A DNA stretch of 30,648 nt from a virus, in the IMG/VR virus record IMGVR_UViG_3300038436_000184, positions 1 through 30,648 of that record; one strand, 5' to 3'. Of this stretch, positions 1 to 30,648 are shown one piece after another. A model generated the notes under the pieces. The model was not told where the DNA came from and ran no database searches. It was given only the letters and a program-made list of their open reading frames with translations. The translations under genes were made by a program, and so were the position numbers. Each line of letters opens with the position of its first letter. Positions within the stretch are counted from its first letter, which is position 1.

Positions 1-68
1 ATCGCCTGCTCGTACTGTCCGCTTTCAAGAAGTAACCTGATTTCGACAATTCTACTGTCTAACACCAT
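1..68 (-). CDS. Start of next tail gene, truncated by the window edge (possible tape measure)
   Basis: An ATG at 66-68 opens a frame of about 22 codons (begins MVLDSRIVEIRLL) that runs off base 1. It overlaps the stop of the upstream chaperone-like gene by 17 bases, a common arrangement for translationally coupled tail genes. The short N-terminus recalls tape measure starts, and the position after an assembly chaperone is where a tape measure is expected, but too little is visible to assign it. Confidence 0.5.
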   Translation of the reverse strand, partial: MVLDSRIVEIRLLLESGQYEQA

Positions 69-708
69 AATTACCCCCGCAGTACTTTTCTTCGAGCCGC
101 TTTCGTTCTTTTGCGGAAATATTTTTTTGTCGAGCCGTCACCTTGCCGGTGTTGCTGTCGCTGTCGAATTCCTCGAGCCGGTCGATAATCGTCTGCGGCG
201 AGTGCTGCACCGCCGCCATGTCGGCCATTTGAATCAGGTCGCGGCGGGAAAACGAACGGATCATCGTCTGGATTTCTCCGGGATACATCGCGAGCACGTC
301 CGATTTTTTATACCCGTGCTCGGCGAATAACGCATAAAGGTTCTGGAGCCAATCCTCGTCATATTTCTTTTCCGGTGTTTCATTATCCTCTTTTGTCTGC
401 CGCCGGTTCATTTCATCCGCGGCGGCGTATATCGTCTCGTAGTCCGCTTCGGTAATTTCGAGAGTTTTCAGATTCCATACGACGAGTTCGGAGATATGGA
501 TAAGCGTTTTTCTCCGTTCCGCCAACGTATCTCCAATTCTGTAAAGAACGTTTACAAGCGGTTTTTTCGCGGTTTCAAGAATCTTTAAATACCCCGATAA
601 TACGTCGAAATCGAGCAGTTCGCCAAGCGTCAGCTTTTTTATGCGCGCCGTCTTGCCGTTTTCCAGCGCGATCTCTTTGTAAATATCCATCGAATCATAA
701 ATACTCAT
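52..708 (-). CDS. Putative tail assembly chaperone
   Basis: This 218-residue, mostly helical, charged soluble protein has no recognised catalytic motif. It lies between the tube-like gene and what looks like the start of the tape measure gene, the usual place of siphoviral tail assembly chaperones, which coat the tape measure during tail assembly. The C-terminal half (about residues 118-165: a W/L-rich helix, the FAEHGY segment, then SFSRRDL) resembles the T segment of G/GT-type chaperones. I see no obvious slippery site, so a G/GT frameshift is not supported. The start follows GGAGGCAGGTTTT and repeat R1 lies just upstream. Assignment is mainly by position. Confidence 0.5.
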   Translation of the reverse strand: MSIYDSMDIYKEIALENGKTARIKKLTLGELLDFDVLSGYLKILETAKKPLVNVLYRIGDTLAERRKTLIHISELVVWNLKTLEITEADYETIYAAADEMNRRQTKEDNETPEKKYDEDWLQNLYALFAEHGYKKSDVLAMYPGEIQTMIRSFSRRDLIQMADMAAVQHSPQTIIDRLEEFDSDSNTGKVTARQKNISAKERKRLEEKYCGGNYGVRQ

Positions 709-720
709 AAAACCTGCCTC

Positions 721-774
721 CGACCCCCAAGGAGGGGGGAAGTGCCGCGCGAAGGCATGGATGCCGAAGCCGGC
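721..774. repeat. Bipartite palindromic element R1
   Basis: Hairpin 1 pairs 724-728 with 734-738 (CCCCC/GGGGG). Hairpin 2 has an outer stem 744-747 with 771-774 and an inner stem 754-758 with 761-765 (GGCAT/ATGCC) around GG. The CCTC of the reverse-complement Shine-Dalgarno of the 52-708 gene abuts it. Confidence 0.85.
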
Positions 775-777
775 CTC

Positions 778-818
778 TGCCGCCGGGGGAGTCGAACCCC
801 CGTTATTACCGTCGCGGC
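778..818 (-). other. tRNA-like minihelix F1 (T-arm plus acceptor-like stem)
   Basis: On the minus strand a 5-bp outer stem (GCCGC/GCGGC) encloses an 11-nt bulge and a 6-bp stem capped by TTCGACT, which matches the tRNA T-loop consensus TTCRANY. There is no D-arm or anticodon arm. A copy identical over 41 nt lies at 24251-24291. It may be a tRNA 3'-half remnant or an RNA-processing signal in the operon transcript. Confidence 0.65.
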
Positions 819-856
819 CGCGTGACAGTTTTTTCCTGTCACTTTTTACTCGGTAG

Positions 857-872
857 CCGAGCGTAGCCGAGG
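857..872. repeat. REP-like repeat, family B, reverse orientation
   Basis: Contains CCGAGCGTAGCCGAGG, the reverse orientation of the CTCGRCTRCGCTCGR core found at 18937, 19348, 20024 and 25251. It lies directly after the stop codon of the tube-like gene. A small hairpin (GTGACAG/CTGTCAC) at about 821-841 lies between it and F1. Confidence 0.6.
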
Positions 873-1826
873 CTATGCCGCCACCGTAAACTTGCGCTGG
901 GTAATCCCCGCCATCGCGTTTCCGCTGATGTCCTGGATTCCGCCGACAAGCACCTGGTATGCCGCGGCCGCCGTTAACGGCGCGGTCGGGGTGAACGTGA
1001 TCTTCGACGTATTCGGCACGCCCGCGACTACGGTATGCACATACGCCCCGGCGACGACGGTCTTATCTGCGTCTTTGATCACCGTAACGTATTTCTGGAC
1101 GGCCATCCAGCTCTTGCACTCCTCGCCGAGAATCACTTCGATCACCGACGTCCCGTCCACATCCGCGAGTCCGGCGGCGTCGGCGGGAATAAGCGTCAAT
1201 ACGTCCGACACCTCCGCCTTGATCGACGAGACCGCAGGCGGGGTGACGTCGATATCCGCGATATCGGGATCGCCGCGAAGGACGACGTTATGAAGCGTCG
1301 GCTTGCTGTTGTCAATAAACGTCGCGAGTTCGCACGGAAACGAATGTTCTTCGGCGGGTTTGAACGTGATATTCAAATCCTTGATCGACGCGACTTTCCA
1401 GAACGTATAGTCGTCGTCGAGGAATAACGGATCGTCGTCCCCGCTGCCGTCCGCCGCGAGTTTGTTGATCGGGTGGATACGGAGCTTGACCGTCTTGTCC
1501 GTAATCCCTTCGTTGATTCGCGCGCCGAACCCGACCGCCTGATCCGCCCCGTCGGTGTAGAGTGTGGCTTGCGGCATACAGAGTATCAGGTTGTCGATTG
1601 TGGTTTCGGCGATATCGAATTTGATACTTCCGTCGAGGCCCGTCATCTTGTGATCGACCGGCGTATCCCCGAACTGGTGGAACTTCTGTTCCCTGTACTT
1701 GGGGACGAGATTGACTTCCACGTTGCCGAGCGTGAGGCCGACATTGCGTTCGCCGGTTCCGTTGTCGACATACAGCAGACACGGCCCCTGAATTACGTTT
1801 GCGATATTCCCGTAATTTGTTGGCAT
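873..1826 (-). CDS. Major tail tube-like protein with C-terminal bacterial Ig-like domain
   Basis: A 317-residue virion protein. The first ~200 residues (GPCLLYVDNG near the start, then a stretch rich in beta-strand residues with DHKMTGLDGSIKFD) look like the major tail proteins of siphoviruses, which stack as rings to form the tail tube. Residues ~205-317 form a separate domain, opening after a VTPPAVSSI linker and ending with TAAAAYQVLVGGIQDISGNAM, the hallmark of the SbsA/Big_5-type Ig-like fold that often decorates tail tubes. The ATG overlaps the end of the 31-residue gene upstream, with GGAGGG as ribosome binding site. No sheath gene is present. The tube call is from family resemblance and position. 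Confidence 0.6.
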   Translation of the reverse strand: MPTNYGNIANVIQGPCLLYVDNGTGERNVGLTLGNVEVNLVPKYREQKFHQFGDTPVDHKMTGLDGSIKFDIAETTIDNLILCMPQATLYTDGADQAVGFGARINEGITDKTVKLRIHPINKLAADGSGDDDPLFLDDDYTFWKVASIKDLNITFKPAEEHSFPCELATFIDNSKPTLHNVVLRGDPDIADIDVTPPAVSSIKAEVSDVLTLIPADAAGLADVDGTSVIEVILGEECKSWMAVQKYVTVIKDADKTVVAGAYVHTVVAGVPNTSKITFTPTAPLTAAAAYQVLVGGIQDISGNAMAGITQRKFTVAA

Positions 1827-1922
1827 TTAGATACCCTCCGACCCGCACGATGCGGGGAGTCCCGTGATAACAGGGATGTCATTGAGCGGGACGACTTTCT
1901 CGAACGTCACTTTTACTTTCAT
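1827..1922 (-). CDS. 31-residue protein whose C-terminal half is repeat R2
   Basis: ATG at 1920-1922 follows a good CGGAGGG site at correct spacing, and the TAA at 1827-1829 touches the ATG of the tube-like gene. The product begins MKVKVTFEKVVPLND and continues through repeat R2 as IPVITGLPASCGSEGI. Both ends are coupled to neighbours, so translation is likely. It could be a small gene invaded by the repeat, or a leader peptide whose translation feeds the tube gene. Confidence 0.5.
   Translation of the reverse strand: MKVKVTFEKVVPLNDIPVITGLPASCGSEGI
1839..1892. repeat. Bipartite palindromic element R2
   Basis: Hairpin 1 pairs 1842-1847 with 1851-1856 (CCCGCA/TGCGGG). The outer stem of hairpin 2 pairs 1859-1864 with 1887-1892 (GTCCCG/CGGGAC). 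One inner pair is A-C on the plus strand but G-U on the minus strand, favouring the transcribed minus strand. It abuts the CCTC of a Shine-Dalgarno sequence. Confidence 0.85.
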
Positions 1923-1938
1923 TTTTCCCTCCGTTTGA

Positions 1939-2217
1939 TTACTCAAATATCACATCGATCACGCCGTTCGACCGGAACGCCTTAAGCCTGAGTTCGTCGT
2001 CCGGCGTTACCCACGCTTCGATCGGGCCGTCCTTCCAGTAGTGCAGAGTTTTCCCGAACAGTTCGTCGAGACCCATCTTCCGCAGGTTCAGCATGACCTT
2101 CTTCTTGACCGTCACTACGGCCTTCCGTTTTCGACCCCCATAGATGGGGGGAGTGCCGGGATTCGACATGGATGTCGAATCCGGCGCCCGTGATTCTTTT
2201 TTCTTTACAATATCCAT
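1939..2217 (-). CDS. Hypothetical head-tail region protein carrying repeat R3
   Basis: A 92-residue protein with a strong GGGAGG site before MDIVKKK. Residues ~11-29 are encoded by repeat R3 (frame product includes PGTPPIYGG). The remainder (VKKKVMLNLRKMGL, then a segment ending GVIDVIFE) is a compact alpha/beta region I do not recognise. It occupies roughly the slot of the small Mu gp38-type gene between the terminator-like gene and the tail structural genes. An alternative start is the GTG after GGAAGG just downstream of the repeat, which would exclude R3. Confidence 0.55.
   Translation of the reverse strand: MDIVKKKESRAPDSTSMSNPGTPPIYGGRKRKAVVTVKKKVMLNLRKMGLDELFGKTLHYWKDGPIEAWVTPDDELRLKAFRSNGVIDVIFE
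2132..2185. repeat. Bipartite palindromic element R3 (inside a coding sequence)
   Basis: Hairpin 1 pairs 2135-2140 with 2145-2150. Hairpin 2 pairs GCCG 2155-2158 with CGGC 2182-2185 and has a long inner stem TTCGACAT/ATGTCGAA. It is very similar to R4 and R6. It is read in-frame as part of the 1939-2217 gene. Confidence 0.85.
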
Positions 2218-2235
2218 ATATTTCCTCCCATTGTT

Positions 2236-2715
2236 TTATACTACCGGCGGAATGTACGCCTCGAGGTCGTCCACGGCGCAGAACACGCTGAATTGGAATT
2301 CCAGTTCGACATCCGCGACTGCGTTCCCCCTGATGATCGTCGACGTGTCCGAGTACTCGATCATGCCGGGATTGATTCCGCAATGCTGGAGTCCGGTCGA
2401 ATGCTCCAGCACGGCGTACGGCGCGAGAGCATCGAGTATCGCGTTCATCCACCCGTCCGCTTCCGCTTCCGTTTTCCCGCAGACTGCGAGCACGATAGGC
2501 TGGAACACGTCGTACTTCCGTATCCGCATTTCCTTCTGGAAATTCGGTTCTTTTTTCATCACCGGTACGATCCGCGCGTTCTGCGACAGGATACTTGCCC
2601 ACGGCGCGAGCTTGTAAACCCCTTCCTCTTTCACATTGAGGTAGATTTTCCCGTCCGGGATCGTTGTCTGCGCGAGCACCAGCGTCTTCAGGTAATCCTT
2701 GAATATTGAAATCAT
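2236..2715 (-). CDS. Putative tail terminator / gp37-like (DUF1834-type) protein
   Basis: A 159-residue protein with the strand-helix pattern of tail terminator and completion proteins, which cap the growing tail: an N-terminal helix, a strand IPDGKIYLNV, a central strand-rich part, a helix EAEADGWMNAILDAL, and a C-terminal strand ELEFQFSVFCAVDD. In Mu the equivalent slot after gpG is gp37 (DUF1834). GGGAGGAAAAAGT precedes the ATG and abuts repeat R4. Assignment rests on position and general fold, not on a diagnostic motif. Confidence 0.45.
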   Translation of the reverse strand: MISIFKDYLKTLVLAQTTIPDGKIYLNVKEEGVYKLAPWASILSQNARIVPVMKKEPNFQKEMRIRKYDVFQPIVLAVCGKTEAEADGWMNAILDALAPYAVLEHSTGLQHCGINPGMIEYSDTSTIIRGNAVADVELEFQFSVFCAVDDLEAYIPPVV

Positions 2716-2727
2716 ACTTTTTCCTCC

Positions 2728-2781
2728 CGACCCCCACGGATGGGGGGAGTGCCGAGATTCGACATGGATGTCGAAACCGGC
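2728..2781. repeat. Bipartite palindromic element R4
   Basis: Hairpin 1 pairs CCCCCA 2731-2736 with TGGGGG 2741-2746 around CGGA. Hairpin 2 has outer GCCG 2751-2754 with CGGC 2778-2781 and inner TTCGACAT/ATGTCGAA. It lies directly upstream of the Shine-Dalgarno of the 2236-2715 gene. Confidence 0.88.
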
Positions 2782-2785
2782 GTTT

Positions 2786-2820
2786 CGTCACCCCGAGTTT
2801 ATCGAGGGGTTGTCGAGGTA
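2786..2820. repeat. REP-like repeat, family C (CCCCGAG...CTCGGGG type)
   Basis: Contains CACCCCGAGTTTATCGAGGGG, an imperfect palindrome of the widespread CCCCGAGCTTGTCGAGGGG type, also present at 19589-19613. It supplies the last residues (SRTSTTPR) and the stop codon of the gpG-like gene. Confidence 0.65.
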
Positions 2821-3308
2821 CGACTCACGAGCCAATCGCCGATCATGTCTTTTATTCCGTCGATATCCTGTTCGCTCCACCCAAGGTACGGCCGCGCGGG
2901 CATCTTGACCTCTTTGACGAATACGTCCTTCCCGTCCGCGCCGACGAAATGCAGGTATCCACCGTCCTTCGCTTTGATCGTTCCTCCGTACTGGTGGATC
3001 GCGCTGTACCGTTTATTCGACAGCACCGCGACCTCTCTGGCGGACGGACTGATCCGGTGAGTGACGCTTGCCGCGAGCTGGCCTTTATCCGTCAACGTTT
3101 TCCCGCCGGTTCGCTTAGCCCGTTCCGACGGTTTCCACGGTTTCCCCTGCGGATCGACCTGATCCTGAAACCGCGCCTGCGTCTGCGATACCTCGAAGAC
3201 CCCGATTGCGTCGAGAACCCGCGAGAAATCCTCTTTATCGAGTTCCGCGATGATCTGATCGAGGTTCTCGAACCCTTCGAGCCGGACGGTTTCGCTTGCG
3301 GTGGACAT
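2799..3308 (-). CDS. Phage virion morphogenesis protein, gpG / tail S family
   Basis: A 169-residue protein matching the Phage_tail_S / Mu gpG-type family, implicated in tail completion and head-tail joining. Visible signature: RFQDQVDPQGKPWKP, then a KTLTDKGQLAASV segment, a YSAIHQYGG segment, and MPARPYLGWSEQD near the C-terminus. These four blocks occur in this order in the family, at normal length. The last ~8 residues come from a REP-like repeat that replaced the native terminus. The start codon overlaps the end of the 71-residue upstream gene in a TGAAATG junction. Confidence 0.85.
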   Translation of the reverse strand: MSTASETVRLEGFENLDQIIAELDKEDFSRVLDAIGVFEVSQTQARFQDQVDPQGKPWKPSERAKRTGGKTLTDKGQLAASVTHRISPSAREVAVLSNKRYSAIHQYGGTIKAKDGGYLHFVGADGKDVFVKEVKMPARPYLGWSEQDIDGIKDMIGDWLVSRTSTTPR

Positions 3309-3309
3309 T

Positions 3310-3525
3310 TCAAACCCCGACGGAATGTGCGTGAATCGGTAAATCCCGATGCGCCCGGTACTTTAATCGCTTGAGGTTTCTTCCGAAATACTTGTTGCCG
3401 GAAGCTCCCGCCGGAGCGGTTTTGCTTCCTTTCCTGATGCGGCTCCAGTCGGTATTGAATATCGCGTAGTTATGTTCCCAGTGGCTGGATTGTCCCCACA
3501 ATAAATCGAATAATGACGTGCTCAT
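3310..3525 (-). CDS. Hypothetical 71-residue protein in the connector cluster
   Basis: A small basic protein (MSTSLFDLLWGQSSHW, then a KYFGRNLKRLKYR basic stretch) with no recognised family. GGAGG precedes the ATG and its TGA sits two bases from the gpG ATG, so it is likely translated. The 140 bp upstream hold the plus-strand promoter and terminator described separately. Confidence 0.5.
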   Translation of the reverse strand: MSTSLFDLLWGQSSHWEHNYAIFNTDWSRIRKGSKTAPAGASGNKYFGRNLKRLKYRAHRDLPIHAHSVGV

Positions 3526-3541
3526 AAATCCTCCGATTTTC

Positions 3542-3570
3542 TTGACTTTCCCGCTGTTTGATGCGATAAT
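3542..3570 (+). promoter_or_regulatory. Sigma70-type promoter on the plus strand, antisense to the late operon
   Basis: TTGACT at 3542-3547, a 17-bp spacer, and GATAAT at 3565-3570. It points away from the surrounding minus-strand genes and toward a terminator at 3645-3675. No open reading frame of size lies between them. Confidence 0.55.
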
Positions 3571-3576
3571 ATTAAT

Positions 3577-3675
3577 GCCAGCGGAGAACGTTTACTTACC
3601 TGAGTTTTTCGCGGAAGTCCCTCGTGGCGAGTGGGACAATCCATAACGCTCCAATTTCAGGGGCGTTATTTTTTT
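3577..3675 (+). ncRNA. Candidate ~100-nt plus-strand small RNA
   Basis: The interval starts at the expected initiation point of the 3542 promoter and ends at an intrinsic terminator. It contains a GTCCC...GGGAC hairpin at about 3617-3637. It is antisense to the intergenic part of the head-tail operon and to the last codons of the 3666-4070 gene. Called from promoter plus terminator only. Confidence 0.42.
3645..3675 (+). terminator. Intrinsic terminator (plus strand)
   Basis: AACGCTCC (3645-3652) pairs with GGGGCGTT (3660-3667) around a 7-nt loop, followed by ATTTTTTT. One pair is U-G on the plus strand but would be A-C on the minus strand, which supports plus-strand function. Confidence 0.65.
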
Positions 3676-4070
3676 AACCCCTCTATAAATCTCCAGAACT
3701 CCGCGACCAGCATTCCGGCCGTTTCAGCGAGAGCTTCTTCGCGCGCCTTTTGACGCTTGCTCTGCTTCCCGAGCTTGTACCCGAAATTCAGCTTGCCGGT
3801 ATTGATCTCGATGTACAGCAGCGCGGCGTGCAGGCATTCGTGCGTCAGGCTGTTCATCGTATCCCCTTCGAGATGCAGGTAAATGGTCCCGATGTAGGGA
3901 TGAGTGAGCGCACCCTTTCGTTTTATATCAGAAGTAAAGAAAGCCTCGTACTCGGAATACTCCCCCTTCAGACGCTGATCTAAAAGTCTCTGCATCCGGC
4001 GCCGCGTATCGCAGACGCACAGGTGAAACCGGAAATGCCCGTCCAGCGTGATATGTGTCCTGCGGATCAT
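3666..4070 (-). CDS. Small HEXXH metallopeptidase-like protein
   Basis: A 134-residue protein with a clear zinc-protease signature: HECLH (H77, E78, H81) inside a helix, then EEALAETAG (E112/E116) about 30 residues later as a possible third ligand. This layout matches minimal gluzincin-type metallopeptidases such as SprT- or IrrE-like domains. The substrate is unknown. It sits between the gp36-like gene and the connector genes, with its ATG overlapping the gp36-like stop, so it is made with the structural proteins. Roles could be virion maturation or removal of a host factor. The motif is clear, the function is not. Confidence 0.6.
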   Translation of the reverse strand: MIRRTHITLDGHFRFHLCVCDTRRRMQRLLDQRLKGEYSEYEAFFTSDIKRKGALTHPYIGTIYLHLEGDTMNSLTHECLHAALLYIEINTGKLNFGYKLGKQSKRQKAREEALAETAGMLVAEFWRFIEGLKK

Positions 4071-4504
4071 ACGAAACCGTCCAGATCGAACGGGGATTCC
4101 GGGGTGATATAGCTCGCTCTTGACGGCGGGGTGACCGCGCCGGTATCCGATGTTACCCCGATATCCGCCTTCTTGTCGGCAACCCGTTCGAGAAAGCGCA
4201 CTGCGTCCTTGTACTTCTCGAGGATCGCTTTTTCGCTCGAACCCTCGACCATACCCTTTCGGGTTACGACGTAATAAATCGCCATATCCACCGCGAGGTC
4301 GGTCAGGATTGCGGGCACCGGATCGAGAGGGAGGGCGTAACGTCCCCCGATATATCCGTCGATCCGCGACCCGGCCTTCGCGATCATCGCGTCGATCCTC
4401 GCCTCGATATCGGCATCCTCGTCCGTATCCGCGTCTGTCGCGTAGCTCTTCGCGGTGTCTTCGCCCATCGCGTCGTAAATATCCTCTTTCGTGCAGTAAG
4501 GCAT
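4067..4504 (-). CDS. Mu gp36-like head-tail connector protein (DUF1320)
   Basis: A 145-residue protein matching the DUF1320 family of Mu-like phages: MPYCTKEDIYDAMGE at the start, a helix with IDAMIAKAGSRIDGYIGGRYALPL, then a PAILTDLAVDMAIYYVVTRKG segment. Family members sit between the capsid and tail completion genes and are thought to be part of the neck. AAGGAG precedes the ATG. The last four bases overlap the downstream metallopeptidase-like gene. An EEDAD-rich acidic loop lies around residues 22-35. Confidence 0.8.
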   Translation of the reverse strand: MPYCTKEDIYDAMGEDTAKSYATDADTDEDADIEARIDAMIAKAGSRIDGYIGGRYALPLDPVPAILTDLAVDMAIYYVVTRKGMVEGSSEKAILEKYKDAVRFLERVADKKADIGVTSDTGAVTPPSRASYITPESPFDLDGFV

Positions 4505-4536
4505 AATTTCTCCTTATTTACAGCCTGCCTCATCAG

Positions 4537-4589
4537 CGACCGCATGGATGCGGAAGTCCCGCGCGGACAGGGATGTCCAAGAGCGGGAC
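4537..4589. repeat. Bipartite palindromic element R5
   Basis: Hairpin 1 pairs CCGCA 4540-4544 with TGCGG 4549-4553. Hairpin 2 pairs GTCCCGC 4556-4562 with GCGGGAC 4583-4589, with inner GGACA/TGTCC. The loops are TGGA and GGGA. It sits a little upstream of the gp36-like ribosome site. Confidence 0.85.
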
Positions 4590-4590
4590 G

Positions 4591-4645
4591 GCGGGGGGCT
4601 AATCCCGTCGTACGCCCAGTCTTTCGACTGGACGTTTCGGCTTTA
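4591..4645. repeat. Tetraloop hairpin repeat E1
   Basis: On the minus strand a 10-bp stem (ACGTCCAGTC with GACTGGGCGT) is closed by a GAAA tetraloop, followed by a GC-rich segment. A near-copy (E2) is at 20799-20855. One pair is U-G on the minus strand but A-C on the plus strand, pointing to the transcribed minus strand. It starts at the stop codon of the 4643-4918 gene. Confidence 0.7.
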
Positions 4646-4918
4646 CTTTTTCGTCACACCGAGCGGGGTTTCCGCCTTTTCAGCCGGGGCTTTCTTGGCT
4701 TCAAGCTCCGCCTTCATTCTGGCGTTCTCCGCGAGTATCGCGGCCATGTTCTCCGCCGTTGCGGGAGCGTCAACCTTCTGGTATACCGGCTTTCCGCCGA
4801 CCCGTTTCGCGAGGTACTTATCCGCGAGATCGGGCGGTACCGCGAACGGTTTACCCGGCCCTACGCGGCCGCTCAAGCTGAGCACGGAAATCTTCTTGAT
4901 CCAGATTCTATTATCCAT
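4643..4918 (-). CDS. Mu gp35-position hypothetical protein with C-terminal coiled coil
   Basis: A 91-residue protein starting MDNRIWIKK. The ATG at 4916-4918 follows CAGGAGGATAAAA, better than an upstream in-frame ATG that lies in repeat R6. The N-terminal half (SGRVGPGKPFAVPPDLADKYLAKRVGG) resembles the small proteins encoded after the capsid gene in Mu-like phages. The C-terminal third is a predicted helix (AENMAAILAENARMKAELEAK). The function is unknown; a capsid-associated or neck role is likely from position. Confidence 0.55.
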   Translation of the reverse strand: MDNRIWIKKISVLSLSGRVGPGKPFAVPPDLADKYLAKRVGGKPVYQKVDAPATAENMAAILAENARMKAELEAKKAPAEKAETPLGVTKK

Positions 4919-4929
4919 TTTTATCCTCC

Positions 4930-4983
4930 TGACCCCCATGGATGGGGGGAATGCCGAGATTCGACACGGATGTCGAAACCGGC
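4930..4983. repeat. Bipartite palindromic element R6
   Basis: Hairpin 1 pairs CCCCCA 4933-4938 with TGGGGG 4943-4948. Hairpin 2 pairs GCCG 4953-4956 with CGGC 4980-4983, with inner TTCGACA/TGTCGAA around CGGA. It abuts AGGAGG of the 4643-4918 gene and ends at the capsid stop codon. Confidence 0.88.
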
Positions 4984-5877
4984 TTATGCGTTCACGACTT
5001 TCGCCATCAATTGAGGGAACCCGAACCCGGCGTTACCCTCGGAGTCCACGCCGACGTCCACGGACTTGTCGGTGAACGTATTGTCGCGGGTGGCGACCGT
5101 GGGGCCCTGCGATTCGACGAACAGAAGGGGCTTCATACCCTGTTTTGTGCTGGAGAAGTACCAATCTCCCGCGTCGGCGAGACGTGCGTCGGATATCACT
5201 TCATAACGGCCGTACGCGGGGTTGTTCGATCCCGAGCGCATAGCGATTCCGACCGCTTCCTCGAACTTTCCGAGAGCTTCAGGCGGGCAGAGGATCAGGT
5301 CAGGGATGATGTTCAGTGCGCGTCCCTGATCGTTGGGGTAACGCGCCATCGCGGGGCGAAGAGTGGCGATATCGGTCAGGATATGTTCGGCCGTATCCAC
5401 GCCGGAACCCGTAAATAGGTTCTTGAACAGTCTGACACCGGAGATGTCGCTGAAGAACGGGATACCGTCGAACGCGAGTTCGGACTCGCCGAGTTCGAGG
5501 AGGTCGAAAACGACGTTAGCCGGATATTGGGAACGGAAGCCGGTCCCGACTTCGTTCACGCGTTGTTTCAGCATCTGCGACAGCTTTGTTCCCGAACGGT
5601 CGAATGCCTTTTTGTACAGCACCTTGATCCCTATCGACCACGCGCGCTTGCGGATCGTATAGTCGTAGCTCTTGAGCGATTCGATGGTGCGGGGCCCGAT
5701 CCATTCCATCAGCGAAGGAATCTGACCGATCCACTCGAACACCGTCAGGTTCTCGCTGTCCTGTATTTCGGACGTGAAAAGCTGGTAGGTGGTCGGTGTG
5801 TCGCGGAAAACGTTATTGAACTCGTCGCGCACCATCTTTTCGATACGGTTGAGTTCGTCGATTGAAATTCTCGGCAT
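4984..5877 (-). CDS. Major capsid protein, Mu gpT family
   Basis: A 297-residue major head subunit that assembles the icosahedral shell. The N-terminal region (DELNRIEKMVRDEFNNVF, TYQLFTSEI, then FEWIGQIPSLMEWIG and a YDYTIRKRAWSIGIKVLYKKAFDR block) matches the Mu-like gpT family closely, at the usual ~300 residues. The C-terminal half has the DLILCPPEALGKFEEA and NPAYGRYEVISDARL segments typical of the fold. It lies downstream of protease/scaffold and decoration genes, as in Mu. Repeat R7 directly precedes its ribosome site. Confidence 0.9.
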   Translation of the reverse strand: MPRISIDELNRIEKMVRDEFNNVFRDTPTTYQLFTSEIQDSENLTVFEWIGQIPSLMEWIGPRTIESLKSYDYTIRKRAWSIGIKVLYKKAFDRSGTKLSQMLKQRVNEVGTGFRSQYPANVVFDLLELGESELAFDGIPFFSDISGVRLFKNLFTGSGVDTAEHILTDIATLRPAMARYPNDQGRALNIIPDLILCPPEALGKFEEAVGIAMRSGSNNPAYGRYEVISDARLADAGDWYFSSTKQGMKPLLFVESQGPTVATRDNTFTDKSVDVGVDSEGNAGFGFPQLMAKVVNA

Positions 5878-5890
5878 TTAATTTACCCTC

Positions 5891-5945
5891 CGACTCGCAC
5901 GAGGCGAGAAGCCCCACGAATACATGGATGTAATAGAGTGGGGCG
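5891..5945. repeat. Bipartite palindromic element R7
   Basis: Hairpin 1 pairs CTCGC 5894-5898 with GCGAG 5904-5908. Hairpin 2 pairs GCCCCAC 5911-5917 with GTGGGGC 5938-5944, with inner TACAT 5921-5925 and ATGTA 5928-5932. The stems share little sequence with R4 but have the same architecture. It abuts the capsid-gene Shine-Dalgarno. Confidence 0.88.
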
Positions 5946-5958
5946 ATAACGACACTTT

Positions 5959-6888
5959 TTATAACGAGAACACGAACAGGTTGACCTTCTTCGAGGCTAA
6001 CGCCGCTCTGGCCGCGCCGGTAGTCGCGTACACTGTTACCTTACCGGCCTCGCAGATGACATCCGAGATCGCTTTGTTCGAACCCGGGTCTTCCGCGAAC
6101 GTCGCGAACACGACACCGTCGGCGGTCATATCCGCCACCGCGATTTCTCCCGACGCGTCGGTCGTTTCCTGAGCGATCAGTACCGCGCAGGTGACGATCC
6201 GTTTACCTCCGGCCTTCGGTATCCCGGCGCCTTTTGCCTGCAGGTCGAGGTCGACATCCGCGCCCGCGCCTTCGGCGTAAACTTTTCCGCCGTACACATC
6301 GACCGATTCGGTCCCTTTCGGTTTCAACGCGAGCGGGATATTGGCGTCGGTACCCTTCGCCTCCATGATGTTATCGTTGAGTTCCATCGCCTGCGCGACA
6401 ACAGCGGGATCGTCGGTCTGGATCGCGTCGCCCGCGGTAGTAGGACGAACCGCTAAATCGACGGCGTCGCGGCTCATATCGCCGGATATCGTCTGAGGTC
6501 CGGTTACCACGGGATCAATCAGCCAGCTCACGCCTACCACGACGTCGATAATTTCACCGGCGATGATACCGTTTCCGACCGTTTTCGACAGCGCGGAAGA
6601 ACCGGAAAAATACACCATGTTCCCGATATCTGTCTGCGCGGCGGCGGCTGTCGGGTACTCGAACGGTTTACCGGCCTCGAGCTCGACATGCGAGTCTTCG
6701 CCCGTAGCTCCGGCGTTGTGCTTCGCGATACCCGCGAACCGGTATCCGGCCACATTGTCGCCCTTGCGGGTGTAACCGTCGGTATCGAAACAGGCGATTT
6801 CGTCGGTATCGATACTCTGGTCGGTTGCCATTATTCCCTGGCGTATTTTCGATACGCCGTTCTCACGGTACCGTAAAATCTGCGCCAT
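5959..6888 (-). CDS. Putative capsid decoration protein (DUF2190-like N-terminus)
   Basis: A 309-residue protein between protease/scaffold and capsid genes. Residues ~1-125 (MAQILRYRENGVSKIRQG, then GDNVAGYRFAGIAKHNAG and a TDIGNMVYF segment) resemble DUF2190-type decoration proteins, small beta-rich proteins that stabilise the expanded shell. Residues ~130-309 are an additional repetitive beta-rich region (LALKPKGTESVDVYGGKVYA, DLDLQAKGAGIPKAGGKR) that could be an outward display domain. The longer-than-usual C-terminal part is notable. The ATG overlaps the protease stop as TAATG, after AAGGAGGT. Confidence 0.55.
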   Translation of the reverse strand: MAQILRYRENGVSKIRQGIMATDQSIDTDEIACFDTDGYTRKGDNVAGYRFAGIAKHNAGATGEDSHVELEAGKPFEYPTAAAAQTDIGNMVYFSGSSALSKTVGNGIIAGEIIDVVVGVSWLIDPVVTGPQTISGDMSRDAVDLAVRPTTAGDAIQTDDPAVVAQAMELNDNIMEAKGTDANIPLALKPKGTESVDVYGGKVYAEGAGADVDLDLQAKGAGIPKAGGKRIVTCAVLIAQETTDASGEIAVADMTADGVVFATFAEDPGSNKAISDVICEAGKVTVYATTGAARAALASKKVNLFVFSL

Positions 6889-7322
6889 TACTTACCTCCT
6901 TCGACCGGGGACGAGGGATGGTCGAGAGCGGAGACGGTCTCTTCTTCCTCGGAGAAATCCGCCGGTTCCCCGGGTTTCGCGTTCTTCTTCGTGAACTTTG
7001 GCTCGCCGCTTAAATTCACGACGGAATTCTCCGGGATCATTTCGGCGAAATCCGCGAGCATTTCGTCGACATCCTTCTCGGAAAAGTCGGCGGTCGCCTG
7101 ACGTTCGAGTGTGATGTTCCGCAACATCATTTTAACCCAATCGTCTTTTTTCGCGGATGAGAGACGACCTTTCCCGATCATTTCGCTTTCGGCGAAACTC
7201 GCGATTTTACCGGCGAGAGCGGCGGCATCCTGTTCCGCGATCCGGTCTTTCAGCCCGGTATTCTCGGTTTGAAGGGCAGCCTTATCGCTTTCGAGTTTCG
7301 CGATTTTTTCAGCATCAGTCAT
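6888..7322 (-). CDS. Scaffold protein from an internal start (Mu Z-like)
   Basis: Within the protease gene, a perfect AAGGAGG lies 8 bases before an in-frame ATG (7320-7322). The 144-residue product starts MTDAEKIAKLESDKAALQ, a coiled-coil helix typical of scaffolds. It shares its stop and C-terminus with the protease. Mu makes its Z scaffold by the same internal initiation, so this is the expected design. Confidence 0.7.
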   Translation of the reverse strand: MTDAEKIAKLESDKAALQTENTGLKDRIAEQDAAALAGKIASFAESEMIGKGRLSSAKKDDWVKMMLRNITLERQATADFSEKDVDEMLADFAEMIPENSVVNLSGEPKFTKKNAKPGEPADFSEEEETVSALDHPSSPVEGGK

Positions 7323-8000
7323 GGTATTATCCTCCTTAATCTTATCTTCATCTTGTACTGCGTCAGGTTCCGGGTCGCTGAACGACACTGACGGTTCGCG
7401 GGGAATGAATTCCCGTTTCAGGAATTCGAGGTCGTAATCATTAATCAGGAACTGTCCTTTTTCCGCGCCCTCCTTTTCGATCAGATAATCCCGCAGACGG
7501 CGGAACATATCTCCGACAGTCCACAGACGCGACTGCACCGGATCGAGTTCCGAGAACTCGGCTGTCAGCTCGTCCTCGAAATCCGCGCACTCGGCGTTCT
7601 CCGAGAAATTTACCGCCGCCAGTCCCTTGATCGCGGGAGCCTGAGCGCCGAGAAGTCCCACATGCCGGAGATACCATTTCCCCGGAGCGGGTGAATTCTG
7701 GATATCCGGCGTGTAGAGCGATGCGGATACTTTCTTGTACATACCTTTCCGCACCTGATCCTCGACCTCCGGGACGATATCATCTAATACGCCGAACAGC
7801 TTTTTCCCCGTGACTTCCAGTTTGCCGAACCAGCCGAATGCCGGATCGGCCGTTTTCGGGTGACCGTAAACCAGCGGGGCTTCGAACACTTTTGGATCGT
7901 ACTCCGCGAGTTCAGCGAGAACGTCGTCCGTAATCTCGTATTCCTTCCCGTTCATAGCAGTAAACTTTCCAGTCTTAAGAATTTCTATTCTCTTGGACAT
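6888..8000 (-). CDS. Head maturation protease / scaffold, Mu I family
   Basis: A 370-residue protein matching the Mu I protease family: KFTAMNGKEYEITDDVLAEL, EAPLVYGHPKTADPAFGWFGKL, KKVSASLYTP and LRHVGLLGAQAPAIKGL are characteristic. It cleaves the scaffold and itself during head maturation. The C-terminal half is acidic and helical (scaffold-like). An internal ATG at 7320-7322 preceded by TAAGGAGGATAATACC can produce the scaffold alone, as in Mu I/Z. GGGAGG precedes the full-length start. Confidence 0.88.
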   Translation of the reverse strand: MSKRIEILKTGKFTAMNGKEYEITDDVLAELAEYDPKVFEAPLVYGHPKTADPAFGWFGKLEVTGKKLFGVLDDIVPEVEDQVRKGMYKKVSASLYTPDIQNSPAPGKWYLRHVGLLGAQAPAIKGLAAVNFSENAECADFEDELTAEFSELDPVQSRLWTVGDMFRRLRDYLIEKEGAEKGQFLINDYDLEFLKREFIPREPSVSFSDPEPDAVQDEDKIKEDNTMTDAEKIAKLESDKAALQTENTGLKDRIAEQDAAALAGKIASFAESEMIGKGRLSSAKKDDWVKMMLRNITLERQATADFSEKDVDEMLADFAEMIPENSVVNLSGEPKFTKKNAKPGEPADFSEEEETVSALDHPSSPVEGGK

Positions 8001-8092
8001 TTATAAAACCTCCCTTCGGACGCCGAGTCATGGTATCAAGGCGTTCCTTTTCACTTTTTTTTTATTTCTTCACCTTTCCTATTGACTTTCCG

Positions 8093-8240
8093 ATAGTCTT
8101 GTAGTAGACTATTTGTAGAGCGATTAAGCGATTCGTTTTTCGGGAGAAGGGCCTTGTACCCCGATGATCCCCGGAATTGGCGGGTGGAGACAGGCTCCCC
8201 ATGACTGCCCTCAACGATAAACTTAACCGCTCTTTTTATT
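8093..8240 (-). ncRNA. Candidate structured RNA element between portal-F and protease genes
   Basis: A 12-bp closing helix pairs 8115-8126 with about 8221-8232 (AGAGCG...CGCTCT plus TTAAG/CTTAA). The single imperfect pair is G-U on the minus strand and A-C on the plus strand. Inside lie a UCGUU/AACGA stem and two short GC hairpins, giving a branched shape. An ATAGTCT/AGACTAT hairpin follows at about 8093-8112. The stop codon of the portal-F gene lies in the closing helix. I do not recognise the class. A plus-strand TTGACT-17-TAGACT (8082-8110) is an alternative reading as a promoter for a plus-strand RNA. Confidence 0.45.
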
Positions 8241-11087
8241 TATCTTGTCCATCGCTCCTTTCTTGAAAATCAAATATCCCATCCTGTCGTTATCGATACT
8301 TTTGTTAGGGTAAATTGTCTTCACCGCCGGAATACCTTTGTACTGGTGCACAATGACTTCAACCTGTTTCCCGTTGATCATTTTCATGTATTCGTAGCTT
8401 AAGACCGTCTTCTTCTCCTTCGCGATAAACTGGATATTCATCCAGATTTCGTCCGGGTCATCTAAAATGTTCTCCAATCCGTCGAGCAGTCCCAGACGGT
8501 TCTTATCCTTTTCAATATGGCTGACGAACTCTTTAGGATCAAGGTATACAGGCTTTCCGAGCGCGTTCTCAAAATACGATTTCACCGCAAGTTTCTCCGC
8601 GAGCATTTTTTCACCTGAATTCGCGTCGTACTTTCCAAGTTTCATTTCCGATTCGTAACCTGAGTCCGCGAACTTTTTCAAACCCTTCGCATGCCAGTTC
8701 TCCGTTTCCAAAGGTATCCGCTTAGGTTCGCTTTCCGGTCTGAGTTCTTTCAGCGCTTTCAGCTTCTCCTGTATCCACGCGTCCGATTTCACTTCCGCCG
8801 GGTTGTGATCGAAACCTTCGTCCGGCATCAGGGGCTTCGACGGATCGATATTGCCCGGTACGATCCCCATCTCGGTCAACGTGTCGAGGCGTTCGGCATA
8901 GGACGGTATCCCCGTTCCGAGATTATCCGGGTCGAACCCGAGAGCTTTCACCTGCGACTTTGTCAACGCCCGCACGAAGCACCGGCACCGGAACCCGTTA
9001 GGCGGATACCAAGTCTGCCAGAATACGTCGTCGTGCCTGCGGATCACGCCGTGCATCGCCGCGTGTCCCGGACGGACTCTGTCGTCGCCGACCGTGAACA
9101 ATCCCCAGTACGGCAGAAAGTCCGCGACCTTTTTCATCTGCTCGTAACGCCCGACCGAGTAGGCGGTCTGCAGGTTCTGCAGGTAGGTCAACCGCAGGTT
9201 GTTCTTCGCGAGGATCGCCGGGTCTATTCCGGCTTTGAATTCCTCGTAAGTCTGGCCTTCGGAAAGCGCGACGGAAAGCCGGTCGAGGATTCCCTGCGCG
9301 GTTTCCGCAGACGAAATCCCGCTGACGGCGAACGCGTAGTTCTTCTGTTCCGCAGACAGCAACGCGAAATCGTCAGCAGACATCGCGATCTTGGAAGTCA
9401 TGAACTTCTTCGCGCCGGAGTATTCCATCATCCCGGAGAAACCTGCCCCGAGCGGAGCCGAGGGGTCGGCGAAATCCGCCGTGTTATACCCCGTCACCTG
9501 CCAGCGTCCCAGCGCGTTCATCGTAATGAGCGACCGCGCGAGAAAATCTGACGCCCCGCTGTCATTCTGAGCCTGCCGAAGAATGTCCTTTGTCGTATTA
9601 CCGACCCCCACGATGGGGGAAGTGCCGTCGATGCCATGGATGGCATGAAGACGGCCGGTTTTTACTATTTTTTCCGCCGCTTCGTCGAAATTCGACGAGC
9701 TTTCGATTGCTTCTTTCAGTCCGTTTACGAAACCGTCGAAGTACCCGTAATAATCTTCAAATCCCTTTTCCGCGAGGTCTTCGGCTTCCTGTGCATCGCG
9801 TTCCGCCTCAGCCTCCAGTTCCTGAAATAATGTCAGATTATCCTGTTTACCGGGCTTTTTTTTTTCGGCTCCTACCTGACTTCCTTCGGCGAAGCTCGCT
9901 GTTTTTTCTACCGGCGGAACTACGGATCGTTTGAGTACATCACCCTTCACAAACCCGTATTCGCGCTGGAGATACTCCTCGGACAGATCGTATCCCATCT
10001 GGTATATTTTCAGGTCGCGTTCCGCGCGCTCCGTCTGGACATTAGCTTCCTCGAAAAATTCGAAGACCGGATAATTCCCGACTTGGAAATTCAGGTCTAC
10101 CAAACGCCGGATCAGGCTGTTCATCGTTCCCGAGATCAGGCGTTTATCGCTTTCCTGAATATCCCCCCTGACGGTCTCGGCCATGTTTTCATTGCCGAGT
10201 TTTCCCGGTGTGGAGTCCGCGGTCGCGGAATGTCCGGTGAGAGTTTTCGAGATTGACGCATCCGCCCAATTCACCAGTTCGATAAACATATCCGAGGACG
10301 CTTTTTTATCGACCCCGAGAGTTTCCGGTTTTTCTTCGCCCTCGAACACTCCCGCGCCGGAAGACTGGATTTCGTACAGCATATCGAGCAACTGCCCGCG
10401 TTCGGTATCGCTGAGCGATCTCTGCGAACGGATAATAAGCGGGTCGGTACCGAATTTTTCGATGAACGCGATCCAGAATTTCAAATCGCCCTTTTTAAAA
10501 TGTACCGGCCAGAAACAGCGGGCGAGTTCGCCTTCGCCGTAAGGGTTTCGGTAGCTCGCGCGGTACTGTACCAGTTCGACCTCCCGGTTTAATCCCGTTG
10601 TCACGACAAGATCGCCGTCGGTCGGATTGTTTTCCGATAAGAAACGGAGCCGGTTTTGATTATCGAAGATAAAATTCTCGGCTGGCCGTCCTTCTATAAT
10701 CCCGTAAACAATCCGTTCGCCGTCGCGGGCGAGCACGGTTTCGATGGGAGAATACCCCATCCACACCGCTTCGAGGATGTCGCGGTATAATCTTTCTATA
10801 TTGAGCGCGTTCCATTGCTCGGTAATAAAGTCCATCGCGCGGCGGTCTGCGCCCCGGTTGTTTTTAGCGGGGACGATCCGGTATTCGCACGACATCACCC
10901 CGGCCTCGCGGGACACGATACAGGAATTGACCTGGCTGTCATACGCGAGCTCGCGGAACAGCGATACGTCGGCGCCCTTCGACTCGAGGATTTTATCCGG
11001 GTTCGGGAGCTGGGCGGTCAATTTTAGGAAACCCTGCCAGCTCCTGTCGCGGGTGTAAAGGGATGTAAATTTGTTTTTATCCGCCAT
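8223..11087 (-). CDS. Portal (DUF935, gp29) fused to F-type head protein (gp30) and a PBECR-like nuclease tail
   Basis: A 954-residue fusion; in Mu, portal and F are separate genes. Residues ~1-430 are a DUF935 portal (RDRSWQGFLKL, EYRIVPAKNNR, WMGYSPIETVL, PVHFKKGDLKFW, TSTTL-like SISKTLTGHSAT). A charged linker follows, then repeats R8 and D1 (about residues 476-509, including KDILRQAQND). The middle is an SPP1 gp7/F-type minor head domain ending with the GDDRVRPGHAAMHGVI and PPNGFRCRCFVRAL blocks. The last ~150 residues (ILDDPDEIWMN) resemble phage-encoded PBECR-type nuclease domains. ATG at 11085-11087 follows GAGGAA. A longer TTG start is less likely. Confidence 0.8.
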   Translation of the reverse strand: MADKNKFTSLYTRDRSWQGFLKLTAQLPNPDKILESKGADVSLFRELAYDSQVNSCIVSREAGVMSCEYRIVPAKNNRGADRRAMDFITEQWNALNIERLYRDILEAVWMGYSPIETVLARDGERIVYGIIEGRPAENFIFDNQNRLRFLSENNPTDGDLVVTTGLNREVELVQYRASYRNPYGEGELARCFWPVHFKKGDLKFWIAFIEKFGTDPLIIRSQRSLSDTERGQLLDMLYEIQSSGAGVFEGEEKPETLGVDKKASSDMFIELVNWADASISKTLTGHSATADSTPGKLGNENMAETVRGDIQESDKRLISGTMNSLIRRLVDLNFQVGNYPVFEFFEEANVQTERAERDLKIYQMGYDLSEEYLQREYGFVKGDVLKRSVVPPVEKTASFAEGSQVGAEKKKPGKQDNLTLFQELEAEAERDAQEAEDLAEKGFEDYYGYFDGFVNGLKEAIESSSNFDEAAEKIVKTGRLHAIHGIDGTSPIVGVGNTTKDILRQAQNDSGASDFLARSLITMNALGRWQVTGYNTADFADPSAPLGAGFSGMMEYSGAKKFMTSKIAMSADDFALLSAEQKNYAFAVSGISSAETAQGILDRLSVALSEGQTYEEFKAGIDPAILAKNNLRLTYLQNLQTAYSVGRYEQMKKVADFLPYWGLFTVGDDRVRPGHAAMHGVIRRHDDVFWQTWYPPNGFRCRCFVRALTKSQVKALGFDPDNLGTGIPSYAERLDTLTEMGIVPGNIDPSKPLMPDEGFDHNPAEVKSDAWIQEKLKALKELRPESEPKRIPLETENWHAKGLKKFADSGYESEMKLGKYDANSGEKMLAEKLAVKSYFENALGKPVYLDPKEFVSHIEKDKNRLGLLDGLENILDDPDEIWMNIQFIAKEKKTVLSYEYMKMINGKQVEVIVHQYKGIPAVKTIYPNKSIDNDRMGYLIFKKGAMDKINKKSG
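9448..9463. repeat. REP-like repeat, family B, inside portal-F
   Basis: Contains CCGAGCGGAGCCGAGG, read in-frame as part of a SAPLGAGF segment. The same sequence and frame recur at 17834-17849 (SAPLGN) in the radical SAM gene. Confidence 0.6.
9561..9590. repeat. REP-like repeat, family D (inside portal-F)
   Basis: Contains GTCATTCTGAGCCTGCC followed by GAAGAATG, the widespread CATTCTGAG...GAAGAATG palindrome. It reads in-frame as DILRQAQND. A relative lies at 19623-19649. Confidence 0.7.
9602..9655. repeat. Bipartite palindromic element R8 (inside portal-F)
   Basis: Hairpin 1 pairs CCCCCA 9605-9610 with TGGGGG 9614-9619. Hairpin 2 pairs GCCGTC 9624-9629 with GACGGC 9650-9655, with inner ATGCCAT/ATGGCAT. 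It is read in-frame (GTSPIVGVG) in the portal-F linker. Confidence 0.88.
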
Positions 11088-11135
11088 TTTTCCGGTTCCT
11101 CGTGTTTTCCGTTTTGTATTTTTCGCGGTATTCAA

Positions 11136-11444
11136 TTATTCGTGTCGTAATTCTTTATCCTATCGTTAGTTAAACTATATTTAAACCGCTTTTAAAGGCT
11201 CTTAAATTACTACCGCATATCTTTATCCTGTATAGCTTTTATCATCATAATGTGTTATCTGTATATACTGTAATTATTTATATGCGTTTTTCAGCACATT
11301 TCTGTTTAACGCCGTTTAATTCGTCTTCGAGATTTTTATTTCGTACTTTCTACCATTCCTGCCTTTAAATAACGCCTTGTTTTCCTGATTATTTACCATA
11401 TCTCTTTATCCTTCAATGATATACGCCGTCTTGTTTTGCGGGGC
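11136..11444. other. AT-rich gap between terminase and portal genes
   Basis: About 300 bp, far more AT-rich than the flanking genes. The 9-mer TCTTTATCC (minus: GGATAAAGA) occurs exactly three times, at 11152-11160, 11220-11228 and 11403-11411. It holds one possible 27-codon frame (11316-11399) and no bipartite element. It may be a regulatory or untranslated leader region for the head genes, or the remnant of a lost gene. Confidence 0.5.
11316..11399 (-). CDS. Possible 27-residue basic peptide
   Basis: ATG at 11397-11399 opens a frame ending TAA at 11316-11318 (MVNNQENKALFKGRNGRKYE...). It follows AAGGATAAAGAGAT, a weak ribosome site. The composition is plausible for a small basic peptide, but the AT-rich context makes chance likely. 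Confidence 0.25.
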   Translation of the reverse strand: MVNNQENKALFKGRNGRKYEIKISKTN

Positions 11445-13022
11445 TTAAAAACGGCCCTTTTTTGTGTCGAAATCCGCGTGCTCCGGCCCGTCATATCCCC
11501 GGAGCATCTTCCGGCTTTCCCGGCATTTTCCCTGAGTGAAATGAGGCTTCACATTACCAGTATCCAAAAGAGAATTCGCACCCGCAAGCGCGTCAGGTCC
11601 GTCGTCATGCTCTGCCTTCGGAAAAAAGAGTATCTGTTCGATCAGAAGGGGAGAGTCATCCCCATTATCTCGCGCGAAAAGCATCTTGCCGCGCTCTATC
11701 CATGGGGACAAACTTTCAATTCTATCCGTTTTTGCGTTCAAGTTGTCGACCAGTTTCAGCGGAAGAATTTCACCCATCTCCTTCGCGAGGTGATCGTATA
11801 CGTCTTCGAGCAGGCTCTGAAACCCATTGGCTTCAACACCGATCCGCGTCATATGAAAACCTCTATATATAAGCGAACGGTGCATCCGATACGTCGCACG
11901 GAGCAGTTGATCTATCGATCCTTTCTTGATCCAGACATCGACGACATACCGTTTCAACGTTTCGAGATCGACCGCGATTGCGACAAGCGCCTTATAATCG
12001 TTATGTGCTTGGTTTCGCGCAGACGGGTCAACCCACATCGCGACCCGCATTTTACGCGGATCAATCTCGTCCGGGTGGTAGTAACGTATCCACTCTTCAC
12101 GGAAAACCGCGTCATCTTCGTCGAGCGGATTATTTTGGTACTCCTTTTCGAACGCCCGCGACCCGATTGTTTCCCGGATCGCTTCGAGTTTAGCAAGGGG
12201 CCAGTACGACGGCCATAGACTTACGTCTTCGCCTTTATTATTTTTCATTACCGCGCGGTAAACCTTGCGGTTCCAATTCCGGTACGGCTCTTTTTCTTCA
12301 TCCGAGTAAAGCGCTATCGCGAGCGCGGACTTTCTCCGCATCACGGTCCCAATCCAGATCAGCGTGGCGTAGCTGTTCCGCAGGGACGGGTAAATTCCCT
12401 CTTTGATAATCTCGAGGAGTTCCGCGACAATTCGCGGTGACTGCGTTTCTTTATCTTTTTCAAGGTCGTCGAGAATAATCAAGTCTGGGCGGTGGTTGCG
12501 TTCGCGGAATCCGCGAATACCCTGATGCCACGACCTGCTGAATACACGCACCCCGTTCGCGCGGAAATCGTTCTTCTCCGCCTCGGACACCAGTTTTCCG
12601 AAATCCTGTTCAATTCGGCGGTTGTGCCGGAACTCCACGAGAACGAAGTTCACAAGGTCACTGGCGAGGTCGTCGTTCGCCGAAACCACCACGATAAAGT
12701 GGCGCTTCTTAAAACATATCGACCAGAGAACGTAAGCAAAACTGACTACTGTCGATTTAGCGAACCCCCGGGGAGCCGCGCGAACTATTGGTACTGCGGT
12801 TTCCGTTCTGCGCTCCATTTCCTCGACAAGTTCCCGGTGAAACGGTGCGCTCTCGCTATCCGCGTAATGCGGAAGATAAAGTTTCATAAACTCGAACATA
12901 TCGGTTTTCGATTTCGCGACCCGTTCCGGTTTTTCTTCCGGCGGCAGGGGCTGGACATCCTCACCCAGTATCTGGATAATTTCTTCGAGTTCTTTTTTTA
13001 CGATTGCCCTTGTCACCGGCAT
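11445..13022 (-). CDS. Terminase large subunit (Mu gp28-like)
   Basis: The 525-residue packaging motor that translocates DNA into the prohead and cuts at headful. The ATPase has a Walker A variant APRGFAKST (residues 83-91) and Walker B LIILDDLE (181-188), followed by a coupling segment LIWIGTVMRRKSAL. The nuclease domain begins around AMWVDPSARNQAHNDY (D332) with a late GPDALAGANSLL. Length and order fit Mu-like large terminases. AAAGGAG precedes the ATG, four bases after the small subunit stop. The AT-rich gap follows downstream. Confidence 0.9.
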   Translation of the reverse strand: MPVTRAIVKKELEEIIQILGEDVQPLPPEEKPERVAKSKTDMFEFMKLYLPHYADSESAPFHRELVEEMERRTETAVPIVRAAPRGFAKSTVVSFAYVLWSICFKKRHFIVVVSANDDLASDLVNFVLVEFRHNRRIEQDFGKLVSEAEKNDFRANGVRVFSRSWHQGIRGFRERNHRPDLIILDDLEKDKETQSPRIVAELLEIIKEGIYPSLRNSYATLIWIGTVMRRKSALAIALYSDEEKEPYRNWNRKVYRAVMKNNKGEDVSLWPSYWPLAKLEAIRETIGSRAFEKEYQNNPLDEDDAVFREEWIRYYHPDEIDPRKMRVAMWVDPSARNQAHNDYKALVAIAVDLETLKRYVVDVWIKKGSIDQLLRATYRMHRSLIYRGFHMTRIGVEANGFQSLLEDVYDHLAKEMGEILPLKLVDNLNAKTDRIESLSPWIERGKMLFARDNGDDSPLLIEQILFFPKAEHDDGPDALAGANSLLDTGNVKPHFTQGKCRESRKMLRGYDGPEHADFDTKKGRF

Positions 13023-13025
13023 CGT

Positions 13026-13457
13026 TTAACGCTCCTTTTCAAGCTGGGTGAAAAAGTCGCGGATTATAGCCGCTACAATTTCGCTTTTCTCGCTGAAACG
13101 TTCTTTCACAAATTGCGCGAAACGCTTCATCACGGCAAGCGCCATTCCCAACATATCCCGTTCTTTTTCCAGCCCGCGCAGGCTCTTGATCAGCTTCGTC
13201 AACGTATCCGCGCTTTCGGCGGTAACCGCGCCTTCTTCCATCTTGTTTATAAAATCGATGATTTTCCGTTCGAGGATTTCGACTCCGCCCGATCCTTCGA
13301 GACGGTAGCGGCGGCGTTTTTCCTCCCATTCGTTTTCCTGTTTCCAGATCGACAGGGAACGGATCGAAACGGGGATGATCTTCGAAATCTCTTCGAGAGT
13401 CTTTCCTTCGAGGTAGAGGTTCATCGCGTCCTGGTGATAGACTTCGTACTTCGCCAT
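13026..13457 (-). CDS. Terminase small subunit-like protein (DUF1804, Mu gp27-like)
   Basis: A 143-residue DNA-recognition partner of the terminase. An N-terminal helix-turn-helix (AMNLYLEGKTLEEISKIIPVS, then SIWKQENEWEEKR) matches the DUF1804 family of Mu-like phages. The rest is helical with charged coiled-coil stretches. It overlaps the preceding coiled-coil gene by one base and is followed directly by the large subunit. Confidence 0.8.
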   Translation of the reverse strand: MAKYEVYHQDAMNLYLEGKTLEEISKIIPVSIRSLSIWKQENEWEEKRRRYRLEGSGGVEILERKIIDFINKMEEGAVTAESADTLTKLIKSLRGLEKERDMLGMALAVMKRFAQFVKERFSEKSEIVAAIIRDFFTQLEKER

Positions 13458-13714
13458 CAGGCAATCTCCGCTTTGATTTTATCTATCTCGTCCACAAGCG
13501 CTTTCCGTTCTTCGAGTCTGTTTTTCATTTCGAGGATCGCTGAAACCGCGTAATCGATCTGAATCTCTCCGATGATCGATTCGATTGGGAGATACGGCTG
13601 GAGATACGTCGATACGTCTTTCCGGCACCGGTCGATAACGATATCGAGCTGTTTTAGCGACTCGTTTTTTTCGTCCAAGAGTCCGCGAAGGTATCGCTTT
13701 TGATCCTGATTCAT
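13457..13714 (-). CDS. Small coiled-coil protein (Mu gp26 position)
   Basis: An 85-residue highly charged protein. Almost the whole length is predicted helix (KRYLRGLLDEKNESLKQLDIV and later MKNRLEERKALVDEIDKIK). No domain recognised. Mu also encodes small coiled-coil proteins just before its terminase genes. Its stop overlaps the DUF1804 start. Confidence 0.55.
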   Translation of the reverse strand: MNQDQKRYLRGLLDEKNESLKQLDIVIDRCRKDVSTYLQPYLPIESIIGEIQIDYAVSAILEMKNRLEERKALVDEIDKIKAEIA

Positions 13715-13721
13715 CCGTACC

Positions 13722-14087
13722 TCACTTTGTTATCAGTTTTACGACAAGCGCGGTCAAACCGCTCGTGACCACCGCCGCGATAATCGCAATCCAAACTTGC
13801 GACGCGGCGTTTTTCTGTTTAATCGAATCGATCTCTTCCCCTTGTTCTTTTTGGGTTTTATCCAGACGGTCGATTTTTTCCAGAATATTCTGGCGGTGAG
13901 TGTAGCACTGCTCTTTCCCGTCACCGAAACCCTGTTTCATCATTGTCTCGATATTCTTAACCGAACCGGAAAGAAGCGTCAGATTTTTGATAAACTCGTT
14001 CTGTATCTTGTTCACCGTTTCGGTCAAACCGTTGACCTGCTTTTTCAGTTCATCGAACTGTTCTGCGGTGATTGATTTCGGCGGCAT
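13722..14087 (-). CDS. Coiled-coil protein with C-terminal membrane anchor
   Basis: A 121-residue protein with a long coiled coil (about residues 8-95) ending in one hydrophobic segment (AASQVWIAIIAAVVTSGLTAL) and a short basic tail. This topology resembles XhlA/hemolysin-type lysis accessory proteins and DUF2730-like proteins encoded near Mu terminase genes. ATG at 14085-14087 follows TTAAGGAG, preferred over a TTG one codon upstream. It lies between the lysis genes and terminase genes, so a lysis accessory role is possible. Confidence 0.55.
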   Translation of the reverse strand: MPPKSITAEQFDELKKQVNGLTETVNKIQNEFIKNLTLLSGSVKNIETMMKQGFGDGKEQCYTHRQNILEKIDRLDKTQKEQGEEIDSIKQKNAASQVWIAIIAAVVTSGLTALVVKLITK

Positions 14088-14097
14088 CAATTTCTCC

Positions 14098-14601
14098 TTA
14101 ATCTATTAAGACGTTTAAACCGATTTGAAGCCCTTTAAAATCGCTCCCTAACATCACCGAAATTCTGTCCCAGATACGGTAACCGACAGAAACCCCGAGC
14201 GAGTTTTGGAACGGATCGTAACTCAATCCAACCTGCCAGCGAGGGAACGAAAGAGGCAGGGTGTAATGATTTTTGTAAACGTCGAACGTTAACACTTCCA
14301 AAGACTGACCTGTCGAGACCGGCGCGGCGGTCACGAAATTCGAGAGTTCGCGGTAAACGTACACGATCTGCGTGACCGCGGACTGGTTCGTCACGAACCG
14401 GACGATGCTTTCGATCTTGCCGACCGCTTCGATAGTCGTAACGTCAGGGATCACCGTGCCGGTGTTTGTCACATCTGCTGCGCTCGGTGTCCGGTCTGTT
14501 TCGTAACGCGCCGGTGCGGACACAAGGTATCCGAAAATCGCGCCGAGCAGGAAGAAAAATAACGCCGAAAGCTCGGTTGTCTTTTTATCTTTCTTTTTCA
14601 T
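14098..14601 (-). CDS. Membrane-anchored periplasmic protein, possible spanin-like
   Basis: A 167-residue protein with a KKKDKK start, one transmembrane segment (residues ~9-28, LSALFFFLLGAIFGYLVSA), and a periplasmic part rich in V/T/S. Position directly after the endolysin fits a spanin or other lysis accessory protein, but no lipobox or paired o-spanin frame is visible. The C-terminal part (YDPFQNSLGVSVGYRIWDR) is beta-like. Residues ~37-45 (DRTPSAADVT) come from a family B repeat at 14475-14494. Start overlaps the endolysin end. Confidence 0.45.
   Translation of the reverse strand: MKKKDKKTTELSALFFFLLGAIFGYLVSAPARYETDRTPSAADVTNTGTVIPDVTTIEAVGKIESIVRFVTNQSAVTQIVYVYRELSNFVTAAPVSTGQSLEVLTFDVYKNHYTLPLSFPRWQVGLSYDPFQNSLGVSVGYRIWDRISVMLGSDFKGLQIGLNVLID
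14475..14494. repeat. REP-like repeat, family B, inside a lysis-region gene
   Basis: Contains CTGCTGCGCTCGGTGTCCGG, an imperfect copy of the CTCGRCTRCGCTCGRYGTCCGG repeat. Read on the minus strand it encodes RTPSAA, the same frame as RTPSAVEV at the end of the HNH gene. Confidence 0.55.
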
Positions 14602-15101
14602 TTCGGTTTACCGAAAAGCTTCTTCGCGTGCGCGAGAGCCAGATCGAACGAGACTTCCTTCTTTCCGATAAAACCCCAACGCGCCCTATAACCGCGTACG
14701 TCAAAATGGTGTCCGGGATTCTGCCAATTGGGGTAAATCCCGTATCCGCACGAGTCCTGGAGATTAGCATCGCGGTAGTATTCGCGGATCAGGCCAACAG
14801 ACTGAATGTACGGGCAGAACAGAATATGGAAATCGACCGCGCAGGCGAGTTTTGTCTTACCGTCATCCACCCGCACGTAATGATAGGATTTCCCGACATG
14901 CCCCTTCGGATCGTAAAGGCAATGGATCACGACCTTGAAGCGGTTATCCTGATGAAGCAGGAATTCCTGAATATCGTCGATAGCCCGAACGATAGCGAGA
15001 TCGGTATTCGCGATCACGCTGTCGGTCATCAGTTTTTCGCCGCGATGGTTTACGAGGAAAATCTCCGGGTGTTTCACCGTGTCCAATTGGGATTTAATCA
15101 T
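14598..15101 (-). CDS. Endolysin, peptidase M15-like
   Basis: A 167-residue lysis enzyme expected to cleave peptide bonds in peptidoglycan. Metal ligands of the M15/VanY-type fold are visible: SYHYV (H74), AVDFH (D90) and PGHHFDV (H131/H132, D134), in that order and spacing. There is no signal peptide, so export through a holin is needed; the holin-like gene lies directly upstream and overlaps. ATG at 15099-15101 has GGAGG at 6 bases; an in-frame GTG at 15107 is too close to it. Confidence 0.75.
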   Translation of the reverse strand: MIKSQLDTVKHPEIFLVNHRGEKLMTDSVIANTDLAIVRAIDDIQEFLLHQDNRFKVVIHCLYDPKGHVGKSYHYVRVDDGKTKLACAVDFHILFCPYIQSVGLIREYYRDANLQDSCGYGIYPNWQNPGHHFDVRGYRARWGFIGKKEVSFDLALAHAKKLFGKPK

Positions 15102-15339
15102 GATCACCCTCCTTTTTGGGAGTATCAGTTTCCGGGAGTCCTTTGATGTTCCTGATCAGGAGGGAAAGATCGACAGGGGAAAAGATAGCGGCGAGAAAAA
15201 GACCGATTTGGATGATAGACGTGGATTCGCCCGGGGTGATAGTTCCCCGTGCGATCAGGTAATAGATGGAACATGCGAGCACGAAAAGAATCGCTAAAAC
15301 TTTCGAGACCAGTGTGAGCGGTTTCCCCTTAATCTGCAA
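15094..15339 (-). CDS. Holin-like small membrane protein
   Basis: An 81-residue protein with two hydrophobic segments (VLAILFVLACSIYYLIA and IIQIGLFLAAIF), a short loop and a charged tail (KKEGDHD), the usual form of class II holins that release or trigger the endolysin. The best start is the TTG at 15337-15339, six bases after GGAGGGG. A longer frame from 15408 would read through repeat R9. It overlaps the endolysin start by 8 bases. Confidence 0.65.
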   Translation of the reverse strand: MQIKGKPLTLVSKVLAILFVLACSIYYLIARGTITPGESTSIIQIGLFLAAIFSPVDLSLLIRNIKGLPETDTPKKEGDHD

Positions 15340-15348
15340 ATTCCCCTC

Positions 15349-15404
15349 CGACGGCATGGATGCCGAAGCCCCGCGATCACAAGGATGTGATAGAGCGGGG
15401 CGAC
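15349..15404. repeat. Bipartite palindromic element R9
   Basis: Hairpin 1 pairs CGGCAT 15352-15357 with ATGCCG 15360-15365. Hairpin 2 pairs GCCCCGC 15368-15374 with GCGGGGC 15395-15401, with inner ATCACA/TGTGAT around AGGA. It abuts the holin Shine-Dalgarno. Confidence 0.88.
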
Positions 15405-15469
15405 TCATCCTGCCGTTTTCTGCTTCTTGAAACTCCCAATTCTAAAAACAAACCCTTGATGTTAGCTTT

Positions 15470-15475
15470 ATTCTA
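15470..15475 (-). promoter_or_regulatory. Possible Mor-dependent promoter -10
   Basis: In the ~100-bp gap between the Mor-type gene and the lysis genes, TAGAAT on the minus strand (in ATGATAGAATAAAG) could be a -10 box. No -35 is evident, as expected if an activator of Mor/C type is needed. Weak. Confidence 0.3.
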
Positions 15476-15511
15476 TCATGCCCTGAATTTGCGTTGGTCA
15501 TAAATACGCCA

Positions 15512-15799
15512 TTATTTTTCGATTTTCTTATTTTCGAATAAACCGTCGTCATCCTGCGATTTCATGCGCTTGATCAGTTTGCGAATCCAACTGTCGTCGA
15601 GGCCGTATTTCAGGGACAATTCCTTGAACTGAGTTCCCGCACGGTAGTCACGGACTATCATGTCGTCCCGCTTCGTTCGGCGAAGGGATTTCTCCTTCGG
15701 GACATGGATATGCTCACCGGAAAAGAGAAAGATCAGTCCCAGGGTCTTTTTTTCTCCGAGCCGCTTCTTTACGCGCTCGATCTTTTCGTATCGCTTCAT
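15512..15799 (-). CDS. mor: Mor-type transcription activator, C-terminal part
   Basis: A 95-residue protein with the C-terminal half of the Mor/C family, which activates middle or late phage promoters. GEHIHVPKEKS corresponds to the GGxxVYIPRG turn of Mu Mor, followed by a helix-turn-helix (MIVRDYRAGTQFKELSLKYGLDDSWIRKLIKRM). The N-terminal dimerisation half is missing here but is found in the overlapping upstream frame (15714-15971). A GGGAG site precedes the ATG, so it may be made on its own. It lies before the lysis and head genes it would switch on. Confidence 0.7.
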   Translation of the reverse strand: MKRYEKIERVKKRLGEKKTLGLIFLFSGEHIHVPKEKSLRRTKRDDMIVRDYRAGTQFKELSLKYGLDDSWIRKLIKRMKSQDDDGLFENKKIEK

Positions 15800-15971
15800 C
15801 GCAAATCTCCCTGATGATTGCGCGGCGGGATTCGTCGTCGATTCCCATCCGCCGGACGAAAATGTCGAAAACCGGGAAACGTGTATCCCCGTCCCCCAGT
15901 TCTTCCAATACGATCTCTATCTCGTCGTCGTCTAAAATCTTGCGGGTTTCGCGAATAAAACCGCTACTCAC
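15714..15971 (-). CDS. Mor-type activator, N-terminal part, in a different frame
   Basis: An 85-residue protein. DTRFPVFDIFVRRMGIDDESRRAII parallels the N-terminal region of Mu Mor (RFPALLAEL...SRLGVD). It overlaps the C-terminal Mor frame by 86 bases. An A7 run on the minus strand (about 15745-15751) is in the overlap; removing one A would join the frames into one Mor-like protein of ~150 residues. The start is GTG at 15969-15971 after AAGGATAAAG. It may be a frameshifted gene, a sequencing error, or a two-part activator. Confidence 0.5.
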   Translation of the reverse strand: MSSGFIRETRKILDDDEIEIVLEELGDGDTRFPVFDIFVRRMGIDDESRRAIIREICDEAIRKDRARKEAARRKKDPGTDLSLFR

Positions 15972-16215
15972 CTTTATCCTTCCTCGCAGCTTCCCGTTTC
16001 AGATCAGCCTTATACTGCGCCGACTTGGCGGCTTCCAGCACGGCGATCAGCACACCCGCGTCGATCCAGTCGATATCGCGGATACCTTTTTTGCAGAACA
16101 AGCTGGACAAAATTCCCAGCTTGTCTACTCCATGCGATTCTAAATACGCATCGCGATAGAGAACATCATCCGCGAGAGCGTGAATGTATTTATCCTGCTT
16201 TTCGGTGATACTCAT
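15964..16215 (-). CDS. Hypothetical protein upstream of Mor
   Basis: An 83-residue, soluble, mainly helical protein (MSITEKQDKYIHALADDVLYRD, then IDWIDAGVLIAVLEAAKSAQYKADLKREA). Not recognised. A TCGGAGGAAAG site abuts repeat R10, and the end overlaps the Mor N-terminal frame by 8 bases, so it is translationally coupled to it. Confidence 0.5.
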   Translation of the reverse strand: MSITEKQDKYIHALADDVLYRDAYLESHGVDKLGILSSLFCKKGIRDIDWIDAGVLIAVLEAAKSAQYKADLKREAARKDKGE

Positions 16216-16454
16216 GCGGCTTTCCTCCGACTCCCACGGATGGGAGAAGTCCCGCGACGACAGGATGTCGAAGAGCGGGACGATTTTACATTACTGATCG
16301 CGATTCCTACCGCGAGGAGTATCCCCGCGACCGTGTAGTAGACACAGAACACGATCCGCGTCATTTCCGTCCACCCACTGCAGAGACAGAAAAAGCCCAT
16401 TCCGAACATCAGTATGTTCTGGACACGGCAGACGATTTTCCAATAGTCTTTCAT
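16212..16454 (-). CDS. Small two-helix membrane protein extended by repeat R10
   Basis: An 80-residue protein with two hydrophobic segments (QNILMFGMGFFCLCSGW and IVFCVYYTVAGILLAVGIAI). The C-terminal ~25 residues (including RRGTSPIRGSRRKAA) are read from repeat R10, so the native end was probably replaced. The product could be holin-like or a superinfection-exclusion protein; no family recognised. It overlaps both neighbours by four bases. Confidence 0.5.
   Translation of the reverse strand: MKDYWKIVCRVQNILMFGMGFFCLCSGWTEMTRIVFCVYYTVAGILLAVGIAISNVKSSRSSTSCRRGTSPIRGSRRKAA
16228..16283. repeat. Bipartite palindromic element R10
   Basis: Hairpin 1 pairs CTCCCA 16231-16236 with TGGGAG 16241-16246. 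Hairpin 2 pairs GTCCCGC 16249-16255 with GCGGGAC 16275-16281, with inner CGACA/TGTCG around GGA. It is both in-frame in the 16212-16454 gene and adjacent to the Shine-Dalgarno of the next gene. Confidence 0.88.
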
Positions 16455-16702
16455 TCCGAATCCTTAGGTTCTTCTATTTTCATCCAATGAGTAAGTCTAT
16501 CATATTTATCATTCATCAAGGCTTTTATAGTTTGGATTGTTCCAAGATCAAAATTGATTCGTAAATCCATCGACCCTTCTGCAGGCGGTATAAAAAATCC
16601 TTTCTTTGTATAGTTAATTCTTCTTTTTACATTTCTGAATAAAACCAGAATTGACTTGTTAAAATCCATTCCAGATAAATCTGTAATCTTTTTCCATTCC
16701 AT
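16451..16702 (-). CDS. DUF551-like small protein
   Basis: An 83-residue protein more AT-rich than its neighbours, suggesting separate origin. It starts MEWKKITDL, has SILVLFRNVKRR, and ends with YDRLTHWMKIEEPKD. The THWM...EEP ending is the usual C-terminal mark of DUF551, a common phage early protein of unknown function. GGAGGC precedes the ATG. Confidence 0.5.
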   Translation of the reverse strand: MEWKKITDLSGMDFNKSILVLFRNVKRRINYTKKGFFIPPAEGSMDLRINFDLGTIQTIKALMNDKYDRLTHWMKIEEPKDSE

Positions 16703-16714
16703 TATTGCCTCCGT

Positions 16715-16786
16715 TTAGGATCGGGAATATTTGATCACCGCCAATACGATCAGCGCGGCGACAAGCAATCCTACCGCGATCCACAT
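16715..16786 (-). CDS. 23-residue single-helix membrane peptide
   Basis: The ATG at 16784-16786 lies inside the end of the DUF4406 gene, preceded by AAGGA. The product is almost entirely one transmembrane helix (WIAVGLLVAALIVLAVIKYS). Tight overlap with the upstream gene and the composition support translation. Function unknown. Confidence 0.45.
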   Translation of the reverse strand: MWIAVGLLVAALIVLAVIKYSRS

Positions 16787-17349
16787 TTGAAATAGTCCTT
16801 GAAGTACTCGAACGCCTGAAAACGGGTATCGAGCATCATATCCGTCTCGGCGAGAATGAACGCGTGACGGTACGGGCTATCCAGTCCCGCCGCGATCACG
16901 ATCCGTTTCCCCCATTCGCGCGCCCATGCGATTTCGTGATCGCACCCGATTGAAACCGGCACGTCAGCGGTAAGGTCGGCAAACAGTACGTCGCACATTC
17001 GGACACCGTTCCTGCAGGACGCGTAGATTTCGGAGTTAAGCTCGTGAAGGTTCGCGGGAATAGGCACTCCGGGAGTCTGTGCGCCCGTGATCTGAGGGAT
17101 GATCGCCTCGTAGCCGAGCCGGTTCAGGTAGCTCGCCACGACCGCGATGTGATTCGTCACGTCCTCCGGCAACCTCCCGGACATCGGGATAGAGACGTAG
17201 ACCCTGATTTTTTCGTTAGTATGCCTGTGTTGTTTATACGCCGGTTTCATAACTGCACTTCCAGAGCGTATAATATAGTTTTCTTTCTGTTCTTCAATTT
17301 CTGCTTTCCTTTCAGCTATTTCTATTAATCTTTTCGCTTCTTCAGTCAT
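16771..17349 (-). CDS. DUF4406 / nucleoside 2-deoxyribosyltransferase-like protein
   Basis: A 192-residue protein. After a ~48-residue charged helical N-terminus comes a Rossmann-like domain: IRVYVSIPMSGRLPE (first strand and loop), ASYLNRLGYEAIIPQ, then RMCDVLFADLTADVPVSIGCDHEIAWAREWGKRIVIA, the pattern of the DUF4406/N-deoxyribosyltransferase superfamily. Members act on or bind nucleotides. The conserved acidic segment (D-L-T plus C-D-H-E-I) is present. Neighbours include a MazG-like protein, hinting at nucleotide-pool management. Confidence 0.65.
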   Translation of the reverse strand: MTEEAKRLIEIAERKAEIEEQKENYIIRSGSAVMKPAYKQHRHTNEKIRVYVSIPMSGRLPEDVTNHIAVVASYLNRLGYEAIIPQITGAQTPGVPIPANLHELNSEIYASCRNGVRMCDVLFADLTADVPVSIGCDHEIAWAREWGKRIVIAAGLDSPYRHAFILAETDMMLDTRFQAFEYFKDYFKCGSR

Positions 17350-17351
17350 AC

Positions 17352-17504
17352 TTACCCCCTTTTACTTGCTTCGAATATCATCTCAGCGAGGTCGTCGTCG
17401 ATGCCGCCGAATACGCAGGCGTTTTCGACAAAGAACCTCGCGATCCAATAAACATACCCTGCCGTCAGGATGATTAGCAGGGAATACCAGAACCAGTCAT
17501 GCAT
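17352..17504 (-). CDS. 50-residue single-pass membrane protein
   Basis: The ATG at 17502-17504 overlaps the stop of the MazG-like gene (TAATG), and GGAAGG lies upstream. One hydrophobic helix (WFWYSLLIILTAGYVYWIA) is followed by an acidic tail (GGIDDDLAEMIFEA). Coding potential is strong because both ends are coupled to neighbours. Function unknown. Confidence 0.6.
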   Translation of the reverse strand: MHDWFWYSLLIILTAGYVYWIARFFVENACVFGGIDDDLAEMIFEASKRG

Positions 17505-17815
17505 TACTTTCCTTCCTTATCGTCCGCCTCATTGCCATCCATGGCATCGGCGGAACTAACTCGTCCCTGCGTGTCGCATACCGTGGCAATGAATTTCACG
17601 GCCATCGCGGCGACCTGAATTGCCTCATCCCTCATCCGGCGGATCGAGCCTACGGACTTGTTATTCTTGATTTCATGCCATAGCTCGTCCAATTCCTCGA
17701 GGATCACACCGTACCCCTCGTGCGCGGACGCGAATCCGCCGAACTTCTTTTCCGCCCAAGAAAGCTCATTCTTAATTCGCGCGAATATCTCTTCTAAATG
17801 CTTATCTTGCGTCAT
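17504..17815 (-). CDS. MazG-like nucleotide pyrophosphohydrolase domain protein
   Basis: A 103-residue all-alpha protein with the metal-binding pattern of MazG-type NTP pyrophosphatases: HEGYGVILEELDELWHEI (E40, E41, E44) and a later MRDEAIQVAAMAVKFI (D63, E64). These enzymes hydrolyse (d)NTPs to monophosphates; phage versions may adjust ppGpp or dNTP levels. ATG at 17813-17815 follows GGAGGG and overlaps the radical SAM stop as ATGA. The last ~20 residues contain a TGCCAT/ATGGCA palindrome and look degenerate. Confidence 0.6.
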   Translation of the reverse strand: MTQDKHLEEIFARIKNELSWAEKKFGGFASAHEGYGVILEELDELWHEIKNNKSVGSIRRMRDEAIQVAAMAVKFIATVCDTQGRVSSADAMDGNEADDKEGK

Positions 17816-18702
17816 ATTCCCTCCAATCGGTTGCCGAGCGGAGCCGAGGTGACCATCCACGCGTCCGGGTCGAAATGGATCGGGTCGATATCCAGACCCT
17901 CGGCGTAAGGCTGTAAGTCCTTCTTGATGTAGTACCCTGTGTGTTCGGCATCCCGAAACGTATCAACTATATCTCTGAGCATTCCGCGATAATCCAACGG
18001 AGCGGTTTTCCCTTCATGGTTGAGTTTCCCGATCTTGAATACATCTACTAATCCGGCATAAAGGCAATCGTAGATGATATTCACTGTGATATACGGATCG
18101 ATCACCGGCTCCATCGACGCCCACGTGTGAATACGATTCATTTTCAGCGTTTTGAATACTTCCATGCGCTCTTGATATGGAGCCGCTTCAGGTTCGTTCT
18201 TCGTGATCCATCCAGAATCGAAACTCGTCAGCGTCTGGCCGACCATGATTCGACCCCCAAGGATGGGGGAAGTGCCGTGCGAAGGCACGGATGCCGCCCG
18301 CCTTCCACCTTCGGTAGAAGGTGGACAGGAAGCCGGCCTGTCTCCGAACTTGCGGAACAGGTCGAGGTCGCGCAGGAGACGATTTCCGCCCTTGGTCAAT
18401 ACCGCTACCGGCGTGTTCGACTCGAGAAGGAGCTTGAGGGCGGCGCGGGTGTGCCAAGTCTGGGCGTCGCGGCGGCAGTACGGGTCGCACGCGAAACTGA
18501 GCAAGACCTGTTTGTCGGCCTTGAGCGTCTTAGGAAGCGTCCGCATCCGGGGAACGGCGTACTCCTCACGGGTCAACCGCATCGACGCGGGACCGTAGCA
18601 GTACACGCAACCGTGGTCGCACCCGATGTAATGATTGAGCGCGTAAGGGGAATACTCTCTCGCCCGGCCTTTCGGCTCGTAGATTTTAGCGATGGTACTC
18701 AT
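17812..18702 (-). CDS. SPL-type radical SAM protein interrupted in-frame by repeat R11
   Basis: A 296-residue protein with the radical SAM cluster motif CDHGCVYC (C28, C32, C35) following PYALNHYIGC, as in spore photoproduct lyase-like proteins. Later conserved blocks include LLSFACDPYC, VAVLTKGGNRLLRD and TWASMEPVIDP. The natural join FGD to VGQTLTS is split by ~28 residues from R11 plus an extra hairpin (about residues 122-150), in a loop before a barrel strand. The C-terminus (SAPLGN) is a family B repeat. Its role in the phage is unknown; DNA repair or base modification is possible. Confidence 0.75.
   Translation of the reverse strand: MSTIAKIYEPKGRAREYSPYALNHYIGCDHGCVYCYGPASMRLTREEYAVPRMRTLPKTLKADKQVLLSFACDPYCRRDAQTWHTRAALKLLLESNTPVAVLTKGGNRLLRDLDLFRKFGDRPASCPPSTEGGRRAASVPSHGTSPILGGRIMVGQTLTSFDSGWITKNEPEAAPYQERMEVFKTLKMNRIHTWASMEPVIDPYITVNIIYDCLYAGLVDVFKIGKLNHEGKTAPLDYRGMLRDIVDTFRDAEHTGYYIKKDLQPYAEGLDIDPIHFDPDAWMVTSAPLGNRLEGI
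17834..17849. repeat. REP-like repeat, family B, at radical SAM C-terminus
   Basis: Contains CCGAGCGGAGCCGAGG, identical to the copy in portal-F (9448-9463), again read as SAPLG. Confidence 0.6.
18251..18337. repeat. Bipartite palindromic element R11 with an inserted third hairpin (inside the radical SAM gene)
   Basis: Hairpin 1 is CCCCCA/TGGGGG around AGGA; hairpin 2 starts GCCG and has inner GGCA/TGCC. Before the outer stem closes (CCGGC 18333-18337), an extra hairpin (TCCACCTTC with GAAGGTGGA, 18304-18325) is inserted. R15 has a similar extra arm. Confidence 0.8.
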
Positions 18703-18902
18703 TTAGCCCCCTGTTCCCGAAGTTCTTTTAATCTCTTCCATTTACACATAGCGCAGTTATCTGGGCTTTTATCGTTCCCCTGCTCAAACTCACCCTTTCC
18801 AAGCAATGCGAATTTTCCACAGAGAGACTTTTTATTTCTGAAATAATGCCACTTTTTTGAGTTGAATAACCAAGTCCAACCTTCGTTAATAGTTTCGTTC
18901 AT
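18699..18902 (-). CDS. Small cysteine-containing protein, possible zinc ribbon
   Basis: A 67-residue AT-rich protein. The ATG at 18900-18902 follows AAAGGAG. It has SKKWHYFRNKKSLCGKFALLGKG and later DNCAMCKWKRLKEL, so three cysteines (one pair CxxC) could bind zinc with a histidine. Similar small phage proteins of unknown function exist. Base composition differs from the adjacent HNH and radical SAM genes. Its end overlaps the radical SAM start. Confidence 0.5.
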   Translation of the reverse strand: MNETINEGWTWLFNSKKWHYFRNKKSLCGKFALLGKGEFEQGNDKSPDNCAMCKWKRLKELREQGAK

Positions 18903-18918
18903 ACTAACTCCTTTGAAC

Positions 18919-19341
18919 TTACTCCCTCGACAACACCTCGACTGCGCTCGGTGTCCGGCTCGGGGGGACGGATAGTGTCCGCATTCTTTCAATCACTTCT
19001 TCCGGTATCCCCTGGTCGGGAACGACACCGAGTTTCCGGGCGACATACCCGGCGATCCGGCGGAGTTCTTCCAGTTCCCGGTTCTCCTTCCGGTGGCGCG
19101 AGTGACGCGAACGGTCGAGGATGAGGTGACAACGCTGGCAGACCGCCGCGAGGTTTACCCTGTCGCAGTTCGAAGGGTCGCCGTCGAGGTGCGCGGTCGA
19201 GATCACGACCGGGCTTCCCGTGAACTGATGCGGTTTCCCGTGCTCCGCGCCGCAGAACTCGCAACGCCATCCGGCGTCGTTCTTCACCTCGCGGGAAAGA
19301 TCGTCCCAGTTCGCGGGATAATCCCGCCGGTTAAACGGCAT
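18919..19341 (-). CDS. HNH endonuclease
   Basis: A 140-residue nuclease with a zinc-bound HNH fold: CEFC (C27, C30), AHLDGDPSNCDRVNL (H51, N63), CQRCH (C68, C71, H72). These match McrA-like single-domain HNH proteins common in phages, where they act in DNA processing or as selfish nicking enzymes. Residues ~80-140 are a helical tail. The C-terminus (SRTPSAVEVLSRE) is encoded by a family B repeat, as is the region just upstream of the start, so the gene is flanked by repeats. No strong ribosome site is visible. Confidence 0.75.
   Translation of the reverse strand: MPFNRRDYPANWDDLSREVKNDAGWRCEFCGAEHGKPHQFTGSPVVISTAHLDGDPSNCDRVNLAAVCQRCHLILDRSRHSRHRKENRELEELRRIAGYVARKLGVVPDQGIPEEVIERMRTLSVPPSRTPSAVEVLSRE
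18937..18958. repeat. REP-like repeat, family B, at HNH gene end
   Basis: Contains CTCGACTGCGCTCGG then TGTCCGG. It supplies the final codons of the HNH gene and lies 15 bases before the next ribosome site. Confidence 0.6.
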
Positions 19342-19627
19342 TGCCGTCTCGGCTACGCTCGACGTCCGAGCGAGGTGTCGCTTCGTTACACGTATAATTG
19401 TGCCCGATCTTGTTCTCCTTCCGGCACCCGAGGCCGATCAGGAAACAACGCCACTGCATCCCGAATGACTGCAATTTCCAGCCGAGTATCTGCATAAACC
19501 GTGAGAACTCGCAGGACTGGCAGCGTATTTCTCCCTCTTCGGCGGGGCGGTAATTCATCTCCGCCTTTTTCTCGACGGCGGTCATTCCGCCCCTCGACAA
19601 GCTCGGGGTGACGTCTGGTTTTGTCAT
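19331..19627 (-). CDS. Small cysteine-rich early protein built around repeats
   Basis: A 98-residue protein. Its first ~14 residues (including TPSLSRGG) come from a family C repeat and its last ~12 (SDVERSRDGNAV) from a family B repeat. The core has RCQSCEFSRFMQILGW and WRCFLIGLGCRKE, four or more cysteines that could bind a metal. The ATG at 19627 overlaps the GemA stop as ATGA. An internal ATG at 19585 follows GAGGGG, a ribosome site created by the repeat. Function unknown. Confidence 0.5.
   Translation of the reverse strand: MTKPDVTPSLSRGGMTAVEKKAEMNYRPAEEGEIRCQSCEFSRFMQILGWKLQSFGMQWRCFLIGLGCRKENKIGHNYTCNEATPRSDVERSRDGNAV
19348..19368. repeat. REP-like repeat, family B, between HNH and cysteine-rich genes
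   Basis: Contains CTCGGCTACGCTCGACGTCCG. Supplies the C-terminus and stop of the 19331-19627 gene. Confidence 0.6.
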
Positions 19628-19649
19628 GGTGAGCCTGCCGAACCATGCT
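19589..19649. repeat. Family C and D repeats in tandem
   Basis: CCCCTCGACAAGCTCGGGGTGAC (inverse of the family C repeat at 2786) is followed at 19623-19649 by a GTCATGGTGAGCCTGCC ... ACCATG family D copy. They encode the end of GemA (HGSAGSP) and the start of the 19331-19627 gene. Confidence 0.7.
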
Positions 19650-20010
19650 CTTTGGTTGGTCGATGATATCGTTTTAGAGCTTCGATCACTTTCCGTGCCT
19701 CCGATCGGGCGAGAGCGCCGGGATCTCGGATTTCCCGCCGCGCGATCTTCGAGCAGAACCCCGGGAGGTTCGTCACGTGATCCTTGGCGAGGTCTCGAAT
19801 CCGCTTCAACTGCGCTTCGGAGACCATTCCCGCCTCGTGTAAAAGCCGCTCGAACGCGATTTGAACTTCACGGAACTTCCCGTCGGGCAAGTCCTTCGAA
19901 CTTTCGACACCAAACCCGGACAGCACCGCCCGGTAATCCGCATCGGACAGCCCGAGCCGCGATTTCCAGATATGGATGCGCGCGATCTGCGCGTTAGTGA
20001 TTGTCTTCAT
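19624..20010 (-). CDS. gemA: GemA-like early regulator (Mu gp16, DUF1018)
   Basis: A 128-residue protein matching the GemA family: NAQIARIHIWKSRLGLSDADYRAVLSGFGVESSKDLPDGKFREVQIAFERLL, then a KRIRDLAKDH helix. In Mu, GemA modulates host gene expression and DNA topology early in infection. The family core is complete. The last seven residues (HGSAGSP) and the stop come from a family D repeat, so the native C-terminus was lost. Confidence 0.75.
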   Translation of the reverse strand: MKTITNAQIARIHIWKSRLGLSDADYRAVLSGFGVESSKDLPDGKFREVQIAFERLLHEAGMVSEAQLKRIRDLAKDHVTNLPGFCSKIARREIRDPGALARSEARKVIEALKRYHRPTKEHGSAGSP

Positions 20011-20023
20011 CGCTACCTCCAGC

Positions 20024-20075
20024 CTCGACTGCGCTCGGCTTCCGGTCTATAACCGGTCGTCGAGCGGTAGCCGAG
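20024..20075. repeat. Inverted pair of family B repeats
   Basis: CTCGACTGCGCTCGGCTTCCGG is followed, after ACCGGTCGT, by the inverse-type copy CGAGCGGTAGCCGAG (20061-20075), so the two can form a long hairpin. Located between GemA and the tRNA-like element. Confidence 0.6.
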
Positions 20076-20131
20076 ACGACCACTTCGTGACTTTCGTCTG
20101 TGGATGGATGACCCCACGGTCTACACCCATT

Positions 20132-20227
20132 CGCCGGAGGCGGGATTTGAACCCGCGACGTCACGCCGTATCCCCGCAACGGCCGTTGCGGGGGGGCGAG
20201 TGCACTACCAGACTGTGCTACACCGGC
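20132..20227 (-). tRNA. tRNA-like element (degenerate or interrupted tRNA)
   Basis: Reading from 20227: acceptor GCCGGTG pairs with CTCCGGC at six of seven positions; the D-arm GCAC/GTGC has a GG-containing loop; the T-arm GCGGG TTCAAAT CCCGC is perfect. The anticodon arm (CTCGC with GCGTG) is interrupted by a perfect 22-bp palindrome. Without it the length would be 74 nt, a normal class I tRNA. Position 33 is not U and no CCA follows, so the anticodon cannot be read. It may be a pseudogene, an intron-bearing tRNA, or a tRNA-like processing signal. Confidence 0.5.
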
Positions 20228-20238
20228 ATGCGTCCCTT

Positions 20239-20766
20239 TCAGGACGACTTTTTCACCTGAGTTTCGAGGTTATCCGTGATAGCCTCTTCCTTCACCTCGT
20301 ACCAGAACGTGTCTTCGATGACTTTCTTTGCCTTGACACTCTTAAGCTTCGCGTCGTCCCAATCCTTCATCGCATCCTTGTTCACCTCTTCCTTTGTGCG
20401 GATGCCGTCGAGGAGGCCTTCCGCCTTCAGGAGATCAAGCGTGCCCTTAGTGATGCTGATCTTGGTGGATTGGCGGTATCCGATCAGTCCGAATGTCAGT
20501 TCGACGGTCTTCTGCCCTTTGGGGAAAGTCTCTTCGCGGTACTTTTCCGCGAAGAAATGGATGCCCTTAGCGAGGCTTTCAATCCGTTCCTGAAACTTCT
20601 GCGCTTTTTCAATCGCGCGTTCCTTGATCCGGTCGATTTGCTCGTTCGCCTCGGCGTCGATGATTTGGCATTGACGCTTGAGGTCGGCGATTTCTCTCAG
20701 CGATGCGTTCACCGCGTCGAGCGTCTCGATCTGGACGAAATCGTCCATCCTTACCCTGTTACTCAC
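20239..20766 (-). CDS. gam: Gam-like host-nuclease inhibitor
   Basis: A 175-residue protein matching Mu Gam: an N-terminal coiled coil (SLREIADLKRQCQIIDAEANEQIDRIKERA), AKGIHFFAEKYREETFPKGQKTVELTFGLIGYRQS and a C-terminal charged region. Gam dimers bind double-strand DNA ends and shield transposing phage DNA from RecBCD-type exonucleases. Length equals Mu Gam (174). The start is GTG at 20764-20766 after GAGGAG. The E2 repeat lies upstream. Confidence 0.85.
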   Translation of the reverse strand: MSNRVRMDDFVQIETLDAVNASLREIADLKRQCQIIDAEANEQIDRIKERAIEKAQKFQERIESLAKGIHFFAEKYREETFPKGQKTVELTFGLIGYRQSTKISITKGTLDLLKAEGLLDGIRTKEEVNKDAMKDWDDAKLKSVKAKKVIEDTFWYEVKEEAITDNLETQVKKSS

Positions 20767-20798
20767 GATTTAATTCTCCTCGATCTGCCTTATTCAAC

Positions 20799-20855
20799 GC
20801 CGGGGGATCAGTCCCGGTCGGACGCCCAGTCCTTCGACTGGACGTTTCGGCTTTA
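20799..20855. repeat. Tetraloop hairpin repeat E2
   Basis: Near-copy of E1: minus-strand stem ACGTCCAGTC with GACTGGGCGT closed by GAAG, then a GC-rich segment (GACCGGGACTGATCCCCC). It lies between the 60-residue gene and Gam. Confidence 0.7.
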
Positions 20856-20870
20856 TGAAAATCCCAATTC

Positions 20871-21053
20871 TCAGGAGGCGAGTTCGCTATTCTTCATCTT
20901 TTCATCGATCTCCTTGTTGAGATCGACCTCGAACCCAGCTACCCAGTTGTGCAGTTCACGGAGCGTCCTAAGGTTGTTGAGATCGGGATTTTCGAGCATT
21001 GCCCGTAATACGTTGACGTCGTTCTGCAGAAGCGTCATTTTAGGTTTCGCCAT
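20871..21053 (-). CDS. 60-residue hypothetical early protein
   Basis: A small charged helical protein (MAKPKMTLLQNDVNVLRAML, later LRTLRELHNWVAGFEVDLNKEID). It follows the MuB-like gene by ten bases and precedes Gam. Not recognised. Confidence 0.45.
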   Translation of the reverse strand: MAKPKMTLLQNDVNVLRAMLENPDLNNLRTLRELHNWVAGFEVDLNKEIDEKMKNSELAS

Positions 21054-21063
21054 CTCGCGCCGC

Positions 21064-22017
21064 CTACAATAAACCGGCGTTCGCGTGGTCGATCACCTTG
21101 ATTTCCAGACCGCGATTATTGAGCGCCATCAGACGCTGGGTGCGGATCATCAGGTTCACGAGCTTCCGGGCGTTCGCACCGCTGGCCTTATGGAAATGAT
21201 TGATGATCGAGTCGTTCGCGTCGAACACGGATTTCACCAGCATACTCGTGTCGTCGAGGTTCAGCGGCGGTATCTGGACGCAGTCCATCCGGCTGAATAC
21301 CTGCCGGTACCTGTCGCTGACGCTGGATATCATTTTTCTCAGTTTTTCAAGGCCGACCAGCACGAGCGGTACGTCCGCCTCGTCGAAAATCCGTCGGAGA
21401 ACGTCGAGAGCTTTGACATTGAGATAATCCGCCTCGTCCACGATAATCATCTTTCCGGTTCCGGTGAGCTTGGTCACGATATTGTCGAATAGAACGTCTT
21501 TCGATCCGCTCGACTGCATGCCGAGTTTGTCGGCTATCTTCCGCAGGATCGTGCTGTCCTTGAACGTGGGATTGACTTTGACTAATAACGTCGTCGCCTT
21601 ATGTTCCCGTTCGTAATACGCGAGTGATTCCGATTTCCCCAATCCTGCGTCGCCGATGATCACCTTGATCATCTTATCCGACTGGGCTATTTCGAGGAGG
21701 TACATGAAATTCTTAAAAACGCTGGTCGTCTGAAAATCGGGCCGTTTGAGCGAAATCCGGTCTTTCGTCCGTTCTCGTTCGACCACGTCGAGCATCGCCG
21801 TCACTACCTTTTCAACGTCGCCCTTGTAGGTATCGCTCAAGACCTGGCTGACTACCGACGACGACAGACTGCATTGGATGGCAAACTGGTTTTGTGACAT
21901 CCCGCGTCCGTCGATAAACGCGGCGATTTCCTTGACGCGAGCCTTAAGTTTCTCTTTCGGCGTTTCAGGATCGAGCACTGGAATCTCGAACCTGTCGTCA
22001 TTCTCAAAATCCGTCAT
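21064..22017 (-). CDS. MuB-like transposition ATPase
   Basis: A 317-residue AAA+ ATPase that in Mu selects target DNA and activates the transposase. The N-terminal helix-turn-helix (SQNQFAIQCSLSSSVVSQVL, residues 41-60) corresponds to the MuB N-terminal DNA-binding domain. Walker A is GDAGLGKS (122-129), Walker B KMIIVDEAD (189-197), and a later SVSDRYRQVFSRMDCVQI fits the sensor region. The family's usual length is 310-320. R12 abuts its ribosome site and it lies directly after the transposase gene. Confidence 0.88.
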   Translation of the reverse strand: MTDFENDDRFEIPVLDPETPKEKLKARVKEIAAFIDGRGMSQNQFAIQCSLSSSVVSQVLSDTYKGDVEKVVTAMLDVVERERTKDRISLKRPDFQTTSVFKNFMYLLEIAQSDKMIKVIIGDAGLGKSESLAYYEREHKATTLLVKVNPTFKDSTILRKIADKLGMQSSGSKDVLFDNIVTKLTGTGKMIIVDEADYLNVKALDVLRRIFDEADVPLVLVGLEKLRKMISSVSDRYRQVFSRMDCVQIPPLNLDDTSMLVKSVFDANDSIINHFHKASGANARKLVNLMIRTQRLMALNNRGLEIKVIDHANAGLL

Positions 22018-22029
22018 ACTTTATCCTCC

Positions 22030-22084
22030 TGATAGTTCACGGATGAACTAATCCCGCGAGAACATGGACGTTCTGGAGCGGGAT
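22030..22084. repeat. Bipartite palindromic element R12
   Basis: Hairpin 1 pairs AGTTCA 22034-22039 with TGAACT 22044-22049 around CGGA. Hairpin 2 pairs ATCCCGC 22051-22057 with GCGGGAT 22078-22084. One inner pair is G-U only on the minus strand. It lies between the A and B genes, adjacent to the B Shine-Dalgarno. Confidence 0.88.
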
Positions 22085-22103
22085 TTCATTCCGCTTTTTA
22101 TTT

Positions 22104-24149
22104 TCAAAACGGTGAATCTTTCAAATCATCTTCCTTCTCTTTTATTTCCGGCGTTTTCTCTTCCAGCGCGTTGACCGCGATCATCGTGTCGAAGCCCGCG
22201 ATCCGGGCGGTGATAGATTCCTCCGCCCTGATAATCTTGAGTTTATCGCGTTCGAGGCGTTTCCGTTGCGCGAGTTGCTCCATGTCCTGCGGTTCTCCCG
22301 GTTTATAGTAAGCCACCGGCGGAATATAATCCGCGATACAGATCAGTTCACCGCCGGAGCGCGTGGTCTTGCCGTCGGGGTGTTTTTTCTTGCTCTCGGG
22401 GACGAAAACGTACATTTTCGTCAAGTCGTCCCGGTCGAGTCCGATCTCTACCGTCTTTTTCTGCCATTTAATTAAAATAGGGTTGTCGTACCACCGCTCA
22501 TCCCACTTGACACCGTTTTGCTGGACGACGCGGGTCAGGCCGCGATGCAGTTTGTAGAGCGCGAGCGTTTCTGAAGGAATTTTCCGTAATTCGCGCCGCG
22601 AGATCCCGTCGCGCCACACTTCGACCGGCATTTTCCCGTTCATCCCGGCGCCGTTCGACGGTGTGCGGTTGTATTCTTCGATCACCGCCTCGAAGTACTC
22701 GGTCAGTTCGTCGAGACTCCAGAGTTTCGACGGGTCGGCGAGGACGGAGGGCAGGCGTTCCGGCTTCTCCGCTATCGAGTTTCCGCCGTAAGTCGGCACG
22801 AACCGGGTCCCATAGTTGTTCAGCACGTTCCAGAACGGCTCGACCGGTTTCGCCTTCGCGTTGTACGGAAGCGCCCAAATCACATTCACCCCGAATCTTC
22901 CGAACGCTCCGGTTACCTGTCCGTGATCGGCGATTTCGTTCAGCGCAAAACCGTCGTCGTCGCGGAAGAACCGCGTTTTATTCATCTTGTTCCGGCTGAT
23001 CCCCATCGTCTGCTTGTTCTTGTACGCCTTACCGTTGTCGAGGTAAATCGTATCCGGCACGCCGTAATTCCCGATGCCCTTCGCGAGCGCGGAAATCACC
23101 GCTCCGGTATTCTCGTGCAGGTTGATCGACCAGCCCGTTATCATCTTTGATCGTAAATCCATAAAGACTACGATGTTCGGACGAACCTTGCGGTTCGGTT
23201 CGTACGGATGCCGTACCCAGCAGTTCAAACGGTGGCCGTCGGAGTTCCAAATCTGATTAATCTCGAGCGTAAGCGGGTCGCGTTCGACATACCCGGTACA
23301 GGAGTCTTTGAACATTTTTCCTCCTTCCCTATGGTATACATCCGAAGCGAAGCAGGATTGACTCCTGACGTAGCGGAGGATCGTGTCGTAACTCGCGTAC
23401 GACGACATCACCTCGCGTTTACATTCCGCGATATCGACAGCCGAACGTTCATCTCCGGCTTGTCGCAAAGTGAGTTGTCTCAGCTTCGCGAGCTCCTGCG
23501 CTTTAAGTTCACAAATTCTGTTGTAGATCGTCTGTATACGAAGTCTGCTTTGATCGCGCCAAAGCCGTAGGATTGTCTCACGATCCTCTGCAGGGATGAT
23601 CGTTTGCCCCTTCCGTTTACCGTAAGCGGTCAACAGTCCGCGAATCCCGGATGCCTTGTACGCCGCGTTCCAGCGTTGGAGTGTGCGGGGTGAAAATTTC
23701 CCGACTATTTCACGGGTCTCCTGCGGAATCATGTCGTCCAGCATCCCCGCGGCGTAATTCCTCGTCCAGATTTCGTGGAGTTTCGAGACGTTCTTTCCGT
23801 TATAACTCGCATCGAGATAACGGTTAAAGTATTGCAGTACCGCGAGACGGGCGAACGCGATTTCCCTCTGCCACGCGGGCTGATCGAGCATGGCGTCGTC
23901 TTTCTTTGTCTCGAGAAGTTCTGCGCTCCTGGCGAGCGCGAGCTTGTCGCGGTATTCGGCGGGAAGGCTGTCGATACGGATAGCGAGGGTTTTTCCGCCG
24001 CGTCCGCGCCCTTCGATCCGGGCGATTCTCCAGTTTTCACGCTTCGCGAGCGTCCTGATCCATTCCGAGGATCGCCCAACCGCGTTCGAAAGTTCTACTG
24101 GAGACACATATTCCCGTCTGAGTTCTTTCAGCTCCGGTAACCTTCTCAT
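22104..24149 (-). CDS. DDE transposase, MuA family
   Basis: A 681-residue transposase that inserts and replicates the phage. An N-terminal Mu-type DNA-binding domain (SPVELSNAVGRSSEWIRTLAKREN, residues 16-39) is followed by further helical end-binding regions. The catalytic RNase H-like core has D304 (IWNSDGHRL), D371 (IYLDNGKAY) and E437 (KPVEPFW), the DDE triad in order. The C-terminal Mu-transposase domain continues to a charged tail (RAEESITARIAGFD, then KEDDLKDSPF) that in Mu contacts MuB and ClpX. Length is close to MuA (663). Confidence 0.93.
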   Translation of the reverse strand: MRRLPELKELRREYVSPVELSNAVGRSSEWIRTLAKRENWRIARIEGRGRGGKTLAIRIDSLPAEYRDKLALARSAELLETKKDDAMLDQPAWQREIAFARLAVLQYFNRYLDASYNGKNVSKLHEIWTRNYAAGMLDDMIPQETREIVGKFSPRTLQRWNAAYKASGIRGLLTAYGKRKGQTIIPAEDRETILRLWRDQSRLRIQTIYNRICELKAQELAKLRQLTLRQAGDERSAVDIAECKREVMSSYASYDTILRYVRSQSCFASDVYHREGGKMFKDSCTGYVERDPLTLEINQIWNSDGHRLNCWVRHPYEPNRKVRPNIVVFMDLRSKMITGWSINLHENTGAVISALAKGIGNYGVPDTIYLDNGKAYKNKQTMGISRNKMNKTRFFRDDDGFALNEIADHGQVTGAFGRFGVNVIWALPYNAKAKPVEPFWNVLNNYGTRFVPTYGGNSIAEKPERLPSVLADPSKLWSLDELTEYFEAVIEEYNRTPSNGAGMNGKMPVEVWRDGISRRELRKIPSETLALYKLHRGLTRVVQQNGVKWDERWYDNPILIKWQKKTVEIGLDRDDLTKMYVFVPESKKKHPDGKTTRSGGELICIADYIPPVAYYKPGEPQDMEQLAQRKRLERDKLKIIRAEESITARIAGFDTMIAVNALEEKTPEIKEKEDDLKDSPF

Positions 24150-24170
24150 AATACCTGCCTGTAATTATAT

Positions 24171-24201
24171 CCGGGAGAGAAACCCGAAGGTTCCCTCCCG
24201 G
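24171..24201 (-). promoter_or_regulatory. UUCG-capped hairpin in the transposase leader
   Basis: CCGGGAG (24171-24177) pairs with CTCCCGG (24195-24201), with an inner stem capped by CUUCGG on the minus strand. It lies about 20 bases upstream of the transposase ribosome site (CAGGCAGG). No U-run follows. It may affect translation or stability of the A mRNA. Confidence 0.45.
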
Positions 24202-24250
24202 TTCCAGGAGAAAGTATGACTCAATTGACCGCCATCCTTTCTCTTTCCTT

Positions 24251-24291
24251 TGCCGCCGGGGGAGTCGAACCCCCGTTATTACCGTCGCGGC
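24251..24291 (-). other. tRNA-like minihelix F2
   Basis: Identical over 41 nt to F1 (778-818): outer stem GCCGC/GCGGC, an 11-nt bulge, and a 6-bp T-arm with TTCGACT loop. It directly abuts repeat R13. Confidence 0.65.
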
Positions 24292-24342
24292 GACCCCCAC
24301 GATGGGGGGAGTGTCGGCGAAAGCCACGAGGGCGATGCCGAC
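24291..24342. repeat. Bipartite palindromic element R13
   Basis: Hairpin 1 pairs CCCCCA 24294-24299 with TGGGGG 24303-24308. Hairpin 2 pairs GTCGGC 24313-24318 with GCCGAC 24337-24342; its inner stem is short (GCC/GGC). Confidence 0.8.
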
Positions 24343-24353
24343 CTTATTTTGTC

Positions 24354-24728
24354 CTACGCCGGTTCCAACACCCCAGCTTCGCCGGGTTCGCGGTCGTCGT
24401 CAGGGCAAAGATCGACCGATAGACCTAAGTTCAGCGCGTCCTCTTCCGACGCAATCGCGCCGATCTGGATGCCGTCGAGGAGTTCGAGGCTTTCCACTCG
24501 AGCGCGGCGGACGGAAAGGAGCGAGTGATACAGGGCGAAGCCCGGGCTGTGCAGGTTTTGGTAACGCGCCCAGTGTTCGAGGGCTTTCCCGGCGTTTTCG
24601 CCGACCGTCATGTGCGTCGTCTTTTCGTCTTTCTTGCTCTCTACGACTTCGTAGAGCTTTCCGTCGGAGGCCAGCTTTTGCGCTTCTTCTTTGGTCAATG
24701 AAACCATGTGCGTCATACTTTCCATCAT
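24354..24728 (-). CDS. Hypothetical early protein upstream of the transposase gene
   Basis: A 124-residue soluble protein starting MMESMTHMVSLTKEEAQKLA after AGGAGGATCGAA. Contains HMTVGENAGKALEHWARYQN and an acidic C-terminus (DLCPDDDREPGEAG). No family recognised. It ends shortly before R13. Confidence 0.5.
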   Translation of the reverse strand: MMESMTHMVSLTKEEAQKLASDGKLYEVVESKKDEKTTHMTVGENAGKALEHWARYQNLHSPGFALYHSLLSVRRARVESLELLDGIQIGAIASEEDALNLGLSVDLCPDDDREPGEAGVLEPA

Positions 24729-24750
24729 TTCGATCCTCCTGTTGCTCGCG

Positions 24751-25221
24751 TTATTCCGCGAACGATTCGATTGCGGGAGAGTCCAGCGTAAACGCGATCA
24801 TACCCTTCTCGATCTTGTACTTCTTCGCCGACACTTCCTCGTTGCGGAAGAACCCTTCCGCCGGGTATTTTAGCTGAACATACCCGCCGCCGTTTGCCTT
24901 TTTGACGAACTTGTACCCGGATTCGCCGTGCGGGTCGTTTTCCCGCGCCGGGCGCATGAAATAGGTTCTGGCTGATCCATCGATGAGTACACGGAGCTGA
25001 GTCCCGTTCTCCCAGCCGAGTTCCGCGGTCGTCTCCGGCGATAACTCGATCACGCCTTTCGGGAGGCCGTACGCCTCCGTGAACCGGTACGATACCGGCG
25101 GGAACACCTTTTTCGGCTTGATCGTCTTCTGGAGTTCGGCGAAAATGTCGATAAAACCTTCGACCGCGCCGTCCGCCGCGATCAACTGTTCCAGGTCTTT
25201 CAAATCCAAATCTACCGTCAT
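24751..25221 (-). CDS. Hypothetical early protein
   Basis: A 156-residue protein. The ATG at 25219-25221 follows CAGGAGGTAAAG; a longer in-frame start at 25347 would read through a family B repeat (DIERSRDVASM) and an overlapping gene end. It begins MTVDLDLKDLEQLIAADGAV and has a beta-rich middle (LGWENGTQLRVLIDGSARTYFMRP) and GGGYVQLKYPAEGFFRNEE. No family recognised. Confidence 0.5.
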   Translation of the reverse strand: MTVDLDLKDLEQLIAADGAVEGFIDIFAELQKTIKPKKVFPPVSYRFTEAYGLPKGVIELSPETTAELGWENGTQLRVLIDGSARTYFMRPARENDPHGESGYKFVKKANGGGYVQLKYPAEGFFRNEEVSAKKYKIEKGMIAFTLDSPAIESFAE

Positions 25222-25250
25222 CTTTACCTCCTGAGGCATGGATGCGACAT

Positions 25251-25272
25251 CTCGACTACGCTCGATGTCCGG
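25251..25272. repeat. REP-like repeat, family B
   Basis: Contains CTCGACTACGCTCGATGTCCGG. A lone GCATGGATGC half-palindrome at 25234-25243 precedes it. It lies in the short gap before the 24751-25221 gene. Confidence 0.55.
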
Positions 25273-25312
25273 CGCTTTTTCGAGCCGTATCCTGCCTATT
25301 TTTACTTTCATC

Positions 25313-25774
25313 TTATGGTTTCGTAATGGGCGACCGGGACGATTCACGTTCCAGCCGCGCGGTTTTGCGGATTACGTTCCGGCCAATCGAATCCCCGGAA
25401 ACGTCAAACCCGCGAACCGGGTACGAGACGGGATTCCAGTCCGCCGTCTCGTTTCCGCTTACGTTTCCAAGCGTCTCGAACGGCACCAGCTTCCGGTGCG
25501 GGCCGTTATCGATAGCGCGGTTGACAATTCTGACGCGGAGCGGGGTGGAACGATGGAGCGTCATGGGCGCGTGAATCGTCTGCTCGAGCATGGCATAGTC
25601 CGCCGGACTGACTTCTCCGGCGGAGAAGAAAAGGCCGCGATTTTTCAGGACGACCGGCACGAGGCCGGAAGTGCCGTGTTGAGGCATGGATGCCGGAAAC
25701 CGGCGAATGGGGATCGTGAATGGCGTTCCGAAACCTTTTGCGGCAAGATCGGTGATTTTATTTGTATTGTTCAT
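25313..25774 (-). CDS. Hypothetical early protein carrying repeat R14
   Basis: A 153-residue protein starting MNNTNKITDLAAKGFG. Residues ~24-41 come from R14 (ASMPQHGTSGLVPVV), in the same frame as the other in-gene copies. The rest is rich in R, N and P (STPLRVRIVNRAIDNGPHRK). Unrecognised. The start is one base after the stop of the regulator gene and has only a weak site (GGGAAAG), so coupling to the upstream gene is likely. Confidence 0.45.
   Translation of the reverse strand: MNNTNKITDLAAKGFGTPFTIPIRRFPASMPQHGTSGLVPVVLKNRGLFFSAGEVSPADYAMLEQTIHAPMTLHRSTPLRVRIVNRAIDNGPHRKLVPFETLGNVSGNETADWNPVSYPVRGFDVSGDSIGRNVIRKTARLERESSRSPITKP
25651..25704. repeat. Bipartite palindromic element R14 (inside a coding sequence)
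   Basis: Hairpin 1 pairs CCGGC 25654-25658 with GCCGG 25664-25668. Hairpin 2 pairs GCCG 25673-25676 with CGGC 25701-25704, with inner GGCAT/ATGCC. Confidence 0.8.
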
Positions 25775-25775
25775 T

Positions 25776-26417
25776 TTACTTTCCCGTCAAAATTTTTATA
25801 CACTCCGCCAGATGACGGATGAGGTCATCCTTTTGTTCGTCCGGAACGCTTTTTCGGGCGGTTTGAAGCGCGGGAAGCGTGGCGCATCCGAAATAATCGG
25901 ACACTTTCGCAAGTATCCTGTCACGGTTTTCGTTCGGCTTCCGGTGGTAAATCATGTGTACCACTTTCATCGCGGTTTCCCGGTCGAACAGGGTGGTATT
26001 TCCGCGTATTACTGGGATTCCGAGCAGTTCCACCTTTCGGCGGATCGTGCGGACGCTCATTTCAGTGAGTTCAGATAACGTTTTCAGGTTCACGGCGTTC
26101 CCGCCTGGCCCCGTGAAGATCAAATGCTCCGGTTCGTCTTTCACTTCGATATCATCGAATGAGAGTTTCGCATTCTGTTCCAACAGGGTAGCGAGGAGTT
26201 CATTCCCGCCAGCGCGTATGATCGCCACCGTTTCGAGCAGGGTAAATTCCGCCGCTTTTTTGGTTTTCATCGCATCTGTCACTTTTGCGGCAATACTTGA
26301 ACGGATTTCGTTCGAGATTGAGTTATTTCCGTTCATCTTCGCTACCCAATCCTGAACCGTCGCTTTTCCGTTTCCAGTGAGATCCGCGATCTCGCGGATC
26401 GTCATCGTTTTTTCCAT
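25776..26417 (-). CDS. First early gene: regulator with two helix-turn-helix segments
   Basis: A 213-residue protein; the ATG at 26415-26417 follows GGAGGATTATT. The N-terminus (TMTIREIADLTGNGKATVQDWVAKM) is a helix-turn-helix. A second one (LKTLSELTEMSVRTIRRKVELLGIPVIRGNTTLFDRETAMKVV) is of MerR/excisionase type. It is the first gene of the early operon, the place of Ner in Mu, so it may repress its own promoter and the lysogenic promoter. It is larger than Ner and not obviously homologous. Confidence 0.6.
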   Translation of the reverse strand: MEKTMTIREIADLTGNGKATVQDWVAKMNGNNSISNEIRSSIAAKVTDAMKTKKAAEFTLLETVAIIRAGGNELLATLLEQNAKLSFDDIEVKDEPEHLIFTGPGGNAVNLKTLSELTEMSVRTIRRKVELLGIPVIRGNTTLFDRETAMKVVHMIYHRKPNENRDRILAKVSDYFGCATLPALQTARKSVPDEQKDDLIRHLAECIKILTGK

Positions 26418-26431
26418 AATAATCCTCCAGC

Positions 26432-26449
26432 CGGTTTTGTGCAAAACCG
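26432..26449. promoter_or_regulatory. Perfect 8-bp inverted repeat, candidate operator
   Basis: CGGTTTTGTGCAAAACCG, two 8-bp arms with a TG spacer, lying just upstream of the early-gene ribosome site. Could be an operator for the early regulator or repressor, or an mRNA hairpin. Confidence 0.45.
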
Positions 26450-26460
26450 AAATAATTGCA

Positions 26461-26537
26461 TCCCGCACCCGAAGGCGCGGGACGGCACAAAAACCGTTAG
26501 GAAGGTTCCTAATGAAGACGGCTGGTTTTTTGTGCCG
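26461..26537 (-). promoter_or_regulatory. Structured early-operon leader
   Basis: Two hairpins on the minus strand. One (26461-26482) has a 9-bp stem (TCCCGC/GCGGGA plus GCC/GGU) with a UUCG loop. The other pairs CGGCACAAAAACC (26483-26495) with GGTTTTTTGTGCCG (26524-26537) and encloses the perfect palindrome TTAGGAAGGTTCCTAA (26497-26512). No U-run follows, so these are not typical terminators. Confidence 0.5.
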
Positions 26538-26550
26538 CGATATTAATTGC

Positions 26551-26576
26551 TTAATTCTTAATTCTTAATTCTTAAT
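26551..26576. repeat. Tandem TTAATTC heptamer array
   Basis: Three exact TTAATTC units followed by a partial TTAAT. Possibly binding sites for a regulator, or a length-variable spacer in the early leader. Confidence 0.6.
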
Positions 26577-26593
26577 ATTAATGCTTTAACCCA

Positions 26594-26622
26594 TTTACAA
26601 ACCGGAAAAAAGGGACTATAAT
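26594..26622 (+). promoter_or_regulatory. Repressor (lysogenic) promoter
   Basis: TTTACA at 26594-26599, a 17-bp spacer, and a perfect TATAAT at 26617-26622, reading toward the repressor gene. Confidence 0.65.
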
Positions 26623-26700
26623 ATCTTTTGCTTTACAAAAAAGAGCTTAAAAAGCATTATAACATCCTTTTGGACTATTTATACAATCTAAGTGTATCAT

Positions 26701-26729
26701 ATCTTACATCTAAAAGGATTAGCTGTCAA
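26701..26729 (-). promoter_or_regulatory. Early (lytic) promoter
   Basis: On the minus strand, perfect TTGACA (26729-26724), a 17-bp spacer, and TAAGAT (26706-26701), reading toward the early operon. It faces the repressor promoter, so their transcripts would overlap by about 65 nt, as with Mu Pe and Pc. Confidence 0.68.
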
Positions 26730-26763
26730 GGGGATGGTGCAAATATTTTTTTAGGGGATTCTT

Positions 26764-27246
26764 ATGGGTGACGAGAACAAGGATGTTCAGATCAATTACG
26801 GAGTGAAGATCAAACAGATCAGGCAGATATGGAGATTAAGTCAACAAGGATTGGCTGATAAAATCGGAATGTCTTTACCAAATATATCCCGTTATGAAAC
26901 TGGAAAGTATCAGCCTGATATAAATTTCGTAAAAGATTTGATCTTCAAACTGCACGTCAATCCGCTCTGGTTTTTCATGGATCAGGGTGACGCGATTGTA
27001 GACACGGAATTTCAGCTTCAGGACGAGTTCGAGGACTTGCTGGAGAAATTCCGCGACAATTACGCGCTCCAGCAGTTGTTCTCCCAGGCGATGACGTTAA
27101 ACAGAAAGGATGAAGAGTATTTCTACAAATGGCAGGGTCTGCTCTATGGGATGAAGGAAATACTCGGCGGAATGAAGACGGAAAGGCAGTCTGTGGTGGA
27201 TAAACAGAGGAAAGAGGAAGCGGAAAAAGCTAAGGAAAAGAAATAG
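26764..27246 (+). CDS. Phage repressor, XRE-type
   Basis: A 160-residue XRE/cI-like protein expected to bind operators in the adjacent region and keep the prophage silent. The helix-turn-helix spans residues ~13-60 (KIKQIRQIWRLSQQGLADKIGMSLPNISRYETGKYQP). The C-terminal part has a FEDLLEKFRDNYALQQLFSQAM helix and a lysine-rich tail, with no LexA-type protease motif, so induction is probably by antirepressor or other cofactor rather than RecA. AGGGGA precedes the ATG. The gene is opposite to the early operon, as in Mu. Confidence 0.8.
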   Translation: MGDENKDVQINYGVKIKQIRQIWRLSQQGLADKIGMSLPNISRYETGKYQPDINFVKDLIFKLHVNPLWFFMDQGDAIVDTEFQLQDEFEDLLEKFRDNYALQQLFSQAMTLNRKDEEYFYKWQGLLYGMKEILGGMKTERQSVVDKQRKEEAEKAKEKK

Positions 27247-27256
27247 GAGGAAAGGG

Positions 27257-27811
27257 ATGAAGAGAGCGGGATGGATCGTAGTATTTTCTATTATAATGTT
27301 CGCTTTCATTGGGCAAGGATTTTGTACCGTAAAAACTGAACTACAGTTTCAGCTACAAGAAAAGGCTTTTTTAAACTCGGAAGGTATAAAAACCATTTCG
27401 GAAATGCTTTCGGATGTTTCCTTTGAAGAAAAGATGATGCTTTATTCTACTTATAAGAGAGACGATGCGTATAATGGATTCTATCTCAATTGTGTTCTTC
27501 CGGGATTGGGCATCGGAAACTATGTTATTGGAGATACTCAAGGTGGCACGATAACATTAGTTGGCACATTGGTTTCATGGGCCGTATTCCTTGGAAGTTA
27601 CGGCTTAGCATATACTACTTTCTCTCGGCCGATTGTAATAGGTATGGCAATAGCCGGAGGTGGTGGCGTATTATTTTTTCTCTTCAGAGGAGTCATAAGT
27701 CCTTTTACCTATGTTGATAATTATAATAATCAACTGAAAAAAGCACTTCTTATGGGGAATATGGTTTTTGATGATGTTTTTCACGCAGATTTGATATCAA
27801 TCAGTTTCTAA
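27257..27811 (+). CDS. P13-like membrane protein, lysogenic conversion candidate
   Basis: A 184-residue protein with an N-terminal signal sequence (RAGWIVVFSIIMFAFIGQGFC), then a soluble helical part, then LNCVLPGLGIGNYVIGDTQGGTI and two hydrophobic segments ending PFTYVDNYNNQLKKAL. The LPGxGIGxxxxGDxxGG block and the Y-N-N-Q-L ending resemble the P13 family of spirochaetal membrane proteins. It follows the repressor by 10 bases with GGAGGAAAGG, so it is probably co-expressed in the lysogen. AT-rich. The family match is moderate. Confidence 0.55.
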   Translation: MKRAGWIVVFSIIMFAFIGQGFCTVKTELQFQLQEKAFLNSEGIKTISEMLSDVSFEEKMMLYSTYKRDDAYNGFYLNCVLPGLGIGNYVIGDTQGGTITLVGTLVSWAVFLGSYGLAYTTFSRPIVIGMAIAGGGGVLFFLFRGVISPFTYVDNYNNQLKKALLMGNMVFDDVFHADLISISF

Positions 27812-27897
27812 GTAAACTGTAAATCACCCCCGCGCGGGCGGACATCCGTCTGGGGACTGGGGGGCCAGTACATGCGGCTGGGTGGGAGGGATGTGCG

Positions 27898-28668
27898 TCA
27901 GGACTGTGTCGTAATGGCGGCGATACGTTTATCCGGCCAACAATCCTTGATGAGATTATAGAGCGCGCGGACTATCTTGTCGGTGCCCCGGTAAGACGAT
28001 AGAATTCTCCAATCCTGCTCGTTCCTGACCGAGCAGTACTCGGAAAAATATTCGCGGAACTCACCGAAAGCCTCGTTCATTTGAGGCGATAGTCTGACCG
28101 CGCCCTTCTTTTTCAGTATCTTCTTTAAAATGGAAATCACCATGTCAACAATCTCCCCGTCACGGTCGGTCGTAATCGAATCCCTTATGGAATTCAGGAT
28201 AATTTCGTTCTGGCGGGTGAGTTGGGAAAGAAAGCGGATAAGATTGTCCTCGAACCGTCTCTTTTTCGCGCCCGGTAACAGGTCTTTGATCCTCTCTTGG
28301 AGACGCTCTTCTTTCGCGACGGATAACCGCCGGTATTCCTTCTCCACGGCGATAAAATAACGCCTGACTGCGCGCCCGGCTTCGTTACTCTCTACCATTG
28401 CGAGTTCTTTCGCCATATCGAGGGATATGATGTAGTCGATCACCTCACGGCTTCTCGAACTACCGCCCTTTGCCCGGATTATCTTGATAAATTTATCAAC
28501 ATAATAATCCTTACCTTTCTCGAATCCGTATTGCTCGATTCTGTTCTTGATCCAGTTTGCGAATTCCTGTTTACTGCCGAGTTTCTTCCAAAGATCGCGA
28601 GCGTTGACAGTTTTTTCAACCGATTTTCCGATCTTGTTCTCACGGATCGCGATATCGAATTTCTCCAT
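27898..28668 (-). CDS. AntA/AntB-type antirepressor-like protein
   Basis: A 256-residue protein. Residues ~18-115 match the AntA/AntB domain: VNARDLWKKLGSKQEFANWIKNRI, YGFEKGKDYYV, then VIDYIISLDMAKELAMVESNEAGRAVRRYFIAVEKEYRR. Such proteins bind or counteract phage repressors. The C-terminal half (residues ~116-256) is helical and unrelated to known antirepressor C-terminal domains I can name. It lies on the minus strand between plus-strand accessory genes and faces away from the 28769 promoter. Its own promoter probably lies around 28669-28745. Confidence 0.75.
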   Translation of the reverse strand: MEKFDIAIRENKIGKSVEKTVNARDLWKKLGSKQEFANWIKNRIEQYGFEKGKDYYVDKFIKIIRAKGGSSRSREVIDYIISLDMAKELAMVESNEAGRAVRRYFIAVEKEYRRLSVAKEERLQERIKDLLPGAKKRRFEDNLIRFLSQLTRQNEIILNSIRDSITTDRDGEIVDMVISILKKILKKKGAVRLSPQMNEAFGEFREYFSEYCSVRNEQDWRILSSYRGTDKIVRALYNLIKDCWPDKRIAAITTQS

Positions 28669-28752
28669 AATCCCTCCCGAAAACTGAATTGACAGATTAT
28701 TATACCGAATAGGGAGTGAGAATCCTATTTCCCGTAAAAATATATTTCACTT

Positions 28753-28835
28753 TTTCCGCGCAAACGCCTTGACTTGTGCCGCACGCCAAGCTAATGTGTG
28801 TGCATCAAAGACGAGGAGAAAGACGATGACGAAAA
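28753..28835 (+). repeat. Duplicated promoter-leader module, copy 1
   Basis: An ~83-bp segment running from TTTCCGCGCAAACGCC through the promoter, leader, GAGGAG ribosome site and first codons (ATGACGAAAA). Copy 2 is at 29140-29223 with only a few differences. Confidence 0.8.
28769..28797 (+). promoter_or_regulatory. Promoter of cassette 1
   Basis: TTGACT at 28769-28774, a 17-bp spacer, and TAATGT at 28792-28797, with a short leader before the gene at 28826. Confidence 0.6.
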
Positions 28836-29044
28836 AGCAGAAAGATTTCAAGAAGGACTGGGCGATGGTCGGCGGCCGGATTCAGGATTACGCCTACACG
28901 GCGGTGCAGAAAAGCCCGCGCGAAGCCTCCCGCGAGATCGAACGCGACTATACCGGACGGATGGCGCGCATGGTGTGGAACGGGTTGAAAATCTATCTCC
29001 GGTACGGCGTAGGAGCCTACTTCTACGGGATAGACGCCGCCTGA
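28826..29044 (+). CDS. 72-residue cassette 1 protein, unknown
   Basis: A small basic protein (MTKKQKDFKKDWAMVGGRI, then REIERDYTGRMARMVWNGLK and a C-terminal YLRYGVGAYFYGI segment). Unrecognised. The start at the ATG after GAGGAGAAAGACG is supported by the second cassette, which has the same leader. A rho-independent terminator follows at 29068, so the gene is a single-gene unit. Confidence 0.6.
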   Translation: MTKKQKDFKKDWAMVGGRIQDYAYTAVQKSPREASREIERDYTGRMARMVWNGLKIYLRYGVGAYFYGIDAA

Positions 29045-29067
29045 AAGCCCCAAACGATAGAATTTAA

Positions 29068-29089
29068 GCCCCGCGAAAGCGGGGTTTTT
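29068..29089 (+). terminator. Terminator of cassette 1
   Basis: CCCCGC (29069-29074), a GAAA tetraloop, GCGGGG (29079-29084) and TTTTT. Strong. Confidence 0.85.
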
Positions 29090-29139
29090 CTTTTCTTACT
29101 TCATATTCGGCAATAAATTAAGAAAAATAGTTTTCGTCA

Positions 29140-29223
29140 TTTCCGCGCAAACGCCTTGACTTGTCCCTCGAAGCCAAGCTAATGTGTGTGCATCAAAGAC
29201 GAGGAGAAAGACGATGACGAAAA
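29140..29223 (+). repeat. Duplicated promoter-leader module, copy 2
   Basis: Second copy of the 28753-28835 module, ending at the first codons ATGACGAAAA. It differs by a few changes in the promoter spacer, including one inserted base. Confidence 0.8.
29156..29185 (+). promoter_or_regulatory. Promoter of cassette 2
   Basis: TTGACT at 29156-29161, an 18-bp spacer, and TAATGT at 29180-29185. Confidence 0.6.
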
Positions 29224-29441
29224 CAAAAATAACGCCCCCCAGAGCCGAGAGTTTTTTGAAGCGGAAAGCCGATCTCACTGCGATGCTAAAACGGCTGACT
29301 AAGGGTGTCGCGGCATACGGCAAAGGCAATGAAGATTATTACGGAAATTTCGACGATCTGAGCTATATCGGAGAAATGATAAAGCGCGCCTCGGATTTCC
29401 TGTTTCAGGAGGGCGAAAACGCCCCGGAGAACAGGGCTTAG
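29214..29441 (+). CDS. 75-residue cassette 2 protein, unknown
   Basis: A small charged helical protein (MTKTKITPPRAESFLKRKAD, later KGNEDYYGNFDDLSYIGEM). It shares only the first codons and leader with cassette 1; the bodies are unrelated. A strong terminator follows at 29501. Unrecognised. Confidence 0.6.
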   Translation: MTKTKITPPRAESFLKRKADLTAMLKRLTKGVAAYGKGNEDYYGNFDDLSYIGEMIKRASDFLFQEGENAPENRA

Positions 29442-29500
29442 TCATTCATTTTCAAATCACCCCGCCGGATCGACGCCGTGTAAAAAAATCATAAACATAA

Positions 29501-29526
29501 GCCTCTGCGAAAGCAGGGGCTTTTTT
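29501..29526 (+). terminator. Terminator of cassette 2
   Basis: GCCTCTGC (29501-29508), a GAAA tetraloop, GCAGGGGC (29513-29520) and TTTTTT. Strong; one U-G pair fits the plus strand. Confidence 0.85.
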
Positions 29527-29538
29527 ATGCGGGGCGAT

Positions 29539-29616
29539 ACCCGAACCTGTGAGGGTGAAGTCCCGCGATGCCAGCTTGTCTTCCGCGAAGGCGGGAGAGG
29601 ATGGCAAGGAGCGGGA
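29539..29616. repeat. Bipartite palindromic element R15 (divergent)
   Basis: Outer stem TCCCGC 29561-29566 with GCGGGA 29611-29616, inner ATGCCA/TGGCA, plus an extra arm (TCCGC...GGCGGGA) as in R11. Hairpin 1 is weak (ACCC/GGGT). It lies downstream of the cassette 2 terminator, outside the main minus-strand operon. Confidence 0.6.
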
Positions 29617-29698
29617 TTTCTTTGCGCAGAAGATTCCGTAAAAAAAGCGGCCTCTCGATTGGCATATATATAGGGGAAATAAAAAATCGGAGGCTATT

Positions 29699-29932
29699 AT
29701 GATGTGCAGGCGTATTCGGATCATTCGGCACCGGCTGAGAAAGTCTCAGGCGGAAATGGGCGGTCTTTATGGGGTGGATGCGTTCGCGTGGCACCTGATC
29801 GAGACCGGGAAAGCGGGGGCGCCGCTCAGGGTTCTGCAGGGGCTTTGCTCCGACTTCGACGTTTCGGCGGATTTTCTCATCATGGGAAGGGAGCCGGTCT
29901 TCCGCACCGAGCCTTCGCTGATCATGTTCTAA
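29699..29932 (+). CDS. Small XRE-family DNA-binding protein 1
   Basis: A 77-residue XRE protein (RRIRIIRHRLRKSQAEMGGLYGV, then FDVSADFLIMGREPVFRTEP). GGAGGC precedes the ATG. It shares the SQAxMG and SxDxLxxG...PVFR layout with the 30028 gene, so the two are paralogues. Possibly a small regulator or repressor-like protein. The recognition helix is unusual (AFAWHLIETGK). Confidence 0.65.
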   Translation: MMCRRIRIIRHRLRKSQAEMGGLYGVDAFAWHLIETGKAGAPLRVLQGLCSDFDVSADFLIMGREPVFRTEPSLIMF

Positions 29933-30027
29933 AATCAGAACATACGGTTGATAATTTTTAACATCTTACGGCGATTATGGTCTTGGAACGGGGAGGGAAG
30001 GGTCTGATATATCTATAGGAGGAAGTC

Positions 30028-30267
30028 ATGATAGGACGTCGGTTGCGCGAGGTGCGGTTGTCTCACGGTTGGTCGCAGGCGCGGATGGGGGAGTTTCTTG
30101 AATTGAAGCAGAATGTCCTAAGCCAGTACGAGAAGGGGAAACGGCGGGTGCCGTCGGAGCTATTGGAGCGGATCGTGATCGATTTGGGCGTGAATTCGGA
30201 TTATCTGCTCCGGGGGAAATTGCCGGTTTTTCGGAACACACTCACCGATCCTCGATGGTTTTTTTAG
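30028..30267 (+). CDS. Small XRE-family DNA-binding protein 2
   Basis: A 79-residue protein with a typical XRE helix-turn-helix (RLREVRLSHGWSQARMGEFLELKQNVLSQYEKGKRRVP) and a YLLRGKLPVFRN ending. AGGAGG precedes the ATG. It is a paralogue of the 29699 protein. The function is presumably regulatory. Confidence 0.75.
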   Translation: MIGRRLREVRLSHGWSQARMGEFLELKQNVLSQYEKGKRRVPSELLERIVIDLGVNSDYLLRGKLPVFRNTLTDPRWFF

Positions 30268-30648
30268 TTGGTAAGTCGGTGCCGGGCGTTTGTTAGTCCG
30301 GCGCCGTCGTTTTTAAATGCCCCGTAAAATAGGCATACCAAATCTGGCGTAACTCTTTATATTTTAGTAGTTTAAAGTCTTATAAATGCTTCTTGTAATA
30401 ATCCTCGAATCATCTTCGAAACAGATTCACTTGGTAAGTCCGAAAGTTCAATAATTCCTGATAAATCCTCTATTTCTTTATTATTTCGATAGTTAAAATC
30501 GGAAGGGCGCTATAATCCGGTATGCAAATCTTGAATCTCCGATAATTCTTTTATTTATTGATTTATTGTATCTAACTCTTTACAATATCTATAAATCCTG
30601 TGAGCAAACTATATGCGGTTCACCTTACAAACTATCTACTCCCCCTTA
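30268..30648. other. AT-rich gene-free end of the window
   Basis: GC falls sharply after about 30300 and no coding frame of note is seen. Motifs such as ATAAATCCT recur (for example around 30451 and 30591), recalling the AT-rich gap at 11136-11444. This might hold the phage left end with transposase-binding sites, or be host DNA. No TG...CA terminus or target duplication can be proven. Confidence 0.4.

Follow-up and report, generated by a model that had tools for sequence, protein, structure and literature searches.

Paired single-gene cassettes behind a common promoter in a Mu-like phage of a spirochaete-type bacterium: probable operon duplication with complementary gene loss

The phage and its cassette locus

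The window analysed here is the whole of a 30,648-base virus record (IMG/VR IMGVR_UViG_3300038436_000184), and is a Mu-like phage of a spirochaete-type bacterium, with a Mu-type transposase gene (22104–24149), a MuB-like ATPase gene (21064–22017) and further phage genes on the minus strand. The closest relative found is a sister phage, IMG/VR contig 3300007351_000039 (L005; also L007, L016 and L035), which is present with 99.99% identity in a Brevinematales MAG as well (L006, JAGVBZ010000048.1). The transposases of the two phages are 61% identical, and a transposase search for further sister phages returned none beyond this one. The sequence common to the viral and MAG contigs stops at L005 11193, the end of the MAG contig, and the window ends at the corresponding place, so the two cassettes described below probably lie 1.1–1.9 kb from the probable left end of the phage. 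On one side of them is an AntA antirepressor gene on the minus strand, on the other a pair of small HTH genes; the antirepressor and a gene for a Borrelia P13-like membrane protein (27257–27811, 37% G+C) stand between the cassettes and the presumed main repressor (26764–27246). The sister phage has two different genes (L005 8212–8994) in this slot between repressor and antirepressor. The features of the locus are as follows.

27898–28668, minus strand: AntA-type antirepressor (Pfam AntA, 5.6e-24), divergent from cassette 1; same place in L005
28753–28835, plus strand: promoter module copy 1, with -35 TTGACT (28769–28774), 17-nt spacer, -10 TAATGT (28792–28797), Shine-Dalgarno GAGGAG (28813–28818) and start ATGACGAAAA
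28826–29044, plus strand: ORF1, 72 aa; first three codons (MTK) apparently from the ORF2 start, the rest homologous to ORF1 of L005 (58%)
29066–29087, plus strand: intrinsic terminator 1, CCCCGC GAAA GCGGGG with T tail
29140–29223, plus strand: promoter module copy 2, with -35 (29156–29161), 18-nt spacer, -10 (29180–29185) and Shine-Dalgarno (29201–29206)
29214–29441, plus strand: ORF2, 75 aa, PHROG 14596 family; 70% identical to ORF2 of L005
29467–29483, plus strand: putative remnant of a second ORF1 copy, from its 3' end (GGATCGACGCCGTGTAA; ..R-I-D-A-V-stop, compared with ..G-I-D-A-A-stop), the match continuing through terminator 2
29499–29522, plus strand: intrinsic terminator 2, GCCTCTGC GAAA GCAGGGGC with T tail; aligns with the terminator after ORF1 in L005
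29699–29932, plus strand: small HTH protein of XRE type, paralogous to the one that follows; no separate gene in L005
30028–30267, plus strand: small HTH protein of XRE type; conserved in L005, where it directly follows the operon

A first-pass annotation, made from the letters of the window, had described a module of about 83 bp duplicated nearly identically, and this holds: 28753–28835 and 29140–29223 are 95% identical over 83 nt (blastn E 9e-34). The repeat consists of a 51-nt perfect part (28785–28835 = 29173–29223), which takes in the final part of the spacer, the -10, leader and GAGGAG, and also the gene's first ten bases, and a 45-nt upstream stretch that is 84% identical. Since it reaches ten bases into both genes (ATGACGAAAA), the first three codons of both ORF1 and ORF2 are derived from the repeat. 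In both copies TTGACT and TAATGT are followed by GAGGAG, a 7-nt gap and ATG; the spacer between the two hexamers measures 17 nt in copy 1 and 18 nt in copy 2. The -10 is a fair consensus match (3/6), which explains why a generic promoter scan listed neither site. In alignments with the sister phage and with a further phage contig, 3300038436_000169, the spacers are again 17 and 18 nt, their length being kept while their sequence drifts, which would be the pattern expected of a sigma-70 promoter. The GAAA-loop terminators of the first-pass annotation were both listed by the same generic scan, as hairpins with T tails at 29066–29087 and 29499–29522. At the level of sequence, each gene has a promoter and a terminator of its own, as a moron does; a deviant composition, which is often seen in morons but is not strictly required, is absent, the cassettes having 50.3% G+C and the window 52.2%.

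Several other features of the surroundings were observed. The two HTH genes are in tandem and look like paralogues, with one counterpart in L005, perhaps a second local duplication in the region. An Rfam scan gave a tRNA match only. A two-hairpin repeat of about 63 nt is dispersed over the minus strand of the window (711, 1832, 2122, 2718, 4529, 4920, 5884, 9592, 15341, 16221, 18241, 24281 and 25640); its stems vary yet stay paired, with changes on both sides in 7 of 13 pairs, and in at least six cases the repeat closes with a ribosome site of the GGAGG type, a start codon on the minus strand following within a few bases. We take the repeat to resemble the start-associated sequences of cluster K mycobacteriophages, and the copies that lie inside open frames (9592, 18241 and 25640) presumably resemble Rickettsia palindromic elements. 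A related, strongly folding stretch (z -5.9) lies between cassette 2 and the HTH genes (29553–29620), and copies of it with 80–90% identity occur in three other Brevinematia genomes. Finally, a 45-nt pair with 98% identity (774–818 and 24247–24291) reads on the minus strand as the T arm and 3' terminus of a tRNA gene would, and each of its members adjoins a copy of the dispersed repeat.

The two proteins and their relatives

The description of the products as unrelated small proteins is borne out, ORF1 (72 aa) and ORF2 (75 aa) having no relation to each other. Both look like real genes under purifying selection, because third codon positions carry an excess of the changes between the window and L005 (by codon position, 19/18/36 in ORF1 and 17/12/33 in ORF2) and dN/dS is low (about 0.24 for ORF1 and 0.12 for ORF2, with about 0.20 for the neighbouring HTH gene). 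Across 393 Spirochaetota genomes, ORF1 and ORF2 genes were found only in the host MAG of the sister phage itself.

Three relatives of ORF1 were found beyond the window, in L005 (58%) and, at about 35%, in contigs L008 and L009. In L008 a type IIG restriction-modification enzyme (6676–9822; PADLOC E 0) adjoins the ORF1 cassette. In L009, a Mu-like phage, the stretch 9820–9870 has a palindrome, TTAGCGAATACGCTAA, upstream of the ORF1 relative, beside a TTGACTT box and near the repressor gene; the upstream region was considered as a further copy of the promoter and rejected, as it has no promoter homology beyond the -35. The AlphaFold2 model of ORF1 has five helices at fair confidence (mean pLDDT 81), and that of ORF2 is a helical hairpin at low confidence (mean pLDDT 67). 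Searches of Pfam, NCBIfam, PADLOC and PDB sequences gave no significant match for either protein, and ORF1 had no significant match in PHROGs and no phage hit. Foldseek returned nothing below E 1 for either; the best matches were, for ORF1, the Mu transpososome (PDB, E 3) and, for ORF2, generic hairpins of helices, including Acb2/Tad1 hairpin proteins (E about 3), and both were disregarded. Family, fold and defence-library searches found no link of either protein to defence, anti-defence or toxin–antitoxin functions, the family searches yielding evidence neither for nor against an anti-defence role.

ORF2 does match PHROG 14596, a family of unknown function, over residues 12–70 (59 residues, most of the protein; E 1.2e-5, and 3.4e-6 for ORF2 of the sister phage). 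The family comes from Roseobacter phages RDJL Phi 1, RDJL Phi 2 and RDJL6, Ruegeria phage Tedan, Janthinobacterium phage Donnerlittchen and Pseudomonas phage phiH2. In Donnerlittchen and phiH2 the relatives come first in a series of small genes that leads up to DNA polymerase, and in the RDJL phages the relative opens a two-gene insert on the opposite strand, whereas ORF2 of the window occupies a single-gene cassette.

Origin of the paired cassettes

In the same place, between the same antirepressor and HTH genes, the sister phage carries a single operon, promoter–ORF2–ORF1–terminator, so that its gene order is the reverse of that in the window. Its promoter is intact, and 94 bases upstream lies a second, decayed copy (L005 9837–9873), which has 11 nt inserted ahead of the -10 and lacks a gene of its own. 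In the window, the 99 nt that follow ORF2 align with the ORF1 tail and terminator of L005 with a score of 37, reached by none of 2000 shuffles (mean 17, sd 2.3). When this stretch was scanned over all of L005 on both strands, the ORF1 tail and terminator came first (37, the next 26), and over the rest of the window the first place went to the window's own ORF1 tail and terminator (34, the next 26). The terminator hairpin contributes part of the score, the coding tail alone scoring 27, which was reached by 1 of 2000 shuffles. This match indicates that the ancestor of the window probably had ORF2 followed by ORF1, as L005 does. At the other end, the first codons of ORF1 in the window are identical to those of ORF2 and unlike those of ORF1 in L005, which suggests that ORF2 was removed in the other copy and ORF1 fused to its start.

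The explanation we consider probable is therefore a tandem duplication of the promoter–ORF2–ORF1–terminator unit followed by complementary gene loss, leaving moron-like accessory genes that probably act on the host early. The ancestral unit, retained by the sister phage, would have been duplicated in tandem. In copy 1, a deletion reaching from directly behind the first ORF2 codons as far as the ORF1 start would have removed ORF2 and left ORF1 to be read from the promoter, ribosome site and first codons of ORF2; in copy 2, nearly all of ORF1 would have been lost, its last codons and terminator staying behind ORF2. The outcome would be two monocistronic cassettes with the same promoter, predicted to be of sigma-70 type and independent of the main early operon. 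Duplication with complementary deletion appears to be the simplest reading and would cover every part of the present layout. Against it, a single close relative is known, and the ancestral order rests on that one outgroup and the remnant. In addition, the two promoter cores show 100% identity over 51 nt, whereas the remnant has clearly diverged from the ORF1 tail of the window; the duplication may be of recent date, its remnant having changed fast, or it may be old and followed by gene conversion. It may also have occurred before the window and L005 split, since L005 keeps a second, decayed promoter copy.

The same present-day arrangement would result if no operon had been duplicated and ORF1 had instead moved upstream and taken a copy of the ORF2 promoter, the old ORF1 then being lost. 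The sequence of terminator 1, which differs from that of terminator 2, agrees with such a promoter capture, but relocation, promoter copying and loss are all needed where one duplication and two deletions suffice, and cassette 1 has a terminator after ORF1, as duplication of the whole unit would give. We regard this course of events as unlikely.

A repeat kept as an operator, its two copies matched to a phage repressor, would be compatible with the duplication. Upstream of the -35, AAACGCC is common to both copies in the window and CAACCTA to both in L005, and L005 keeps its second copy with a broken promoter. Likeness within a genome is, however, also expected from recent duplication or gene conversion; the spacing between conserved blocks is variable by one base, which is how a promoter behaves; and the module occurs at these two places in the window only, being absent at the repressor and the early operon. 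A role as operator is accordingly rather improbable.

Mobility, payload and possible function

The first-pass annotation compared the modular plan to morons or anti-defence islands in which new small genes are exchanged behind a common promoter. An identical promoter in front of unrelated proteins with their own terminators invites such a reading, as does the occurrence of the promoter with ORF1 alone in another phage. Two scans of IMG/VR with the promoter pattern, however, led to four contigs: the sister phage, one phage with an ORF1 relative (3300038436_000169) and two unrelated contigs. In the latter (L003 and L015) the match leads to a different gene or sits inside a coding frame, and both were set aside as chance, so that listing the genes behind the promoter, as had been proposed, turned up no payload other than ORF1 or ORF2. 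Both of these genes recur in the sister phage, and what is left of ORF1 behind ORF2 is accounted for by deletion and not by replacement. A slot in which small genes are swapped behind a common promoter thus has little probability, less than that given above to an operator, and the appearance of exchange is explained by duplication. The annotation had contrasted exchange with a simple old duplication in which the two proteins always stand in fixed order; the duplication is supported, whereas the order differs between relatives. No relative with an empty cassette site was found, both close relatives carrying the genes. As a place for real payload exchange, the slot between repressor and antirepressor is a better candidate than the cassettes.

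The self-contained cassette, the other part of the moron comparison, fares better. In contig 3300038436_000169 the ORF1 relative stands alone behind a related promoter and is followed by its own terminator, and this phage is otherwise almost unrelated to the window, the only matches being ORF1 and one other small protein. The likeness of the promoters survives shuffling with both hexamers fixed, being reached by 3 to 22 of 5000 shuffles, and the only occurrence of the pattern in the 3.2-Mb host MAG is the one in the phage. For these reasons the promoter and ORF1 have probably moved between phages as a unit acquired horizontally; what moves would seem to be a fixed pair and not a promoter with changing payload.

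Phage morons are accessory loci whose expression does not depend on the rest of the prophage (PMC7067206, PMC6469090). The window resembles them in its single small genes with their own promoter and terminator near the lysis–lysogeny control region, and in a promoter–ORF1 unit common to an otherwise almost unrelated phage; it differs in the ordinary G+C content of the cassettes and in a doubled promoter that would stem from operon duplication. Mu-like phages of Pseudomonas aeruginosa have accessory regions (PMC4378225), and in phage Fc02 a 7.9-kDa exclusion gene adjoins the repressor (PMC9936078). Common to these phages and the window are small unassigned ORFs, mostly of 34–100 codons, which in a transposable phage lie chiefly in the left arm, in the neighbourhood of repressor and antirepressor. 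No sequence relation to ORF1 or ORF2 was found in them, ORF2 matching only the PHROG 14596 phages, and their variable genes differ between phages, whereas the window and L005 keep the same pair.

An anti-CRISPR-type locus, with acr genes followed by an Aca-like HTH regulator, is suggested by the small proteins behind a promoter and the HTH proteins of 77–79 aa that follow on the same strand. This layout is its sole support: the HTH proteins have no NCBIfam Aca match, a terminator separates them from the small genes, and the one known host genome of the sister phage, a MAG that may be incomplete, has no cas1 match. We consider such a locus very unlikely. Least probable of all is a toxin–antitoxin or other obligate two-protein pair, as the sharing of one operon in L005 might suggest, because each protein occurs without the other, contrary to the constant association of a type II pair (ORF1 without ORF2 in L008 and L009, records that may be incomplete, and ORF2 relatives in phages where no ORF1 was found), and neither has a family match.

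The gene runs of the PHROG 14596 phages offer a hint of function. Because ORF2 relatives head runs leading to DNA polymerase in two phages, ORF1 and ORF2 probably act on the host early in infection, through take-over or counter-defence, and not only in the lysogen. Host take-over or counter-defence is put first among their possible functions, with low confidence. It could be speculated further that the small helical ORF1 proteins form a new family of phage proteins, carried between otherwise unrelated phages together with a characteristic promoter of their own and directed against a host defence, and that splitting the operon gave separate control of ORF1 and ORF2 dosage, but the chance that all of this holds is small.

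The locus illustrates how a layout of one promoter before different genes, which invites a story of gene swapping, can come from a single operon duplication with complementary loss. Searches of Pfam, PHROGs, NCBIfam and the PDB gave nothing significant for ORF1, which represents a family of small phage proteins that apparently moves along with its promoter; ORF1 and ORF2 offer a tractable pair for the study of early host-control functions in the little-studied phages of spirochaetes.
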